Shown here piece by piece: positions 1-64,000 of a DNA stretch of 64,000 bases; positions within the stretch are counted from its first letter, which is position 1, and each line of letters begins with the position of its first letter. Below the pieces are notes generated by a model. That model made no database searches and had not been told where the DNA came from. It saw only the letters and a list, made by a program, of their open reading frames with translations. The translations under genes and the position numbers were made by a program. Source of the stretch: Haloarcula rubripromontorii (lineage in GTDB: Archaea > Halobacteriota > Halobacteria > Halobacteriales > Haloarculaceae). Location of the stretch: positions 910,945 to 974,944 of the forward strand of contig NZ_LIUF01000001.1 of assembly GCF_001280425.1 (NCBI RefSeq), written 5' to 3'.

Positions 1-390
1 GTCGACGCGGTCGAAGTACCGGCGGGTGATGGTCGGGAACTCCGTGGCGATGCGGCCTCCCTCGAAGTCGTAGACTGTCTCGACGTGGCTGTCCTCCGGT
101 GCGGCGAGGACGAGGCGACAGCGGCCGAAATCGAGGTCGCGGAGTTCGACGAGGTCGTCGGCGTCGGACTCCCGGACCTGGTCGAGACCGGTGATGCCCA
201 CGTCGGCAGCGCCGTCCGCGACGTACTCGGGGATGTCGGCGGCGCGGGCGTACAGGACGGTCACGTCCGGGTCGACGGTGTCGGCGTGCAGTTGGCGGTC
301 GGCCCCGTCGACCAGATGGAGGCCGGCCCGTTCGAGCAGTTCCTCGCTTGGTTCGTGCAGGCGGCCCTTGTTGGGGACGGCGATTCGCAT
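1..390 (-). CDS. hisG: ATP phosphoribosyltransferase HisG, N-terminal part (gene runs off the window)
   Basis: First enzyme of histidine biosynthesis, joining ATP and PRPP. The minus-strand frame opens with [11 protein letters not shown], the family's start, followed by [19 protein letters not shown], which is the phosphate-binding type region of periplasmic-binding-like HisG folds, and LVLAAPEDS. About 130 residues are visible and the 3' end lies before base 1. The start is fixed by the conserved N-terminus. No other his gene is in the window, so it stands apart from any his operon on this side. Identification is by recognisable family sequence. Confidence 0.93.
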
Positions 391-458
391 ACGCCTACTG
401 GCAGGCCGTGGGGCAACTGTCTTTCCCCTCAGGCTGGCCGGGCCTGTGGGCGGAGCCG

Positions 459-1664
459 CTACAGGCGGTCCCGGCGTGGGAGGGCAACGAAGGTCCCCGC
501 AGCCAGCAGCGTCAGGGCAGCGAGACCGTAGAATGCGACGGCAAACAGGTTCTGGTCGGCGAGCAGGCCGACAGCCGTCGAGCCCAGTGAACTGATCGCG
601 AAGAAACCGGTCCGGAGCAGCCCCCAGCCGGTCCCTTCGGCGGCGTCAGGCAGCGTGTCGACGATGTAGGCATTGGCCAGCGGGCCGACGCTCATCCGAA
701 CCCCGATGAGGCCGGAGACGACGGCCAGCGGCACGACGCCGCGGACGGACGGAATGAGCACGAGCGGAACGGTACTGACGAGTGCGACAGCGGTCAGGAC
801 GCTGGGCGTTCCGTATCGGTCGGCGAGCCGGCCAGTGGCTGTCTGTGAGAGTGCGCCACCGACGAACAGCACCGAGAGGAGCGCCCCGGCGGTCCCCTGT
901 GAGATACCCCGGACCGTGACTAGATACGTTGTGAGAAACGCTGTCACAGCCTGAAAGGCGAACAGCATCAGTGTCTTTCCCGAAACCGACAGCACGAGCC
1001 GGCGGTTGTGAAAGCCGGTGAGGACTGTTCGGAGGTCCTGTCGGAGACTCCGCTCGGACTCGTCAGACGGACGGTCCGAGACCGAGAGCCAGAGCGCGCC
1101 GGCGACGAGCATGAACAGCGGAGCGGCGCTGGCAAGCGCGAGCCGCCAGCCGTACCGGGTCGTGACGAACGCGGCGACGGCGGGCAGTACGGCCGCCCCG
1201 AGAGAGCCGGCGGCCATCACGACACCGAAGGCGGTCCCCTCGCGGGCGTCGAACGTCCGTGAGAGCGCGGTCCCGCGCGTCGGGCCGTACAGTCCCGTCC
1301 CGAACCCGAACGCGCCCGTTGCGATGAGAAACAGCGAGAACACCGGCGCGAAAAAGTAGCCCAGTAGTCCGACGCCCGAAAGCAGCGCTGCCGCCACCAG
1401 CAGCGTCCGTTCCCCGATTCGGTCGATGAGCACCCCAGCGGGAAACTGAACTGCCGCGTACGTGAGCCAGAGTACCGTCACCGCGAGCCCCGCCTCCGCG
1501 TTCGAGATGACGAACTCCTCGCGTATCGTCGGGAGAACCGCTGGGACGACAAACCGCATCCCGAGGACGAGGAACCAGCCGGCGGCGACGGCAAGCAGCA
1601 TTCGGACTGGGCTTCCGTGTCGAATCGCGCTGACCCGCTGCCGGAGTTGCTCTGCCGCCGCCAT
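459..1664 (-). CDS. MFS transporter
   Basis: A 401-residue, 12-helix major facilitator superfamily protein of the inner membrane. I start it at [11 protein letters not shown] because upstream in-frame codons would run across the start of the divergent deaminase gene. Helix 1 contains [16 protein letters not shown], and the loop between helices 2 and 3 carries the MFS motif-A-like [12 protein letters not shown] second copy, [11 protein letters not shown], lies in the C-terminal half, as expected for the two six-helix repeats. The substrate cannot be read from sequence. It is divergent from the MTA/SAH deaminase with about 150 bp between starts. Confidence 0.85.
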
Positions 1665-1814
1665 TCTCTTGCCCGCTCGAACGCGCCGGAGCCGAAAGAC
1701 CTCTGCGGAACAGGCACTGCTGTCACCGCTACATTCAACAGGGTCGTGACAACACGCCACACAGCAGCGCTGTCGACCCGGCGAACTAAGACCCGCGGTT
1801 GCGAAGCCATCGGC

Positions 1815-3113
1815 ATGAGTGAACTCCTCGTCACCGGCGGGCAGGTCCTCCGCCCGGACCTGACCGTCGAGCGAGCGGACGTACTGGTATCGCAGGACAG
1901 CGGCGACATCGTAGCGGTCGACGAACCGGGCACACTGGACGGTGACGACGAACTCGACGCCAGCGAGGGACTGGTCATTCCCGGGCTGGTCAACGCTCAT
2001 ACGCACGTCGCCATGACGCTGCTGCGCGGTCTCGCTGACGACAAGCCCCTCGACGCCTGGCTACAGGAGGATGTCTGGCCCGTCGAGGCGGAACTGACGC
2101 CCGAGGACATCCGCGTCGGCGCGGAACTCGGGCTGGTCGAGATGATTCGCTCGGGGACGACCGCGCTGTCTGACATGTACTTCGCGGTCGAGGAAATCGC
2201 CGAGGCCGTCGACCAGGCCGGGATGCGGGCGGTGCTCGGGTTCACAGCGGTCACGGTCGGCAAGGACGACGAGGGCGCGCGGGCTGACCTCGAAGAGAGC
2301 CTCGACGTGGCCCGGAACCTGAACGGTGCGGCTGATGGCCGGGTTCGGACGACGTTCCAGCCCCACTCGCTCACGACCGTCGGCGAGGACTACCTGCGCG
2401 AATTCGTTCCGAAGGCCCTCGACGATGACCTCTCGATCCACCTGCACGCCAACGAGACGCGCGACGAGGTGACGCCCATCGTCGACGAGCACGAAATGCG
2501 TCCGCTCGCCTACGCCGACGACATCGGCCTGCTCGACGGCGACACGTACGTGGCCCACGGCGTCCACGTCGATGAGAGCGAGATCGACCTGCTGGCCGAG
2601 ACGGGCACCGGCGTCGCCCACTGTCCGGCCTCGAACATGAAACTCGCCAGCGGAATGGCCCCTGTTCAGGACCTGCTCGATGCGGGCGTCACCGTCGGTA
2701 TCGGGACCGACGGCGCGGCCTCGAACAACGACCTCGACATGTTCGACGAGATGCGCGACGCAGCGATGATTGGCAAGCTCGCGGCCGACGACGCGAGCGC
2801 GGTCGACGCCGGCACTGTCGTCGAGATGGCGACCGAAAACGGCGCGGCCCTGCTTGGCTTCGACAGCGGCCGCATCGAGGCCGGCGCGAACGCCGACCTG
2901 GCCGTCATCGACCTCGACGCGCCACACCTGACGCCGGCCCACGACCTCGTCTCGCACCTGGCCTACGCCGTCAACGGGAGCGACGTGCGCCACACGGTCT
3001 GTGACGGCGAGGTACTGATGCGGGACCGCACGGTCGAGGTGTTCGACGAGGCGGCGGTGCGCGACCGGGCGAGCGAACACGCCGCCGCGCTGGTCGAACG
3101 GGCCGACTCTTAA
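1815..3113 (+). CDS. 5'-methylthioadenosine/S-adenosylhomocysteine deaminase (amidohydrolase)
   Basis: A 432-residue metal-dependent amidohydrolase. The start MSELLVTGG gives the short N-terminal beta-sandwich of the family. HTH at residues 62-64 is the first metal pair, followed by HLHANETRDE and HGVHVDES for the next histidines, and GTDGAASNNDLDM carries the metal-binding aspartate with the usual adenine-deaminase neighbourhood. Archaeal homologues deaminate SAH, MTA and 5'-deoxyadenosine. The next enzyme gene downstream is ahcY, which acts on the same by-product, so both fit SAM recycling. Which nucleoside is preferred in vivo cannot be decided here. A long upstream extension of the frame overlaps the MFS gene and is not counted. 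Confidence 0.85.
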   Translation: MSELLVTGGQVLRPDLTVERADVLVSQDSGDIVAVDEPGTLDGDDELDASEGLVIPGLVNAHTHVAMTLLRGLADDKPLDAWLQEDVWPVEAELTPEDIRVGAELGLVEMIRSGTTALSDMYFAVEEIAEAVDQAGMRAVLGFTAVTVGKDDEGARADLEESLDVARNLNGAADGRVRTTFQPHSLTTVGEDYLREFVPKALDDDLSIHLHANETRDEVTPIVDEHEMRPLAYADDIGLLDGDTYVAHGVHVDESEIDLLAETGTGVAHCPASNMKLASGMAPVQDLLDAGVTVGIGTDGAASNNDLDMFDEMRDAAMIGKLAADDASAVDAGTVVEMATENGAALLGFDSGRIEAGANADLAVIDLDAPHLTPAHDLVSHLAYAVNGSDVRHTVCDGEVLMRDRTVEVFDEAAVRDRASEHAAALVERADS

Positions 3114-3183
3114 CCAATCGAATTGAAGTGGTAACTAAACGACGAGAACAGCGCATAAACAATATCGACGATTTTTGGACGGT

Positions 3184-3236
3184 TTCACCCCTCACGCAAA
3201 CGGGGTGAACGAGTTGAACGGGAGGGGGTGTTTATC
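3184..3236 (+). promoter_or_regulatory. Inverted repeat plus TATA box before the acidic secreted protein
   Basis: TTCACCCC at 3184-3191 is repeated exactly in inverse as GGGGTGAA at 3202-3209, with a 10-nt spacer. A TATA-like TTTATC lies at 3231-3236, 28-33 nt before the ATG at 3264. The repeat sits just upstream of where TFB/TBP would bind, a typical place for an archaeal activator site. The regulator is unknown. Confidence 0.5.
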
Positions 3237-3263
3237 GCCCTCTCGGCGAAGGTATCGGGTACG

Positions 3264-4274
3264 ATGCGCACCAAACTCTTCGCACTGTACGCCGCTGTCG
3301 GACTGGTCATGCTGGCCGCTGGACCGGGACTGGCCGCCGGGGCGGACTCGGCTGGCAACACCGCCGTGGGCAACACGCTCGCGGTCGGCGTCACACAGGC
3401 TGACGACGGCACGGCGACGGTATCGGTCACGGCAAACGAGACGGGCGTCGAGAACGCCTCGGTCGCCGTCGAGACGGTCGACAACGCCTCCTACGCCGGA
3501 ACGGGCAACTACACGACCGACGGAGACGGCACGGTCGGGCTGCCTGCGCCCGAGCAGAACGTCACGGTCGACGTGACGGCGACCGCCGACAACCACACCG
3601 CGACGACGACGGCGGACCTGACCGTCGCAGCGAACGTCACTGAGTTCGACACCTTCGGACTCGAAGTGTCGGCGTACGTCAACGACCTGCTGAGCGACGA
3701 GAACCGGACCGGCGGCATCGGTCCGGCTGTCGCCAGTTTCGTGACCGCGAACAACCCCGGCAACGCGCCGGACCACGCCGGCCCGCCCGCGCACGTCACC
3801 GATGCGAACGAGTCCGACAACGAGACCCACCCCAGCGACCGGCAGGGTCCGCCGGCCGACATCTTCGGTGACGACGAGAACGAGACCGAGAACGAGACCG
3901 AGGACGACCGACGCGGTCCACCCGAGAACGCCGGGCCGCCAGAGGACCGCGGTCCGAACAGCGATGACGACGAGAACGAAACGGACGACGATCGTCGTGG
4001 CCCTCCGGAAGACGCCGGGCCGCCTGCGGACCGCGGTGACGACGAGGAATCGGAGGACGAAGAGGGCGATACCGAAGCGGAAAAATCGGATGACGAGTCC
4101 GACGATGAAGAGAGCGCTGAAGACGAAGAGGAAAGCGATTCTGAGGAGTCAGACAGCGACGATGATGACGGCGAGGACAGCGACGATGATGACGGCGAGG
4201 ACAGCGACGATGACGACGGCGGCGACCGCGGCCGACCGGACGACGCCGGTCCGCCCGCCGACCGCGGCAACTGA
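3264..4274 (+). CDS. Secreted acidic, repeat-tailed protein of unknown function
   Basis: A 336-residue protein beginning MRTKLFALYAAVGLVMLAAG, a Sec-type signal peptide probably cleaved near the LAAGA segment. The middle (about 30-130) is Thr/Val/Asn-rich with many N-x-S/T sites, as in exported haloarchaeal proteins. The C-terminal half is low complexity: units of the form RGPPEDAGPPADRG recur about four times, separated by long Asp/Glu/Ser runs, and the protein ends in one more such unit. No membrane anchor follows, so it may be secreted or loosely wall-bound. The start is preferred over an earlier in-frame ATG because that one overlaps the TATA region. Function unknown. Confidence 0.75.
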   Translation: MRTKLFALYAAVGLVMLAAGPGLAAGADSAGNTAVGNTLAVGVTQADDGTATVSVTANETGVENASVAVETVDNASYAGTGNYTTDGDGTVGLPAPEQNVTVDVTATADNHTATTTADLTVAANVTEFDTFGLEVSAYVNDLLSDENRTGGIGPAVASFVTANNPGNAPDHAGPPAHVTDANESDNETHPSDRQGPPADIFGDDENETENETEDDRRGPPENAGPPEDRGPNSDDDENETDDDRRGPPEDAGPPADRGDDEESEDEEGDTEAEKSDDESDDEESAEDEEESDSEESDSDDDDGEDSDDDDGEDSDDDDGGDRGRPDDAGPPADRGN

Positions 4275-4318
4275 GCGGCTTCGGTAGCGTTTTAGGAGTT
4301 CTCTTCCTCTATCGTGCC

Positions 4319-5596
4319 ATGACGACGCCTATTTCCGAGCGACTCGACGATCTCGACGAGGCACGCGATTCCGGCCGCCGAAAGATGGACTGGGCCATCC
4401 AGCATATGCCCATCTGCGGCGCGCTCCGCGAGCAGTTCGAGGCTGACCAGCCCTTCGACGGCGAACGCATCGGCATGGCGATGCACGTCGAAGCCAAGAC
4501 CGCTGTCCTTGCGGAAATCCTCGCGGTCGGCGGCGCGGAAGTCGCTATCACCGGCTGTAACCCGCTTTCGACACACGACGACGTGAGCGCCGCGCTTGAC
4601 GCCGTCGACGGTATCACCTCTTACGCCGAGCGCGGCGTCGACGACGAGGAGTACTACGCGGCTATCGAGGCTGTCATCGGCCACGAGCCGACCATCACTG
4701 TCGACGACGGGATGGACCTCGTCGCGGCCATTCACGAGGACTATCCGGAACTCATCGAAACCATCATCGGTGGGGCAGAGGAGACGACGACCGGCGTCCA
4801 CCGACTGCGCGCGATGGACGACGACGGCGAACTCGACTACCCCGTGTTCGCGGTCAACGACACGCCGATGAAACGCCTGTTCGACAACGTCCACGGCACC
4901 GGCGAGTCCTCACTGGCCTCGATTGCGATGACGACGAACCTCTCGTGGGCCGGTAAGACCGTCGTTGTCTCCGGCTACGGTGACTGCGGCAAAGGTGTCG
5001 CAAAGAAAGCCAGCGGCCAGAACGCCGACGTGATTGTCACTGAAGTCGAACCCCGCCGCGCGCTCGAAGCGCACATGGAAGGCTACGAGGTCAAACCGAT
5101 GGCCGAAGCTGCCGCCGAGGGCGACGTGTTCATCACGACGACCGGCAACCGTGATGTCATCGTCGAGGAGCACTTCGAGGCGATGCAGGACGGCGTCCTG
5201 CTCGCGAACGCTGGTCACTTCGATGTGGAGGTCGACCTCGACGCGCTGTCGGACCTCGCTGTCGACACCTACGAGGCCCGCGACGGCGTCCAGACCTATG
5301 AGATGGCCGACGGCCGACGCCTGAACGTACTGGCCGAGGGCCGCCTAGTCAACCTTGCGACGCCCATCGCACTGGGCCACCCCGTCGAGGTCATGGACCA
5401 GAGCTTCGGCGTGCAGGCCGTCTGTGTCCGCGAACTGGTCGAGAACGGCGACGACTACGAGGCCGGTGTCCACGCTGTCCCGGACCGACTCGACAGGGAG
5501 GTCGCGGAGATCAAACTCGACGCTGAGGGCGTCGAGTTCGATGCGCTGACCGACGCACAGGCCGAGTATATGGATTCCTGGCAGCACGGGACGTAG
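4319..5596 (+). CDS. ahcY: S-adenosylhomocysteine hydrolase (adenosylhomocysteinase)
   Basis: A 425-residue NAD-dependent enzyme that reversibly splits S-adenosylhomocysteine into adenosine and homocysteine and so relieves product inhibition of methyltransferases. Visible family signatures: MPICGALREQF and the CNPLSTHDD segment in the substrate domain, the NAD-binding GYGDCGKGVAKK, and EVEPRRALEAHMEGY followed by TTTGNRDVI. The length matches the shorter archaeal type. The end has the family-like substitution of a short C-terminal tail. It follows the deaminase and the secreted-protein gene on the same strand, with its own upstream gap of 44 bp. Confidence 0.96.
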   Translation: MTTPISERLDDLDEARDSGRRKMDWAIQHMPICGALREQFEADQPFDGERIGMAMHVEAKTAVLAEILAVGGAEVAITGCNPLSTHDDVSAALDAVDGITSYAERGVDDEEYYAAIEAVIGHEPTITVDDGMDLVAAIHEDYPELIETIIGGAEETTTGVHRLRAMDDDGELDYPVFAVNDTPMKRLFDNVHGTGESSLASIAMTTNLSWAGKTVVVSGYGDCGKGVAKKASGQNADVIVTEVEPRRALEAHMEGYEVKPMAEAAAEGDVFITTTGNRDVIVEEHFEAMQDGVLLANAGHFDVEVDLDALSDLAVDTYEARDGVQTYEMADGRRLNVLAEGRLVNLATPIALGHPVEVMDQSFGVQAVCVRELVENGDDYEAGVHAVPDRLDREVAEIKLDAEGVEFDALTDAQAEYMDSWQHGT

Positions 5597-5738
5597 GGCG
5601 GTCCGAGCGTAGCGAGGACCGCCGTATAGTCGAGCGGCGAAGCCGTGAGACGTAGGGAGGTTCTGAGCCGCGCGAAGGACCTCCGACCGGAACGGCGAGC
5701 GGAGCGAGCCGTGGCGGAGGTAGGTTTTCGCGGCACGC
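5597..5738. repeat. Cluster of stem-loops directly after ahcY
   Basis: GGCGGTCC (5597-5604) pairs exactly with GGACCGCC (5616-5623) around the loop GAGCGTAGCGA, starting at the first base after the stop codon. A CGGC-GAA-GCCG hairpin lies near 5634-5644, a GGAGGT/ACCTCC pair follows, and an ACGGC/GCCGT hairpin with the related loop GAGCGGAGCGA lies near 5691-5715. The shared GAGCGNAGCGA loop suggests related elements. The rest of the gap to 5894 shows no gene. A role in 3'-end formation or mRNA stability is inference. Confidence 0.6.
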
Positions 5739-5894
5739 GCGGGGACCGAACAGCCGAACAGGGAGATCGAGGGCCGTGGCGTTTTCTGGTTGACGGGAGT
5801 GACCCGCGATATCCGGGCAGGCGGCTTTCGTGAGTCAGGGTACAAAACCAATCTTCGACATCACGATGATTAGTGTCCGCGCTGATGTCTCGGT

Positions 5895-6350
5895 ATGGCT
5901 GTCCACGATACCGCGCAGATCGAGAACGCGACGCTGGGAACCGTCGAAATTCGAGAATACGTGACGATCCACGACGCCGACATAGACGACGGCGTCCAGA
6001 TTTATGAGAGAGCCTCGATCAAGAAGGCGACCATCCACGGACCGACCGATGTCAACGCAAACACCTACATCGAGAACGCAACAGTCGGCGAGTCCGTCCA
6101 GATCGGACCCAACGCCTCCATCGTCGGCGTAACCCACGACCTCACCGACACAGGCATGGAGTTCCAGAACGACACGTTCGACGAGATCGTCATCGAGAAC
6201 GGGGCTTTTGTCGGTGCTGGCGCGGTGGTCCTCCCCGGCGTCACGGTCGGCGAAAACGCCGTCGTCGGAGCCGGGACCACTGTAGCCGAAGACGTTCCGC
6301 CCGAGACTGTGGTCCGGAGCGCCACGGAAACGGTACGCCGCTCCCTCTGA
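5895..6350 (+). CDS. Left-handed beta-helix (hexapeptide-repeat) protein, transferase or gamma-carbonic-anhydrase type
   Basis: A 151-residue protein built of hexapeptide repeats such as IENATLG, VQIGPNASI and AVVLPGVTVGENAVVGAGT, ending in VAEDVPPETVV. This is the trimeric left-handed beta-helix fold. The same fold serves acetyl/acyltransferases and gamma-class carbonic anhydrases. I see no clear three-histidine metal set, so a sugar O-acyltransferase or an inactive relative is more likely than a carbonic anhydrase. It stands alone between gaps, so the context gives no substrate. Confidence 0.75.
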   Translation: MAVHDTAQIENATLGTVEIREYVTIHDADIDDGVQIYERASIKKATIHGPTDVNANTYIENATVGESVQIGPNASIVGVTHDLTDTGMEFQNDTFDEIVIENGAFVGAGAVVLPGVTVGENAVVGAGTTVAEDVPPETVVRSATETVRRSL

Positions 6351-6503
6351 ACCGCCAAGCCAGCCGCATACAGGAGGCAGACGCCCTGTGGCGTAAATAC
6401 TGCCGATAAGATGGTAGAAACCACACGGTACTGCGGATATTCCCTCGATACAGACGCAAAACCGCTTGCCACGTTGGTGTCGCCGACCGACCGCGAACTG
6501 GCG

Positions 6504-6656
6504 CTACTCGGTCACGTCAACGAAGACCGTCGACTGAATCCACGCAGACGGGTTCTCGGGGTCGCCGATGTGGGCGACCGTATCCGCGCCGACGTCGTAC
6601 TCTTCGAACGTCGCTCTGATGCCCTCTTGTGAATCGGTGTCGTGTTCGTGCGTCAT
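6504..6656 (-). CDS. Small acidic conserved-type protein (50 aa)
   Basis: Minus-strand frame starting MTHEHDTDSQEGIRATFEEY and ending ENPSAWIQSTVFVDVTE. The tail resembles a family of roughly 50-residue haloarchaeal proteins that end in a D-x-ENP-x-AW-x-x-S motif; this is from memory and needs a search. The strong acidic bias is coding-like, while the plus-strand frame over the same bases is Arg-rich and looks like a shadow. Function unknown. Confidence 0.6.
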   Translation of the reverse strand: MTHEHDTDSQEGIRATFEEYDVGADTVAHIGDPENPSAWIQSTVFVDVTE

Positions 6657-6946
6657 CGGTGTGTTCGTGTGTCGTTTGGCAGCTACCGCGTCGCAAGTGA
6701 CTACACTGGTCCAGTTCCCCGACCGGACCGAGTGTCGTCGCCGACCCGCGTCCTTACCACACTCTGTCAATAGGGCATTGCAGGTATCTGCTTGTCTACT
6801 AGCTGTATTCACTCGCCGCCGGTCCGGGTCTATGTGTATAGCCCCACGGTCTAGCCGCCTTCGCTGCTGAATCAGATATCGAAACTCTGACACTAACTGT
6901 CCCGGTGACGGCAATTTTATTCGCTCCCATCCGAAAAGTGGTGGTA
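6657..6946 (+). promoter_or_regulatory. Non-coding gap with the priL promoter at its end
   Basis: No frame here looks coding on either strand, and I see no tRNA or other RNA gene. An AT-rich stretch, AATTTTATTCG near 6912-6922, lies about 26-34 nt before the priL start and is the likely TATA element. The rest of the gap holds nothing I can interpret. Confidence 0.45.
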
Positions 6947-8023
6947 ATGGAACCGCTCCACGCACGCTACCCCTTTCTGGCGCGGTCGCGGGAGGCTGTC
7001 GAAGCCGCGGCGGTGGACTTAGGCGAGATTGTCGCCACGGACGAGACGGTTACGGCGCGCGCGCTGGAGCGGGTCGAGTCGGCAATCACTGACGGGACCG
7101 TCGGAGAGCCACACCGGCGGACCCGCGTCGAACTGCTTTCGTATCCGGTCGCTCGCGTGCTCGTCTCGCTTGTCGACGTCCACATCTGTACCCGGAAGTA
7201 CGCGCAGGCGGAAGCCGAGGCAGCGTACGACCGGTTCACCGAGGAGTTCGAAACGACGACGGAACTGAAATCGACCCAGCGCGAGACGCTGGATCGCACG
7301 GAACTGCTTGCGGAGTTCGACCTCGCGAGCGCTGTCAGCGACGCCGGCGACGGGTACCGCGTCGAGGTCGGCGCGTATCTCGATCTGGCGGCCGACCAGC
7401 GGGGCGACTCCTGGCGGCTGGTCAATCGGCCACTGGCCGACGGCGAGGTCAGGGTCACCGCCGAGGAACTGAACGTCCTGTTGAAGCAGGCCATCCGTCA
7501 CCGGGTCACCGACGGTTTGCCGTTCAACGTCCCCGACGCCATCGCCGACGAACTGACGGCGGAAGTCGACCGCTTAGACGAAGTACTTTCGGAACTGGAA
7601 CTCACCCGCGAGATCGACACCGTCGTTCCGGAACTGTTCCCGCCCTGCATGAAGTCCCTCCTCGACCGGGTCCAGAAGGGCGAGCATCTCGAACACCACT
7701 CCCGGTTTGCCATCGCGACTTTCCTTGTCGGCATCGGGATGACGACGGACGAAATCGTCGATCTGTTCCAGGTCAACCCCGGTTTCGGCGAGGAAGCCAC
7801 CCGGTATCAGGTCGACCACATTCGCGGAGAGACCAGCCCCACGGAGTACTCGACGCCAGCGTGTTCGACCATGCAGTCCTACGGCGACTGTGTCAACATG
7901 GACGACCTCTGTGAGGCGATTTCTCACCCCATGGGCTACTACGAGCAGAAGTTAGACGACACCGACGAGGAGGAACTGGTCGACTGGCGTGAGGACGAGG
8001 GCGACGAAGAGGCTGACGCCTAG
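6947..8023 (+). CDS. priL: DNA primase large subunit PriL
   Basis: A 358-residue regulatory subunit of the archaeal/eukaryotic-type primase, which makes RNA/DNA primers with PriS. The start MEPLHARYPFLARSREAV is the family N-terminus; an upstream in-frame start would overlap the TATA region. Four cysteines at residues 234, 306, 315 and 322 are placed as the [4Fe-4S] ligands: CMKSLLDRVQKGEHLEH, then ACSTMQSYGDCVNMDDLC, followed by SHPMGYYE. The motif RFAIATFLVGIGMT between them is typical. priS is not in the window. Its stop overlaps the convergent small membrane gene by a few bases. Confidence 0.95.
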   Translation: MEPLHARYPFLARSREAVEAAAVDLGEIVATDETVTARALERVESAITDGTVGEPHRRTRVELLSYPVARVLVSLVDVHICTRKYAQAEAEAAYDRFTEEFETTTELKSTQRETLDRTELLAEFDLASAVSDAGDGYRVEVGAYLDLAADQRGDSWRLVNRPLADGEVRVTAEELNVLLKQAIRHRVTDGLPFNVPDAIADELTAEVDRLDEVLSELELTREIDTVVPELFPPCMKSLLDRVQKGEHLEHHSRFAIATFLVGIGMTTDEIVDLFQVNPGFGEEATRYQVDHIRGETSPTEYSTPACSTMQSYGDCVNMDDLCEAISHPMGYYEQKLDDTDEEELVDWREDEGDEEADA

Positions 8024-8229
8024 AACTGCTGGCGTTCGAGCCAGAGGCCGGCAGCGGTCATAAACACGACGAACAGCCCGATTGCGCCGATGAGCGCGTA
8101 GCCGCCCGTTGCCTCTACGGTTGACCCATCTAGATACATCTGTGAGACGGTAACAGTTGCGCCGACGAACAGCACGACGGCGACCGCCGAGATGACGATT
8201 TGCAGGAGCGTCTCCCGCTCGATATCCAT
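8020..8229 (-). CDS. Small two-helix membrane protein (69 aa)
   Basis: Starts MDIERETLLQIVISAVAVVLF and has a second hydrophobic segment ALIGAIGLFVVFMTAAG, ending LWLERQQF. Two transmembrane helices are clear and no catalytic motif is visible. It is convergent with priL, sharing the final 4 bp. The annotated-looking longer frame upstream is dropped because it lies antisense to the SWIM gene. Conserved partner location next to priL is plausible in haloarchaea, but the role is unknown. Confidence 0.7.
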   Translation of the reverse strand: MDIERETLLQIVISAVAVVLFVGATVTVSQMYLDGSTVEATGGYALIGAIGLFVVFMTAAGLWLERQQF

Positions 8230-8331
8230 GCTCTGCGATTTCACAGGGCTGGCAAAAAGGGTATCGAAGCGCCGGAGCCCGCTGGCCGAGCGATTTAGGA
8301 GCGTGTAGCACCTACGTTTCAACTGGACGCA

Positions 8332-9006
8332 TTGGAACATACAGCCGCGTCCGCACCTATGACGCTCATCGAGCCAGCAGCTGACCGGCAAAGTACCGCA
8401 CTTGCACCGGACCTCCGATCCCTCCCGGACCGGGCCGCCCGCGCGTGGACCGAGCGCATGGCCGTCCGGCCGCGGGCGGGCAGCACGTACGCCGTGACGA
8501 CCGAAAGCGACAGCACGTACCTCGTCGACATCGCACGTCGGTCCTGCTCCTGTCCCGACAACCGCATCCGCGGCGAGCGCTGCAAACACCTCCGGCGCGT
8601 CGCCATCGAAATTACCGCACGACGGGTCGCACCGCCCGGCAAGCAACGGGCGGTCTGTGACGCCTGTGGGACCGTCACGTTCGCCGCCGCGGACGCGGAG
8701 ACGCCCCATCTCTGCGGACACTGCCGGCTGGCGGCTGGCGACATCGTGCGGGACCGCGAGACGGGCGACAGACTCGTCGTTACGGCTGTCACCGACACGC
8801 CGGCCGCCGACTGGACCGTCGAGTCGACGGACGAGACAGTCGCCGATTACGACACCAACGACGGCTACCCGCCCAATGACCTCGTGGTGCTGGCCGCCTA
8901 TCTCTCCGAGGCCGTCAGCGCGACCGAACCGCGAGAATACGCCTTTCCCCTGTCACGGCTCCGCCGCGTCGAAGACGCCGAACTCGTCGGCGGCGGGAGC
9001 CAGTAA
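8332..9006 (+). CDS. SWIM zinc-finger protein with zinc ribbon
   Basis: A 224-residue protein. Residues 72-86 form a SWIM finger, CxC...CxH (C72, C74, C84, H86), preceded by the usual YLVD-type strand. A second zinc site, C109/C112 and C128/C131, makes a small ribbon. The remaining C-terminal 90 residues are acidic with no recognised domain. SWIM domains bind DNA or protein and are often next to recombination genes; here hjc is convergent just downstream. An ATG at 8359 (MTLIEP) is an equally possible start. A TATA-like TTTAGG near 8294 slightly favours the upstream one. Confidence 0.8.
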   Translation: MEHTAASAPMTLIEPAADRQSTALAPDLRSLPDRAARAWTERMAVRPRAGSTYAVTTESDSTYLVDIARRSCSCPDNRIRGERCKHLRRVAIEITARRVAPPGKQRAVCDACGTVTFAAADAETPHLCGHCRLAAGDIVRDRETGDRLVVTAVTDTPAADWTVESTDETVADYDTNDGYPPNDLVVLAAYLSEAVSATEPREYAFPLSRLRRVEDAELVGGGSQ

Positions 9007-9024
9007 CCGAACGCCTGCGAACCG

Positions 9025-9543
9025 CTACTCCAGCATCGCTGCGGCTTCCTCCTTGTCGAGGTCGCCGCGCTCGAAGGCCGACAGCACGTCCAGCACGCTC
9101 TGGTCAGGGCCGTCGTCGCCCACCTCGTCTAGCGTGACCTTCTGAGAGTTACCCACGAACTCATCGAAGTCCGTTCCGTCGGAGAGAGCTTTCTCCTTTT
9201 TCACGCGGTAGTTGCCGCCGTCGGTCGTGTGGAGGTCCGCCGGGTGAAAGAAGTACCAGTCTTCGCGGTCGAAGCGGACGCCGATGCGGGGTTTCGCGCC
9301 GAAGTTCCGGGCGAAAAACAGCAGCGCCTCGACCTCCTCACCGGTGAGATAGATGGGGTCGCCGGCACTGGATTTCGCCTCGATAGCGTAGAACGTCTCG
9401 CCGTCGCCCGAAAGCACGTCCGGCAGTTCCCGCTCGGTCGCACTGCCGCTCGCCGGCGCGCGCATCACCGCGAATCCCGCCTCGTCGAGTGCGTTGACCA
9501 GTTCGCGCTCCCGGCGGTCGCCCTTCGCGTTCGAGTTTGCCAT
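9025..9543 (-). CDS. hjc: Holliday junction resolvase Hjc
   Basis: A 172-residue archaeal resolvase that cuts four-way junctions symmetrically. The N-terminus has the family's basic [10 protein letters not shown] with the catalytic glutamate (E12 or E14), and the PD-(D/E)xK core is complete: D42 in ELPDVL, then E55 and K57 in YAIEAKSS. The serine and arginine in MRAPASGS match the family's DNA-binding segment. The last 50 residues form an acidic tail longer than in thermophile Hjc, ending in EEAAAMLE. It lies near the SWIM protein and 3 kb from PCNA, a known partner of Hjc in other archaea. Confidence 0.95.
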
Positions 9544-9728
9544 TATCAGGACGTGGAGCGACGGGGGTAAAACCGTTCAGATACGTCCAGACCGTTCATT
9601 CCGTTCAGCGGCGCGTACATCGTTTGACCTATCGCGGGGCATATACACCCCAGTACCCTCCCACGCGATGGAATGATTTCGCTCACAACAGCGACCGTAC
9701 CGACGACGCGAACCGAGGAGTACCACCG

Positions 9729-10601
9729 ATGAGACGCCGACGCTTCATCGCGACGGGCGCGGGCGTCGGTGTCGGCCTCCTTGCCGGCTGTTCGGGGTCC
9801 AGCGACTCCGGCAGCGACGGGACCAGTGACGATGGGACCAGCGACGACGCGACGATGGCCGACGGCGGCGCTGTCGGAGCGTTCCGGCTCCTCATCAGCG
9901 ACCAGCCGGCGGCCATCGGTGACTTCGACTCCCTGAACGTCTCCTTCTCGCGGGCCCGCATCTTCCGCGCGAGCGAGGAGACGGAGGACACCGCGACCGA
10001 AACTGCCACGGCCGACCCGACTGGGACGGCCACGGCCGACTCGACCGAGGCGGAGACGACTGACCCGACCGAGACGGAGACGCCGGACGACGACGCGGAC
10101 GAGGACGCCGACGGCGGCTTCGTCGTCCGCGACCTCGACGGCGCGACCGTCGATCTCACCGAAGTGGTCGGCGACAGGGCCATCGGCGTTCTCGACGGCG
10201 AACTCGAAGCGGGCCGCTACAGCAAGATCGAACTGTACGCGGAGTCCGTCGAGGGGGTCGTCGACGGCGAGTCCGTCGACGTGAAGATTCCCAGCGAGAA
10301 GCTCCAGCTCACCAAGCCCTTCGAGGTCGTTGCCGGCGAATCGGTCGAGTTCGTCTTCGATATCAATGTCGTCAAGAAGGGCAACGGCGGCTACAACCTC
10401 CTGCCGGTCATCTCGGAAAGTGGGGTTGCCGGCACGGACGTCGACGTCGAGGAGGTCGGCAACGGTGCGGATGCAGATGATACCGAGAGCAGTACCGATG
10501 ACGATGAGGAGACCGAAGCCGAGACGACGGAGATTGACGAGACCGACCGCGACTCGGTGACGGAGTCGGACCGGCCCGGCAACGAAACCGCCGCCGAGTA
10601 G
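9729..10601 (+). CDS. Tat-type lipoprotein with DUF4382 domain
   Basis: A 290-residue exported lipoprotein. MRRRRFIATG plus a hydrophobic stretch ends in the lipobox LLAGC, with C21 the lipidated residue, a combination typical of haloarchaeal Tat lipoproteins. A Ser/Gly/Asp linker follows. The core reads LLISDQPAAIGDFDSLNV, then DLTEVVGDRAIGVLDGELEAGRYSKIEL and PFEVVAGESVEFVFDINVVKKG, the DUF4382 pattern. A Thr/Glu-rich insert of TATADPTGT-like units (about residues 85-125) interrupts the domain, and a second Asp/Glu/Thr tail ends the protein. Function of the domain is unknown. Confidence 0.82.
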   Translation: MRRRRFIATGAGVGVGLLAGCSGSSDSGSDGTSDDGTSDDATMADGGAVGAFRLLISDQPAAIGDFDSLNVSFSRARIFRASEETEDTATETATADPTGTATADSTEAETTDPTETETPDDDADEDADGGFVVRDLDGATVDLTEVVGDRAIGVLDGELEAGRYSKIELYAESVEGVVDGESVDVKIPSEKLQLTKPFEVVAGESVEFVFDINVVKKGNGGYNLLPVISESGVAGTDVDVEEVGNGADADDTESSTDDDEETEAETTEIDETDRDSVTESDRPGNETAAE

Positions 10602-10611
10602 CGACCCCGCC

Positions 10612-11223
10612 TCACTCCTCGATGCGTGACTCCAGTTCCTGGATGACCTCGTCGGTCGTGCCGCCGTCGCCGCGAACCGCCTGCGTGTAGCGCCTGTATT
10701 CTTCAGGGGACACCTCAACAGTCTTGGTTTCGCCTTTGTGCGAAATCTCAAGTTTCACCGTGCCCTGTGGGTTGTTCCGTCGTCGGAAGCTCGCCATCGC
10801 GGTGAAGACGAACCAGAACGCCACGCACGCACCGATGAAGTACGCCATCGTCGTTTCGAACGCTAGCGTCTGCCCACCGACGGTCCAGTTGTAGGGATAT
10901 GCCGTTTGAAACAGCCCCACACCGACCAGACAGAGGACCGCGCCGACGGCGACGCCGCTCTGTTCCCGGCGGCTTGAGGGAAGTACAGCGACGACGCTCA
11001 GGAACATTGCGGGAATGCCAAGGCCGCCCAGTGTCCCGCCGAGTTTCTCGGCAGCGTGGGGCTCAGTTGCGCCGACAACTGCCGACAGCGGCGTCGTCAC
11101 CAGAAGTATTGCGACGACCACCGTCAGCGCGCCAACACACCCCAGGGTCGCACCGGCAACGACACGGCGAGGGTCACGCCCCTCCCAACGCCGGTTGCTG
11201 TACGCGTCCCCGAGGTTCTCCAT
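10612..11223 (-). CDS. Haloarchaeal membrane protein with cytosolic tail
   Basis: A 203-residue protein with about five hydrophobic helices, including VVAGATLGCVGALTVVVAILLV, IPAMFLSVVAVLP, VAVGAVLCLVGVGLF and FIGACVAFWFVFTAMA. The cytosolic tail carries GTVKLEISHKGETKTVEVS and ends VIQELESRIEE. The start MENLGDAYSNRR resembles a conserved haloarchaeal family (possibly DUF7139; from memory). It is convergent with the lipoprotein gene and followed on the same strand by the hydrolase 36 bp upstream. Function unknown. Confidence 0.72.
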   Translation of the reverse strand: MENLGDAYSNRRWEGRDPRRVVAGATLGCVGALTVVVAILLVTTPLSAVVGATEPHAAEKLGGTLGGLGIPAMFLSVVAVLPSSRREQSGVAVGAVLCLVGVGLFQTAYPYNWTVGGQTLAFETTMAYFIGACVAFWFVFTAMASFRRRNNPQGTVKLEISHKGETKTVEVSPEEYRRYTQAVRGDGGTTDEVIQELESRIEE

Positions 11224-11259
11224 ACCGGCCCGTTAGCACCCGACCCACAAAACGGTACG

Positions 11260-12156
11260 TCAGACGCGCGTGCGACGCTGTACGGCGGTCAGTGCGTCGT
11301 CGCCAGCAGCTGTTACTGTCCCGAGATGGTCGCTGTCGACGGATTCAAACGAAGCGTCCGGAAGTCGCTGTGCGAGCGCCTTCCCCGTCGACGGGGCAAC
11401 GTTGGCGTCGTTTTGTCCCTGGAACACGCTAACCGGGACCGAAATGTCTTCGAGGGCAAACGGCCATGGCTGTGAGAGCAGTCGCTGCTCGCGGATGATC
11501 CCGCTCGGACCGCGTGCCATCGACGTGAGCATATCCGCACGGACGATCCGTGCCACCTCGTCGGCTGCCAGGGCGTCCGTCTCCGGTGTCTCCTCGGCAA
11601 CGAACCCGACGGCGTAAGCAGGGTCCCGGCGGACGGCAACCCATCGCTGCAGCCGGAACAGTCGCCCGAGCGCCCATGGAGCGTGCCTGGACAGTGCCCC
11701 TACGAACTGCTGGACGCGCCCTGTTGTGCCGACTGACGGCGGGCCGCTGCTGCCCAGCAACGCGAGCCGCTCTATCTCCGGCAATCGATGGCAGGCCAGC
11801 GCGAACGGGCCACCGCCGGAGAAGCCGACGGCACCAGCCGCGTCGACATCGAGGTGTGACAGGAGGTGTGCGGCGTCGTCCGGCCAGTCTTCGAGTGTGA
11901 CAGAAGCGTCTTCGGAGTTCCCGATACCCGGCCGGTCCGGGGCGATGAGGCGGACGCCGCGTTCCCAGGCCGGTGCGGCAAGCAGCCGTGCGGCGACGTG
12001 TGACCCGGGGGTACCGTGACAGAAGAGGACCGGATAGCCGTCGGCGTCACCGTAGGTGGCGTAGGCTAACCGCCGCCCGTCTGGGAGGGAGAGTGTCTCC
12101 GTCTCGGCGTCGTCGGGCAGCCAGTCAGTGGCTGGGATTGGCGGCGCGGACCCCAT
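11260..12156 (-). CDS. Alpha/beta hydrolase
   Basis: A 298-residue alpha/beta-hydrolase. LFCHGTPGSH supplies the oxyanion HG motif, GFSGGGP is the nucleophile elbow with the catalytic serine, QGQND-like VFQGQNDANV holds the acid, and SDHLG supplies the histidine. A cap domain lies between about residues 140 and 215. The substrate is not predictable. It follows pcn on the same strand by 6 bp and so may be co-transcribed with it. Confidence 0.83.
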   Translation of the reverse strand: MGSAPPIPATDWLPDDAETETLSLPDGRRLAYATYGDADGYPVLFCHGTPGSHVAARLLAAPAWERGVRLIAPDRPGIGNSEDASVTLEDWPDDAAHLLSHLDVDAAGAVGFSGGGPFALACHRLPEIERLALLGSSGPPSVGTTGRVQQFVGALSRHAPWALGRLFRLQRWVAVRRDPAYAVGFVAEETPETDALAADEVARIVRADMLTSMARGPSGIIREQRLLSQPWPFALEDISVPVSVFQGQNDANVAPSTGKALAQRLPDASFESVDSDHLGTVTAAGDDALTAVQRRTRV

Positions 12157-12162
12157 CCGTCG

Positions 12163-12906
12163 TTATTCGCTCTGGATGCGCGGCGCGAGCATGTACGTGA
12201 CCCGGCCCTGCCCCTCGGCGAAGCTGAAGTGCATCTTGACCGGGAACTCCTCGCCGAGTTCCATCTCGACCTCGGCGTCTTTCGGGATGGCCTTGTTCAT
12301 GTTCTTCAGGTAGTCCAGCGAGAACAGCGAGTGGGCGTCACCGGGGGTGAGGTCGATGAGGTCGTCGCGGGTGAGTTCAAGGTGGACATCGTCGGTGTCG
12401 CCCTCGGCGTCGACGTAGAACAGTTCCTCGGTCGCGTCGACGCCCAGCGCGATGTGATCGCTGACCATGTCCGCTGCGGTGACCGACCGGTCGATGTCTT
12501 TCCCCTCGATGACGATGTTCGCCGAGAGGTCCAGATCCGGCAGGTCCGGTTCCTGACGGATGGAGTCGGGATCGATCAGCGCGAGGGTGTATTCGAGACC
12601 GTCGATAGAGATGTGGAGTTTCCGCGTCTCCTCGTCCAGATCGAGGTGAACGAGCTGGCCGGCGTCGGCCATGCCGGCGATGTCTTCGAGCCGGGAGAGA
12701 TTGACGCCGATGAGTCCACCGTCAGTCTCGTAGGACTCGAACGCCGCCGCGTCGAGCCGCAGGTCGACCATTCCAACGTTTGCCGGGTCGACTGCCCGGA
12801 TTTCCAGCCCGTCTTCTTCGAGGTGGATCTTGCACTCGTCCACCAGCACGCTCACAGAGTCGAGAGTCGCCTGGAGCGTGTCTGCGCTCACGATGGCGTT
12901 GAACAT
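12163..12906 (-). CDS. pcn: DNA polymerase sliding clamp (PCNA)
   Basis: A 247-residue clamp that trims around DNA and holds polymerase, Fen1, ligase and repair nucleases. The start [21 protein letters not shown] is the family N-terminus. The centre has [19 protein letters not shown], close to the interdomain connector that binds PIP-box partners, and the C-terminus ends [12 protein letters not shown]. The chain is strongly acidic, as in the known haloarchaeal clamps with acidic patches. A TATA element lies 26-34 nt upstream. A longer frame before this start is rejected because of that promoter. Confidence 0.96.
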
Positions 12907-12931
12907 CTTGAACCGAAGTATGCCCCCATCC

Positions 12932-12940
12932 ATTAAAAAG
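12932..12940 (-). promoter_or_regulatory. TATA box of pcn
   Basis: Read on the minus strand the site is CTTTTTAATG, 26-34 nt before the pcn ATG at 12906. That spacing implies a leaderless or nearly leaderless transcript. Confidence 0.6.
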
Positions 12941-13061
12941 TCCCTCATTGAAACCGCGTGCGCGCGAGCGACCGCGGGCGGAACGGCGTTCGCGAGTGAT
13001 ACTGTCTGTCGGCTGATTAGAACGCGATGCGGCAGTTCGAAGCGTTACTCCGGCGACGCGC

Positions 13062-14147
13062 TCAGGCTTCCGGTTTGAACACGTCGGGGTTTGCCGAGCC
13101 TTCGCGGTTGATGACGGCCATCATGCCCTTGCGTGCGACCCGGGAGAGCGCGTGGTCGACCAGTTTGATGGGGCCGGGCACCTCCGCGTGCAGCGTCGCA
13201 ATAGCACAGGACCCGGGCTTGACCGGCGTCGTCTGGACGAACTTGTTGGGCGGCCCGGCGATGGAGCCTTGCTGCCAGACCTCGTCCCAGACGGACCCGA
13301 TGGGGTGGAAACTGGAGTCGAGGTTCGGCCCGCCGGCCACAAAGTACACGCGGGCGGTGTCGCCGACCGAGATGCTCGGCGCGCCGTATCGGTCCGGCGT
13401 GATGGCGTATTTCTCGCCGTTCATCAGAACGTAGGTCGGGTCCTCGGCCGCCATCGCCTCCATGTCGAAGTCGTGGTGCCCCTTCTCGCCGGCCTCGCCG
13501 GTGGTGTACAGCTCGTGCTGGCCGAAGTAGAACTCGTGGTCCACTTCGGGGAGCCCGTCTTTCGGCTCGACGAGGACCATCCCGAACATCCCCGAAGAGA
13601 TGTGCATATCGAGGTTCGGGACGGCGCAGTGGTAGATGAACGCGCCGGGGTAGGTGGCCTTGAACCGGAACGTCTTGGTCTGGCCCGGCGTGACCATCGA
13701 CGCCTCAGCACCGCCTCCGGGGCCGCGGACGGCGTGGAGGTCGATGTTGTGGGGCATCGAGTTTCCTTCCTCGTTCGTGATGGTGAGTTCGACGGTGTCG
13801 CCCCGGCGGACCCGGATCATCGGGCCGGGGATCTGATCGCCGAAGGTCATGTAGGTGTACGTGACACCCGGTTCGATTTCCGCGACTTGCTCTTTGGTGG
13901 TCATCTCCACCGACACAGTCTTTGGCTCCGACCGGTCGATGGGGTCCGGGATCGCGGTCGGGTCCGCGGCGATTCGGTCGACGTCGGTCTGCTGTGCGGC
14001 GTTCATAGCTGGCTCCTGTGGGGTCGTCTCCGCTTCGGTCGATTGTTCTTTTGCGCCCGGTGCGCTGGCACAGCCCGCAAGCGCGGCCGTGCCGACGCCC
14101 AGGGCCTCTAACACCCGCCTCCGCGTCGCCGTCGGAATAGTTGACAT
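13062..14147 (-). CDS. nirK: Copper-containing nitrite reductase NirK (Tat lipoprotein)
   Basis: A 361-residue two-cupredoxin enzyme reducing nitrite to NO outside the membrane. The Tat motif TRRRVL (from residue 8) and lipobox LAGC (C26) give a lipid-anchored export signal. Copper sites are complete: type 1 ligands H133, C174, H182 and M187; type 2 ligands H138, H173 and H332 (in DHALSR); catalytic D136 in MPHNIDLH and H281 in FHPIGS. Export as a folded copper protein suits the Tat pathway, and both tatC genes lie 2.5-6 kb away. Inverted repeats upstream suggest respiratory regulation. No other denitrification gene is visible nearby. Confidence 0.95.
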   Translation of the reverse strand: MSTIPTATRRRVLEALGVGTAALAGCASAPGAKEQSTEAETTPQEPAMNAAQQTDVDRIAADPTAIPDPIDRSEPKTVSVEMTTKEQVAEIEPGVTYTYMTFGDQIPGPMIRVRRGDTVELTITNEEGNSMPHNIDLHAVRGPGGGAEASMVTPGQTKTFRFKATYPGAFIYHCAVPNLDMHISSGMFGMVLVEPKDGLPEVDHEFYFGQHELYTTGEAGEKGHHDFDMEAMAAEDPTYVLMNGEKYAITPDRYGAPSISVGDTARVYFVAGGPNLDSSFHPIGSVWDEVWQQGSIAGPPNKFVQTTPVKPGSCAIATLHAEVPGPIKLVDHALSRVARKGMMAVINREGSANPDVFKPEA

Positions 14148-14453
14148 CGGGGGGTCACTTCCTACAGATGGGACTCTGTGCGTAAGCGGTATATACTGAG
14201 ATGCGCAATCTCAGCCGCTGAGACGTGTTCTTGCTCGGTAAGAACGGCACTGAACGTGTTCGGGTAGGTGGTAATGTAGTCCCGGAAACTGTCGGCATTC
14301 CGGTTCTCTTCGGGGCAACTGAGAGCGGCCGGCGTGCAGTGGTGACCGGAAACGCCGAGTCGGCATCCATTTGAGCGCTGACCGCGTCCGTGGTACTATG
14401 ACTGTGATTTCGCCATCTTTCGGCGGTCGGGACGCACGCGGTGTGTGGTAACC
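14148..14453. promoter_or_regulatory. Intergenic region with nirK promoter and three inverted repeats
   Basis: A TATA-like GTATATAC lies near 14189-14196 on the nirK side. Next to it CTGAGAT (14196-14202) and ATCTCAG (14208-14214) form a perfect 7-bp repeat with a 5-nt spacer. GTTCTT (14227-14232) and AAGAAC (14240-14245) form a second, and GAAC-GT-GTTC (14252-14261) a third. No protein or RNA gene is supported in the region; the start of rlmE at its right end lacks an obvious strong TATA. Binding proteins are inferred only. Confidence 0.55.
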
Positions 14454-15245
14454 ATGTCGGGCAAAGACGACTACTACAACAGAGCGAAGCAGGAGGGGTA
14501 TCGCGCGCGGTCAGCCTACAAGCTCCAGCAGCTAGACGACACAGCCGGCCTCCTCGGCGAGGGACGGACCGTCGTTGACCTCGGCGCTGCGCCCGGCGGC
14601 TGGATGCAGGTCGCGGCCGAGCGCATCGGCGAGCGCGGGACGCTGGTCGGTGTCGACCGCCAGACCATCGACGATCTGGAGGGCCCCGAACCGACCGTCG
14701 AGTACGTCCGCGGCGATATGACCGAGGACGGCACGAAAGACGAAATCCGCGAAATAGTCGGCGAGAGCGACGGCAGCGGCGGTCCGGTCGACGTGGTCAT
14801 CTCTGATATGGCCCCGAACATGACCGGGCAGTACGACCTCGACCACGCCCGGTCGGTCCATCTGGTCCGGCAGGCTTTCGAGGTGGCGACGGACCTGCTC
14901 GACGCTGGCGGGGACTTCTGTGCGAAGGTGTTCGACGGTCAGGACCTCGACGCCCTCATCGCCGACATCGAACCGGAGTTCGAGTACGTCCGCGAGGTCC
15001 GCCCCGACGCCTCGCGGGATTCCTCTTCGGAGCTGTATCTGGTGGCGAAACACCGCCTGACTGGGCCGGTCCGCGAGGGGGATATCGTCGAAGTCACTAT
15101 CGACGACATCGGGGAAGAGGGCGACGGTATCGCAAAGGTCGAGAACTTCACCGTGTTCGTCAGCGGCGTCGAAGAGGGCGAAACAGTCGAGGTCCGAATC
15201 GACGACGTGAAGCCCCGGTACGCGTTCGCCGAACCGGTCGAATAA
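14454..15245 (+). CDS. rlmE: Ribosomal RNA 2'-O-methyltransferase RlmE/FtsJ with C-terminal TRAM domain
   Basis: A 263-residue SAM-dependent RNA methyltransferase. MSGKDDYYNRAKQEGYRARSAYKLQQL carries the catalytic lysine of the K-D-K-E set, VVDLGAAPGGWMQVA binds SAM, VISDMAPNMTG holds the catalytic aspartate, and FCAKVFDG the second lysine. Residues from about 200 (GDIVEVTIDDIGEEGDGIAK) form a TRAM domain, an archaeal addition to RlmE that adds RNA binding. An ATG three codons upstream is possible. Downstream it is convergent with the transporter gene. Confidence 0.93.
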   Translation: MSGKDDYYNRAKQEGYRARSAYKLQQLDDTAGLLGEGRTVVDLGAAPGGWMQVAAERIGERGTLVGVDRQTIDDLEGPEPTVEYVRGDMTEDGTKDEIREIVGESDGSGGPVDVVISDMAPNMTGQYDLDHARSVHLVRQAFEVATDLLDAGGDFCAKVFDGQDLDALIADIEPEFEYVREVRPDASRDSSSELYLVAKHRLTGPVREGDIVEVTIDDIGEEGDGIAKVENFTVFVSGVEEGETVEVRIDDVKPRYAFAEPVE

Positions 15246-15263
15246 GCCGCTTGCAGTCGTTTT

Positions 15264-15962
15264 TCAGTCGGCGCTCGCTGGGGTCGTAACAACGTCGTTT
15301 CGGCGAGCGAAGCCGACGACAGCGTAGACGAACGGCGTATCGAGGACGGCGATAGCGAGCTTCAGCAGGTACTGGCCGACGATGAGTGCCAGCGCCTCGG
15401 CCGGCGGGACGCCCTGAAACAGGATGAAGCCGACACCGATGAAGATGACCGTATCGATAAGCTGGCTAGTGGCTGTCGAACCGATGTTGCGGAGCCAGAG
15501 CTTCTCGCCGTCCGTTCGGTCCCTGAGCCAGTGGAAGACGAACACGTCCCAGTTCTGGCTCACGACGTAGGCCGACAGGCTGGCGACGACGATGGCCGTG
15601 CTGGCCCCGAGGACGTTACGGAACGCCGCGAGGTCGACCGGCTGTGCCGCCTGCGGGAGGCCGGGCGCGAAGATGGTACTCCAGACCAGCGCCAGCAGGA
15701 CGAAGTTCATCGCGAACCCGACGTTGACGACGACCGTCGCAGCCCGCCGGCCGTACAGTTCTGCGTAGCAGTCGGAAGCGAAGAACGTCAGCGCGTATGC
15801 CAGTGCCGCTCCGGGCAGGACAAGCGTCGACCCGGCAAGCGGGAGCGAGAACGGCAGCGAGAACGCGAGCAGCTTCGAGGCGGTCACTTGCGAGGTGACC
15901 AGCGCTGTCACGAACAGCGCGACGAGGCCGACGCGAACCGCCTCTGACCGCTCACTGCTCAT
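15264..15962 (-). CDS. Queuosine/archaeosine precursor transporter-type membrane protein (YhhQ/VUT family)
   Basis: A 232-residue membrane protein with about six helices. Family signatures are SQVTASKLLAF in helix 1, FFASDCYAELYGRRAA after helix 2, NVLGASTAIVVASLSAYVVSQNWDVFVFHWLRDRT, and IGSTATSQLIDTVIFIGVGF. Bacterial members import queuine or preQ0; archaeal ones are proposed to import an archaeosine precursor, so the substrate here is inference. The ATG at 15962 lies inside the end of the ribbon-helix-helix gene, sharing 11 bp in another frame, so translation is probably coupled. The end is convergent with rlmE. Confidence 0.85.
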   Translation of the reverse strand: MSSERSEAVRVGLVALFVTALVTSQVTASKLLAFSLPFSLPLAGSTLVLPGAALAYALTFFASDCYAELYGRRAATVVVNVGFAMNFVLLALVWSTIFAPGLPQAAQPVDLAAFRNVLGASTAIVVASLSAYVVSQNWDVFVFHWLRDRTDGEKLWLRNIGSTATSQLIDTVIFIGVGFILFQGVPPAEALALIVGQYLLKLAIAVLDTPFVYAVVGFARRNDVVTTPASAD

Positions 15963-16128
15963 CGTCGAGTCGTCCCTGCCGTTCATCGATGTCGTCGAGC
16001 ATGTCAAGCGTCTTTCGCACCGAAGCGCGGATAGCCTCGCTCCGATTGACGAACTTCCCGTCTTCGCCGACGTGCTTGTCGATGTCGTTCAGTAGTTCGG
16101 CCGGGACTTCGACGCTTATCTTGGGCAT
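15952..16128 (-). CDS. Ribbon-helix-helix (CopG-type) DNA-binding protein, 58 aa
   Basis: Reads MPKISVEVPAELLNDID, then GKFVNRSEAIRASVRKTLDML and an acidic end ERQGRLDDEQ. This is the RHH pattern: a short N-terminal strand that enters the DNA major groove, a helix, the G-x-F-x-NRSE turn, and a second helix. The frame is too short for usual length filters. The stop overlaps the start of the transporter, making a two-gene operon. I infer an autoregulator that controls import of the precursor. Confidence 0.85.
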   Translation of the reverse strand: MPKISVEVPAELLNDIDKHVGEDGKFVNRSEAIRASVRKTLDMLDDIDERQGRLDDEQ

Positions 16129-16145
16129 ATCTGGAGAATATATTG

Positions 16146-16155
16146 AGCATATGCT
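16146..16155 (-). promoter_or_regulatory. Palindromic TATA region of the RHH-transporter operon
   Basis: AGCATATGCT is a perfect 10-bp palindrome centred about 22-25 nt before the RHH start at 16128, where the TATA box is expected. A dimeric RHH protein bound there would block TBP. A second AT-rich stretch, ATATATT near 16137-16143, is too close to the start to serve a leaderless transcript. Confidence 0.45.
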
Positions 16156-16265
16156 TAGCCACTGCGGTTTGCCGACCGGGCGTATCGCCCTCGATGGACG
16201 GTATATGCCGAGACAACTATCCGATATGTTCTATTCCGTTATTTAATCTCTGAAACGTTTCCAGA

Positions 16266-16726
16266 TTGAAACGACGTACAGTACTCGGCAGTGTCCTGCT
16301 GGCACTCGGGAGTGCGGGCTGTCGCAGTGAGAACAGTGCCGAACAAGACGATACGCGACCGAACGTCGCAGTGGGACAGACGCGCAGTTGACGACCGCGG
16401 AACGGACAGCGACCCCCACATCTGCCGGTGAGAACACGATCCGCTTGGGCGTTGACGAGCAAAACCACGTCGCGCCAGACAGTAGCGCTATTCAGTCCGG
16501 AGAGGGCGTCCACTTGCAGGCAGTTTCCGGAAACCACGAAATCTACTGCACGCACGACAGGCCGGACGGGGGCAAAGCCTGGGGCTTCAGGCTAGAAGAT
16601 GAGGAGTCTCGGGGGCTTGTCATCGAGGGTACGGGCCGTTACGAGTATCACTACGCGTTCCGCGACCGGGACGGCGGCACAATAATCGTCGAACAACGGT
16701 CTACGTGTCGCCGCTACGAACAGCTA
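16266..16726 (+). pseudogene. Frameshifted lipoprotein gene
   Basis: A TTG at 16266, placed about 20-25 nt after a TTATTTAATC element, opens KRRTVLGSVLLALGSAGCRS, a Tat-like signal with lipobox GSAGC (C19). The frame stops at TGA 16389-16391. The next frame (+2) begins at the same bases and continues TTAERTATPTSAGENTIRLG, GVHLQAVSGNHEIYC, AWGFRLEDEESRGLVIEG and YEYHYAFRDRDGG, with haloarchaeal codon use. It then runs without a stop into antisense of tatCt. So one gene seems broken near 16388 and its 3' end may be lost. A sequencing error or recoding is the alternative. Confidence 0.6.
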
Positions 16727-18922
16727 TCAGTCGGCGGGTTCGCTGCGGCGGTTCGCCGACCGCCGGCCGCCGAGTGTGTACACCCAGAGGATGCCGAGGC
16801 CGAGCATGTACGCAAGCGCCGTCGGGATGCCGACGAGGAACATCGTGAAGATGCCGCTGGGCGAGAGAATCGCCGAGAGGGCGACGATGCCGATGACGAC
16901 CTCGCGCCAGCGCTCGTACATCAGGTGGAATGGGATGATACCGCCCTTGTGGAACAGGAACATCGTCACCGGAATCTCGGCGAGCAGGCCGATACCGATG
17001 GTGAGGAAGAACACGAGCCAGCCGAACTTGCTCACGCGGTAAGCGATGACCATGTTCGAGTTCAGCTGGTCGTAGGCGATCCAGGAGATGGTCATCGGGG
17101 CCACGTAGAGGAACCCGAGCAGGCTCCCGCCGATGAGCGCGGCGAACAGCGTCCCGCCCCAGATGCCCAGGATGTTGCGGTTGCCGATGACCAGGCCCCG
17201 TTCGCGCATCGCCGGCCACGCGAAGTACAGCACCACGGGAATGACCGAGACGGCCCCGAGTATCGTCGAGAACTTGACGATGAACACGAGGTGCTCGACG
17301 GGGTGGAGCGTGACGATGCTCACGTCGGCGGCCATCTCTGGCGGGAGTCGGCTGACGAACGTCCGCTGAATCGTTCCGATGCCGCCCTGATAGAGGAACA
17401 GGAACGCGGCGGCGAGTACCGCGCCGAAGATGCCCAGAATCACGAACGCCCGGGAAGCCAAGGCGCTGAGGATGAACTGGATGTCGTAGTAGTACCCGCC
17501 GATCTCGTCTTCGGTGGTCTCGTCCTCGGTGAAGGCGTCGACCATGCCGGCGGTCGTCGAGGTGAACACGCCCGCTTCCTCCTCCGCCTCCGCTTCAGCG
17601 GTCCCGTCCGCGGCATCACCGCTCTCGCCCTCGGCGTCGTCTTCGTGGGCCATGTCCCAGCGGTCGAGGACGGCCTGCGCTTTCTCCTTGTTGTCGTCTG
17701 CAAGAGCGCGGTCGGCGTGCGCAAGCGCCTCGTCCTCGCTCATTTCCTCGAACACTTCGGGCGGTGCGACCTCGACGGCTGAGGCGTTGAGTTCGCCGAT
17801 GTCGATGGCCGTCGGGTCGCCGACCTGCCCGGGACCGGCCTTCTCCGAGAGCGCGGTCAGGACGTGGTAGTACAGGACGACGACAGCACCGATGACGCCG
17901 AACCCGACGGCGAGAAGTACTGCTGTACTCTCGACCGGGAGTCCGAACAGCGCCGGCGGCTGAATGTCACCGGTGAGCCGGTCGGATGGGAACAGTTCAG
18001 CGAACTGCTGGATGTACTGGAACGCCGGCGTCGCCAGGCCGTAGTACACCACACCGCCGCCAAGCACTGCACCGCCGAGAATCGTGTTCCAGTGCTCTCG
18101 GGCGACGGCACTGGTACTGACGAGGTCACCGGAGCGTCTGACCAACATTGCAAGCTTCGCCAGCGCGAGGCTGATACCGTAGAGACCACACAGCGGCGCG
18201 GCCCACATAATCTGGGTGAAGGGGTCCGGCGGCGAGAACAGCGCCCCGAAGGCGAAAATCCCCATCACCGCGTAGCGCCACTTGTCCCGGAACGTCTCGT
18301 AGGGAACGATTTCGGTGTAGGAAAGCACCGTCATCACGAGGGGCAACTGGGCGGCGAGTCCGAAGGAGACGGCCAGCAGGAAGACGAACTGGAACCACTT
18401 GACGATGGAGTACTGCGGGGTGAAGCCGGCCTTGAACGCGTCCCCGGCGAGGAAGTTGAACATCAGCGGGAAGAACAGCTCGTAGGCGTAGGCGACACCG
18501 CCGAAAAACAGCCCCAGGCTGATCGTGACGAACAGCGCGCCTTTCCAGGTCGGGATGTGCTCGGCCGGCCACCAGCCCCGCTGGCGGAGCCCGTCGCGGC
18601 CGAAGTAGATCAAAAGCGGCAGCGACAGCAAAATCCCGATGACGGCCCCGATTTTCACCTGCAGGAGGATGACGTCGAACGGCGTGACCGCGACGATGCT
18701 CGTGGCCTCCTGCGTGGTGAGGTCCATCTGCGAGTACAGGAGATCGGCGCGCAGCGTGTCCCAGACGCCGTACTGCAGTCCCATGATCGTGCCGATCATC
18801 CCGATGACGAAGACGATGAACACCTTCTGGAGGTGCACCTGCGCCGAGCGAAGCATCGCGCCGAGCGTCGCCCGTCCGCTCTGAACCGTCTGGACGGTGT
18901 CCTCGTCGATAGCACTCGCCAT
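16727..18922 (-). CDS. tatCt: Twin-arginine translocase subunit TatCt (two fused TatC domains)
   Basis: A 731-residue haloarchaeal form with two TatC units in one chain, about 14 membrane helices in total. The first unit (about 10-280) contains VTPFDVILLQVKIGAVIGILLS and FGRDGLRQRGWW. A long acidic cytosolic linker (about 380-490, e.g. DEALAHADRALADDNKEK) carries predicted helices. The second unit (about 520-720) contains LHPVEHLVFIVKFSTILGA and WPAMRERGL, whose glutamate matches the signal-binding glutamate of TatC. I start at MASAIDEDTVQ; a start 14 codons earlier (MNKLITP) is possible. It is divergent from tatCo. Confidence 0.93.
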   Translation of the reverse strand: MASAIDEDTVQTVQSGRATLGAMLRSAQVHLQKVFIVFVIGMIGTIMGLQYGVWDTLRADLLYSQMDLTTQEATSIVAVTPFDVILLQVKIGAVIGILLSLPLLIYFGRDGLRQRGWWPAEHIPTWKGALFVTISLGLFFGGVAYAYELFFPLMFNFLAGDAFKAGFTPQYSIVKWFQFVFLLAVSFGLAAQLPLVMTVLSYTEIVPYETFRDKWRYAVMGIFAFGALFSPPDPFTQIMWAAPLCGLYGISLALAKLAMLVRRSGDLVSTSAVAREHWNTILGGAVLGGGVVYYGLATPAFQYIQQFAELFPSDRLTGDIQPPALFGLPVESTAVLLAVGFGVIGAVVVLYYHVLTALSEKAGPGQVGDPTAIDIGELNASAVEVAPPEVFEEMSEDEALAHADRALADDNKEKAQAVLDRWDMAHEDDAEGESGDAADGTAEAEAEEEAGVFTSTTAGMVDAFTEDETTEDEIGGYYYDIQFILSALASRAFVILGIFGAVLAAAFLFLYQGGIGTIQRTFVSRLPPEMAADVSIVTLHPVEHLVFIVKFSTILGAVSVIPVVLYFAWPAMRERGLVIGNRNILGIWGGTLFAALIGGSLLGFLYVAPMTISWIAYDQLNSNMVIAYRVSKFGWLVFFLTIGIGLLAEIPVTMFLFHKGGIIPFHLMYERWREVVIGIVALSAILSPSGIFTMFLVGIPTALAYMLGLGILWVYTLGGRRSANRRSEPAD

Positions 18923-18994
18923 CTTCTCTGTGCCTAGCCCAGTGGGCGTTATCAATTTATTCATCCCGGTGACAGCCACTGCTCGAAAAGAAAG

Positions 18995-19000
18995 TTTACA
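18995..19000 (+). promoter_or_regulatory. TATA box of tatCo
   Basis: TTTACA lies 27-32 nt before the ATG at 19027. The divergent tatCt and tatCo starts are 104 bp apart, so this stretch must hold both promoters; the tatCt one is less clear. Confidence 0.45.
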
Positions 19001-19026
19001 ACACCCACCGTCTAAGCCCGGGACAG

Positions 19027-20652
19027 ATGGAGGACGGTGACGCAGACGACGAGCGGCGCAGGCCCGATGAGCCGCCACTACCGTCCGATACCGAGTCCGA
19101 CGATTCGTCGCCCCCGACTGACCCCGTGGCCGAAGCCGATGCTAATCGGGAGACGGACGACGTGACGGGTCCTGGCCCCGCGCCGGCCGGCGGCGACGAG
19201 GACACTGTCGGCTCGCACGCCGCGCCGACCGAAGCCGAATCCAGCGATGGGCTGTTCGACCGAGATGCGTCGGATATCGCCGCCGCTGTCCCGGCGGACG
19301 TGCCGACCGACTGGGGCAAGTCCACGCCCTCGCCGGCCGGTGCTGGCGGCAGCGCCACGCCGACGCACGGGGCTGGCTCGACCCCGTCCAGCTACGATCC
19401 AGACGCCGATATCGTCGACGAGGGCGCACCCGACGACGAGGAGATGCCGCTGGCCGACCACGTCGAGGAGATGGCGATGCGGCTGTTCGTCGTCGTTGGC
19501 GTGATGGCCGTCGTCGCCGTCATCGCCCTGCCGTACTCCGATGAACTCATCAACTTCCTGTGGTACTCATTCCTTGACGGCCCAGCCGAGGCCTGCGGGC
19601 AGGTTGCGACGAATGCCGACGGCAGTGTCGTCGATGGCGCTGACTGTCCGAACGTGTACAACCCGCTCGCGCTCATTCTGGCGCGTCTCAAGGTCTCCTC
19701 GTTAGTCGGCTTTATTGTCGCCTTGCCGGTATTCGTCTACCAGACGTACCTGTTCATGCGGCCGGGGCTGTACCCCCGCGAGCGGCGCTACTATCTGGCC
19801 GCGGTCCCGACCAGTCTGGTCCTCGCCGCGGTCGGCGTCGGCTTCGCGTACTTCGCCGTCCTGCGGGCGATGTTCGACTACTTCATCACCTACTCCGACC
19901 GCGCGGCCGACCTCGCCTTCGGCCTGAGCGAGACGTTCAACCTCATCATCCTGATGCTCGGGCTGTTCGCGCTCATTTTCCAGATTCCGCTGTTCGTGAT
20001 GCTCGCGGTGATGATGGGCGTGACGACCCGCCAGTGGCTCCAGGACCGGCGGCTGTACTTCTGGGGCGGGTTCGCCGCCGTGGCGTTCCTGTTCAGCCCC
20101 GACCCGACCGGGATGGCTCCGCTCATGGTCGCTGTGACGATGATCGGCCTGTTCGAGGGCACCCTGCTGCTCCTTCGCTGGACCGGCAGCACGTCGCCGG
20201 TGCCGACCGCCGACGACCTCGCCGCTCGCCGTCCGGTCGCGTGGCTGACCGCCGGTATCGCCGGCTACGTCCTCAGCCCCGCGCCGGTCCCGACGGGCTA
20301 CTACGAGCAATTGCCAGCCACCGTGACTGAGACGCTCGCAGCTGTTGGCCTCGGGAACGCCACGCCGATGCTCGTCGGCGGCGGGATGATTGTCCTGTTT
20401 GAGGCGCTGGCGTACGTGAACAAGAACTACTACGGCTCCGTGCGGCTCTGGCGGGGCTTCCGGGCCGCCCGCCTGCCAGTGTGGGCTGTCGCCATCGTCG
20501 CCGGCTATCTCGGCAGTCCCGACCCGACGCTGTTCCGCCTCGTGAACCAGTTCAGCCTCCCACGAAACGCCGCAATCGCCGTCGCCGGCGGCCTTGTCCT
20601 CCTCTACGAGGGGACCATCGCCGTCGCGCGCTGGCGAAACCGGGGTGAATAA
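19027..20652 (+). CDS. tatCo: Twin-arginine translocase subunit TatCo
   Basis: A 541-residue single-TatC protein. Residues 1-135 form an unusually long, acidic, Pro/Ser/Asp-rich cytosolic extension. The TatC core begins near MPLADHVEEMAMRLF and includes FMRPGLYPRERR, where the glutamate corresponds to E103 of E. coli TatC, which contacts the twin-arginine signal, and FQIPLFVMLAVMMG with FLFSPDPTGM. Two or three further hydrophobic segments follow the six-helix core. Haloarchaea export most secreted proteins by Tat, so both TatC genes are likely essential. No tatA is in the window. Confidence 0.93.
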   Translation: MEDGDADDERRRPDEPPLPSDTESDDSSPPTDPVAEADANRETDDVTGPGPAPAGGDEDTVGSHAAPTEAESSDGLFDRDASDIAAAVPADVPTDWGKSTPSPAGAGGSATPTHGAGSTPSSYDPDADIVDEGAPDDEEMPLADHVEEMAMRLFVVVGVMAVVAVIALPYSDELINFLWYSFLDGPAEACGQVATNADGSVVDGADCPNVYNPLALILARLKVSSLVGFIVALPVFVYQTYLFMRPGLYPRERRYYLAAVPTSLVLAAVGVGFAYFAVLRAMFDYFITYSDRAADLAFGLSETFNLIILMLGLFALIFQIPLFVMLAVMMGVTTRQWLQDRRLYFWGGFAAVAFLFSPDPTGMAPLMVAVTMIGLFEGTLLLLRWTGSTSPVPTADDLAARRPVAWLTAGIAGYVLSPAPVPTGYYEQLPATVTETLAAVGLGNATPMLVGGGMIVLFEALAYVNKNYYGSVRLWRGFRAARLPVWAVAIVAGYLGSPDPTLFRLVNQFSLPRNAAIAVAGGLVLLYEGTIAVARWRNRGE

Positions 20653-20653
20653 G

Positions 20654-21283
20654 ATGGGAACCCTACTTGTCGCCCGGCACGGCGAGACAACGTGGAACCG
20701 CGACGGGCGCATCCAGGGGTGGGCCCCGAGCCGGCTGACCGACAGGGGACAGAAGCAGGCTACGGCGCTCGGTACATGGCTCGACGACCGCTACGACGTG
20801 GACCGCGTCCTCGCCTCGGACCTCCGGCGCACCCGCGAGACGGCCGCGGCGGCCGACGACGGCTACGGCGGCCTGCCCGACCGCGCGTTCGACACCGACT
20901 GGCGCGAGCGCGGCTTCGGAATCATGCAGGGCCTGTACGCCGACGAACTGCTCGATGAGTTTCCCGACCACGACCCGGACGCAAGCGTCATCTCGCTCGA
21001 TGCGGCCCCAGAGGGGGGCGAGGGCATCCCGACCTTCCGCGGACGGGTCGAATCGGGGTGGGACCGAGCGATTGCGACCACCGACACGGGCGAGACGACG
21101 CTCGTGGTCACCCACGGCGGCGTCATCAAAGTCCTGCTGGCGAAGCTCACGGACAGCGACCCGGACGCGGCGCTGGCAAAGAGTTCACAGCCGAACTGCG
21201 CCGTCAACGAGATTCGGCTCGATGGGGACAGCCCCGAACTGGTCAACGAGGAGATGACCGGCTGGCGGACGTTCCTGGACTGA
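20654..21283 (+). CDS. Histidine phosphatase (phosphoglycerate-mutase-like) family protein
   Basis: A 209-residue enzyme. LLVARHGETTWN places the phospho-accepting histidine at residue 9; SDLRRTRETA supplies a conserved arginine pair, WRERGFGIMQGL matches the usual E-G segment, and VVTHGGVIKVLL contains the second catalytic histidine. The family includes alpha-ribazole and sugar phosphatases, so the substrate is open. The ATG lies 1 bp after the tatCo stop, which suggests co-transcription. An earlier in-frame start would lie within tatCo. Confidence 0.88.
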   Translation: MGTLLVARHGETTWNRDGRIQGWAPSRLTDRGQKQATALGTWLDDRYDVDRVLASDLRRTRETAAAADDGYGGLPDRAFDTDWRERGFGIMQGLYADELLDEFPDHDPDASVISLDAAPEGGEGIPTFRGRVESGWDRAIATTDTGETTLVVTHGGVIKVLLAKLTDSDPDAALAKSSQPNCAVNEIRLDGDSPELVNEEMTGWRTFLD

Positions 21284-21294
21284 GCGGGCGTCTT

Positions 21295-22176
21295 TCAGTC
21301 GACGGACGGATAATCGGCGTCAAAGACGTTGCTGACCACGTCCTCAGTCTCTTCTTCGGCTGGCTCCTCCGTTTCCGGGCTCACACTACCGGTTTCGTAT
21401 CCGTGGAGATCAAGCGTCACGTGGTCGAAGCCGCAGTCCTCGATGTGGTCACGGGCGGTGCGAACGAAGTCGGGGTCAAGTGCGGTTTCGAGTTCCGCTT
21501 CGCCGACCTCGATGCGGGCGAGGCCGTCGTGGTCGCGCACGCGGAACTGCTCGAAGCCCCACGTCCGGAGGAGTCGCTCGGCCTTCTCGACGCGGGAGAG
21601 CCGTTCCTCGGTGACTTCGAGGCCCGTCGGAATCCGCGAGGAGAGACAGGCCATCGAGGGCTTGTCGGCCACGGAGAGATCGTATTCGCGGGCGATCTCC
21701 CGGACCTCGGACTTCTCGATATTGTGTTCCAGCAGCGGCGAGTAGGCGTCCAGTTCCTCGACGGCGCGCAGGCCGGGGCGGTGCCCCTCGCCAACGTCGG
21801 AGGCGTTCGTGCCGTCACACACCACGTCGATGCCGAGTTCGCGAGCGCGGTCGTACATCGCACCCAGCCGCATCGACCGGCAGTGGTAACACCGCATGTC
21901 GTCGTTCTGGATGAACTCCTCGCTGTCGAGTTCGGAGAACTCCACGATCTCGTGGCGGATGCCGATCTCCTCGGCGACGCGGGTGGCGTCCGTCAACTCG
22001 GCAGCGGGCAGCGTCTCGGACTTGGCGGTACAGGCGATGGCGTCGTCGCCGAGGGCATCGTGGGCCAGCGCGGCGACGACACTCGAATCGACACCACCGG
22101 AGAAGGCGATGAGCACGCCGTCTCGCGACTTGAGGTCTTCGCGGGCGGCCGCTAGCTTCTCCGAAACAGCAGACAT
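21295..22176 (-). CDS. larE: ATP-dependent sacrificial sulfur transferase LarE family
   Basis: A 293-residue PP-loop enzyme. IAFSGGVDSSVVAAL is the ATP-pyrophosphatase loop, DDMRCYHCRSMRLG carries a CxxC pair, and VADKPSMACLSSRIPTG contains the cysteine at the position of the sacrificial or cluster-binding residue. LarE adds sulfur to the nickel-pincer cofactor of lactate racemase and related enzymes. The extra CxxC pair fits neither assignment decisively. No larB, larC or larA is in the window. The last 35 residues are an acidic Glu/Thr tail. Convergent with the phosphatase gene. Confidence 0.85.
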   Translation of the reverse strand: MSAVSEKLAAAREDLKSRDGVLIAFSGGVDSSVVAALAHDALGDDAIACTAKSETLPAAELTDATRVAEEIGIRHEIVEFSELDSEEFIQNDDMRCYHCRSMRLGAMYDRARELGIDVVCDGTNASDVGEGHRPGLRAVEELDAYSPLLEHNIEKSEVREIAREYDLSVADKPSMACLSSRIPTGLEVTEERLSRVEKAERLLRTWGFEQFRVRDHDGLARIEVGEAELETALDPDFVRTARDHIEDCGFDHVTLDLHGYETGSVSPETEEPAEEETEDVVSNVFDADYPSVD

Positions 22177-22315
22177 GGAACGTCTTTCTCGGTGGAGCGC
22201 AAAAACGCCTTCGCGTTCGGTGTTCGACTGACTGAGCCGGGGCGGTTGACCGCTCCGCTGCTTCCGGAGCCGCTGGCAACGGGTTTTTTCTCGCTGGCGT
22301 CGAATGGGCGGGCAG

Positions 22316-24301
22316 ATGGAGCTCGAATCGGTTCCGGGCGTCGGGGCGAAAACAGCCGCGGCGCTCCGGGAATTAGACGACCCGGAGGCGGCACTCCGGG
22401 ACGGCGACGTGGCGTCGCTCGCACGCGCACCGGGCATCAGCGAGGGCCGGGCCGCCCGCATCGCTCGCGGCGCGATTCGGGCCGAACACGACGACCCCGG
22501 TGGGTTCGCCGCGACGAAACGCGCCCGGGAAATCCACGAGGACGCGCTGGCGCTGCTGACCGACCGGACGGTGACTGACTACGCCGCGAAGCGACTGGCG
22601 ACGATCTATCCCAGCGGCGTCCGGAGCCGTATCGAGGAGGTCCGTGCCTTCGCCGAGGCGGCGATGGAGCGAGAACCCGACGCAGCGGTTCTGGACGCCC
22701 TGTCGGCCGTCGAACCGCTGGCCGAACCCGGCGACGTGCAGGTGCGGGACCGGTGTCTGGCGACCCGCGACGCCGAGCGCTACGCCGACGCGCAGGCCGC
22801 GATTCCGGAGGTCAGCGTCGAGGTCGTCGACGACGCCCGTCAGCTGGCCGAGCTTGCCCGGTCGTACTCGACCGTCGTCGCGCTCGACGAAGCCTTCGCC
22901 GGCGTCGACATCGAGGGCGACGTGCGGGTGGAACCGGACGCGCTCGAAGAGCCCGCGTCCGTCGTCCCCGAACGCGTGCTCACTTTCTTCGCCCGCAATC
23001 GCGACCGGATACGGGCCGCCGCAGAGGTCCACCGCGTTGCCGACCTCGATGCGCCGTGTGACCTGGACACGCTCCTGTCGGCGCTGGACCAACTCGACGA
23101 GGACGGGAGCGTCAGCGGTGACGAGGAGCTTGACCGGCTCGCCACCGCCGTCGACGACCTCGACGCAGCGGTGTCAACCGCCGAGAGCGTCGCCAACGAC
23201 CACCTTAGGGAAGCTATCGAAGAGCAGGACGTGACCATCGAGGGGACGGACCTGCTGTCGCTGGTCGAGCGGGGCGCGGGCGTGGACTCGCTCCTGCAGC
23301 GCGAACTGGCCGACGAGTACGCCGCGGCTGTCGAGAAGGCCCGCGACCACCTCGTCGACGCGCTGGCGCTCCGGGACATGGAGGCGACGGCGCGCCGGGC
23401 GTTCCCCGACGAACCGGCCTACCCCGTCGAACACAGCGAGGACGTCGTCGCCCGCCTCCGCGAGGAACTGACCGCCGCGCGCGACCAGCGCGCCACCCGC
23501 CGGAAGCGGGCGCTCGCAGACGACCTCGCAGAGATGCGCGAGGATGCCGCGGCGCTGGTCGACGCGGCGCTGGAACTCGACGTGGAACTGGCAATCGCCC
23601 GCTTCGCCGCGGACTTCGACTGCACGATGCCCGACCTCACGGAATCCGAGGGGGTCGCCATCGAGGGCGGGCGCTCGCCGCTGCTCGACGTGCCCTTCGA
23701 CGAAGTCGAACCGGTCGACTACGCCGTCGAGGGTGTGACGGTCCTCTCGGGGGTCAACAGCGGCGGGAAGACCTCGACGCTGGACCTCGTCGCGCTGGTG
23801 ACGACGCTGGCCCACATGGGCCTGCCCGTCCCCGCGGAGTCGGCCCGCGTCGGCCGCGTCTCGGAACTCCACTACCATGCCAAGACGCAGGGCACGCTCG
23901 ACGCCGGCGCGTTCGAGGCGACGCTCCGGGAGTTCGGCGGGCTCGTGACGGACGTGAGCGCCGACCGGCCGGTGATGGTGCTCGTCGACGAACTCGAATC
24001 CATCACCGAACCCGGCGCGGCGGCGACCATCATCGCCGGTATCCTCGAATCCCTGAGCGAGCGCGAGGCGACGGCCGTCTTCGTCTCCCACCTCGCCGAG
24101 GACATCCGCGACGCGGCCGAGTCCGACCTCGCCGTCGACGGCATCGAGGCGGAGGGGCTGGTCGACGGCGAACTCCGGGTGAACCGCTCGCCGGTCAAGG
24201 GCAAACTCGCCCGGTCGACCCCGGAACTCATCGTCGAGAAACTCGCCGACGACGGCGACGACGACGGCTTCTACGGTGACCTCCTCTCGAAGTTCGAGTA
24301 G
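22316..24301 (+). CDS. MutS-family ATPase with N-terminal helix-hairpin-helix
   Basis: A 661-residue protein. The first 60 residues form tandem HhH motifs, ESVPGVGAKTAAALREL and APGISEGRAARIA, which bind DNA backbone. A long helical part with coiled-coil character covers about 70-440. The MutS ATPase domain follows: VLSGVNSGGKTSTLDL (Walker A), VMVLVDELES (Walker B) and TAVFVSHLAEDI. There is no mismatch-recognition domain and no C-terminal Smr nuclease. This corresponds to the archaeal MutS-related group, whose substrate is unclear, rather than MutS1. The start MELESVPG is preferred over an ATG four codons earlier. Confidence 0.85.
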   Translation: MELESVPGVGAKTAAALRELDDPEAALRDGDVASLARAPGISEGRAARIARGAIRAEHDDPGGFAATKRAREIHEDALALLTDRTVTDYAAKRLATIYPSGVRSRIEEVRAFAEAAMEREPDAAVLDALSAVEPLAEPGDVQVRDRCLATRDAERYADAQAAIPEVSVEVVDDARQLAELARSYSTVVALDEAFAGVDIEGDVRVEPDALEEPASVVPERVLTFFARNRDRIRAAAEVHRVADLDAPCDLDTLLSALDQLDEDGSVSGDEELDRLATAVDDLDAAVSTAESVANDHLREAIEEQDVTIEGTDLLSLVERGAGVDSLLQRELADEYAAAVEKARDHLVDALALRDMEATARRAFPDEPAYPVEHSEDVVARLREELTAARDQRATRRKRALADDLAEMREDAAALVDAALELDVELAIARFAADFDCTMPDLTESEGVAIEGGRSPLLDVPFDEVEPVDYAVEGVTVLSGVNSGGKTSTLDLVALVTTLAHMGLPVPAESARVGRVSELHYHAKTQGTLDAGAFEATLREFGGLVTDVSADRPVMVLVDELESITEPGAAATIIAGILESLSEREATAVFVSHLAEDIRDAAESDLAVDGIEAEGLVDGELRVNRSPVKGKLARSTPELIVEKLADDGDDDGFYGDLLSKFE

Positions 24302-24372
24302 CGACCGCGTCCTGTCACTGCTCGTGAACCTGTGGCAAATGGTTAAGTGCGCCGCGAAGCTCGGTGAAAGTG

Positions 24373-25500
24373 ATGAGCGACGACCCCGAGGACCGGATGC
24401 TCGGCTGGGACGAGTCCGTCTTTCGGGACGAACACGTCTTCGAAATCGACTGGCTCCCGGAGACGTTCAAACACCGGGACACCCAGATGGAGACGCTGAA
24501 GTACGCGCTCCGGCCGGCCGTCCGGGGGTCGCGCCCGCTCAACGTCATCGCCCGCGGGCCGCCGGGGACGGGGAAGACGACGGCGGTCCAGATTCTGTTC
24601 GACGAACTCACCGCCCAGACGGAGGTAAAGACCGTCCGGGTGAACTGCCAGATGGACTCGACGCGCTACGCCGTCTTCTCGCGGCTGTTCGCCGAGATAT
24701 TCGACTACGAGCCGCCGTCCTCGGGTATCTCCTTCAAGAAACTGTTCTCCCAGATTACCGACAAGCTCGTCGAGGAAGACGAGGTGCTCGTCGTCGCCCT
24801 GGACGACGTGAACTACCTGTTCTACGAGAGCGAGGCCAGCGACACGCTGTACTCGCTGCTGCGCGCCCACGAGGCCCACTCGGGCGCGAAAATCGGCGTC
24901 ATCTGCGTCTCCTCGGACCTCGAACTCGACGTCATCGACGCGCTCGATACCCGCGTCCAGTCCGTGTTCCGCCCCGAGGAAGTGTACTTCAACACCTACG
25001 GCCAGGCCGAAATCGCGGACATCCTCGGCGAGCGCGTCGAGCGGGGGTTCAACGAGGGCGTCGTCGGCCCCACAGTGCTTGACCGTGTCGCCGAACTGAC
25101 CGAGGAACAGGGCGGTGACCTCCGGGTCGGTATCGACCTCCTCCGCCGGGCCGGAATGAACGCCGAACGGCGCGCTTCCCGCTCCGTCGAAACCGAGGAC
25201 GTCGAGGCGGCGTACGACAAGTCCAAGTACGTCCACCTCTCCCGCCGGCTGCGGGAACTGTCCGATTCCGAGACCGCGCTCGTGGAGGTCATCGCCGCCC
25301 ACGACGGCCAGCAGGCCGGCGACATCTACGACGCCTTCTCCGAGCAGACGGATCTGGGCTACACTCGCTATTCCGAGATTATCAACAAGCTCGACCAGCT
25401 CGACATCATCGATGCCGACTACACAAACGTCGAGGGACGGGGCCGCTCGCGGGAGCTGACGCTCAACTACGACGCCGACGCGGTGCTGGAGCGGTTGTAA
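24373..25500 (+). CDS. orc: Orc1/Cdc6-type replication initiator
   Basis: A 375-residue AAA+ initiator. GPPGTGKTTAVQIL is Walker A, VLVVALDDVNYLF is Walker B, CVSSDLELDVIDALDTRVQSVF covers the sensor-1 and arginine region, and GGDLRVGIDLLRRAG is sensor 2. The C-terminal winged helix (about 290-375) binds origin DNA. Haloarchaea carry several Orc paralogues, some far from origins. I see no origin-recognition repeats in the 71 bp upstream or 162 bp downstream, so it seems to be an orphan copy. It follows the MutS-like gene closely. A start three codons earlier is possible. Confidence 0.92.
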   Translation: MSDDPEDRMLGWDESVFRDEHVFEIDWLPETFKHRDTQMETLKYALRPAVRGSRPLNVIARGPPGTGKTTAVQILFDELTAQTEVKTVRVNCQMDSTRYAVFSRLFAEIFDYEPPSSGISFKKLFSQITDKLVEEDEVLVVALDDVNYLFYESEASDTLYSLLRAHEAHSGAKIGVICVSSDLELDVIDALDTRVQSVFRPEEVYFNTYGQAEIADILGERVERGFNEGVVGPTVLDRVAELTEEQGGDLRVGIDLLRRAGMNAERRASRSVETEDVEAAYDKSKYVHLSRRLRELSDSETALVEVIAAHDGQQAGDIYDAFSEQTDLGYTRYSEIINKLDQLDIIDADYTNVEGRGRSRELTLNYDADAVLERL

Positions 25501-25662
25501 TACGATATATCACATTGTACACTCTTGTAAACAGCCGTTGCCGTACCGTCACGACGATTGCGTCTCTGGCTCTCCATGAACAGATTCAGTAACGGGGTTG
25601 ACTTGTGGTCAGCGACACCGAACCGAAAGATAATTTGCACCCAAACTAAATAGGTTCAATTC

Positions 25663-26532
25663 ATGAATAGGCGAAATTATATTGCGATTGCCGGGAGCAG
25701 CCTCACACTGCTGGCTGGCTGTACCACGGGTGAGGAAAGTACTGACGGCGAGACGAGCACAACAGCGACGGATTCTCCCGGGACGGAGAGCGTCACAGAA
25801 ACGCCGACGGATACACCGACACCGGAGCCCGACCCGAAAGCGACTATCACCGATGCCGGACTGCTTCGAGAACGGGAGCGATACACGGACCTGGCCCGGG
25901 ATATCGGGAGCGTCGGCCTCGGGGGAGAAGTCATCGTCGGGCTGGAATACGAACTCCCGGTCAAGGACGGAGCTGTGTCGGCTATTATCCAGGCGACAGT
26001 ATACGACGACGACGATACTGAACTCGACCGGTCCTCGATGGATTCCGACGCTGTCGTTCAGGACGGCTCGGCGTTTGTTTCACACGAAGGCTGGTTCGCA
26101 TTCGATACCAGTGACTGGCACACTGGACGATATACGATAGAACTGGTGATTAACGCCACGGAATACGGAACAACGGCCGACCCGGTGACAGTCGAGTTTG
26201 ATATCGTCGAACCGCTTGGTGAGAGCGACGTTGCACTCGAACTGGTCGAAAAGCCCAACACCATCCGGGTGAACGAGCCGTTCGACCTGACGTACAATAT
26301 CCGGAACGTGAGCGACCGGGATTCAAGCCTCACCGTCGATGCGGTGGTTGTCGACCACGAGGAAGTGGATGCGGTCGAACTCGAACGGGACCTCAGTGGC
26401 AATATCCCGGCAGGCGGCCGGGAACAGTTCAGTGAAGTGGACTTTTCGACCAACGTGACCGGTGAGTTCACCTATCGGATTCCCGAACTCGGCGTCGGCT
26501 TCCCGTTCACTGTCGAACCGCCCCGGGACTGA
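25663..26532 (+). CDS. Lipoprotein of unknown function
   Basis: A 289-residue exported lipoprotein. MNRRNYIAIAGSSLTLLAGC gives a twin-arginine-like N-terminus and lipobox LAGC, with C20 lipidated. A Thr/Glu/Pro-rich linker covers about residues 25-60. The rest looks like two beta-sandwich repeats: the second contains EKPNTIRVNEPFDLTYNIRNVSD, a wording common in CARDB-like surface domains. An AT-rich GATAATTTG near 25629-25637 serves as TATA. Function unknown; it may be a surface adhesion or binding protein. Confidence 0.7.
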   Translation: MNRRNYIAIAGSSLTLLAGCTTGEESTDGETSTTATDSPGTESVTETPTDTPTPEPDPKATITDAGLLRERERYTDLARDIGSVGLGGEVIVGLEYELPVKDGAVSAIIQATVYDDDDTELDRSSMDSDAVVQDGSAFVSHEGWFAFDTSDWHTGRYTIELVINATEYGTTADPVTVEFDIVEPLGESDVALELVEKPNTIRVNEPFDLTYNIRNVSDRDSSLTVDAVVVDHEEVDAVELERDLSGNIPAGGREQFSEVDFSTNVTGEFTYRIPELGVGFPFTVEPPRD

Positions 26533-26533
26533 G

Positions 26534-27319
26534 TCACTCCATCTTCTCGAAGGTCGTCTCGGCCCACTGGACGGCGTAGTCAGCGCCGTACTCCAGATAC
26601 GCGTCGGTGTCGAGTGCGGCAAACGGCGCGGGCAGGTCCAGACCGTGTTTGACGCCACTGCAGGCGAGTTCGGTGGCCGCGGCGAACTCAGTCTGGCCCT
26701 GTGCAATCTCGCTGGGGAGGTCTTCGAGGCGGGGTTGCAGGCGCTCGCCGGCGTCGTCCCACGCCGCGTACAGGTCCGGGTAGTCGTCGGCCCAGTCGGT
26801 GAACTCCCCGCGGGTCTGGAGCCCGAGGTACGCCGTGTAAAGGGCTGCTGCGAGCTGGTACCGGGCATTGGCGTCGAGGTGGTCGTCAGTGGCAGCGACG
26901 AACGCCGGATACTGCTCGGCAAAAAAGCCCAGAAAATGCTCGGGCTCGTCGAGACTGACCTCGACCAGCGCTTCGGCGACGAGAAACGAGACGAACTCGT
27001 CCGGCGAGGTCTCCAGCCGCGGCTTGACAAACACGCAGGGCGGGACCGTCTGGCGCGTCCAGGCGACGCCGCCGTCGCCGGGCATCCCGATAGTGAGGCT
27101 GTTTCCGATGTACTCCTGTAGCACCTCTGGCGCTGTGGTCGGGAGCGACGCACCGTCGTAGGAGATCTGATCGAGGCTGTCGGTCACCAGCAGGAGTTCC
27201 TCGGCGACTGCGGGGTCCAGTGTCTCGAAGTCACGGTCGCAGTTCAGTACGAGCGTCTCCGGGGCGTAGGCCGCACGTACTGCCGGCAATTCGCCGGTCA
27301 GTGAACGCTCGGTGAACAT
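26534..27319 (-). CDS. Conserved haloarchaeal protein of unknown function
   Basis: A 261-residue soluble protein starting MFTERSLTGELPAVRAAY. The C-terminal two thirds are helical, with SFLVAEALVEVSLDEPEHFLGFF and RYQLAAALYTAYLG, and there are only two cysteines (in VLNCDRDF and ELACSGVKHG). I recognise no catalytic motif. The 31-codon membrane gene ends at the base just before its start, so the two form a tight pair. It is convergent with the upstream lipoprotein. Confidence 0.72.
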   Translation of the reverse strand: MFTERSLTGELPAVRAAYAPETLVLNCDRDFETLDPAVAEELLLVTDSLDQISYDGASLPTTAPEVLQEYIGNSLTIGMPGDGGVAWTRQTVPPCVFVKPRLETSPDEFVSFLVAEALVEVSLDEPEHFLGFFAEQYPAFVAATDDHLDANARYQLAAALYTAYLGLQTRGEFTDWADDYPDLYAAWDDAGERLQPRLEDLPSEIAQGQTEFAAATELACSGVKHGLDLPAPFAALDTDAYLEYGADYAVQWAETTFEKME

Positions 27320-27415
27320 CTACGCCGAGAACAGAGCGAGGTTGATGACGATACCGATCGACAGCAGTGCTGACACGCCGATTGTTCCGAGGACGATTTT
27401 CGTGGCTTTGCTCAT
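27320..27415 (-). CDS. Very small single-helix membrane protein (31 aa)
   Basis: The frame reads MSKATKIVLGTIGVSALLS followed by IGIVINLALFSA and a TAG stop. It has a short basic start and one hydrophobic helix to the C-terminus. The stop abuts the ATG of the next gene. Position, charge pattern and codon use favour a real gene, but it is below ordinary cut-offs. Confidence 0.6.
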   Translation of the reverse strand: MSKATKIVLGTIGVSALLSIGIVINLALFSA

Positions 27416-27486
27416 GTCAATGAGTATCCCGGGCCAGACATTAAAACTTGAGAAACGATTTTCGGGGTCCGCAGTGTTCGTCGAGT

Positions 27487-27873
27487 ATGCGCCGCGAACG
27501 CACTTCGACAGGCACCGACTGGGAGCAACAGGTCGGGTACTCGCGGGCGATACGTGCGGGTGACACTGTTCGCGTCGCCGGCACCATCGCCACTGACGAC
27601 GACGGCGAGGTCGTCGCGCCGGGTGACCCGTACGAACAGACGAAACACGCTTTCGATATCGTTACCGACGCGCTGTCAGATCTCGATGCGTCCATCGAGG
27701 ACGTGGTCCAGACACGGATGTACGTCACCGACATCGACGACCAGGAACGGGTTGGCGAGGCCCACAGCGAGTTCTTCGACGACGTTCGTCCCGTGGCGAC
27801 GATGGTGGAGGTGAGCGGGCTGGCGACACCCGAGGCCGTCGTCGAGGTCGAGGCCGTCGCGCAGGTCGGGTGA
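27487..27873 (+). CDS. Rid (RidA/YER057c/UK114) family protein
   Basis: A 128-residue protein of the trimeric Rid fold: YSRAIRAGDTVRVAGTIATDDD, QTRMYVTDIDD and VEVSGLATPEAVVEVEAVAQ. RidA enzymes hydrolyse reactive imines through an arginine in a PARS motif; here the matching place reads RPVATMVEVSG, so that arginine is absent. It is therefore more likely one of the Rid subgroups without classic imine deaminase activity. The start MRRERTSTG is chosen because the longer frame crosses the promoter of the divergent small gene. Confidence 0.87.
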   Translation: MRRERTSTGTDWEQQVGYSRAIRAGDTVRVAGTIATDDDGEVVAPGDPYEQTKHAFDIVTDALSDLDASIEDVVQTRMYVTDIDDQERVGEAHSEFFDDVRPVATMVEVSGLATPEAVVEVEAVAQVG

Positions 27874-27900
27874 GCGGTCGACGGCGGCCCGCAGACGGGC

Positions 27901-29370
27901 TCAGTCGTCGGCCGTACCCACGCCCGCCTGCCTGGCCACGTCACGCCACCCGCCGGACCAGAACCGGCCCGCGTTGACCGCGGCCTTCAGGTAGAAGTCG
28001 CCGACGAGCGCGGCGAACACCGCCGGGAGCCCGAGGCCGAGTCCCGGTGAGACGGCGACACCGAGGACCGGAACCGTCACGACGAACGACGACGGCAGGG
28101 CGAGCGCGGCCACCGGGAGCCGGTAGCAGTAGCCGCCCAGCACAGTCCCGTACAGCGGCCAGCGGGTGTCGCCAGCGCCCCGCAGGCTCCCCCGCATCGT
28201 CCGCGAAATCGAGAAGCCGGCGACGAGCAGGCCGAACACGCGGACGAACGCCGCCGCCAGGTCGGGGTAGGCGGTCCCGAACAGGCCGACGATGGGGCGG
28301 GCCAGAACCACCAGCAAGAGCGCCACGACGAGCTGGACGGCCAGTGCCACCCGGAGCGACTGCCAGCCATAGGCGGTCGCCTCGCCCTCGTCGCCGGCTC
28401 CCAGGGACTGCCCGACGAGCGTCGACGCGGCGGTCGCGTACCCCCACGCCGGCATCAGCGCGAGCAGCATCACGCGGCGGCCGATGGCGTAGGCCGCGAG
28501 CGTCGGCGTCCCCAGCACGCCCAGGATGAACAGGAACGGGAAGCGGGCGAACGTCTGGAGCAGGCGCATCCCGGTCAGCGGGAGGGCGACGCGGACGATT
28601 TCCCGCACGAGGTCGGCGCTGAACTGCGGGCCGCCCGGCCGGAGCGTGACGACGTACCGGCCCGACAGCAGGAGCCCGAGAAATATCACCGCCGCGAGCG
28701 TGTTCGCGATGGTCGTCCCCCACGCCGCGCCGGCGATGCCGAGTTCGGGGAACGGGCCGACCCCGAAGATGAGGACGGCGTTGAGCGCGACGTTCGTCGG
28801 CAGCGTGAGCAGGCGGACGTACATCAGCGTCCGGGTGTCGGCGCTGCCGGCCAGCGCGCGGGCGGCGACCATGCTCCAGAATCGCGGGGCCAGCGACAGC
28901 ATCACGATGGCGAGATACGTCGCGCCGAAGCGGATGGTCGCCGGGTCGTCGGTGAGCACGCCCACGAGTAGCTCCGGATAGCGCCAGCAGATCGCCGACA
29001 GCGGAACGGAAATGAGCAGCGCGATCCACAGCGACTGCTTGACGGCGAGGTTCGCCCGCTCGGGCTGGTCGGCTCCCTGGAGCCGCGAGACGACGCTAAT
29101 CGTCCCCGAGGAGACCGCTAGCGAGAGTCCGAACCCGACGAAGTAGTACTGAAAGCCCAGTTCGAGGCCGGCGATGGCCGCGTCGCCGAGCGCCAGGCCG
29201 ACCATCAGGAAGTCGGCGAGGCGAAGCAGGATGCGGAGGCCGCCGGTGACCATCACCGGCGCGGCGAGGTCGGTCGCGGCGGTCGCCTTCTCGCGGTCGA
29301 CGAGCCCCGCGCTGGCCAGCATCGCGGGGAACGCGGTCAGCAGACGGCGGAGAGGGCCACCGCTCGGCAT
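27901..29370 (-). CDS. MATE-family multidrug/sodium exporter
   Basis: A 489-residue, 12-helix MATE transporter. Two halves are visible: LRILLRLADFLMVGLALG, GLSLAVSSGTISVVSRLQGA in the first and LRLLQTFARFPFLFILG-type sequence with AASTLVGQSLGAGDEGEA in the second. That second motif, QSLGAG, recurs across the family. It would export cationic compounds using a Na+ or H+ gradient; the specific cargo is unknown. The first 30 residues are a soluble extension. Its start is 84 bp from the divergent hotdog-fold gene. Confidence 0.88.
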   Translation of the reverse strand: MPSGGPLRRLLTAFPAMLASAGLVDREKATAATDLAAPVMVTGGLRILLRLADFLMVGLALGDAAIAGLELGFQYYFVGFGLSLAVSSGTISVVSRLQGADQPERANLAVKQSLWIALLISVPLSAICWRYPELLVGVLTDDPATIRFGATYLAIVMLSLAPRFWSMVAARALAGSADTRTLMYVRLLTLPTNVALNAVLIFGVGPFPELGIAGAAWGTTIANTLAAVIFLGLLLSGRYVVTLRPGGPQFSADLVREIVRVALPLTGMRLLQTFARFPFLFILGVLGTPTLAAYAIGRRVMLLALMPAWGYATAASTLVGQSLGAGDEGEATAYGWQSLRVALAVQLVVALLLVVLARPIVGLFGTAYPDLAAAFVRVFGLLVAGFSISRTMRGSLRGAGDTRWPLYGTVLGGYCYRLPVAALALPSSFVVTVPVLGVAVSPGLGLGLPAVFAALVGDFYLKAAVNAGRFWSGGWRDVARQAGVGTADD

Positions 29371-29453
29371 CGCCCTGATCTCGGTGGTCCAGCCCCCTGT
29401 GGGTTTCGGGACGAGGCCGTGGCTTTTTCGGGCACAGCGCCGACAGCCCGCAC

Positions 29454-29894
29454 ATGCCTCCCGTCGAAGCCGGCGAGACGTTCACCGAGACGCGGACGTT
29501 CCGGCCCGAAGACGTCGACCAGTTCGCCGTCCTCTCCGGCGACGACCAGGCCCGCCACACCGACCCCGACGCGGAGGGTCGGCGGATGGTTCAGGGGTTG
29601 CTCACCGCGTCACTGCTTACCAGCATCGGCGGGGACCTCGAAGTGCTCGCCTCGCGGATGGACCTGCGGTTCCAGCGGCCGGTGTACACCGGCCAGCCGC
29701 TGGTCTGTGAACTGACGGTGACGAGCGTGGAGCCACGGGCCGACGGCGGCGTGGCCATCGTCGGCGACGTGACCGTCCGGCGCGTCGACCGCGGCGACGA
29801 AGCCGACCGGGCTGACGCGACCGCCGCGGAACCGGCCGGCGGGGACGGCACCGTCGTCCTCGAAGCCACCGTCGAAGGAATAATCAGGGAATGA
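29454..29894 (+). CDS. MaoC-like hotdog-fold protein
   Basis: A 146-residue protein. FTETRTFRPEDVDQFAVLSGDDQARHTDP and RRMVQGLLTASLLTSIGGD match the N-terminal half of MaoC-type enoyl-CoA hydratases, while LRFQRPVYTGQPLVCELTVTSVEP gives the hotdog helix and strands. The usual catalytic N-x-H of the hydratases (as in SGDTNPLH) is altered to SGDDQARH: the histidine stays but the Asn/Pro context is lost, so activity is uncertain. The 3' end overlaps the convergent ferredoxin gene by 11 bp. Confidence 0.75.
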   Translation: MPPVEAGETFTETRTFRPEDVDQFAVLSGDDQARHTDPDAEGRRMVQGLLTASLLTSIGGDLEVLASRMDLRFQRPVYTGQPLVCELTVTSVEPRADGGVAIVGDVTVRRVDRGDEADRADATAAEPAGGDGTVVLEATVEGIIRE

Positions 29895-30129
29895 GCTGTT
29901 CGCCGTCGTCGTCGTAGACGGTGATGGCGTCGACCGGGCAGGACCGGGCGGCGAACTTCGCGTCCAGTTCGGCGTCGTCCGGGACCTCCCGGACAAACAC
30001 GTCTTCGTCCTGTTCTTCGCTGTCCGCCAGCACCGCTTTGCCGGCGTCCTCGTCGCGTTCGAAGGCGTCCCACTCCGCGACACACTGGAACATCCCGATA
30101 CAGGTGTCGTAGTCGTACTCGACTCGCAT
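29884..30129 (-). CDS. Small ferredoxin, probably [3Fe-4S] type
   Basis: An 81-residue protein starting MRVEYDYDTCIGMFQC. Cysteines are at 10, 16 and 64 (SCPVDAITV). That is three cysteines only, the pattern of single-cluster ferredoxins binding [3Fe-4S] or an incomplete site, rather than two [4Fe-4S] sets. The acidic insert between them is haloarchaeal. It may serve a monooxygenase or reductase that is not in the neighbourhood. The start is the ATG at 30129; longer upstream frame lies in the hel308 promoter. Confidence 0.85.
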   Translation of the reverse strand: MRVEYDYDTCIGMFQCVAEWDAFERDEDAGKAVLADSEEQDEDVFVREVPDDAELDAKFAARSCPVDAITVYDDDGEQLIP

Positions 30130-30211
30130 ACCTCGTGTTAGCCGCTCGCGGGCAAAGGCGTTCCCCTCGGTGCTCGATGGGCCAGCGGACCGAGCGGGTG
30201 CAGTGCGACAG

Positions 30212-30217
30212 TTTAAA
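30212..30217 (+). promoter_or_regulatory. TATA box of hel308
   Basis: TTTAAA lies 27-32 nt before the ATG at 30244, giving a leaderless-type transcript for hel308 and cgi121. Confidence 0.55.
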
Positions 30218-30243
30218 TCGGGGCAGGACCCAATCGGGGTGTA

Positions 30244-32640
30244 ATGGACGTTGCGGACCTGCCGGGCGTGCCCGAGTGGCTCCCGGACCACCTGCGCGAC
30301 GACGGCATCGAGGAGCTGTATCCGCCACAGGCCGAGGCCGTCGAGGCCGGCGTCACCGAGGGGGAGAACCTGGTCGCGTCGATTCCGACGGCCAGCGGGA
30401 AGACGCTCATCGCCGAGCTAGCGATGCTCTCTTCGGTCGCTCGCGGCGGCAAGGCACTGTACATCGTTCCGCTGCGGGCGCTGGCAAGCGAGAAGCAGGC
30501 CGACTTCGAGGAGTTCGAACAGTACGGCCTCGACATCGGTGTCTCGACGGGCAACTACGAGTCGGAGGGCGGGTGGCTCGCGGACAAGGACATCGTCGTC
30601 GCCACCAGCGAGAAAGTGGACTCGCTCGTGCGCAACGACGCCCCCTGGATAGAGGACCTCACCTGCGTCGTCACCGACGAGGTCCACCTCGTGGACGACG
30701 GCGAGCGCGGGCCGACGCTGGAGGTGACGCTGGCGAAGCTCCGGCGGCTCAATCCCGACCTGCAGACGGTGGCGCTGTCGGCGACCATCGGCAACGCCGA
30801 AGCGCTGGCGACGTGGCTCGACGCGGGCCTCGTCGACTCCGACTGGCGGCCCATCGACCTCCAGAAGGGGGTTCACTACGGGCAGGCGCTGCATCTCGAA
30901 GACGGGAGCCAGCAGCGCCTTTCGGTGCAGAATAACGAGAAACAGACGGCGGCCATCGTCCGGGATACGCTGGAAGACGACGGGTCGACGCTGGTGTTTG
31001 TCAACTCCCGGCGCAACGCCGAGGCGGCGGCGGGCCGGCTGGCAAACACCGTCCGGCCCCACCTCACCGATGAGGAGCGGGCCCAACTGGCCAACATCGC
31101 CGAGGAGATCCGCGACGTGAGCGATACCGAGACGAGCGACGACCTCGCGGACGCCGTCGCGGGCGGGGCGGCGTTCCACCACGCCGGCCTCTCGCGAGGC
31201 CACCGCGAACTCGTCGAGGACGCCTTCCGGGACCGGCTGGTGAAGGTCGTCTGTGCGACGCCGACGCTCGCGGCCGGCGTCAACACGCCCTCGCGCCGCG
31301 TCGTCGTCCGCGACTGGCGGCGCTACGACGGCTCGGCCGGCGGGATGGCCCCGTTGTCCGTACTGGAGGTCCACCAGATGATGGGGCGGGCCGGCCGGCC
31401 GGGGCTAGACCCCTACGGCGAGGCGGTCCTCATCGCGTCCAGCCACGACGAGGTGGACGAGCTGTTCGAGCGGTACGTCTGGGCCGATCCCGAGCCGGTC
31501 CGGTCGAAACTGGCCGCCGAGCCGGCCCTGCGGACGCACATCCTCGCGACCGTCGCCTCCGGCTTCGCCCGCTCGCGGTCGGGCCTGCTCGAATTCCTCG
31601 AACAGACGCTGTACGCCAGCCAGACCGACGAGGGCGGCCAGCTCGAACGGGTCGTCGACGACGTGCTCACGTACCTCCAGCGCAACGACTTTCTGGAAAT
31701 CGACGACGGGGAACTGGACGCCACGTCGCTGGGCCACACCGTCTCGCGGCTCTATCTGGACCCGATGAGCGCCGCCGAAATCGTCGACGGCCTGCGGGAC
31801 TGGGAACGGGGAGCCAGCGATAGCACGTCGGCAAGTGGGTCGCCGGCTGACACGCAAGCGGAACCGCCAGCGGACAGCGGCTTCACAACCGCAAGCGAAC
31901 TGGCCGAGGACGCTCACGAAAGCGACGACGACAGGGACCCGGACGATATCTCAGCGCTGGGCCTGTACCATCTCGTCTCGCGCACGCCGGACATGTACCA
32001 GCTGTACCTCCGCTCGGGCGACCGCGAGGAGTACGAGATGGAACTGTTCGAGCGCGAGCAGGAGCTACTCGGCCCCACGCCCTCGGAGTTCGAGGAGGGC
32101 CGCTTCGAGGACTGGCTCTCGGCGCTGAAGACTGCCCGGCTGCTCGAAGACTGGGCGACGGAGGTCGACGAGGCGACCATCACGGAGCGGTACGGCGTCG
32201 GCCCGGGCGACATCCGCGGGAAGGTCGAGACGGCCCAGTGGCTGCTGGGGGCCGCCGAATCGCTGGCCAGCGAGGTCGACCTAGACGCCGCGCGGGCCAT
32301 CAGCGAGGCCCGCATCCGCGTCGAACACGGTGTCCGCGAGGAGCTGGTCGACCTGGCCGGCGTCCGCGGCGTCGGCCGCAAGCGTGCCCGCCGGCTGTTC
32401 CAGGCCGGTATCACCGACCGCGCCGAACTCCGGGACGCCGAGAAACCGGTCGTGCTGGCGGCGCTCCGGGGCCGCCGGAAGACGGCTGAGAACGTGCTGG
32501 AAAACGCCGGTCACCGTGACCCGTCGATGGAGGGCGTCGAGCCCGCGGCGGACGTCTCGGTCGACCTCGACGACGGCGAAACGGACACGAACGAGGAAGC
32601 GACGGCAAGCGACGACCAGTCCAGTCTAGGTGATTTCTAA
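30244..32640 (+). CDS. hel308: ATP-dependent DNA helicase Hel308 (HelQ)
   Basis: A 798-residue superfamily 2 helicase of stalled replication forks. The Q-like YPPQAEAV precedes PTASGKT (48-54, motif I); TDEVHLVDD is motif II (DExH), and [10 protein letters not shown] motif [17 protein letters not shown] and [10 protein letters not shown] give motifs IV-VI. The C-terminal winged helix, ratchet and HhH domains follow; the tail [18 protein letters not shown] is the HhH. An acidic insert of about 50 residues (520-570, [12 protein letters not shown]) is a halophile addition. The last bases overlap the start of cgi121. Confidence 0.96.
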
Positions 32641-33167
32641 TGGAGGTTGTCGAAGGCACTGCTGAAATCGACGAGGTGGGGTCGTTCGTGGAGACGCTCG
32701 GCGCTATCAGCGACCGCCACGGCGTCACGGTGCAGGCGTTCGACGCCCGCTACGTCGCGGACCGTGCCCATCTCGAACTGGCCGTCGACCTCGCCGCCCG
32801 AGCGCACGCCCGCGACGACGCCATCGCCGACGACTTCGGCGTCGAGATACTGCTGTACGCGGCCGGTCGCCGCCAGATAAACCGCGCGCTGACGATGGGC
32901 GTCAGTGAGGGGCACTGTCCCGTCGTGGCTGTCGTCGTCGACCCCGACGCGGACGGTTCCCACATGGGCAAAAACGGGGCTGGGGACATCGGCGCGGCCG
33001 CAGACGAGGTTCGTGACCGCCTCGCGCCCGCGTCGACGGTCGGCGAGTACGACGAGGACCGCGTCCGGTCGTTTTTCGACGTGACCGACACCGAACTCGC
33101 CGCGACGGCCGGCGGCCTCCCCGACGCCGTCCGGGAGCGGGTCGCGTTGTTGCCGGTCGAGAAGTAG
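32640..33167 (+). CDS. cgi121: KEOPS complex subunit Cgi121
   Basis: A 175-residue subunit of the KEOPS complex, which transfers threonylcarbamoyl to A37 of ANN-decoding tRNAs; Cgi121 binds tRNA and stimulates the kinase-like Bud32. The pattern DRAHLELAVDLAARAHARDDAIADDFGVEILLYAAGRRQINRA is split here as AIADDFGVEILLYAAGRRQI, the family's signature region. Its ATG overlaps the hel308 stop by 1 bp, the long-known archaeal Hel308-Cgi121 pairing, so they are co-translated. Other KEOPS subunits are not in the window. Confidence 0.92.
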   Translation: MEVVEGTAEIDEVGSFVETLGAISDRHGVTVQAFDARYVADRAHLELAVDLAARAHARDDAIADDFGVEILLYAAGRRQINRALTMGVSEGHCPVVAVVVDPDADGSHMGKNGAGDIGAAADEVRDRLAPASTVGEYDEDRVRSFFDVTDTELAATAGGLPDAVRERVALLPVEK

Positions 33168-33205
33168 CGATAGTGTTTTTGACGACGAGTGTGTTATTTC
33201 CACAC

Positions 33206-33493
33206 ATGAATCCACAGCGGACGGCACGGCAGCGGGCCAGCGAACGCGCCCGCCGGGTCGAAGCGACGGTCGGCCGCACCACCGGCGGCGACGCGTACCC
33301 GGTCCGCGTGGAGGAACTGGCAGACGAGTACGGCAGCACCACGCCACCCGCCGAGGACCGCCCGGCCGCGCTTGCTCACAGCACCGACGGCGAATTCGAC
33401 TCGCCGACGGAGGTCCGGGCGGCCATCCAGCAGGCGACAGCGCGGGACAGCGCCCGCACAGCAGCGACGTTCGACGAGCGCGAGCAGTCGTGA
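33206..33493 (+). CDS. Small haloarchaeal protein, DUF5789-like
   Basis: A 95-residue acidic protein. The central part YPVRVEELADEYG resembles the haloarchaeal DUF5789 core (YPV-x-x-EEL-x-x-EYG), a match made from memory. The C-terminal part, SPTEVRAAIQQATARD, is helical. A GTGTTATTTCC element about 15-20 nt upstream provides a possible promoter. The stop overlaps the GTG start of the oxidoreductase gene, so the two are likely co-expressed. A partial copy of the same family may end the window at 64000. Confidence 0.65.
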   Translation: MNPQRTARQRASERARRVEATVGRTTGGDAYPVRVEELADEYGSTTPPAEDRPAALAHSTDGEFDSPTEVRAAIQQATARDSARTAATFDEREQS

Positions 33494-34794
33494 CTGCGCT
33501 GGAGACGCCGCTGTCCATCGGCGGCGTCGAGGTCCCCAACCGGCTGTATCGCGCACCGGTACTGGAGTGTGCCGGCAACGGCGAGGGGGCGGTCGACACC
33601 CTCGTCGACGAACTCGAACCGACGGCCGCCTCCGGGGTCGGCCTCCTCTTCCAGGGCGCGAGCATCGTCACCGACCGCGGTGGCTGCGCCGCGCCGAACA
33701 TGACGCGGGTCCACGACCCGGCCTTCGTCGAGCGGCTCTCCCGGCTCACCGGAGCGGTCCACGACCACGGGGGCCGAATCTTCCTGCAACTGGCCCACGG
33801 CGGCCTCCGGAGCATGGCGACCTGGCACGCCGAGTACCGCCGACGGCACCCGGACCAGCGCCAACTGGCCGTCAGCCGCCCGCCCTGGCAACTCCGGGCG
33901 CTCGACCGGGCCGGCCTGATATCCCTGCGACCGGACGTGCTATCGACCGGCGAGGTGTGGGACCTGGCCGAGCAGTTCGGCCGGTGTGCCGGCTACGCCG
34001 TCGACGCCGGCTACGACGGCATCCACCTCTCGGCGGCGAACATGAGCCTGATCCAGCAGTTCCTCTCGCCGTTCTACAATCGCCGGGACGACGAGTTCGG
34101 CGACGGCGTCCGGTTCCTCGAAGCGATTCACGACGCCGTCCGCGACCACGCCGGGGACGTGCCGCTGGTCACGAAGGTCCCCGCGGAGACCGCTGCACCG
34201 GCTTTCGTTCGAAGGCACCTTTCCCGGGCCGACGGTGTGAGCATCGCCGAGCGGGCGGCGGCCATCGGCTACGACGGACTCGTCCCGGTCGAGGTGTCGC
34301 CGTTCTGGGACATGAGCATCGTCCGCGGCGCGTTCCCCGACCGCGCTTGGGCGGCCAGCGACCTGCAGGACGACTATGCGGCGGTCTTCGGCGGCCGACT
34401 GCGAGCGCACGCTGTCCAACTGCTCAACAGACTGCAGGCCCGCCGGTTCGGCCGCGACCCGGGCTGGAACGCCGCGTTCTGTCGGGCGGTCCGCGAGCGC
34501 GTGGACGTGCCGGTCCTGCTTGAGGGCGGACTCCGGACGCGCGCCGACTGCGACCGGTATCTCGGCGCGACCGGGGCCGCCCCCGCCGCCGACGCTGTCG
34601 GGATGGCCCGCCCCTTCTACGCGGAGCCGCGGCTCGGCGCGCGCCTGCTCGACGGCGCGGACGCGCTGTGTGAGAGCTGTAACAACTGCACCGTGCCACA
34701 GGTCACCGGCGAGCCAGGCCGGTGTCGGACGCCGGCCGTCGTCCGCGAACAGGCCCGGCTCCGAAAGGACGGTGCGTACGAGCGAACCGAGTGA
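33490..34794 (+). CDS. NADH:flavin oxidoreductase (old yellow enzyme family)
   Basis: A 434-residue TIM-barrel FMN enzyme. VPNRLYRAPVLE binds FMN, FLQLAHGG and GYAVDAGYDGIHLSAAN are family landmarks, followed by FLSPFYNRRDDEFG and LLEGGLRT with VGMARPFYAEP. A cysteine set at the end (CESCNNC, then RC) resembles the [4Fe-4S]-binding region of dienoyl-CoA reductase-like members, though the spacing is truncated and the C-terminal NADPH domain is missing. The GTG start overlaps the stop of the preceding gene. The substrate, probably an alpha,beta-unsaturated compound, is not defined. Confidence 0.85.
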   Translation: MTALETPLSIGGVEVPNRLYRAPVLECAGNGEGAVDTLVDELEPTAASGVGLLFQGASIVTDRGGCAAPNMTRVHDPAFVERLSRLTGAVHDHGGRIFLQLAHGGLRSMATWHAEYRRRHPDQRQLAVSRPPWQLRALDRAGLISLRPDVLSTGEVWDLAEQFGRCAGYAVDAGYDGIHLSAANMSLIQQFLSPFYNRRDDEFGDGVRFLEAIHDAVRDHAGDVPLVTKVPAETAAPAFVRRHLSRADGVSIAERAAAIGYDGLVPVEVSPFWDMSIVRGAFPDRAWAASDLQDDYAAVFGGRLRAHAVQLLNRLQARRFGRDPGWNAAFCRAVRERVDVPVLLEGGLRTRADCDRYLGATGAAPAADAVGMARPFYAEPRLGARLLDGADALCESCNNCTVPQVTGEPGRCRTPAVVREQARLRKDGAYERTE

Positions 34795-34846
34795 CGGGCT
34801 GTCGGAACTGAAAGGCTGATACGCGTCCGGTCCCGAACGAACGCCG

Positions 34847-35689
34847 ATGACTACAGGGATTCGGTCCGAACGCGTCGAACTCTCCGTCGACGGTGAGGAC
34901 GTCGACATCCACTACCGGACCGGCGGCGAGGGACCGCCTCTGGTGTTTCTCCACGGCATCGGGCTGGACGCCGCGACCGTCTCGTGGCGGCACGCGCTCC
35001 CCGCGCTCGCGCCGGATCGAACGGTGTACGCGCTCGATTTGCCGGGCCACGGCGACAGCGACAAGCCCGACCGCGCGTACACGACCGACTACTACCTGGA
35101 GACCCTCGCCGAGTTCCTCGACGCGCTCGGCATCGAGGAGCCCGCGCTGGCCGGCCTCTCGATGGGCGGCGCAATCGCGCTCGGCCACGCGCTCGATGGT
35201 GGTCCCGTCGAGCGGCTGGTGCTGGTCGACAGCTACGGACTGGGAGCCGATGCCTACTGGCGGACAGCGGCCAGCAGCGTCCTGCAGACCCCGATAGTCG
35301 GGAACATGCTCTGGCAGGGCGTCGGATCGTCCCAGTCGGCGATCCGAAACAGTCTCCGAAGTATGAGTCCCGGCGAACCGCCACAGCAACTGGTCGAGGA
35401 CGTCAATAGCGCTGTCGACCGACAGACCGTCCGGGCGATGCGGCGCTGGCAGCGCAGCGAGTTTCAGTGGTGTGGGTTCCGGACCGACTACTCCGACCGA
35501 TTAGCGGAACTAGACGTGCCGACGATGCTGATTCACGGGGCTGTCGACCCGCTGCTCCCCCGTCGATGGTCCGAGCGGGCGGCTGGGATGGTCACCGATA
35601 GCACGCTGAAAATATTCGACGACTGCGGGCACTGTCCACCGCGGGAACATCCCGACCGTTTCAACCGGGCCGTTCGAGCGTTCTGCTGA
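34847..35689 (+). CDS. Alpha/beta hydrolase
   Basis: A 280-residue hydrolase. VFLHGIGLD gives the HG oxyanion motif, LDLPGHGDSDKPD a strand-turn, AGLSMGGAIAL the serine nucleophile, MLIHGAVDPLLP the aspartate and CGHCPPREHP the histidine. This pattern is close to haloalkane dehalogenase/meta-cleavage hydrolase relatives, but with Ser the enzyme is an esterase-like hydrolase. It is convergent with maoC, leaving 1 bp. Position next to the PHA genes suggests but does not prove a link to lipid or PHA metabolism. Confidence 0.85.
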   Translation: MTTGIRSERVELSVDGEDVDIHYRTGGEGPPLVFLHGIGLDAATVSWRHALPALAPDRTVYALDLPGHGDSDKPDRAYTTDYYLETLAEFLDALGIEEPALAGLSMGGAIALGHALDGGPVERLVLVDSYGLGADAYWRTAASSVLQTPIVGNMLWQGVGSSQSAIRNSLRSMSPGEPPQQLVEDVNSAVDRQTVRAMRRWQRSEFQWCGFRTDYSDRLAELDVPTMLIHGAVDPLLPRRWSERAAGMVTDSTLKIFDDCGHCPPREHPDRFNRAVRAFC

Positions 35690-35690
35690 G

Positions 35691-36296
35691 TTATTCCGGC
35701 AACTCGTCGATGAGGACGACCGCTTCGCCGTCGATGACGACGTCGTCGTCAGCGAGGACGCGCGTGGTCAGCCGGTACTGTTCGTCGCCGAGGTCCTCGA
35801 CGATTTCACATTCGGCAGTGAGCCGGTCACCGATACGGACCGGGTTGTGGAACTCCAGGTCCTGTGAGAGATAGATAGTCAGCCCCGGCAGCCGTGCCAG
35901 CGCCGCGCTGATGAGGCTCCCGACGAGCGTCCCGTGGGCGATACGGCCGCGAAAACGTGTCTGCTCCGCGAACTCGTCGTCAAGGTGAAGCGGATTCGTG
36001 TCGCCACTCGCGGCGGCGAACTGTTGCACGTCGTTTTCCGAGATTGTCTTTGTGAAATCGACGTGGTCGCCGACGCCGAGGCGGCCCGGGTGGTCTTCGG
36101 AGATCGAGACGTGCCATTCCGGGAGATCTTCGTCTGGTTCGATACGGTCTGCGGGCGTTACGCCGTCTTCGTCCTCCTGCTGGACGCCGAACGCGGCAAA
36201 CGCTGCCCGGTTAGCTGCGACGACGCTGTTGAACATGTGTGACGATGTTTCAGTCCATGTGTCTAACAGCGGGTTTCGTGGCGATTCAGAACTCAT
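35691..36296 (-). CDS. maoC: MaoC-domain (R)-specific enoyl-CoA hydratase
   Basis: A 201-residue protein with a C-terminal MaoC/hotdog domain. AAASGDTNPLHLDDEFA carries the catalytic Asp and His of (R)-hydratases, followed by RFRGRIAHGTLVGSLIS and VRIGDRLTAECEI. Such enzymes convert enoyl-CoA to (R)-3-hydroxyacyl-CoA, the substrate of PHA synthase, and this gene is divergent from phaR. The first 75 residues are a linker including a segment (SSHMFNSVVAANRAAFAAFG) that looks phasin-like, and may attach it to granules; that is inference. Confidence 0.87.
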   Translation of the reverse strand: MSSESPRNPLLDTWTETSSHMFNSVVAANRAAFAAFGVQQEDEDGVTPADRIEPDEDLPEWHVSISEDHPGRLGVGDHVDFTKTISENDVQQFAAASGDTNPLHLDDEFAEQTRFRGRIAHGTLVGSLISAALARLPGLTIYLSQDLEFHNPVRIGDRLTAECEIVEDLGDEQYRLTTRVLADDDVVIDGEAVVLIDELPE

Positions 36297-36536
36297 CTGT
36301 CCTGCTAGTTTATTGGTCGGCTTATTAAACCTTGGCGTTGGTTTCGTCTCAGCTGTCGGTAAACGCCGTCTAACGGGCGTCAGACGGGTGTTTGGGCTTA
36401 CCGTTACCGGTGCTACAGGGCGTAGCACGTCCCTCGCCGCTCATGAACCGCTGATACCACTCTTTACCATTCATTGGTACTCAATGGTTTTCAGCGGAAA
36501 GTTTATACTGTTGAGGAGAGTACATGTAGTTGACCG
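36297..36536. promoter_or_regulatory. Divergent maoC-phaR control region
   Basis: TTTATAC at 36502-36508 is the phaR TATA, 29-35 nt before its ATG. On the other strand TTTAATAAG near 36322-36330 serves maoC. Between them lie nested inverted repeats: ACCATT (36466-36471) with AATGGT (36483-36488), and CATTG (36472-36476) with CAATG (36482-36486). They sit 14-36 nt before the phaR TATA, a candidate site for PhaR autoregulation. The remaining bases show no gene. Confidence 0.5.
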
Positions 36537-36836
36537 ATGGCCGACGAGGATGATGGCCTGCTGTGGCCTCCGATGTTCAAGGGGATGCAACAGGCGAGCG
36601 AGAACGCGATGGAACAGCAACAGCAGCTGATGAAACAGATGTTCGCCAACGGTGGCATGCCGAGTTTCGATATGAATCAGCTCGGTGCCATGAGCCAGAT
36701 GGCGACGTTCAAGACCCGCGTGCAGAGCGGGGGTCGGATCAGCATCCCCGATGCGGAGCGAGAGGCGCTGGGTATCGACGAAGGCGACATCGTGCAAGCC
36801 GTCGTCCTCCCGGTCACTAACAACAACAGCGAGTAA
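36537..36836 (+). CDS. phaR: PHA locus regulator PhaR (AbrB/SpoVT-type)
   Basis: A 99-residue protein. The N-terminal half is Met/Gln-rich (EQQQQLMKQMFANGG), as for granule-surface helices. The C-terminal half is an AbrB swapped-hairpin DNA-binding domain: FKTRVQSGGRISIPDAEREALGIDEGDIVQ is split here as GGRISIPDAEREALGI and EGDIVQAVVLPV. In Haloferax mediterranei the PhaR-type protein represses phaRP and binds granules, coupling expression to polymer. The gene precedes phaP by 7 bp. The start ATGGCC follows a good TATA. Confidence 0.9.
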   Translation: MADEDDGLLWPPMFKGMQQASENAMEQQQQLMKQMFANGGMPSFDMNQLGAMSQMATFKTRVQSGGRISIPDAEREALGIDEGDIVQAVVLPVTNNNSE

Positions 36837-36843
36837 CCCAACA

Positions 36844-37401
36844 ATGGTAGACTACACAACCCCCGTCACGACAGCGTTCGAGATGCAGCGTGCGACGATA
36901 GAGCAGAGCCAGAAAGCGCTCGAGCAGAGCGTTTCCTTCCAGCAGAACGTCAACAACGCGGTTATCGACAGCCTCGACACACAGGAGTCGGCACAGCGCC
37001 GCGGTGTCGAGCTCCAGCAGACCGCGTTCCACAGCTACCTCGACGCGATGGCGTCGACGATGCCCGGCATGACCGAAACCGTCGAGCAGATCCGCGAGAC
37101 CGTCGACGAGCAGTTCGACTTCCTGCTTGAGAACCACGCCGAACTGTTCGACAACATGGAAACGGAACTCGAAGAGGGCGTCGACACCTACGACGAGATG
37201 ACCGACGAGTACGTCACAGCCGTCAACGACCAGATCGACATGCTCGTCGAGGCCCACGAGGAACTCGAATCGCAGTCTGTCGAGGCCGCCGAACAGTTCG
37301 GCGAGCAACTCGAAGAAGTCCAAGAACAGGTCGAGGAGATTCAGGAGCAGGTCGAGGAAGTGCAGGCCGAAGCCGCCGACGCTGTCGACGTCGAAGCGTA
37401 A
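36844..37401 (+). CDS. phaP: Phasin PhaP
   Basis: A 185-residue, almost wholly helical acidic protein: MVDYTTPVTTAFEMQRATIEQSQ with Gln-rich helices, and a C-terminal coiled coil of EEVQEQVEEIQEQVEEV repeats. Phasins coat polyhydroxyalkanoate granules and control their number and size. Its position between phaR and phaE matches the Haloarcula/Haloferax locus order. A T6 run 15 bp after the stop could end the phaRP transcript. Confidence 0.9.
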   Translation: MVDYTTPVTTAFEMQRATIEQSQKALEQSVSFQQNVNNAVIDSLDTQESAQRRGVELQQTAFHSYLDAMASTMPGMTETVEQIRETVDEQFDFLLENHAELFDNMETELEEGVDTYDEMTDEYVTAVNDQIDMLVEAHEELESQSVEAAEQFGEQLEEVQEQVEEIQEQVEEVQAEAADAVDVEA

Positions 37402-37415
37402 CTACGACAGTCGGC

Positions 37416-37421
37416 TTTTTT
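37416..37421 (+). terminator. Poly-T terminator after phaP
   Basis: TTTTTT lies 15 bp after the phaP stop. Archaeal RNA polymerase terminates at such runs. This suggests phaRP ends before phaEC, but read-through is possible, because phaE starts 26 bp further on. Confidence 0.4.
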
Positions 37422-37446
37422 GTGCGCCCGCCGCCGAAGTACTATT

Positions 37447-37992
37447 ATGAGCAACACAAACGACATTCAGGAGGAATGGACGGAGATGGTTGAGGAGATG
37501 AACAACGCGGTCGCCGACTCGATGGAGCAGAACATGAAGGCCCAGGCGGCCTTCGTGGAGTCGTGGGCCGATGCTGTCGAGGATACGATCCCGGAGCAAG
37601 AGGACCTTGCCGAGGGGATGGACGGCTACAACCGCGCCTACGAGGAGTGGATGGACGCCGCCGAGCAGATGGTCGAACGCTCTACCGACGCCGCTCGGGG
37701 CGAGGACGTCGATCCCGCCGAGTTCCGTGACATCTGGCTGCAGTCCGCCAACGAGGCGTTCAAACACGTCATGGGAACCTCGGCTTTTGCGGCCGCCAAC
37801 GGCCAGCTCGTCGAGTCGATGATGGAGATGCAACAAGAAGCGGACGACCTGAGCCAGGACACGCTGGAACAGCTCGGCTTCCCGACGCGAGACGATGTCG
37901 ACGAGGTCGGCGAGCGACTCATCGAGCTTGAGCGCCGACAGCACGCGGTCGAACAGAAACTCGACCGCGTGCTTGAACACTTAGAAGAGTAA
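37447..37992 (+). CDS. phaE: PHA synthase subunit PhaE (class III, archaeal)
   Basis: A 181-residue helical subunit, the length known for haloarchaeal PhaE and much shorter than bacterial class III Pha[23 protein letters not shown] begins it, and [33 protein letters not shown] and [22 protein letters not shown] give the PhaE C-terminal helices. It activates PhaC in the PHA synthase. The phaC ATG follows after 2 bp, so the two are co-translated. Confidence 0.93.
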
Positions 37993-37994
37993 TC

Positions 37995-39410
37995 ATGTCA
38001 AGCAATCCTTTCAATCCGTTCGAGGCCGCGCTCAACTGGCAGCGCAAGACACTGGAGAACATGACCGACGCCGCCGAGACCAGTCAGATCGCAGACGAGC
38101 GGCTGGAACTGCTGGAGTCCGTCGAAGTCGGTCAGACGCCAAGCAACGTCGTGTACGAGGAGAACAAGCTCGAACTCCTCCATTACGACGCCGAGGCTGC
38201 CGGCATCGAGGTACCGGACGAGGAGAAGGAAGATGTCCCGATCCTCATCGTCTACGCCCTCATTAACCGGCCGTACATCCTCGATCTGCAGGAGGAGCGG
38301 TCGGTCGTCCGACGGTTGCTTGAGGCAGGCCACGACGTGTACCTCATCGACTGGAACGAGCCCTCGCGGCTCGACCAGCACCTCACCCTCGACGACTACG
38401 TCAACCGTTACATGGACAACTGCGTCGACGTGGTCCGCGAGCGCTCCGGCCAGGACGCCATCAACATCCTCGGCTACTGCATGGGCGGGACGATGTCGGT
38501 GATGTACACCGCACTCCACAAGGAGAAAGTCAACGCTCTCGGGCTGATGGCCGCAGGACTGTGTTTCGACCACACCGGTGGCGTCCTCGAAGAGTGGGGC
38601 TCCGACGAGTACTACGAACCCAGCGACGTGACCGACACCTTCGGCAACGTCCCCGCGGACATGCTCGATATCGGGTTTGCGCTGATGGACCCCGTCGAGA
38701 ACTACGTCACGAAGTACATCCGGTTCGCGGAGAACATGGAGAACGAGGGCTTTGTCGAGAACTTCGGCCGGATGGAGAAGTGGCTCGGCGACGGCATCGA
38801 CGTGGCCGGCGAGGCCTACGTTCAGTTCCTCGAAGACGTGTATCAGGACAACAAGCTCTACAGGAACGAGCTGGAGCTCAACGGCAAGCACGTCGATCTG
38901 GACAACATCGACATGCCGGTCCTCCAGCTGATGGGCGAGTACGACCACCTCATCCCGCCGGAGGCCTCCAAGCCGTTCAACGATGTCATCGCTAGCGACG
39001 ACACGCGCACCATCGAGTTCTCGACGGGCCACATCGGCCTCTCCGTCTCGTCGTCGACTCACGCCGACCTCTGGCCCGAGGTCGCCGAGTGGTACTCGGA
39101 GCGCAACGAGAGCGAGGAGGTCGACATCGAGGTTGAGTCCCCCGATTCCGGTGCCGAAGACGGTGACGACCAGTCGGAACTCACCGACATCGACGTTGAC
39201 GCGACTGGTGACACTGCGGACGATGTGGAGGCCGACGACGAGCCCGCGGATGTGGATAGCGTCTCCGGTATCGGCCCGACCTACGCCGACCGTCTGCACG
39301 ACGCTGGCATCCACAGCGTTGCGGACTTGGCTGAATACGACGCGGCCGAACTGGCTGACATCGCCGAGACCACCGAGTCCCGCGCGCAGGACTGGCTCGA
39401 CCAGCTGTAA
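37995..39410 (+). CDS. phaC: PHA synthase catalytic subunit PhaC with helix-hairpin-helix tail
   Basis: A 471-residue class III-type synthase that polymerises 3-hydroxyacyl-CoA. The lipase-like box [10 protein letters not shown] places the nucleophile at C162; [10 protein letters not shown] gives the aspartate and [11 protein letters not shown] the histidine. N-terminal LIDWNEPSR and VYLIDW fit the family. After an acidic linker (about 375-415), residues 419-471 form a helix-hairpin-helix-like segment, [20 protein letters not shown] and [19 protein letters not shown], which closely resembles the RadA N-terminal HhH. This is not needed for catalysis in the known family. A T5 run follows the stop. 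Confidence 0.93.
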
Positions 39411-39420
39411 TCCGGGGCCG

Positions 39421-39425
39421 TTTTT
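39421..39425 (+). terminator. Poly-T terminator after phaC
   Basis: TTTTT lies 10 bp after the phaC stop and before the start of the next gene at 39450. Confidence 0.35.
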
Positions 39426-39449
39426 CCGTTCTCCCGCACATGTCCAGCT

Positions 39450-39902
39450 ATGCGCGTTTCGGTCATCGGCGGGTCGACAGTCACAGACGAACAGTACCGA
39501 CAGGCGCGTGAGGTGGGCCGGAACCTCGCCGAGCGGGGCCACGACGTGGTGTGTGGCGGGCTGTCCGGGGTGATGGAAGCGGTCTGTCGAGGCGCGAGCG
39601 AGGCTGACGGCCACACTATCGGCATCCTTCCCGGTGAGCGCCGGGCCGCCGCGAACGACTACGTCGAGACGGCGATAGCGACGGGACTCGGAAACGCCCG
39701 CAACGTCCTCGTCGTCATGAACGGCGCGGCTGTCATCGCCGTCGACGGCGGCACCGGGACGCTCTCGGAACTCGGCCACGCGCTTGACATGGGCCGGCCC
39801 GTCGCCGGGCTTGGAACCCACCGCCTCGACGGCGGCGACGCAATCGAACACGTCGACACACCTGCCGAAGCCGTCGAATACGTCGAGTCTGCCGTGCAGT
39901 AG
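39450..39902 (+). CDS. TIGR00725-type LOG-related nucleotide-binding protein
   Basis: A 150-residue Rossmann-type protein related to the LOG/lysine decarboxylase-like fold: RVSVIGGSTV, GHDVVCGGLSGVMEAVCRGA, GHTIGILPGERRAAANDYVE and AAVIAVDGGTGTLSELGHALD. The GGxGT of LOG proteins is present as GGTGTLSE. Such proteins bind nucleotide monophosphates; some are phosphoribohydrolases. The physiological role here is unknown. Convergent with the small membrane gene. Confidence 0.85.
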   Translation: MRVSVIGGSTVTDEQYRQAREVGRNLAERGHDVVCGGLSGVMEAVCRGASEADGHTIGILPGERRAAANDYVETAIATGLGNARNVLVVMNGAAVIAVDGGTGTLSELGHALDMGRPVAGLGTHRLDGGDAIEHVDTPAEAVEYVESAVQ

Positions 39903-39905
39903 CTT

Positions 39906-40130
39906 TTACTCCAACAGCCGCTTGAGAGCCGCCGCGACAGCCAGGAATCCGACGCCGAGCAGTCTGACCCGACGGCGGGACCCCTCCTGTGGCGTAAACT
40001 CTACCGCCAGCACCCAGCGATAGCCCAGTCGGGCCAGCGACAGTAACAGCCCCGGCACGAGCAGGTGAACCACGCCCGCAAGCGTCGTTCCGTTCCACAG
40101 CAGCCGTCGTTCGGTCCGTGTCAGGTCCAT
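39906..40130 (-). CDS. Small membrane protein (74 aa)
   Basis: Reads MDLTRTERRLLWNGTTLAGVVHLLVPGLLLSLARLGYRWVL, with one long helix and a second hydrophobic segment LLGVGFLAVAAALKRLLE. The basic arginine-rich start predicts a cytosolic N-terminus. It resembles small haloarchaeal membrane proteins of unknown role. It is convergent with the LOG-like gene, with 3 bp between the stops. Confidence 0.65.
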   Translation of the reverse strand: MDLTRTERRLLWNGTTLAGVVHLLVPGLLLSLARLGYRWVLAVEFTPQEGSRRRVRLLGVGFLAVAAALKRLLE

Positions 40131-40285
40131 ACCGGCCCAAGGTACTGTGTCGGTTTGACCGTGGCGTCTGCGCGTGACGCGTGGGCAGTGCGACAGCCGA
40201 CAGAACGACAGCGTCGTGACTGGGTCGGATTGAAGACAGAGAAGATAGAACCGCGGTGATTGTCGCTCGAATCGGCGGGAAGTAT

Positions 40286-40427
40286 CCGGCGCGCGCAGCG
40301 CGCCGGTTCAATCGCAGCGAGTGACTACCGCGCGCCGAAGGCGCGCGACAGGAACGAGCAGCGATTTTTCCCCAAGTTTTTGCACGACTGAGGGCGCGAA
40401 GCGCCCGAAGGAGTTGCAAAAAGTGGG
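40286..40427. repeat. Three GC-rich palindromes downstream of the thermosome
   Basis: CCGGCGCGC-GCA-GCGCGCCGG (40286-40306) has perfect 9-bp arms. CGCGCGCC-GAA-GGCGCGCG (40329-40347) has perfect 8-bp arms. GGGCGC-GAA-GCGCCC (40392-40406) is nested in an outer stem, CCCA..TTTTTGCA (40371-40384) with TGCAAAAA..TGGG (40415-40427). The third lies 2 bp past the thermosome stop. The gap 40131-40428 shows no gene. They probably act in transcript 3' ends. Confidence 0.65.
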
Positions 40428-40428
40428 T

Positions 40429-42126
40429 TTACATCATGCCGCCCATGCCGCCGCCCATGCCGCCCATGCCGCCGCCCATTCCGCCGGGCGCGCCGCCTGG
40501 GCCGCCAGGTCCGCCTTCGTCCTCGTCGTCGTCGCCCTGGCCACCCTTGAGGTCGCCAGCAGCGATGACGTCATCGATGCGGAGGATCATGACGGCTGCT
40601 TCGGTTGCGCTTTCGACAGCCTGGGTCTTGACACGGAGCGGCTCGACGACGCCGTCGTCTTCCATGTCGACGACCTCACCGGTGTAGGCGTCAAGCCCGG
40701 AGGTGACTGCGCCACCGTCGTGCTTGCTGCGGAGGTCGACCAGCGAGTCGATCGGGTCGAGACCGGCGTTCTCCGCGAGGGTGCGCGGGATGACGTCGAT
40801 GGCGTCGGCGAAGGCCTCGACAGCGAGCTGTTCGCGCCCACCGACGGAGTCGGCGTAGTCACGCAGGCCGAGTGCGAGCTGCGTCTCGGGGGCACCGCCG
40901 CCGGGCAGGACCTTGCCGTCCTCCAGCGTGGCGGCGACGACGCCGAGCGAGTCCTCGATGGCGCGCTCGACTTCGTCGACGACGTGTTCGGTGCCGCCGC
41001 GGAGAATCATCGTGACAGCGCGGGCGTCCTCGACGTCCTCGACGAAGATGCGCTCGTCGCCAGCGATGTCCTTCTGGGCGACGGAGCCGGCGAAGCCGAG
41101 GTCGTCGGCTTCGATGTCGTCGATGTTGGAGATGATGCGCGCACCGGTCGAGCGCGAGAGCGCTTCGATGTCGGACTTCTTGGCGCGGCGAACAGCGAGG
41201 ATGCCTTCCTGCGCGAGGTAGTGCTGGGCCATGTCGTCGATGCCCTTCTGGCAGAAGACGACGTCAGCACCGGCCTCGGCGAGCTTGTCGACCATTTCCT
41301 TGAGCTGTTTCTCTTCCTGGTCGAGGAACTGCTGGAGCTGGTCGGGGTCGGTGACGTTGACCTCGGTGTCGAGCTCCGTTTCCGGAACCTCGATGGCCGT
41401 GTCAAGCAGGGCCACGTCGGCGTCCTCGACGGCGAACGGCATGTTGTCGTGGACGCGCTCCTTGTCGACGATGACGCCCTCGACGAGTTCGGACTCGTCG
41501 GTTGCGCCGCCGACGACGGTCTCGATCTGGATGTTGTCGGTGTCGACGCTGCCGTCGTCGTCGACGACGGACTGTGCGGCGCGGACGACGAGTTCGGCGA
41601 GGACGTCCTTGGAGGATTCGGCGCCCTTGCCGGTCATCGCGGTCGCGGCGACCTTCTCGAGGGTCTCCGTGTCGTCGGCGTCGACGTCGATGGCGTTGTC
41701 TTCGAGAATCTCCTTGGCTTTCTCGGCGGCCTGGCGGTATCCCTGGGCCAGGATGCTGGCGTGGATGTCCTGGTCGAGGAGTTCCTCGGCCTTCGAGAGG
41801 AGTTCGCCGGCCATGACGACCGCCGTGGTCGTGCCGTCGCCCACTTCGTCTTCCTGCGTCTGGGCGACCTCGACGATCATGTTGGCGGCGGGGTGTTCGA
41901 TGTCCATCTCGTCGAGGATGGTGACGCCGTCGTTCGTGACGACGACCGAGCCCGAGTTGTCGACGAGCATCTTGTCCATGCCCTTCGGACCCAGTGTCGT
42001 CCGAACGGCCTCGGCGACGGCCGTCCCGGCCGTGATGTTCATCGACTGCGCGTCCTTTCCGGATGTCCGCTGGGACTCCTCGGAAAGTACAATCATGGGC
42101 TGGTTGCCCATCTGCTGTTGAGCCAT
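40429..42126 (-). CDS. thsA: Thermosome (group II chaperonin) subunit
   Basis: A 565-residue ATP-driven folding chaperonin of two eight-fold rings. [13 protein letters not shown] and [17 protein letters not shown] bind nucleotide and Mg, [15 protein letters not shown] carries the catalytic aspartate, and [16 protein letters not shown] and the closing [19 protein letters not shown] are family signatures. The C-terminal tail is a run of GGM units ([10 protein letters not shown]), typical of haloarchaeal thermosome subunits. Start at [10 protein letters not shown] fits a TATA 26-34 nt upstream. A single copy is present in this window; haloarchaea usually have two or three. Confidence 0.95.
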
Positions 42127-42257
42127 AGTCAAACGATGATTGAATGTGATTCTATATAAAAGCTGTGGTCACGGGCGGTATATCGCCCCACTGCATGCCA
42201 CACTCGACAGTGTGATACTACCTAACGTGGGTGGTTTATATACCCATTCAGGACCGC
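42127..42257 (-). promoter_or_regulatory. Thermosome promoter region with inverted repeats
   Basis: Minus-strand TATA TTTATATAG lies at 42152-42160, 26-34 nt before the start. Upstream, GGGCG-GTATAT-CGCCC (42173-42188) and CACACT-CGAC-AGTGTG (42199-42214) form perfect short inverted repeats. The thermosome is heat-inducible in relatives, so these may be regulator sites. A second AT-rich element lies near 42232-42239. Confidence 0.5.
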
Positions 42258-43313
42258 TCAGCGACCCATTCCGAACCGTCGGTGGCGCAGTTCCGGCGTG
42301 ATCTGGATGCGGGAGATGTCCTGCCCGGTTCGGTACCAGACGAACGCCGCTCTGGTGAACAGTTCGCGACACTCGATGCGGACTTCCCTGGGGTTGCCCT
42401 CCGTCCGCTCGTGGATGTCCTCGATTGCGGCCCGGGTGAACAGGTCCGGGGCCTGCCCTTCATAGGGGTCGTCCCGGAAGTACGCAAGCGAGCGGGCGGC
42501 GTACTCGGCCACGTCGTCCGGCGAGAACGGGTCGATACCCTCGTAGTACCGCAGCCGGGAGTCCAGCGTCCCGCGAATCTCGGCGACGCGCCGTTTCCCC
42601 TCCGGTGTCCCGGTGAGAAAGAGTCGGACGCCGGCGTCGCCGGCCACCTGCAGCGGCGACAGCAGGTCCGCCTCCAGCACCTCGATTTCGTCGACGACCA
42701 GCAGGAGTGTCTTGCCGTCCTCGCGCACGCGATGGACGATTTCGTGAACGGCGTCTTTCGCCTCCGCGGTCGCCCACGGAATCCCGTCGCGGACCTGCGA
42801 GTAGTTTCGCTGGTCGATGGAGTACCCTGCGGCGTAGGCGGCGGTCAACACCGTCTGGTACAGTTTCCGGGGCGTCGTCTCCCGCGGGTTGTCCAGGTGC
42901 GTGATGACAAACCCCTCGTGTTTCGAGAGGTCCCGAAGGACGATTTCGCGGAACGCCGTCTTTCCGGTGCCGTAAGGACTCACTAACCCGATGTGCTGGT
43001 CCTGGAGGAGCCAGGACGTGACCTGATTCAGCATCTCGGTGTCGTGGCGGACGTACAGCGGTTCGGGCATGTGGTCCAGCCCGGCTTCCTCTGTAAACGG
43101 GAGGTCTGTCACGGTGTCGGCGGTGCCGCCCAACGCCTCGCCGAAGGCCAGCAGCCGCTGTTCGACCTCCTTCAGCTGGTCCAGCAGGACGCCGGCGGTG
43201 GCGCTCTCGGCGCGTTCTTCCTCCGCAGACCGGAGCGATTCGAGCCGGTCCATCACCTCAGAGACGGACTGTCCCGAACCGCTGGCCTTCGGTTGCTCTG
43301 TGTCGTCCACCAC
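42258..43313 (-). CDS. Cdc6-like AAA+ ATPase
   Basis: A 351-residue ATPase. LVSPYGTGKTAFREIVL is Walker A, LLLVVDEIEVLEADLL Walker B, and LFLTGTPEGKRRVAEI sensor 1. NPREVRIECRELFTRA is sensor-2-like. The first 85 residues include a coiled coil (LLDQLKEVEQRLLAFGEAL), and no winged-helix domain is obvious. It is divergent in sequence from the Orc1 at 24.4 kb. The lack of a DNA-binding end and the coiled-coil start suggest a role other than classic initiation, such as a Cdc6/ExeA-like signal ATPase. TATA near 43348-43355. Confidence 0.78.
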   Translation of the reverse strand: MVDDTEQPKASGSGQSVSEVMDRLESLRSAEEERAESATAGVLLDQLKEVEQRLLAFGEALGGTADTVTDLPFTEEAGLDHMPEPLYVRHDTEMLNQVTSWLLQDQHIGLVSPYGTGKTAFREIVLRDLSKHEGFVITHLDNPRETTPRKLYQTVLTAAYAAGYSIDQRNYSQVRDGIPWATAEAKDAVHEIVHRVREDGKTLLLVVDEIEVLEADLLSPLQVAGDAGVRLFLTGTPEGKRRVAEIRGTLDSRLRYYEGIDPFSPDDVAEYAARSLAYFRDDPYEGQAPDLFTRAAIEDIHERTEGNPREVRIECRELFTRAAFVWYRTGQDISRIQITPELRHRRFGMGR

Positions 43314-43392
43314 GGCTATCTCTCTCAGTCTTGCTGGTCCGGCGCGTTATATGTTACGCCCGAATTTCGGGGAAGATAACGGACCTGCGGTG

Positions 43393-44367
43393 TTAGAACG
43401 GTAGCGGGAACGGAACCGAGCCGTAGGCGTACCCGTCCATGCTGCCGTCCGGTCGAGCGCGGAACACGATTGTCGGTGAGTACCCTACATCCGGCTGTTC
43501 GCCGTACACCCGTTTCCAGTCGTCGTCCGGGAAGGAACTGCAGTCGACCACGAGGACCGCACCGGGATGGGCTGCTAGCTGGTCGCGTGTCTTCGCGTCC
43601 CCGGAGGCCTTCACCGCACCAACGGCAGTGTCGACCTGCCGTCGGGACGGCGGCCGCGGCCGAGTGACTTCGACGAGCGTGTCTTCGACCCGGAAGTCGA
43701 CGGAGTGCCCCGAGTCAAGTTCGACCTCGGGCGTGATGTCGTTGCCCGCATCGACGAGCAGCTTGGCGACGTTGAACTCGCCCATCGTCGCCCGCATTCG
43801 CGAGAGATCAAAGCCCTCGCTGGTCCCGAGTTTGCTCGCCATCGTGTAGCGGTAGTCGTCGAGTTCGCTGGTCGCGAGGAAGTCATCGTAGAATGCCAGC
43901 CCGTCCGCCCGGTCGGCGTCCGGGAAGCCGCCGGCGTGGTCTCGGAAGAACGTCCGTGTCGACTCGCGACCGTCCTTCGACAGAAACACAGGGAGGAAGA
44001 AGTGCGCCAGCGCCTCGTACTCGGTGAGCCACGGGTCTTCCACCTCTAGCTGTGCGAACAGTTCGCGCTGGACCCACTCGCTGATGTCGTCGGGGACCTC
44101 GTCGAACGTGTATTTTTCTGTCCGCCACAGCGTCTCCGGTGTCTCCGTGTTTCCGACCCAGTAGGCGCGCTGACCGTTCCAGCAAAACAGCGCCAGATCA
44201 CCGTTGTCCATCTCCAGCCGGCGCGCGGCCCACCCTTCCGGCGGGGCGAACCACGGGCCCTCCATCGTCGCACCGAAGGTGTTCTGCAGCGGTGTCAGCA
44301 GGTCGTTCCGGACCCGATCTTCGCTCCATCGCTCGTTCGACTGTCGCAGACGTAAGGGACCAGCCAC
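43393..44367 (-). CDS. Conserved haloarchaeal protein (DUF5784-like) with nuclease-like core
   Basis: A 324-residue protein starting MAGPLRLRQSNERWSEDRVR. The C-terminal third looks like a restriction-nuclease-type core: GHSVDFRVEDTLVEVTRPRP places D223 and E233 followed by T235 rather than Lys, and VLVVDCSSFPDDDW supplies the next strand. So a degraded PD-(D/E)xK fold is possible, perhaps inactive. The family number is from memory. Start fits the conserved first residues. It lies 80 bp from the Cdc6-like gene, both on the minus strand. Confidence 0.7.
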   Translation of the reverse strand: MAGPLRLRQSNERWSEDRVRNDLLTPLQNTFGATMEGPWFAPPEGWAARRLEMDNGDLALFCWNGQRAYWVGNTETPETLWRTEKYTFDEVPDDISEWVQRELFAQLEVEDPWLTEYEALAHFFLPVFLSKDGRESTRTFFRDHAGGFPDADRADGLAFYDDFLATSELDDYRYTMASKLGTSEGFDLSRMRATMGEFNVAKLLVDAGNDITPEVELDSGHSVDFRVEDTLVEVTRPRPPSRRQVDTAVGAVKASGDAKTRDQLAAHPGAVLVVDCSSFPDDDWKRVYGEQPDVGYSPTIVFRARPDGSMDGYAYGSVPFPLPF

Positions 44368-44521
44368 AGGGTCGTGTAGACGGTCAGTGGTCTTGGGCGT
44401 TCCGCCCTGCCGAAACGCCGCCGTTCGGACTGATTGATAGCTCTATCGCCCGTGTGGGACAGTTTCTGGGACCACCGTTACATTGATAGTCACTACCAGC
44501 CAAGTTTCACTGTGGTAACCT

Positions 44522-44695
44522 ATGTCGATGGGAGCGTACGACGACGACGAACACGAACGCCGTGAACGCAAGAACAGCGAGGTCGACCTGTCGGAAGACG
44601 ACGACCGGAGTACATACCACGGGAGTGTCGATTACGACGGCGAGGAGTCGACAGAGGAACTCCTCGACCAGTTCAAGCAGATTAACTCCGACTGA
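44522..44695 (+). CDS. Small acidic haloarchaeal protein (57 aa)
   Basis: Reads MSMGAYDDDEHERRERKNSEVD, then STYHGSVDYDGEESTEELLDQFKQINSD. The pattern resembles a ~57-residue haloarchaeal family (DUF5786, from memory), with a conserved MGAYDxDEHERRE start. It is below the usual length cut-off. The last 14 bp overlap the convergent membrane-protein gene. Function unknown. Confidence 0.75.
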   Translation: MSMGAYDDDEHERRERKNSEVDLSEDDDRSTYHGSVDYDGEESTEELLDQFKQINSD

Positions 44696-45416
44696 CGCCG
44701 GCCGTTCTCGACCGGTAGCGCAATAGTCCGACAGAGACGGCCGTCACGGCTGTGACGGCTATCACGTGGCCGACCAGCGCCGCGAGCAACACCGGCTGGT
44801 CGAGGACGAATGGCACGAGTACGAGCTGGAGAACGCCAAAGCCCCAGATCTCTAAGTCGGCCCGCATGAACACCCGCGCTGTCTCGGGGTCGAACCGGTA
44901 GCGAGCCGACCGCCACAGGCCTGTGACGCTGGCCCACCACCCCGTCCCGATGCGGTAACTCACATCCCAGAGAATGAGCAGCGTCAGGTACACGACCAGT
45001 ACCGGCGGCTCCGACCCGAACAGCCGGTTCAGCAGCGGCATCGAACTGACCTGTGGGTCGAACACGAACAGATGGGTGAGCAATGCGATGTACGCGAGGA
45101 CGGACAACACGACTTCGACGTTCGAGGCGAACAGCAGCGCACGGTAGGTCGGTGGCACGTCGATACGCCGGATGAGCGTGCTGATCCGGAGCATTTCTGC
45201 GCTTCCGATGGTGGCGACGAACACGACGACGGTTCCAGCGATTGCGGCGCTCCAGACCTCGTAGTACCACGACAGGGCGATGATGGCAACCTCGAAGACG
45301 AGGAGCTGAATCGCCATCGCCGCCCACGTCGGGAGCCGAATCCCCGGCAGCGCGCCGATGATGCTCTCGTACACCCACGTTTCCCCGTACTCTGGCCGGG
45401 CGCTGTCGCCGCTCAT
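44682..45416 (-). CDS. Haloarchaeal membrane protein
   Basis: A 244-residue protein with about six hydrophobic helices, including MAIQLLVFEVAIIALSWYYEV, AIAGTVVVFVATIG, VEVVLSVLAYIALLTHLFVF, VLVVYLTLLILWDVSYRIG and FGVLQLVLVPFVLDQPVLLAALVGHVI. The soluble parts are short and contain no catalytic motif. It overlaps the stop of the upstream NAD-binding gene by 4 bp, so it is probably the second gene of that operon. Function unknown. Confidence 0.72.
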   Translation of the reverse strand: MSGDSARPEYGETWVYESIIGALPGIRLPTWAAMAIQLLVFEVAIIALSWYYEVWSAAIAGTVVVFVATIGSAEMLRISTLIRRIDVPPTYRALLFASNVEVVLSVLAYIALLTHLFVFDPQVSSMPLLNRLFGSEPPVLVVYLTLLILWDVSYRIGTGWWASVTGLWRSARYRFDPETARVFMRADLEIWGFGVLQLVLVPFVLDQPVLLAALVGHVIAVTAVTAVSVGLLRYRSRTAGVSRS

Positions 45417-46351
45417 CTGCCCGCACCACCCGTGGCTGCGGCCGCCCGTGCCGCGTCTCGACTCCGCGGCTCGCTGAGCGCCAGCCTGACCGCATCCGCG
45501 AACGATGTCGGGTCAACGGCGAACTGTGCCTGAGCAGCCTCGGTGTCCGCGACCACCGGCGTTTTCAGCCCGTGGATGAGCGGACGGGCGACACTTGATG
45601 GCACGTCGGTCATCAGGGCGACCCAGTACGCTGATAGTTTCGGCGTCAACACCGGTATCGGCACGATTGTCGGCTCACCGCTCCCCATGAGTCGCCCTGT
45701 CTGTTTCAGGATCTCAGCGTAGGTCAGCACCTCGGGGCCGCCGATTTCATAGGTTTCGCCGGCCGTTCCCGGCTTGTCGAGCACGCCGAACAAGTACGAG
45801 ACGACGTCGTCGATAGCGATGGGGTGGCAGTCCGTCCGTACCCAGCGCGGTGTCAGCATCACGGGCAGTCGCGTCGTTAGCTCGCGTATCATCCGGAAGC
45901 TCGCCGAACCCGCGCCGATGATGATGGCCGCCCGGAACGTCGTCAGGTCGTACTCGCCGTCTCGGAGAATGAACTCGACCTCCCGGCGCGACCGGAGGTG
46001 TTTCGACAGCATCTCGTCGTCCTCGCCGAGGCCGCCGAGGTAGACGACCCGGTCGACGCCGGCTTCGTCGGCTGCTCGACGGAAGTTCCGCGCCGCCCGT
46101 CGGTCCCGCTCGGCGTAGTCGCTCCCGGCACGCATCGAATGGACCAGATAGTACGCGACATCGACGCCGTCGAGGCCGGCATCGAAACTGCCCGCGTCGA
46201 GCAGGTCACCTGTCACCACGTCGACGCCGTCGGGTGGAGCGTACTCGCTTGGGTCGCGAACGAGCGCGCGGACGCTGTGACCGGCCGCGAGGAGCGCCGG
46301 GACGAGGTGGTTCCCGACAAACCCCGTCGCACCGGTCACGAGCACATGCAT
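45413..46351 (-). CDS. NAD(P)-binding SDR-type protein (complex I NDUFA9-like)
   Basis: A 312-residue atypical short-chain dehydrogenase. MHVLVTGATGFVGNHLVPALL is the Rossmann dinucleotide motif, ALVRDPSEYAPP the specificity strand, and YLVHSMRAGSDYAERDRRAARNF and VVYLGGLGEDDEMLSKHLRSR match the NDUFA9/YcfA-like extended SDR group. The YxxxK pair is absent as a standard active site, so it may be a binding protein or quinone-related reductase. It overlaps the membrane protein gene downstream. A TATA (TTTTAACC on the minus strand) lies near 46375. Confidence 0.83.
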   Translation of the reverse strand: MHVLVTGATGFVGNHLVPALLAAGHSVRALVRDPSEYAPPDGVDVVTGDLLDAGSFDAGLDGVDVAYYLVHSMRAGSDYAERDRRAARNFRRAADEAGVDRVVYLGGLGEDDEMLSKHLRSRREVEFILRDGEYDLTTFRAAIIIGAGSASFRMIRELTTRLPVMLTPRWVRTDCHPIAIDDVVSYLFGVLDKPGTAGETYEIGGPEVLTYAEILKQTGRLMGSGEPTIVPIPVLTPKLSAYWVALMTDVPSSVARPLIHGLKTPVVADTEAAQAQFAVDPTSFADAVRLALSEPRSRDAARAAAATGGAGR

Positions 46352-46424
46352 ACCCTTCCTGCAGGACGGAACGAGGTTAAAACCGTGGCCTGTTCGGTTG
46401 CCGTCGTGTCAGACTGCCTGCGAT

Positions 46425-47411
46425 TCAGGACTGTCGAACGAGCGGCTCGTACCAGTCGCGGTTGTCTCGATACCAGTCGATGAACTTCGAGACGCCCTCT
46501 CGGATGGTGTGGTCCGGGTCGTAGCCCAGCAGTTCCTCGGCACGGTCGGTCGCGGCGTGGGTGTGTTCGGCGTCGGCGTCGTGGCGTTCCTCGTAGACCA
46601 GCTCGAGGTCCGGGTCGATCTGGTCGCGGATCTCCGTCGCGAGCGTCTTGATCTCGATGTTGTCGGTCGACCCGATGTTCACGGCCTTGCCGTCTGCAGC
46701 GTCTTCGTGTAGCAGCGTCATGTTCGCGTCGATGACGTCCTCGATGTAGGTGAAATCCCGCGTCTGCGTGCCGTCGCCGTAGATGACCGGTGGCTCGCCG
46801 TTGTGACACCGGGAGACGAAATTCGAGATGGCCATGTTCGGGCGCATCCGCGGGCCGTACACGGTGAAATAGCGGAGGGCAACGGCGGGGAGGTCATACA
46901 CCTCGCTGTAGGCGCAAGCGTAGCGCTCGGCCGCGAGCTTCGACGCGCCGTAGGGAGAAACCGGTGTCGTCGGGTGCTCCTCGTCGTAGGGCAGGTACTG
47001 TGGCTTGCCATAGACCGAGGAGGAGGAGGCCATCACGAACCGCTCGATACCCTCGTCGCGACAGGCATCGAGGAGGTTCAGCGTCCCGTCAACGTTGACC
47101 TCGTCGTACTTGCGGGGGTTCTGGACGCTTGGACGGACGCCGGCTTGAGCGGCCTGGTGGTAGACGTAGTCCGCGTCGGCGACGAGCTCTGTCACCAGCT
47201 CCGCGTCGCGGACGTCGCCCTCGATAAACTCGTAGCTCCCGCCGCTGTTCCGGGCGGCTTCCCGTCCCGCTTCGACGTTGTGGTGCTTGATATCAAGATC
47301 ATAAAATGGGTCGCGGTTGTCCAGTACGACGACATCGTGGCTGTCGGCGGCGAACCGCTGTGCTAGGTGACCGCCGATGAACCCGGCACCGCCTGTTACG
47401 AGTATTTGCAT
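46425..47411 (-). CDS. NAD-dependent sugar-nucleotide epimerase/dehydratase
   Basis: A 328-residue extended SDR. MQILVTGGAGFIGGHLAQRF binds NAD, SSSVYGKPQ gives the catalytic Ser/Thr region, and SPYGASKLAAE the YxxxK pair. The C-terminal RMRPNMAISNFVSRC, KAVNIGSTDNIEIKTLA and the substrate-binding RGYVY-like segments fit UDP-glucose 4-epimerase relatives. Haloarchaeal S-layer glycosylation uses such enzymes, but no glycosyltransferase is beside it. A TATA CTTTTATC lies near 47434-47441 on the minus strand. Confidence 0.85.
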   Translation of the reverse strand: MQILVTGGAGFIGGHLAQRFAADSHDVVVLDNRDPFYDLDIKHHNVEAGREAARNSGGSYEFIEGDVRDAELVTELVADADYVYHQAAQAGVRPSVQNPRKYDEVNVDGTLNLLDACRDEGIERFVMASSSSVYGKPQYLPYDEEHPTTPVSPYGASKLAAERYACAYSEVYDLPAVALRYFTVYGPRMRPNMAISNFVSRCHNGEPPVIYGDGTQTRDFTYIEDVIDANMTLLHEDAADGKAVNIGSTDNIEIKTLATEIRDQIDPDLELVYEERHDADAEHTHAATDRAEELLGYDPDHTIREGVSKFIDWYRDNRDWYEPLVRQS

Positions 47412-47520
47412 TACCTTGACGGAACCCATCAGATGATAAAAGTATGTCGAGAGTTAACCGTACTGAACTGTCGAAGGGGCCAGCTACCTTGAAGTATACA
47501 CAGTGCATAAATATGGTTTA

Positions 47521-47724
47521 ATGGCCTCTAGAGCCTGCGACGGGTGCGATACGAGCGTCTCGATAGCTGGCGGCATCGCCAATATCTGGTCGCAGGAGTC
47601 TCGCCCGACCGAGGGCATCGTTCTCGAACTCGGCGACGATACGGAGCATTTCCTCTGTTATGACTGCATTGACCAGTTGCCCGACGACCGGGAAGTAACG
47701 GCGGCGGATGTGGCCGCCCTCTAA
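47521..47724 (+). CDS. Small zinc-ribbon protein (67 aa)
   Basis: Reads MASRACDGCDTSVSIAGG and ends with FLCYDCIDQLPDDREVTAADVAAL. Two CxxC pairs (C6/C9 in ACDGCD and C50-region CYDC) suggest a zinc ribbon. GTG at 47503 is an alternative start, but AAGTATACAC near 47487-47494 is placed correctly for the ATG. The last 4 bp overlap the convergent CPBP protease gene. It resembles short haloarchaeal zinc proteins with unknown partners. Confidence 0.72.
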   Translation: MASRACDGCDTSVSIAGGIANIWSQESRPTEGIVLELGDDTEHFLCYDCIDQLPDDREVTAADVAAL

Positions 47725-48731
47725 CGTCGTCGCGTCTCCCGTTCGAACCTCGGCGTCCACTGCGTCACGCGCTCGTCGATTCTGAGACGGCCGTCGCGCC
47801 AGCGAGCGTACGCCAGTAGCAGGAGGCCCCCGACGACGACGAAGAGCGAGTAGACGACTCCTTCCTCGCCGACCCAGCGAGCGGGACCGACGGTCTCGAC
47901 GGCGAGCAGTTCGGGCGTCTGCTGGGAGTGACCGAGACCGAACACCGCGCTCTGAGTGAAGTTGTACCAGACGTGAAAGCCGATGGGGAGCGCGAGGTCG
48001 CCGGTGAGCACGTACGCGCCGCTCAGGACGAGTCCGGCGAGCAGGTAGTAGCCGTACTGGCTCGGGTGGTCGACCTTGCCCCCGTGCAGGAAGGCGAAGA
48101 CGAGCGAACTCGCGAGTACTGCGACCCCGACCGCCGCCCAGCGCGGGACCGGACCGTCCGCCCCCTCGGCGAGGTTCTTCAACATTGCGCCCCGGAAGAC
48201 GACCTCCTCCCACGCCGACGCGAGGGCGACGTACGTGAAGACGACGACCATCGCCGGCAGAAACGGGAGGTCGCCCGCACCCTCCGCGACGCCGACGACC
48301 GTGGCCCAGCCCGCGCCGACAGCAACGGCGAGCGCGCCGGCGTTGACGACGGTCGCTATCGCGCCGCCGACGGCGAACGACCGCCACCAGCGGCGGTCGA
48401 GTGACAGGCCGTACTCGTCGATGGGTCGACGGTCGAGGAGACGCGCGCTGACGAACACGGTGGCGACGAGGACCGCTCCGATTCCGGCCGCTTCGACCGG
48501 TTCTCGGATGGGATGTGTGAACTGCGCTCGAACGACGGTCTGTAGCGCCGCGAGGGCGAGAAACGACAGCACTGCCGGAAGCACGGCGCGGAGTGGTGCT
48601 CTGAGCCTGCCGTCTGCGCTGTTCCAGACCGGCCAGAGGACACGAGAGACGACCCGCTCGACGACGCTCTGGCTCTCCCGGCCGTCTCGCTGTTTCGGTG
48701 GCATACACTGGCGGTCTGCCGGAGCCGACAT
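47721..48731 (-). CDS. CPBP-family intramembrane metalloprotease (first copy)
   Basis: A 336-residue CAAX protease/bacteriocin-processing (CPBP) membrane protein. SAWEEVVFRGAMLKNLAEG carries the EExxxR motif, VFAFLHGGKVDHPS the second histidine site, and GFHVWYNFTQSAVFGL the H-x-x-x-N/D site. About eight helices. The cytosolic start MSAPADRQC precedes SVVERVVSRVLW. A near paralogue lies at 59.7-60.7 kb: both have a D-EYGLSLDRRWWR-type segment. It is divergent from the winged-helix operon. The substrate is unknown. Confidence 0.85.
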   Translation of the reverse strand: MSAPADRQCMPPKQRDGRESQSVVERVVSRVLWPVWNSADGRLRAPLRAVLPAVLSFLALAALQTVVRAQFTHPIREPVEAAGIGAVLVATVFVSARLLDRRPIDEYGLSLDRRWWRSFAVGGAIATVVNAGALAVAVGAGWATVVGVAEGAGDLPFLPAMVVVFTYVALASAWEEVVFRGAMLKNLAEGADGPVPRWAAVGVAVLASSLVFAFLHGGKVDHPSQYGYYLLAGLVLSGAYVLTGDLALPIGFHVWYNFTQSAVFGLGHSQQTPELLAVETVGPARWVGEEGVVYSLFVVVGGLLLLAYARWRDGRLRIDERVTQWTPRFERETRRR

Positions 48732-48772
48732 GTCCCCGCGGGCACTGCTTCTGAGTCGGAAGCCAGTGGACC

Positions 48773-48781
48773 GTTTTTATT
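48773..48781. promoter_or_regulatory. Shared TATA element between divergent genes
   Basis: TTTTTATTG on the plus strand lies 25-33 nt before the winged-helix start at 48806. Read backwards (CAATAAAAA) it is also placed about 26 nt from a plausible start site upstream of the protease gene, whose ATG is at 48731. The divergent gap is only 74 bp, so one TATA may serve both. Confidence 0.45.
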
Positions 48782-48805
48782 GCGTCCCGTACGCTGGAAG
48801 CGAGC

Positions 48806-49150
48806 ATGGACGCGGTCGGCGACGACGAGTTGCTCGCGCTGCTCGAAGACGAGTACGCGCGGGCCATCATCGCCGAACTCACCACCGGACCGATGTCAGT
48901 CTCCGAACTCTGTACGGCCTGTGAGATGTCCGACCCGACGGCGTACCGCCGCCTTGACCGACTGGAGGACGCCGGCCTCGTCGCCGAACGGCAGGCCGTC
49001 GATCCCGACGGTCACCACTACAAGCGCTACGTCGCGACGGTTGAGGACGTGAGCGTGACGTTTGCCGACGGCACGTACGACGTAACGGTCACGCGGTCCT
49101 CGAAGGACCCGGCGGACCGGTTCACCGACTTATTCGAGGGACTGTCCTGA
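48806..49150 (+). CDS. Winged helix-turn-helix regulator
   Basis: A 114-residue ArsR/helix-turn-helix type protein. DDELLALLEDEYARAIIAELTTGPMSVSELCTACEMSD then TAYRRLDRLEDAGLVAERQ is the winged-helix core; HHYKRYVATVEDVSVTFADGTYDV is a C-terminal strand region found in a haloarchaeal regulator group. The two cysteines (CTAC) lie in the recognition-helix area, so metal or redox sensing is possible. It is the first gene of an operon with two small membrane proteins and is divergent from the protease. Confidence 0.85.
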   Translation: MDAVGDDELLALLEDEYARAIIAELTTGPMSVSELCTACEMSDPTAYRRLDRLEDAGLVAERQAVDPDGHHYKRYVATVEDVSVTFADGTYDVTVTRSSKDPADRFTDLFEGLS

Positions 49151-49151
49151 G

Positions 49152-49481
49152 ATGCTCGCGACGCTACTCCAGTTACGAACGGGCGGAACCGAGCCGGGAA
49201 TCGCGCTAGCCGTCGTCGCGCTCTCGCTCCTCTCGGTCGCGCTCTCGGCCGCCATCGCCGTCGTCCTCGTCCGCGGTTACCGTCGCGGGCCGGGCCGGAC
49301 CGGCATGCTGATGCTTGCCATCGGGCTGCTCCTGCTCACGACCGTGCCGGAACTCCTCCGAATCGCGCTGCCCACGGCCACCGGCGTCGGCGTCGTCGGG
49401 CGGTCGCTCCTCGTGAGCGCCTGCGAACTGCTGGGACTCGGAACGATCCTGTGGACCGTTTACAGGGGTGGGTCGTCGTGA
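49152..49481 (+). CDS. Small membrane protein, DUF7521-type (first of two)
   Basis: A 109-residue protein with three to four helices: GIALAVVALSLLSVALSAAIAVVLVRGYRR, MLMLAIGLLLLTTVPELLRIAL and VSACELLGLGTILWTVY. RGYRRG between helices one and two is shared with the next gene (RGYRRN), so these are paralogues. The ATG follows the regulator stop by 1 bp. From memory, this arrangement of winged-helix gene plus DUF7521 protein recurs in haloarchaea. Confidence 0.75.
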   Translation: MLATLLQLRTGGTEPGIALAVVALSLLSVALSAAIAVVLVRGYRRGPGRTGMLMLAIGLLLLTTVPELLRIALPTATGVGVVGRSLLVSACELLGLGTILWTVYRGGSS

Positions 49482-49771
49482 CGGTGGTCCTCGACTTGCT
49501 CGCACCGGATCTCGTCGCGGAACTCTCGCGGGCCGTGACGGCCGTCGTCGGACTGTTCGTCGCGTCGCTGGCCTACCGCGGCTACCGGCGCAACGACGCA
49601 CCGAAGATGCAGTGGCTCGCCGTCGGCATTGCGTCGCTAACTGCCGGCGTCTACGCCGCCGTCACCGTCACTGACTGGGCGGGCGCGGGAACCGGGATCG
49701 TGTTACTCGTCAGGGGTCTCGTGACCGTTGCAGGGCTCTGTGCCGTGCTGTACGCGCTGCTCGTCGAGTGA
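49478..49771 (+). CDS. Small membrane protein, DUF7521-type (second of two)
   Basis: A 97-residue protein starting with a GTG that overlaps the stop of the previous gene by 4 bp. VTAVVGLFVASLAYRGYRRND, PKMQWLAVGIASLTAGVYAAVTVTD and IVLLVRGLVTVAGLCAVLYALL are three membrane helices. It is a paralogue of the neighbouring protein. The upstream GTG start gives the shorter, better-conserved form; an ATG further upstream would be within the preceding gene. Function unknown; a membrane sensor for the regulator is one guess. Confidence 0.72.
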   Translation: MTVVLDLLAPDLVAELSRAVTAVVGLFVASLAYRGYRRNDAPKMQWLAVGIASLTAGVYAAVTVTDWAGAGTGIVLLVRGLVTVAGLCAVLYALLVE

Positions 49772-49824
49772 GCTTCGATAAGAACAAGTGTCAGATACGG
49801 TCGCCGAGCGACCGGAAATCTGCC

Positions 49825-50019
49825 TTAGTTGCGGACGACGTTCGTCGCGCGGGGGCCCTTGTCGGCCTGTTCGATGTCGAATTCGATCTCCTCGCCTTCT
49901 TCGAGGTCAGGGCCGCCAACGTCTTCCATGTGGAAGAAAACGTCATCGTCCGCGTCCTCAGTCGAGATGAAACCGTAACCGCCTGTGTCGTTGAAGAAAT
50001 CAACCTTACCGTTTGCCAT
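49825..50019 (-). CDS. cspA: Cold-shock protein (CspA family)
   Basis: A 64-residue single cold-shock domain. MANGKVDFFNDTGGYGFISTEDADDD carries RNP1 (GYGFIST) and DVFFHMEDV carries RNP2; the C-terminus PRATNVVRN closes the barrel. It binds single-stranded nucleic acids. Haloarchaeal Csp proteins are acidic, as here. The long frame upstream of the ATG is antisense of the XPD-like gene and ignored. Confidence 0.93.
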   Translation of the reverse strand: MANGKVDFFNDTGGYGFISTEDADDDVFFHMEDVGGPDLEEGEEIEFDIEQADKGPRATNVVRN

Positions 50020-50040
50020 TGCGAATATACGTACAGGGGG

Positions 50041-50052
50041 TATATGTATAAG
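50041..50052 (-). promoter_or_regulatory. TATA box of cspA
   Basis: CTTATACATATA on the minus strand, centred about 28 nt before the start of the cold-shock gene. Confidence 0.55.
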
Positions 50053-50181
50053 AGTTCCGAGAGTATCAGTACCACGACCGTGTGCCTGTGAACACGACTC
50101 ATCCCAGTAATACCGGACGGCTGGCCGACGCCCACCCGACGACAGGAAAGGTTTAGGCCGCCTCGTCCGTTGCTTTCTCGC

Positions 50182-51909
50182 GTGTACCCCGCGCGGATTA
50201 CCGACGAGTTCCCTGCCCCGTCCTACCGGGGCAACCAGAAGCAGGCCCTGGCTGACATCCGTGCGGCCTTCGAGCGCGGCAAGGACGTGGTCCTCGTCCG
50301 CGCGCCGACCGGCAGCGGCAAATCGCTCCTTGCCCGGGCCATCGCCGGGTGTGCCCGGACTGCCGGCGAGGCGGCCCCCGAGCAGGTCGTCGACGCCTAC
50401 TACACGACGCCGCAGGTCTCCCAGCTGGACGACGTGGCCGAAGACGCCCTCTTGGAGGACCTCTGTGTCATCCGCGGGAAGAACAACTACGACTGCATCC
50501 TCCCCGGCGAGACGGACACGCCGGTGAACCAGGCCCCGTGCGTGCGCGAACGGAAGTTCGACTGCCAGGTCAAGCACCGCTGTCCGTACTTCTCGGACCG
50601 CGCCATCGCCTCGAACCGGCGCATCGCCGCGATGACGCTGGCCTATTTCATGCAGACCGCCGGCAGCGACGTGTTCGGGAAACGCGACGTGGTCGTCATC
50701 GACGAGGCCCACGGGCTGGGCGAATGGGCCGAGATGTACGCCACCATCGACCTCTCGCCGGGCACGATTCCCATGTGGACCGACATCGACGTGCCCGACA
50801 TCGACGGCCTGGACGAGGCCGTCGCCTTCACCGAACGGGTCGAACACCTCGCCGAGCGCCGGGTGAAGGAACTACGACAGAAGACGGAACTGACCGGCGA
50901 GGAGGTGGCCGAACGGGACTCGCTGAACACGCTCCGGCAGGATCTCGGGTGGTTCCGCGAGGACTACACCGACACCGAGAGCGCGACGACCTGGGTCGTC
51001 GACCAGGCCGACGGCGAGAACGCCCCGGTGACTATCAAGCCGATGAACCCCGAGCGCTACCTCAAACACACCGTCTGGGACCGGGGCAACCGCTTCGCCC
51101 TGCTGTCGGCGACTATCCTCAACAAGGAGGCGTTCTGCGCGAACGTCGGTCTCGACCCCGAGAACGTCGCGCTCGTGGAGGTCGGCCACACGTTCCCCGT
51201 CGAGAACCGGCCGCTGTACGACGTGGCCCAGGGGAAGATGACCTTCGAGCACCGCGACGACACGCTACCCGACATCGCCCGCACCGTCGTCCGCATCATG
51301 GCCCGCCACCCCGACGAGAAGGGGCTGGTCCACTGCCACTCGTACGCCATTCAGGAGCAACTGAAAGGGCTGCTCGACGACTTCGGCGTCGGCGCGCGCG
51401 TCCGCACCCACGACAAGGAGGGCCGGGACGGGGCGCTCGCGGCGTGGAAGCGCAGCGACAACCCCGACGTGTTCCTCTCGGTGAAAATGGAGGAGGCGCT
51501 GGACCTCGAAGGCGACCTCTGTCGCTGGCAGGTGCTGTGCAAGGCCCCCTATCCCAACACCCGCGACTCCCGCGTCGCCCGACGGCTCGAAGACGACCAG
51601 TGGGGTTGGTACTACCGGACCGCACTGCGGACGGTCATCCAGGCCTGTGGCCGCGTCGTCCGCGCGCCCGACGACTACGGCGCGACGTATCTCGCGGACT
51701 CGTCGCTGCTGGACCTCTTCGAGCGGGCCGACCACGACATGCCCGACTGGTTCCGCGCACAGGTCGACCGCCTCTCACAACCCGACCTGCCGCGGTTCGC
51801 GCCGGACCGGGCGCTGTCGGCGCTCAGCTCGGGCACGAAACGCCGACACGACCGCTCGCGCTCGCGGTCCGGGGACGGAAATCACCCGCTCTCCGACGTG
51901 TGGGACTAA
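50182..51909 (+). CDS. XPD/Rad3-like DNA helicase with Fe-S cluster
   Basis: A 575-residue superfamily 2 helicase. APTGSGKSLL (motif I, about 42-48), VVVIDEAHGLGEW (DEAH, motif II), and C-terminal HCHSYAIQEQL and RVARRLEDDQWGWYYRTALRTVIQACGRVVR (motif VI, shown here as QACGRVVR). Cysteines at 105, 120, 128 and 134 (NNYDCILPG, APCVRERKFDC, RCPYF) match the [4Fe-4S] domain of the XPD/DinG group. It lacks the eukaryotic long C-terminus. I start at the GTG (VYPARITDEF), with TTTAGG 25-31 nt upstream. Confidence 0.88.
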   Translation: MYPARITDEFPAPSYRGNQKQALADIRAAFERGKDVVLVRAPTGSGKSLLARAIAGCARTAGEAAPEQVVDAYYTTPQVSQLDDVAEDALLEDLCVIRGKNNYDCILPGETDTPVNQAPCVRERKFDCQVKHRCPYFSDRAIASNRRIAAMTLAYFMQTAGSDVFGKRDVVVIDEAHGLGEWAEMYATIDLSPGTIPMWTDIDVPDIDGLDEAVAFTERVEHLAERRVKELRQKTELTGEEVAERDSLNTLRQDLGWFREDYTDTESATTWVVDQADGENAPVTIKPMNPERYLKHTVWDRGNRFALLSATILNKEAFCANVGLDPENVALVEVGHTFPVENRPLYDVAQGKMTFEHRDDTLPDIARTVVRIMARHPDEKGLVHCHSYAIQEQLKGLLDDFGVGARVRTHDKEGRDGALAAWKRSDNPDVFLSVKMEEALDLEGDLCRWQVLCKAPYPNTRDSRVARRLEDDQWGWYYRTALRTVIQACGRVVRAPDDYGATYLADSSLLDLFERADHDMPDWFRAQVDRLSQPDLPRFAPDRALSALSSGTKRRHDRSRSRSGDGNHPLSDVWD

Positions 51910-51995
51910 AAGAAGGCGAAGGCTAACCCGTAGACCACCGACGACCCGACCATCAGGACGACCATGATGATGGCGATAATCTGCTGTGTATCCAT
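51906..51995 (-). CDS. Very small single-helix membrane protein (29 aa)
   Basis: Reads MDTQQIIAIIMVVLMVGSSV and VYGLAFAFF, then a stop. One transmembrane helix occupies nearly the whole chain. The stop overlaps the convergent helicase stop region. A similar short-helix gene lies at 27320-27415. Too short for ordinary gene callers but with no competing signal. Confidence 0.6.
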   Translation of the reverse strand: MDTQQIIAIIMVVLMVGSSVVYGLAFAFF

Positions 51996-52071
51996 GCAGA
52001 CTCTTGATTACTCGTCTAATTAGGCGTTACGACCGTAGTCCGGGCTGCTCTTCGTTCCTCGTCGTAGTGGC

Positions 52072-53157
52072 TTACTGTACCCGTGCGTCGACGACAACGT
52101 GGGCGACGCCCTCGCTGTACTCCTTGACGCGCCGGGTGTCCAGAACCTCGACGCCGCGGTTGGCTTCGGCAGCGGCCGCCTCCAGTCGCTCGATTGGGCG
52201 GTCGAACACGAGCGGGTTCGGCGTCGCCTCGTGCATATGGATGACGCCGCCGGGCGCGAGTGCCGTGAGCGCGCTGTCGAGGTACTCGTAGGAAGCGTCA
52301 GGCGGAGCCCGACTGTCCTCCGCGCGCGGCGCGGAGGCCTCGTAGTACCCCATCACCACGCGGTCGGCCCGCGCCTCCTCAGCGAAGCCCGGGACCACAT
52401 CCCGGCAGTCCGCCCGGTAGGGATGCACGCGCTCGTCGACGCCGTTGAGCCTGACGTTCTCGACGAGGAAGCGAAACGCCGTGGGGTTGCGCTCGACGGC
52501 GGTGACGTGTGCGCCGGCGCGGGCCATCGGGAGCGTGAAGTAGCCGATGCCGGCGAACATGTCCAGCACGCGCTCGTCGGGGTCGACGATGTCACCCATT
52601 CGCGCCCGCTCGGCCTTGTTACCGGGCGAGAACATGACCTCGGCGAGGTCCATCGCGTACCGGGTACCGTGTTCGGTGTGGACCGTCTCCGTGTCGCCGT
52701 CGCCGGCGATGACTTCGACGCTGGGTTCACGGTGATCGCCGGAGATGCCGTGGCGTGCCAGCACCGTCTCGGCCTCGCCGTGGAGTGACAGCAACGCTTC
52801 GCCGACCTCGGACGGCCGGGGGCTGTCGCCGATGTCGACCAGGACGACGGAGCCGAGCACGGCCCACGAGCCGGGTGCCCGTTCGATCTCCTCGTCGGTC
52901 CAGCCCCGTTCCCGGAGGTGGTCGTCGAGCGTTCGGAGACGGCGCTCGCCGACCTGCCGGACGATCTCCCGAAACTGCGTTTCCTGTGGCGGGGCGGTCA
53001 CCGGAACGGCGACGCTGTCTGCGGTCCACTCGGTGACGCTCCTGGCGTCGTCGTAGACACCTTCGGCCTGCAGGGACTCGATGGCGACCTGCGAGCGGGG
53101 TTTGGCGACGACGGCGGCGAGTCGCTGGTCGGCCGCCTCGCTCGGGTCGTCACTCAT
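52072..53157 (-). CDS. Trm5/Tyw2-type tRNA methyltransferase (wybutosine pathway)
   Basis: A 361-residue SAM enzyme. YAMDLAEVMFSPGNKAERARMGDIV matches the Trm5/TYW2 substrate region, VLDMFAGIGYFTLPMARAGAHVTAVERN is the SAM-binding Rossmann motif, and YRADCRDVVPGFAEEARADRVVMGYYEASAP completes the site. TYW2-like Taw2 and Trm5-like Taw22 both modify the base next to the anticodon of tRNA-Phe. I cannot fix which; absence of the N-P-P-Y motif of Trm5 argues for Taw2. Its start is 8 bp inside the NMD3 gene end. Confidence 0.82.
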   Translation of the reverse strand: MSDDPSEAADQRLAAVVAKPRSQVAIESLQAEGVYDDARSVTEWTADSVAVPVTAPPQETQFREIVRQVGERRLRTLDDHLRERGWTDEEIERAPGSWAVLGSVVLVDIGDSPRPSEVGEALLSLHGEAETVLARHGISGDHREPSVEVIAGDGDTETVHTEHGTRYAMDLAEVMFSPGNKAERARMGDIVDPDERVLDMFAGIGYFTLPMARAGAHVTAVERNPTAFRFLVENVRLNGVDERVHPYRADCRDVVPGFAEEARADRVVMGYYEASAPRAEDSRAPPDASYEYLDSALTALAPGGVIHMHEATPNPLVFDRPIERLEAAAAEANRGVEVLDTRRVKEYSEGVAHVVVDARVQ

Positions 53158-54283
53158 CGGCGTCCGTGTCGGGGAGAATGTGCAACCCCGCGTGGCTCTT
53201 CAGCACCGGCACTTCGTCGGCGTCGGTGTCGAGGTAGTCCGGCCGCGGGACGGTCTTGCTCTCGAAGGTCTCGGGGTCGAGGACCTGCACCGCGTTCTCG
53301 TCTTCGACGGCGACGAGCGTCGTTTGCTGACCGTCCTCGCGGAACCCCAGCCGGCGGGCATCGGGCGTTTCGCCCGCCTCGAAGCTGGCCTCGTAGTCCT
53401 CGCCGGTCGCCAGCCGAACGCCTTTGAGGTTCCCCTGGACCGACCGGACCAGGACCGGCCCGTCGCCGTCCTCCGGGTCGATGACCTCGCCCTGTCGGTA
53501 GCGGGGCAGGCGGACGGCGTAGGTCATCCGGTACAGCTCTTGGCCGTCCTCGTCTTCCGAGATGAGACGCCGCGAATCGGAGTAGGAGCCCCCCAGCTGG
53601 GCGGTGATGCGCTTGGCGATGCCAAGCCCCATCTGGTTGGTCGAAATCTTCATGTCCAGCCCGTCGTCGACGGTCTTGGTCTCGGTGATGAACGCGTTGC
53701 GGTCGCCGGTCTCCTCGCGGGCGGCGATGTATTCTTGAGCTATCTCCTCGGCTCGCTCCCGCTCCTCGTCGGTCGGGTCGCGGCCGTCGGCCCGCACTTG
53801 GACGATGCTGGCGAAGGAGCCCCCGGCGATTTTCCCGCAGCGCTTGCACGTCTGCCGGGAGATGCGGACGGGGACGGTGACTTCCTCGGTGACCGGCGTC
53901 CCCCGGATGACGCCGGAGAACTCCGCGTGCATCCGGATGTTGTTCTTGTCGAGTTGCTCCGGGGCGACCTGCCAGGCCACTGACTGGGCGTCGACGTGAA
54001 TTCCTAGGGCCTCGCTGACCTGCTCGACGGCGATGTCGGTGTAGTCCTCCGCGCCGATGTCGACCCAGCGGTTCCCCTTGTGGACCGCGCCACACCGTGA
54101 ACAGACCCGCACCTGGATTGTGTCGGGGGCGTCCACCAGGTCGAACTCCTCGAAGTAGCAGGCGTCACAGAGGACGTGCTCGGAGTTGCGCTGACCGCCG
54201 GCACCCGCAAGCTCCGGACGCTCGTCAGTGCCCTCCGGTATCTCGTCACCGCAGCGTGGACAGAACTCTCCCGACCGGCTCAT
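53150..54283 (-). CDS. nmd3: NMD3 family protein
   Basis: A 377-residue archaeal NMD3 relative, the homologue of the eukaryotic 60S export adaptor; its archaeal role in large-subunit assembly is presumed. Four zinc pairs are visible: CPRCGDE, CDACYFE, CSRCGAVHKG and CKRCGKIAG. The middle reads DAQSVAWQVAPEQLDKNN and GLDMKISTNQMGLGIAKRITAQ, family-typical, and RDYLDT-like residues follow. The 8-bp overlap with the tRNA methyltransferase gene means coupled translation. Start MSRSGEFCPRC is fixed by the first zinc pair. Confidence 0.9.
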   Translation of the reverse strand: MSRSGEFCPRCGDEIPEGTDERPELAGAGGQRNSEHVLCDACYFEEFDLVDAPDTIQVRVCSRCGAVHKGNRWVDIGAEDYTDIAVEQVSEALGIHVDAQSVAWQVAPEQLDKNNIRMHAEFSGVIRGTPVTEEVTVPVRISRQTCKRCGKIAGGSFASIVQVRADGRDPTDEERERAEEIAQEYIAAREETGDRNAFITETKTVDDGLDMKISTNQMGLGIAKRITAQLGGSYSDSRRLISEDEDGQELYRMTYAVRLPRYRQGEVIDPEDGDGPVLVRSVQGNLKGVRLATGEDYEASFEAGETPDARRLGFREDGQQTTLVAVEDENAVQVLDPETFESKTVPRPDYLDTDADEVPVLKSHAGLHILPDTDADE

Positions 54284-54335
54284 TACCCGCACTACTGGAC
54301 TGAACCGTTTAAGAAATGTGTTCCGCCTCTGCGAC

Positions 54336-55229
54336 TCACTCGCCGGTGAGCGTCGGCGTGTCGACGTCGGCCTCGGCGGCCTCGTGCCAGCGGTGCTCCG
54401 GCGCCCAGTCCAGCAGGCCCTGGGCCTTCGCCGTCGAGAGCGCCGACTGGTCGCCGTCCAGTTCGCACTCGGCTGGCAGTTCACCCCACTGTTCCGCTAC
54501 GAGGTCGGCGGTCGGTCGGCCCACGTAGTTCTCGGCGGCGGCGACGTTGAACGCCTCGTGGCCGCCGAGGTCGGCGTCCAGCGCGGCCCCGACTGCTGTC
54601 GCCACGTCGCGCACGTCGACGTACGACCAGCAGTTACCCGCACCGTCGGCGAGGTCGCCCGCGGCCACGTCTCGGCAGTTGTACTCGCCGGGATACTGAA
54701 TCCACGACGGCCGTATCGAGGCCACGTCCACGCCGTCGCGCCGGACGACCATCTTCGCCACCTCCTCGCCGGCGACCTTCGAGGTGCCGTACGGGTCCTC
54801 CGGTGCGGTCGGATGGGATTCATCTATCGGGAGATACGCCGGCAGCGGCGTCTCATCGGCGAAGGCCAGCCCGTATGCGCTCTCGGAGGACGCCCAGACG
54901 ACATCTGCGCCGGCGCGACCTGCGGCGTCGATGACGTTGTACGTCGCCGAAATGTTAGTGTCGAACACTCGCGTGCCCGCGTGTCGCTCCGGCGCTGGCA
55001 ACGCAGCCCAGTGGACGACGGCGTCCGGATCGACCTCGCTACAGAGGTCCCGAACTTCCACCCCCTGGGTCACGTCGACAGCTTTGAAATCTATATGCTC
55101 TCGCGTCGGAATCTCCCAGCCGGGGTGGTCTAGGTCCACGCAGACGACGTGATACTCGCCGGCGAGGTAATCGCAGATCCAGCGCCCGGACCGCCCGCGT
55201 CCACCAGTGACGACGACTGTGTCGGTCAT
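54336..55229 (-). CDS. NAD-dependent epimerase/dehydratase
   Basis: A 297-residue extended SDR. MTDTVVVTGGRGRSGRWICDYL gives the NAD-binding loop (TGGRGRSG), WASSESAYGLAF the serine, and EDPYGTSKVAGEE the YxxxK pair. RPSWIQYPGEYNCRDV and the tail FNVAAAENYVGRPTADL belong to the uronate dehydrogenase/nucleotide sugar epimerase group. It shares the fold with the epimerase at 46-47 kb. The start is 126 bp from the divergent htpX. Confidence 0.85.
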   Translation of the reverse strand: MTDTVVVTGGRGRSGRWICDYLAGEYHVVCVDLDHPGWEIPTREHIDFKAVDVTQGVEVRDLCSEVDPDAVVHWAALPAPERHAGTRVFDTNISATYNVIDAAGRAGADVVWASSESAYGLAFADETPLPAYLPIDESHPTAPEDPYGTSKVAGEEVAKMVVRRDGVDVASIRPSWIQYPGEYNCRDVAAGDLADGAGNCWSYVDVRDVATAVGAALDADLGGHEAFNVAAAENYVGRPTADLVAEQWGELPAECELDGDQSALSTAKAQGLLDWAPEHRWHEAAEADVDTPTLTGE

Positions 55230-55357
55230 GTATCCGATTGTTGCCCGGAGAGTAAATGCGTGTGGACAACTGACTCGTTGACGGTCCACGGGCCCGTTCC
55301 GTGTGGCGCTTTCCCACGATAGCGAGGTTTTAGAGTGTCGACCGTCTATCAAGGAGT

Positions 55358-56236
55358 ATGGAGTGGCAAACAGACTGGGGGCTCCGTGGCCGGATGGCCC
55401 TGACGATGTTCCTGCTGTTCGCGCTGTACATCGTCTTCCTTGGAGCGCTCACGCTGTATTTCAGCAATCTCGCCCTTATCGTGGTCGTCATGGGACTGTT
55501 CCTCGGCGCGCAGTTCTTCTTCAGCGACAAGCTAGCCCTGTATTCGATGGGTGCCCGGACGGTCGAACCGGAGGAGTATCCGGAACTCCACCGGACCGTC
55601 GACCGCCTGGCCCAGCAGGCCGACCTCCCGAAGCCGAAGGTCGCCGTCGCCGACTCTCGGGTGCCCAACGCCTTCGCCACCGGCCGGTCGAAGAGTAGTT
55701 CGGCCGTCTGCGTGACGACGGGCATCATGAATACGCTGGACCAGGACGAACTGGAGGGCGTCATCGCGCACGAACTGGCCCACATCAAGAACCGCGACGT
55801 GATGGTGATGACCATCGCCTCGTTCCTCTCGACGATTGCCTTCCTCATCGTCCGGTGGGGCTGGCTGTTCAGCGGCGGCCGAGAACGGGGCGGCCAGCAG
55901 GTCCCGGTCATCGTCGCCATTCTCATTTCACTGGTCGTCTGGGTCATCTCCTTCCTCTTGATCCGGACGCTCAGCCGCTACCGCGAGTACGCCGCTGACC
56001 GCGGCGGCGCGATGATCACCGGCAAGCCTGCCGCCCTCGCGAACGCACTGATGAAAATCGACGGTCGGATGGACAAGGTGCCAAAGGAGGACATGCGCGA
56101 TCAGGCCGAGATGAACGCGTTTTTCATCATCCCGATTGACGTCGGGTGGATCGGCCGTCTGGCCAGCACTCACCCCTCGACCGAGAAACGCATCGACCGC
56201 CTGCAGGACCTCGAACGCGAACTCGAAAGTCGGTAA
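55358..56236 (+). CDS. htpX: HtpX-type membrane zinc protease
   Basis: A 292-residue membrane protease of the quality-control system. GVIAHELAHIKNRDVMVMT contains the HExxH zinc site, REYAADRGGAMITGKP the third ligand E-x-x-A-D, and STHPSTEKRIDRL the C-terminal family pattern. Hydrophobic helices lie at about 10-55 and 145-200. It degrades damaged membrane proteins. pspAB follows on the same strand. Confidence 0.93.
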   Translation: MEWQTDWGLRGRMALTMFLLFALYIVFLGALTLYFSNLALIVVVMGLFLGAQFFFSDKLALYSMGARTVEPEEYPELHRTVDRLAQQADLPKPKVAVADSRVPNAFATGRSKSSSAVCVTTGIMNTLDQDELEGVIAHELAHIKNRDVMVMTIASFLSTIAFLIVRWGWLFSGGRERGGQQVPVIVAILISLVVWVISFLLIRTLSRYREYAADRGGAMITGKPAALANALMKIDGRMDKVPKEDMRDQAEMNAFFIIPIDVGWIGRLASTHPSTEKRIDRLQDLERELESR

Positions 56237-56339
56237 CTTTAGCTGGCCGTCTGGCTGTTCGAATACGCGCCACCGAACACAGACCACCGACTGGTCGAGA
56301 CACAAACCACCTTGGTCTCCGGCCCGTAGGGGCTCGCAT

Positions 56340-56957
56340 ATGGGACTGCTCGACGGACTCAAGAGCGTCCTCGGGGTGAAAGCCGAGGCCGACGCGACGC
56401 GGGACGCCGACCCGGACGACCTGTTCGGGATGAGTACCGCCTACATCACGATGGAAGCCGACCTGGGGTACGAGTCGACCGGCGAGGCGGCGCTGTGTTT
56501 CGCCGACGTGGACAGCACGGACTTTCAGGACGCCGTCGACGAGGTCGAATCGATCCTCGACGCCGGGATGGTCGAGACGGGGACGCGGGCGACCTTCGAG
56601 ACCGACGACCACGGCTACCAGTGGGTCGTTCTGCACGACGACGATTTCGAGGACCTGCTCACGTCCATCCACTTCGCCGCGGACACGCTCGTTGAGCGAC
56701 GCTACGGCTCGCGCCTGCTCGCTGCCCTGTTCGCGTTCGAGCATGCGCGCGACGACCAGACCGTCTACTGGGTGTACTCTTTCCGCCGGGGCGCGTACTA
56801 CCCGTTCGCGCCGGACCCTCACGACAGCCACGAGCGCAACACGTCTGCGGAGTTCAAACTGGACAGCAACCTCAGCGACGAAATCACCGTCGAGGACGAC
56901 AAAGAGTACTGGTATCCACTGTGGCCCGACCGCCCCGGCTACCACCCCTGGGAGTGA
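56340..56957 (+). CDS. pspAB: PspA-associated protein PspAB
   Basis: A 205-residue soluble protein. MGLLDGLKSVLGVKAEADATRD then DLFGMSTAYITMEADLGYESTGEAALCF fits the PspAB start, and SIHFAADTLVERRYGSRLLAALFAFEH with TVYWVYSFRRGAYYPFAP supports the family. PspAB is known from actinobacteria and haloarchaea and is often near htpX, as here, so both may answer envelope stress. Its molecular role is unknown. It starts 103 bp after htpX. Confidence 0.85.
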   Translation: MGLLDGLKSVLGVKAEADATRDADPDDLFGMSTAYITMEADLGYESTGEAALCFADVDSTDFQDAVDEVESILDAGMVETGTRATFETDDHGYQWVVLHDDDFEDLLTSIHFAADTLVERRYGSRLLAALFAFEHARDDQTVYWVYSFRRGAYYPFAPDPHDSHERNTSAEFKLDSNLSDEITVEDDKEYWYPLWPDRPGYHPWE

Positions 56958-56958
56958 C

Positions 56959-57078
56959 ATGACTGACGGCGGCGTCGCTGTCGGTGACCACGTCCGGCCG
57001 AGCGAGACGGCACTGACTGGCCTCATCCTCGTCGGGGCGCTCCTGTTCGTCTACCTTGGTCGAACGGGGCTGACCTGA
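56959..57078 (+). CDS. Small membrane protein after pspAB (39 aa)
   Basis: Reads MTDGGVAVGDHVRPSETAL then TGLILVGALLFVYLGRTGLT. One C-terminal membrane helix follows an acidic-neutral start. The ATG is 1 bp after the pspAB stop, so it is likely the last gene of the htpX-pspAB group. Below normal length cut-offs. Function unknown. Confidence 0.7.
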   Translation: MTDGGVAVGDHVRPSETALTGLILVGALLFVYLGRTGLT

Positions 57079-57158
57079 GCCCGTTTCCGCCGCATTCCGA
57101 CTCCCCTTCACTTCTAAAACTCCCGATTCTGTCCCGAACCATGCCGCTGCAGTCCCAC

Positions 57159-57195
57159 ACTTTCACTTTCACTCTGGTGTTAACGAGGCTTTATA
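57159..57195 (+). promoter_or_regulatory. radA promoter with upstream ACTTTC direct repeats
   Basis: TTTATA at 57190-57195 lies 25-30 nt before the radA ATG. Just upstream, ACTTTC at 57159-57164 is repeated at 57165-57170 and followed by ACTCTG, a tandem array in the BRE or activator position. No known haloarchaeal regulator of radA is identified here. Confidence 0.5.
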
Positions 57196-57219
57196 CCCCC
57201 GGACGCACAAGCCACGTCT

Positions 57220-58269
57220 ATGTCCGCAAGTGAGGACCTCGAAGAGCTGCCGGGTGTCGGTCCGGCGACAGCAGAGAAACTCGAAGACAACGGCTACGAC
57301 TCCTACCAGGGAATCGCGGTTGCCTCTCCCGGCGAACTGTCGAACACGGCTGACATCGGCGAATCGTCGGCAGCTGATATCATCCAGGCCGCCCGTGAAG
57401 CGGCCGATATCGGTGGGTTCGAAACTGGATCGACGGTACTCGAACGCCGCGAACAGATCGGGAAGCTCTCCTGGGGCGTCGACGAGGTCGACGACCTGCT
57501 CGGCGGCGGCGTCGAGACCCAGTCCATCACCGAGGTGTACGGCGAGTTCGGGGCCGGTAAATCTCAGGTAACGCACCAGCTCGCGGTCAACGTCCAGCTC
57601 CCGGCCGAACACGGTGGACTGGAAGGCAGCGCTATCTTCGTCGACTCTGAGGACACGTTCCGACCCGAGCGTATCGAACAGATGGTCAAAGGTCTTGACG
57701 ACGAGGTTCTGGCCGACACGCTGGTCCTCCACGGCATCGTTGAGGAAACAGACGACGCCGACCCCACCGACGAGGACCAGCTCGACGCCCTCGTCTCCTC
57801 CGTGCTGGAGAAGATTCACGTCGCGAAGGCGTTCAACTCCAATCACCAGATCCTTCTCGCCGAGAAGGCACAGGAAATCGCCAGCGAGAGCCAGGACGAG
57901 GAGTTCCCCGTCCGCCTGCTCGCCGTCGACTCGCTGACTGCTCACTTCCGCGCTGAGTACGTCGGTCGTGGCGAACTCGCCGACCGCCAGCAGAAGCTCA
58001 ACAAACACCTCCACGACCTCATGCGGGTCGGCGACCTCAACAACACCGCCGTCGTCGTCACGAACCAGGTCGCCTCGAACCCCGACTCCTTCTTCGGCGA
58101 CCCGACCCAGCCCATCGGTGGCAACATCCTCGGCCACACTTCGACGTTCCGGATGTACCTCCGCAAGTCCAAAGGGAATAAGCGCATCGTCAAACTCGTC
58201 GACGCGCCGAACCTCCCGGACGGCGAGGGTGTCATGCGCGTCGAAGAGGACGGCCTGCTGAACGAGTAA
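57220..58269 (+). CDS. radA: DNA repair and recombination protein RadA
   Basis: A 349-residue archaeal RecA/Rad51 recombinase. Residues 1-60 form an HhH domain ([16 protein letters not shown]). Walker A is [14 protein letters not shown], Walker B is [15 protein letters not shown], and the polymerisation [13 protein letters not shown] with [25 protein letters not shown] follows the linker. [11 protein letters not shown]-like [14 protein letters not shown] and [31 protein letters not shown] complete loop L2 and the end. No intein interrupts it. Its start is placed by a TATA box at 57190. Confidence 0.97.
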
Positions 58270-58625
58270 CACGACCGGCGGCACCGACGCGGCGGTCCGG
58301 TCCGCTTTCTTTGGCGACTGTCGAGCCAGCCACGTCCGGACTGGCATGTGGACTGCTCCCGCGACCCGAACCCCTTCGTTTCATCTCGAACCGACTCCCG
58401 TCTGGCGTCTTGCGGCCGTCAGACGCACCGTGGTGAATGTGAAACTTCGCCACCCCAACCGCAGGACGGCGGTACATCTCCTATTGAAACAGAGGGGTAG
58501 TAGCTAAGAACCGGTAGACGGCTGCCAGGTCGTCGGTGTCTGCAGAGGGTAACCCGTCGACTGGAGATTTCAGTGCCTACTCCTCGGTGTTCGGACGGTG
58601 CGAAAATCAGGTGCGCGGCGTCAAA
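58270..58625. other. 356-bp gap with an inverted pair of ORB-like sequences
   Basis: No gene is visible in this gap. At 58369-58392 the minus strand reads GTTCGAGATGAAACGAAGGGGTT. At 58476-58499 the plus strand reads ATCTCCTATTGAAACAGAGGGG plus TA. Both share TGAAACNNAGGGGT, the dyad plus G-run layout of archaeal origin recognition boxes, and both G-runs point outwards. The 83 bp between them hold CGTCTG...CAGACG inverted repeats but are not AT-rich. The rest of the gap, to the aldo/keto reductase stop, shows nothing else. Confidence 0.5.
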
Positions 58626-59678
58626 TCAGTCGCCCGCCGACTTCATACCCGTCTCTTCGAGGTCCGCACCGCCGACCGACGAGCGCAGAGCGTCCATCCC
58701 GTCATCGCGGTCGATGCCGAAGTTGTCCCGGTACAGGTCCTGCACGCGGTCGTACTCCTCGTCACTCAGCGGCGGCGTGTCGGGCGCACCGGCCCACTCG
58801 TCGATGTCGGCGTTTGTCCGGAACGTCGGGGTGACCGACGCCACCTCGTCGTTGTAGAGGAGCCACTGGATTGCGGCCTGTCCCATCGTCCGCGCGCCGT
58901 CCCGCTCCAAGAAGCGGATTTCTTCGACCTTCTCCCAGCCGGTCTCGTACCACTCGCTAGGCCGGTGGGAACGGTGGTCGCCCTTGCCGAGTTCCGTCTC
59001 GGGAGTCACCTGCTCGTTCAGCAGGCCTGAAGAGTGGGGGACGCGAGCCAGCACCGACGTGTCCGCGTTCTGCTCGCGGATGGTGTCGATGAAGTGCTGG
59101 CCGGGGGTCTGCTCGAAGAGGTTGAAGACGGTCTGGAGCGCGTCGAACTCGTTGGCGACCGCGGCGTCGCCCTCTGCGAGCCAGCCGATTGACGGACCGA
59201 GCGCCCAGCCGATGGCCTCGACTTTGCCTTCTTCGCGGAGTTCGTCCAGCGCTTCCAGTACGTCCTCGTTGACCTCGTCGACGTTGGCGTTGTGGAGCAT
59301 CAGGAGTTCGACGTGGTCCATGCCGAGCCGGTCGAGTGAGCGGTCGACGGCGGTGTGGACCCACTCGGGCGTGACTTTCTTCGGGAGTTCGCCGTGACCG
59401 GCCTGTGGGTTGTTGTAGAAGTCGTAGCCGATCTTCGTCGAGACGGTGACTTCGTCGCGGTGTTCCGCCAGCGCCTCGCCGATGATCTCCTCGCTGTCGC
59501 CGTGGCCGTACACGTCGCCGGTGTCGAAGAACGTCACGTCTTGGTCGAGCGCGTGCTGGACCATGTCGATGGCATCGTCCCGGGTGCGGTCGCCCCACCA
59601 GTCCGTACCGACGACCCAGGCACCGAATCCGACTTCCGAAACCTCGACGCCGGAGTTTCCGAGTGTCGCGTATTCCAT
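58626..59678 (-). CDS. Aldo/keto reductase
   Basis: A 350-residue TIM-barrel oxidoreductase. MEYATLGNSGVEVSEVGFGAWVVG starts it; FFDTGDVYGHGDSEEIIGEAL supplies the catalytic Asp and Tyr (DVYG), STKIGYDFY the lysine, and HVELLMLHNAN the histidine. This matches the family of NADPH-dependent reductases acting on small aldehydes and sugars, but the actual substrate is unknown. The C-terminus carries an acidic tail. Neighbouring CPBP protease gene ends 24 bp upstream on the same strand. Confidence 0.9.
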   Translation of the reverse strand: MEYATLGNSGVEVSEVGFGAWVVGTDWWGDRTRDDAIDMVQHALDQDVTFFDTGDVYGHGDSEEIIGEALAEHRDEVTVSTKIGYDFYNNPQAGHGELPKKVTPEWVHTAVDRSLDRLGMDHVELLMLHNANVDEVNEDVLEALDELREEGKVEAIGWALGPSIGWLAEGDAAVANEFDALQTVFNLFEQTPGQHFIDTIREQNADTSVLARVPHSSGLLNEQVTPETELGKGDHRSHRPSEWYETGWEKVEEIRFLERDGARTMGQAAIQWLLYNDEVASVTPTFRTNADIDEWAGAPDTPPLSDEEYDRVQDLYRDNFGIDRDDGMDALRSSVGGADLEETGMKSAGD

Positions 59679-59702
59679 ATCTGACGTAGCGGCGCTGTCC
59701 AC

Positions 59703-60695
59703 TTAGCCGTCTTGGTTTGCGGTGTCGGACCGCGTCCGAACCCGGAGCTGTGGGGTCGCGACGCCGTCGAGGATTTCGACCGCGCCGTACTCGCGGCGGA
59801 CCCACCAGTACAGCGCGGCCCCGCCAACGCCGAGCAGCGGAATGGCGATAAGCCCCCCTTCAGGGCCGAACCCGCCGCCGGTCACGAGCGCGGGACCGGT
59901 TGCGCTCGTCGAGAGCATGGCGACGCCCATCCGGAGGCCGCTGACTGGGAAGCCAAGCAGTGCCAGCGTGTAGTTCCAGGCGACGTGGAAGCCGCTCGCG
60001 ACCCCGAGTCGCCCGGTCAGGACGTAACACGCACCGAGCAGGAGGCCGTAGAGAGTAATGTTGGCCACACTGAGCAGCGACGCGCTGGGGTTCGTCCAGT
60101 GGAGGACACCGAACAGTGCGCCCGTCAGCCCCGTCGCCGCGATGATCGCGCCCCGCTTGCCGACCCACCCGGCGAGCCCCTCAGCCGTGTTTGTCAGGAG
60201 ATACCCACGGACGAGCACCTCCTCGGCAGTTGCTTGGACGAGGAAGAACCCCCCCAGAAGGAGGACGGCGACCGGTGGTCCGAACGCAGTCAGCGGGAGC
60301 GGTCCGCTGTCGACGGTTGCGAGGGCGACGCTAACCTCGGCGAACCCGACGGCCACCTCGACGAGCAGAACCAGCGTGGGAAGCCCCGCCCCGAGCGCGA
60401 GGCCGAAAGCCGCGTCGCGCCACCACTGGCGGTCGAACCCCAACCCATAGTCGGAGAGCGTCCGCCGGTCGAGCAGATAGCCGATCACGACCGCGATGAC
60501 GGTGCCGGCAGCGAAGAGCGCGATCTGGCGTGCAACTGCGACCGCCGGCGTCATGCGCACCACTGACGACACCACTGCGACCACTCCAGAGAGGAGGACA
60601 AGGCCGAACCCGGCGAGAAACAGCCAGAGGGTGACCCGCCACGGCGCCCGCAGTCGGCGCTCTGCGGGATTGACAATATAGCGCCGTATCTCCAT
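59703..60695 (-). CDS. CPBP-family intramembrane metalloprotease (second copy)
   Basis: A 330-residue paralogue of the protease at 47.7 kb. QATAEEVLVRGYLLTNTAEGLAG contains the EExxxR site, FGVLHWTNPSASLL the second-site histidine, and GFHVAWNYTLALLGF the H-x-x-x-N site. SDYGLGFDRQWWRDAAFG lines up with the first copy's EYGLSLDRRWWRSFAVG. About eight helices. Start MEIRRYIVNPAERRL is likely; a longer form starts eight codons earlier. Expansion of CPBP proteases is common in haloarchaea. Substrate unknown. Confidence 0.85.
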   Translation of the reverse strand: MEIRRYIVNPAERRLRAPWRVTLWLFLAGFGLVLLSGVVAVVSSVVRMTPAVAVARQIALFAAGTVIAVVIGYLLDRRTLSDYGLGFDRQWWRDAAFGLALGAGLPTLVLLVEVAVGFAEVSVALATVDSGPLPLTAFGPPVAVLLLGGFFLVQATAEEVLVRGYLLTNTAEGLAGWVGKRGAIIAATGLTGALFGVLHWTNPSASLLSVANITLYGLLLGACYVLTGRLGVASGFHVAWNYTLALLGFPVSGLRMGVAMLSTSATGPALVTGGGFGPEGGLIAIPLLGVGGAALYWWVRREYGAVEILDGVATPQLRVRTRSDTANQDG

Positions 60696-60847
60696 GATGA
60701 AGTCCGACCTGACCATGCCGTCGTCTGGAACGGCGGCGTCTTAACTGTGGCTTGCTCGCTGTGCCACTTGGTGTCGTGACACAGATGTTACTGGGTAGGT
60801 TTCAGGTAACGGAAACCCCTATCTGCCCGCGAAGCCACGTACTCGAC

Positions 60848-61753
60848 ATGACGAAGCGTCACGTGTCGCTGCCACCGCTCGCCGAAGAGGGGCTCAGGGC
60901 GTTCATCGACGAGGTCGACGAACGCCTCTCCGGTGACGAGGACACCTGCGATGTTGTCACTGACGTGCTTATCGACCTCCACGGCGACCGGGAGGCCTAC
61001 GAGCGCTGGCAGGACGGCGCGGATATCTCCCCGGCCGAGCGGGTCCGGCTTCAGGGCTATGACCCCTGTAACACGACCCTCGAGAGCGAGTACTACGCCG
61101 AGAAAGACGAGGAGCGATTCAAACGCTCGAAGCACCTCCAGTGGCTCTGGCGGCAGTTCGACGCGACGCCGATGGCGGACAACGTCGAGTTCGCCCTCCG
61201 CTTTCGCCGGATGCTCGCCGACCACCTCTTCGAATCCTGTGGTGAGGGCTGTCGATTTTTCAAGGGCATCTCCTTTACCTACGGCCACAACATCGAGATC
61301 GGCGACAACGTCGTTGTCCATGACGACGTTCATCTGGACGACCGGGGGAAGCTCACCATCGGCGACCGCGTCTCCATCTCTGACGATACCCACGTCTACA
61401 GCCACGACCACGACGCCGTCGACCAGACCCACGTCGACAACTACCACACTATCATCGAAGACGACGTGCGCCTGACCTACGACTCGATGGTCCGAGCCGG
61501 CGTGAAGGTCGGGGAAAACGCCATCCTTGCAGCAAAGTCTATCGCCGGGAAGGACATCCCTGCCCACCACATCGCCGCCGGCACGCCGGCGAAATCCCTG
61601 ACAGTCAAGGATGGCTGGGAGTCTGTCGCAGCACCGATTGAGGGGGCGAACGTCGACCGCCGCGCCGAGCGGCAGTTGTCGTACGACCTGCCCGACGACT
61701 TAGAGCAGTTCGACGAGTTCCAGCGCGACCTCTCGCCGCCGGACCGGAAGTAG
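60848..61753 (+). CDS. Acyltransferase of the left-handed beta-helix family
   Basis: A 301-residue protein. The first 120 residues are helical and acidic, a domain I do not recognise. From about residue 140, ISFTYGHNIEIGDNVVVHDDVHLDDRGKLTIGDRVSISD lies on hexapeptide repeats, and SHDHDAVDQTHVDN and IEDDVRLTYDSMVRAGVKVGENAILAAKSIAGKDIP, then AAGTPAKSLTVK, fit the maltose/galactoside O-acetyltransferase group. It may modify sugars or polyketide-like acceptors. Start MTKRHVSLPP is chosen over a longer one, which contains only low-quality sequence. Confidence 0.82.
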   Translation: MTKRHVSLPPLAEEGLRAFIDEVDERLSGDEDTCDVVTDVLIDLHGDREAYERWQDGADISPAERVRLQGYDPCNTTLESEYYAEKDEERFKRSKHLQWLWRQFDATPMADNVEFALRFRRMLADHLFESCGEGCRFFKGISFTYGHNIEIGDNVVVHDDVHLDDRGKLTIGDRVSISDDTHVYSHDHDAVDQTHVDNYHTIIEDDVRLTYDSMVRAGVKVGENAILAAKSIAGKDIPAHHIAAGTPAKSLTVKDGWESVAAPIEGANVDRRAERQLSYDLPDDLEQFDEFQRDLSPPDRK

Positions 61754-61803
61754 TCGCAGCACCGCGTCGTCACTCCTTTTGTTGCGCCCGCCGACGGTCA
61801 CGT

Positions 61804-62511
61804 ATGCGAAGTGTCGCTATCAACGTCGGAGCCAACACGAACGAACCCGGCTTCCGGGGGCCGCTGTTTCCCGACGGCTCTTTCGAGTACATCCCGATCC
61901 CCGAATCGAAACCGACCAGCGAGCCGGTGCCGACCTACGGCGACCTCGACCTGCGGACCGACGTGTCCGCGGTGGCCGACCAGCCGGTTCACTTCGATCC
62001 GGAGTTCCCGGAAGCCGGCGGCGAACGCTACACGTACGGGGACGAACACGGCGTGAAGGCGGGGCCGCTCTCCGAACTGTCGGCCGGTGACTACCTCTTC
62101 TTTTACGCGACGCTATCGGTGGCTGGTGAGCGCCCGGCCTGGGCATCTCCGGAGTGGGGAGCGCACGTCATCGGCCACTTCCGACTTGCACGTGATGCGG
62201 TGTCCGGTGAGACATACCGCGACCTCCCGCCCGAGGAGCAGGCCCAGTTCGCCTCGAACGCCCACGTGAAACGGGATCCATTCGACGCTCGCGTTCTCAT
62301 TCGCGGCAATGCCGAGGAGTCACAACTGTACAACACAGTGGTCCCGCTGTCGGCCCCGAGCGGCGGCACCGACGCCAACGAACTGGTCACCGACCTGTCC
62401 TCGGACTCGGGGAAGGGGCCGTGGTGGCGGCGGCCGATGCGGTTCGATGAGGCTGGCACGGAGCGACTGCTCGAACTGGCCGACAGCAACCCCAGCGCTA
62501 TCGAACGCTGA
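61804..62511 (+). CDS. Nmad3-like protein
   Basis: A 235-residue protein. AINVGANTNEPGFRGPLFPDG then SFEYIPIPESKPTSEPVPTYGDL resembles the nucleotide-modification-associated domain 3 (Nmad3) start, which reads G-x-x-PIFPDG-x-x-x-x-PIPE. LPPEEQAQFASNAHVKRDPF and VLIRGNAEESQLYNTVVPLS follow. Nmad domains often sit in base-modification or phage-defence islands; here no such genes are adjacent. The assignment is from memory and needs a profile search. Confidence 0.6.
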   Translation: MRSVAINVGANTNEPGFRGPLFPDGSFEYIPIPESKPTSEPVPTYGDLDLRTDVSAVADQPVHFDPEFPEAGGERYTYGDEHGVKAGPLSELSAGDYLFFYATLSVAGERPAWASPEWGAHVIGHFRLARDAVSGETYRDLPPEEQAQFASNAHVKRDPFDARVLIRGNAEESQLYNTVVPLSAPSGGTDANELVTDLSSDSGKGPWWRRPMRFDEAGTERLLELADSNPSAIER

Positions 62512-62557
62512 CGCAGCCGAATGAGTTATCACCGGTGAAAATAGAATGTGAAAGCAT

Positions 62558-63271
62558 ATGTCCAGACGGACTCAGATAGCTGATATGCGTCTCTCTAGTG
62601 GGGTCCCCGGATTCGATGAACTCATTGAGGGGGGTTTACTTCCGAACCGTCTCTACGTGGTCAGCGGCCCGCCGGGCAGCGGGAAGACAACGTTTTGTTC
62701 ACAGTTCATTACACAGGGCGTCAAGGAGGGTGAGACGTGCCTGTACGTGACGATGCACGAAACCAAGTCGGAGTTGATGCAGGACATGGCCGGCTACGAC
62801 TTCGGCTTCGACCGGGCCATGCAGTCTGACGCCATCCAGTTCCTCAACCTCGTTACTGAGAGCGGGAAACGAACTATCACGCAGTTCGGCAGCGAAGGCG
62901 GCCTGACGAACCGACTCGTCGCATACATCAGGCAGAACGATATCCAGCGGGTCGTCATCGACTCGACGATGCTGTTGCAGCACTTCATGAACGACGTCGA
63001 GGACGAGATCACGGGCTTTCTCTCCGCGCTGAAACAGACGGACGCGACGACACTTCTTATTTCCGAGATGACGGACCCGTCGTCCTACAGTGACGAGCAC
63101 TACCTCGCCCACGGTGTTGTCTTCTTCCACAACTTCCTCGAAAACGGAAGCATGACCCGCGGCGTTCAGGTTATCAAGATGCGGGGCACAGCTATCGACT
63201 GTGACATCCGTGAAATCTCCTTTTCTGACGCGGGACTGCGGGTCAACCCTGATCGGAAAGTGGAGACATGA
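62558..63271 (+). CDS. KaiC/RAD55-type ATPase
   Basis: A 237-residue single-domain RecA-superfamily ATPase. LSSGVPGFDELIEGGLLPNRLYVVSGPPGSGKTTFCSQF gives a Walker A (GPPGSGKTT); RVVIDSTMLLQHFMND gives Walker B and LLISEMTDPSSYSDEHYLAHGVVFFHN the C-terminal strands. KaiC-like haloarchaeal proteins act as signalling or regulatory ATPases. The stop overlaps the next gene by 4 bp. A nearby AT-rich stretch AAAATAGAAT lies upstream. Confidence 0.87.
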   Translation: MSRRTQIADMRLSSGVPGFDELIEGGLLPNRLYVVSGPPGSGKTTFCSQFITQGVKEGETCLYVTMHETKSELMQDMAGYDFGFDRAMQSDAIQFLNLVTESGKRTITQFGSEGGLTNRLVAYIRQNDIQRVVIDSTMLLQHFMNDVEDEITGFLSALKQTDATTLLISEMTDPSSYSDEHYLAHGVVFFHNFLENGSMTRGVQVIKMRGTAIDCDIREISFSDAGLRVNPDRKVET

Positions 63272-63678
63272 GCCGCTACGAGCGTGAGTTCGGCACCGAC
63301 TGGGACACTCTCGACAAGGACGAGGCCACCGACCGGGCCTACGCTATCGGCGTCGCCGAGCGCCTCGGGGAGTTCAACCGCGACGAACTCGAAGCCATCT
63401 ACGCCGAGATGAACTCGGCGTACCACAAGAGCATGGTCGAACTCGCGTACGACGAAGGTCGCAACGAAGCGAAGGAAGCGGCGGAGGCGACCAGCGCCGA
63501 CCGGGACGCCGTCTGGGCCGATCTGGTCAACGGCGAAAAGACGTACATCGACGAGGCGGACGTACCGACCGGCGGCCGCGACGGCCTGCCGTCGGCGCTC
63601 GATTCGTCGGAACTGCTGGACAGGCAGTCAATCGACAGTACTGACGCCGTCGACAAACCGGACTTTCTCGACCGATAG
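63268..63678 (+). CDS. Helical partner protein of the KaiC-like ATPase
   Basis: A 136-residue acidic protein. MSRYEREFGTDWDTLDKDEATDRAYAIGVAERLGEFNRDEL then EAIYAEMNSAYHKSMVELAYDEGRNEAKE is largely helical; the C-terminus is disordered and ends DKPDFLDR. The ATG overlaps the ATPase stop by 4 bp. I recognise no domain. Coupled position suggests it works with the ATPase as an effector or adaptor. Confidence 0.7.
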   Translation: MSRYEREFGTDWDTLDKDEATDRAYAIGVAERLGEFNRDELEAIYAEMNSAYHKSMVELAYDEGRNEAKEAAEATSADRDAVWADLVNGEKTYIDEADVPTGGRDGLPSALDSSELLDRQSIDSTDAVDKPDFLDR

Positions 63679-63793
63679 CCGTTCCAGGGTGCGTGCGGCG
63701 ACTGCCCGAACAGTGCCGCCGCTTGCCTGTGTAAAACCGAAGGAGACGGAAAATCCGTCCAGAGCTGGGGTGACTGCAGGTCGGTCTGGGCCG

Positions 63794-64000
63794 TTAGAAG
63801 GAGACCTGGTCCGGCCCGTCTTCGCCCATGCAGATCGGGTCGCGGTCGGAGTAGCCCTTCCGGCCGATGGCCTTGCTCGACACACCCGAGAACGCTGCGA
63901 ACTCGGCGTCTTCCGCGCTTTCGAAGGTTTCCGGGGCCGACCGGCTGAGTGCGTCGCCCAGCCGTTCGGTGCCGTTTGGCAGCTCCAGTTCCATGTCGCC
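63794..64000 (-). CDS. DUF5789-like protein (5' end lies outside the window)
   Basis: The minus-strand frame contains MELELPNGTERLGDALSRS then ETFESAEDAEFAAFSGVSSKAIGRKGYSDRDPICMGEDG. The first methionine in view is probably internal: the preceding GD and the pattern E-L-P-N-G-x-E-x-L correspond to the DUF5789 core, whose Y-P-x-x-x-E-E-L start would lie beyond 64000. Likely C-terminal part of a roughly 90-100 residue acidic protein. Function unknown. Confidence 0.6.
   Translation of the reverse strand, partial: GDMELELPNGTERLGDALSRSAPETFESAEDAEFAAFSGVSSKAIGRKGYSDRDPICMGEDGPDQVSF

Follow-up and report, generated by a model that had tools for sequence, protein, structure and literature searches.

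A 58-codon gene located directly upstream of a precursor transporter gene likely encodes a ribbon-helix-helix (RHH) transcriptional repressor that, in the manner of MetJ, controls both the synthesis and the uptake of preQ0 (the archaeosine-precursor regulon). This proposal was derived from sequence comparison and is supported by gene linkage, by an array of operator-like units, by the periodicity of the array, by its sharing between both kinds of promoters, and by its absence from unlinked RHH genes. Nearly all archaea modify their tRNA with archaeosine, the precursor of which (preQ0) is synthesized and probably also salvaged. A search of titles and abstracts in the open-licence literature revealed no report of a transcription factor for the archaeosine/preQ0 pathway in archaea, and nothing on point was found there for RHH/CopG regulators, regulons, or repressors tied to queuosine, preQ0, or archaeosine. 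Hereafter, "the window" is the whole 64-kb stretch of DNA that was analyzed, and promoter offsets are counted from the A of the RHH ATG.

The RHH gene and its linkage to yhhQ

The RHH gene occupies positions 15952–16128 of the window (minus strand). It has an ATG start of the leaderless type at 16128 and encodes a protein of 58 amino acids, which matched the Pfam profile RHH_1 (PF01402) with 21.5 bits, above the gathering score of 20.5. The reading frame, including the stop codon, ends at 15952 and thus overlaps by 11 bp the downstream gene yhhQ (15264–15962, minus strand), the ATG of which is located at 15962; the two genes presumably form one operon. The yhhQ product belongs to the queuosine/preQ0 precursor transporter family, with scores of 148.1 bits for TIGR00697 (cut-off 50.95) and 167.3 bits for PF02592 (Vut_1; cut-off 27.2). 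The coordinates and profile scores therefore confirmed the first-pass annotation, which had described an RHH gene of this length overlapping the start of a precursor transporter by 11 bp.

Orthologs of the RHH gene were found in 214 of the 236 genomes of the order; hence, the gene is not a chance open reading frame, and the lack of conservation that the annotation had named as an argument against its own proposal was not observed. The alignment of 43 haloarchaeal orthologs revealed 29 invariant positions, several of which lie in a C-terminal extension past the RHH core (LDxLDxxDxRxxR). This extension is a candidate site for dimer–dimer or ligand contacts; apart from it, the protein has no ligand domain, which counts against a repressor responding to preQ0. 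The predicted structure contains helices at residues 10–17 and 29–50, with a pLDDT of 88.8 (pTM 0.63) for the best model and of 61.5–66.9 for the four others. The best model resembles an RHH protein, yet the fold search returned six PDB matches, all with E > 1, including a ParD antitoxin chain (TM 0.83 by target length). The neighbors identified across the loci were yhhQ, que genes, tatC, and rlmE, and among the neighbors, which were identified without toxin models, there was no toxin gene of the kind that shares an operon with a type II antitoxin (ParD/CopG type). When virus-borne copies were sought, none of the 24 pattern matches checked encoded a relative.

In the family, Vut_1 was found in 81 of 96 genomes, at 83 places, all of which were included in the synteny survey. 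Under a strict rule (E < 1e-20), the RHH gene was located directly upstream of yhhQ, on the same strand, at 77 of these loci. Of the six loci failing the rule, L065 had weaker or displaced matches, and L013, L053, L057, L060, and L080 had none. At L065 (genome G077), the RHH gene beside yhhQ seems broken or displaced, the upstream match being weak and another match lying further along. Locus L053 (G044:C3:310440-310940) is a second yhhQ copy without an RHH gene, and the other copy in that genome (L047) has one. For other families, 61 yhhQ loci were considered, comprising the 26 best matches from the search and 35 chosen for diversity, and the RHH gene adjoined yhhQ in 33 of them. The 28 loci without an adjacent RHH gene included all 18 of family f7, three of f2, two each of f5 and f6, and one each of f10, f13, and f15; an RHH gene was present elsewhere in 17 of the 18 f7 genomes, G301 not being among the matches. 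When the search was made with the RHH protein itself, yhhQ was just downstream in 66 of the best 80 named loci. The loci are related to one another, so these counts are not independent. The survey thus supported the annotation's view of the regulator and transporter as a conserved pair. The situation it had regarded as adverse, a transporter without the RHH gene in close relatives, does occur, but within the family only at the few loci that failed the rule; among other families it affects some, including the 18 f7 loci.

Two further features of the neighborhood were observed. A long TatC-like gene of 783 codons, named by eye (16727–19078, minus strand), lies upstream of the RHH gene, and rlmE lies beyond yhhQ. 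Between the RHH gene and tatC, on the plus strand, a frame with a lipoprotein-like start (MKRRTVLGSVLLALGSAGC; 16266–16391) meets a stop, and the next frame (16388–16720) continues as a plausible protein without a Pfam match; the two are possibly one frameshifted gene.

The putative operator array at RHH and queD promoters

The perfect palindrome AGCATATGCT (16146–16155) occurs once in the 64 kb, compared with 0.01 expected occurrences, and is centered about 22 bp upstream of the RHH ATG. In the first-pass annotation, it was placed where the TATA-binding protein should bind. The palindrome is real and unique in the window, but it does not coincide with the presumed TATA box, which from its position is expected at 16153–16158 (minus strand; offset −30 to −25; in aligned promoters, the W-rich peak spans −28 to −25). 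It overlaps only the downstream part of that element, as well as the outermost unit of a longer array. The palindrome is kept in four of eight loci of the genus; in the other four it is absent, while the units at −12, −1, and +10 keep their phasing, and it was rejected as the operator.

The putative operator array (16108–16151, minus strand) comprises four units with a spacing of 11 bp. Their first bases are 16151, 16140, 16129, and 16118, corresponding to offsets −23, −12, −1, and +10, and their sequences in the window are TATGCTCAATA, TATTCTCCAGA, TATGCCCAAGA, and TAAGC, respectively. The conserved promoter unit reads roughly TAWKCYYNNRR and recurs with a period of 11 bp, starting at the TATA box and continuing over the leaderless start as far as codons 4–5. 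Its core motif was found at the four offsets in 10, 9, 14, and 15 of 18 genera and in at most five at any other offset between −60 and +29; the counts at −1 and +10 are in part dictated by the encoded protein, whereas those at −23 and −12 are not. A motif-free self-match of the 36 bases upstream in the RHH–yhhQ promoters gave peaks at lags 11 (z 6.8) and 22 (z 4.9) relative to shuffles.

The fourth unit is kept within the coding sequence by a rare ATA codon (Ile4; 16117–16119, minus strand). Among the family loci, codon 4 was ATA in 46 of the 50 in which a T precedes the ATG and in 12 of the 27 others, compared with 23 of 247 other RHH isoleucine codons and 26 of 701 yhhQ isoleucine codons. 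Across all families, 70 of the 78 loci with a T in that place had ATA as codon 4, and all of these ATA counts are inflated by the relatedness of the loci. In the named set, ATA was found in 48 of 66 yhhQ-linked RHH genes versus 4 of 14 others, a weaker contrast than that given by a sample of unlinked RHH genes, where it was found in 1 of 15.

The same array was observed in front of queD. In the window's own genome, an operon read as queD-queE-queC (L160) was reached via a queC search, and its leaderless queD start, GATAATACCGTGGTATG, has two units in register. The queD gene is present in 148 of the 236 genomes of the order, and 55 queD loci were taken for analysis (30 returned by the search, 5 adjoining the RHH gene, and 20 chosen for diversity). 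At 78 RHH loci with T at −1, the 24 bases in front of the start codon served as the only training set for a weight matrix, which was scanned over the 150 bases upstream of queD. The match ended exactly at the queD start (ATG or GTG) in 50 of the 55 loci, each with a score of at least 6.2; the array was present at the queD start also in families where the RHH gene is unlinked. In 41 of the 55 loci, the match exceeded shuffles at p ≤ 0.01. In the control, 3 of 3085 window start codons scored at least 6 and two scored at least 10, one of which was that of the RHH gene itself. When the 36 bases preceding the closest start codon of each of the 55 queD loci were analyzed without the matrix, z values of 7.3 at lag 11 and 5.6 at lag 22 were obtained.

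The promoter of queD in the window's own genome counts against the proposed regulon: it has two units only and a score of 9.3 (shuffle p 0.053), and it is not among the operator-pattern matches described below. The 12 queD loci of the genus scored from 6.2 to 11.0, and these scores, including that of the own genome, are low because only the inner units are kept. The f7 queD promoters retain the array. A reverse matrix was built from ten of them, themselves picked with the first matrix. On 110 RHH–yhhQ promoters, its best place was the RHH start in 52, +11 in 8, +22 in 17, and elsewhere in 33; 1 of 3087 window start codons scored at least 5 in the control.

An operator pattern was also searched for in 22 chosen genomes. 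All 13 perfect matches were located at queD or RHH promoters, as were 11 of 14 one-mismatch matches (three of them the opposite strand of a site), the remaining three being located elsewhere; at up to two mismatches, there were 101 matches versus 28 for the reversed pattern. The pattern was written after both promoters had been seen; thus, its matches show specificity rather than independence. The yhhQ promoters of f7 gave a mixed picture, with 6 of 18 at p ≤ 0.01 and varying places of the match, which also counts against the proposed regulon. No convincing operator site was found at tgtA or its paralog (L163, L164). In addition, a one-mismatch array common to two Haloarcula genomes (L120:1059-1083, minus strand, and L121:1078-1102, plus strand) lies between an RDD-membrane-protein-like gene, named by eye, and a divergent gene. 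About 0.4 such matches per genome are expected by chance, according to a rough hand estimate; therefore, the array, possibly an additional target and possibly a chance match, is kept only as a lead.

Distribution of the putative regulator and its operator

In 15 sampled genomes, the RHH gene has neither yhhQ nor a que gene as a neighbor. It is flanked by tatC and rlmE in 11 of them, which is the arrangement of the window minus yhhQ. None of the 15 promoters carried the array (matrix scores from −21.5 to 1.0). The absence of the array from these promoters and its retention at the f7 queD promoters suggest that the operator accompanies the targets rather than the gene of the regulator. This result modified the annotation's model of autorepression by occlusion of the TATA box: occlusion would fit the position of the array, whereas autorepression does not appear to be the point, because no array accompanies the sampled RHH genes that lack such neighbors.

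Other arrangements include an RHH gene directly upstream of queD in four f5 genomes and downstream of queC in one f4 genome. Two of these five que-linked RHH starts scored above 6 by the matrix, and the remaining three show units in a different register. In some f4 genomes, there are several RHH copies, at three places in G164 and at two in each of G209, G237, G245, G289, and G293; one of the copies in G289 is located just 3′ of queDEC and carries its own array (L214).

In the phylum, RHH matches were obtained in 92 of 246 genomes, 50 of them outside the order; the latter are probably methanogens. Twenty of the 50 were sampled, 12 outside f19 and 8 belonging to it. The RHH gene precedes queC, queD, queE, or yhhQ in all 12 sampled loci not belonging to f19, and the 50 bases upstream of these 12 operons showed the same periodicity (lag 11, z 10.0; lag 22, z 4.9). 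None of these four genes was found near the eight f19 RHH loci. Ten queC loci from such genomes were also considered: at least two chained units were present in the 150 bases preceding the queC match at eight of the nine f19 loci and not at the single f21 locus; in shuffled DNA, the background was 0.17 arrays per kb, and 0.003 for three or more units. The link to the supply of the archaeosine precursor, as suggested in the first-pass annotation, gained support from the operator at queD and from the position of the RHH gene ahead of que genes in other lineages.

The co-occurrence of genes is in line with this link. The RHH gene was found in 147 of 148 genomes with queD versus 67 of 88 without it (Fisher p 3e-9, a value that ignores descent). 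The sole genome with queD and without the RHH gene, G120, is 63% complete, and its queD match is weak. Six genomes with queD and no Vut_1 match retain the RHH gene. Conversely, Vut_1 occurs without an RHH gene in 13 listed genomes, which indicates that the transporter can do without the regulator. Four genomes with an RHH gene, in which neither Vut_1 nor queD was found, count against the proposed regulon (G110, G112, G137, and G147, with completeness values of 92, 98, 88, and 64). In G157 (f4, 99% complete), Vut_1, queD, and the RHH gene are all absent from the matches, and the whole set may have been lost.

Proposed mechanism, alternatives, and related systems

According to the model that we propose, RHH dimers would occupy TAWKC-type units in a cooperative manner, as neighbors on the same face of the double helix, the units being located 11 bp, or one helical turn, apart. 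The array so occupied, extending from the TATA box through the start site to the first codons, would block assembly of the transcription machinery. The predicted targets are the rhh-yhhQ operon, for uptake, and the queD-queE-queC operon, for synthesis. When the precursor is plentiful, both supply routes would be shut, with preQ0 or a close derivative as the most likely co-repressor. YhhQ of E. coli has been shown, indirectly, to be a preQ0 transporter, and archaeal preQ0 salvage is thought likely (PMC5372724); in H. volcanii, queE and queC are required for archaeosine (PMC3017900). These reports make preQ0 the likeliest signal, although we assign it only tentatively, at somewhat below even chances, as the direct ligand of the RHH protein.

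We consider it quite likely that the protein represses rather than activates. Activation, for example at low precursor, is an unlikely reading, because a protein bound to the array, which spans the presumed TATA box, start site, and first codons, would be expected to block initiation.

That the RHH protein itself binds the array is highly probable. Tandem operators are bound by proteins of this fold class, such as MetJ, omega, and CopG. Binding by the RHH protein is nevertheless deduced indirectly, and unlinked RHH genes have no array, both of which would suit a real array read by another protein, with the RHH gene linked for a different reason. Such a reader is improbable given that several distinct gene orders place the RHH gene before que genes or yhhQ and that it accompanies queD in all but one of the genomes that have queD.

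A comparable improbability attaches to the RHH protein being a global or cell-division regulator like CdrS, for which yhhQ and the que genes would be two targets among many. CdrS (NF058555) is the nearest named family, an RHH_1 protein of similar size (55 amino acids in Halobacterium; PMC7439475) encoded in an operon with its target, and it was the best NCBIfam match of the RHH protein (35.7 bits, E 6.5e-9). This score is far below the cut-off of 100, so the protein does not belong to that family. Haloferax CdrS has 18 ChIP sites, 15 of which lie 41–110 nt upstream of start sites (PMC8406309). Whereas the CdrS sites described there are mostly upstream of the start, the RHH array lies across it; moreover, the RHH gene adjoins yhhQ or que genes rather than ftsZ2, and the pattern matches with no or one mismatch fall predominantly at queD and RHH promoters.

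Finally, the repeats might be ordinary parts of haloarchaeal leaderless promoters (TATA box, −10 element, and start region), with the RHH protein a bystander; the −23 unit does touch the TATA box, and haloarchaeal promoters are often A/T-rich where the −12 unit falls, but this is very improbable, because 21 leaderless-like starts of the window (putative starts with a W-rich stretch) scored 0.1 or less with the matrix, the unlinked RHH promoters have no array, the ATA codon is outside any promoter element, and the pattern is nearly locus-specific in the 22 genomes.

The closest known system to the proposed repressor is MetJ, the E. coli RHH repressor of methionine genes, which has operator units of 8 bp. 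Common to both would be a small RHH repressor, cooperative binding to tandem units, control of the synthesis and uptake of one metabolite, as predicted here, and a co-repressor derived from the end product, the ligand part being only proposed for the RHH protein. At the level of sequence, regularly spaced tandem units were indeed found before synthesis and uptake genes. The RHH protein differs from MetJ in its 11-bp units, its length of 58 amino acids, the extension of the array into the coding sequence, and the archaeal promoter. MetJ was absent from its profile and PDB sequence matches, and we propose a similar mode of action without claiming kinship. NikR shares an RHH N-terminal domain with the protein and was both its only PDB sequence match (E 0.091) and its top fold match (E 2.6). 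However, only the N-terminal part of NikR profiles was matched, and the RHH protein stops where the C-terminal nickel-binding regulatory domain of NikR would begin. The preQ1 riboswitches likewise control yhhQ in various bacteria (PMC5372724), but they are RNA and not protein; no Rfam covariance match to a preQ1 riboswitch at E up to 1 was obtained within 15200–16400.

In conclusion, the RHH protein is likely an archaeal transcription factor, present in much of one phylum, that treats preQ0 synthesis and uptake as one regulon and would be a protein counterpart of the bacterial preQ1 riboswitch. Its operator would run into the coding sequence and force a rare AUA codon, and both operator and codon are gone where the transporter is not adjacent. 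As predicted from comparative data, the locus offers a gene, an operator defined to the base pair, two target operons, and a natural control in genomes where the transporter is not adjacent. With these in hand, the regulation of a tRNA-modification pathway would become open to direct tests in a genetically tractable archaeon, with the RHH protein as a candidate preQ0 sensor. The locus would also be an unusually clear example of an operator that passes through the start codon into the coding sequence, in which, if the model is true, the regulatory and the coding functions of the DNA limit one another via the forced AUA codon.
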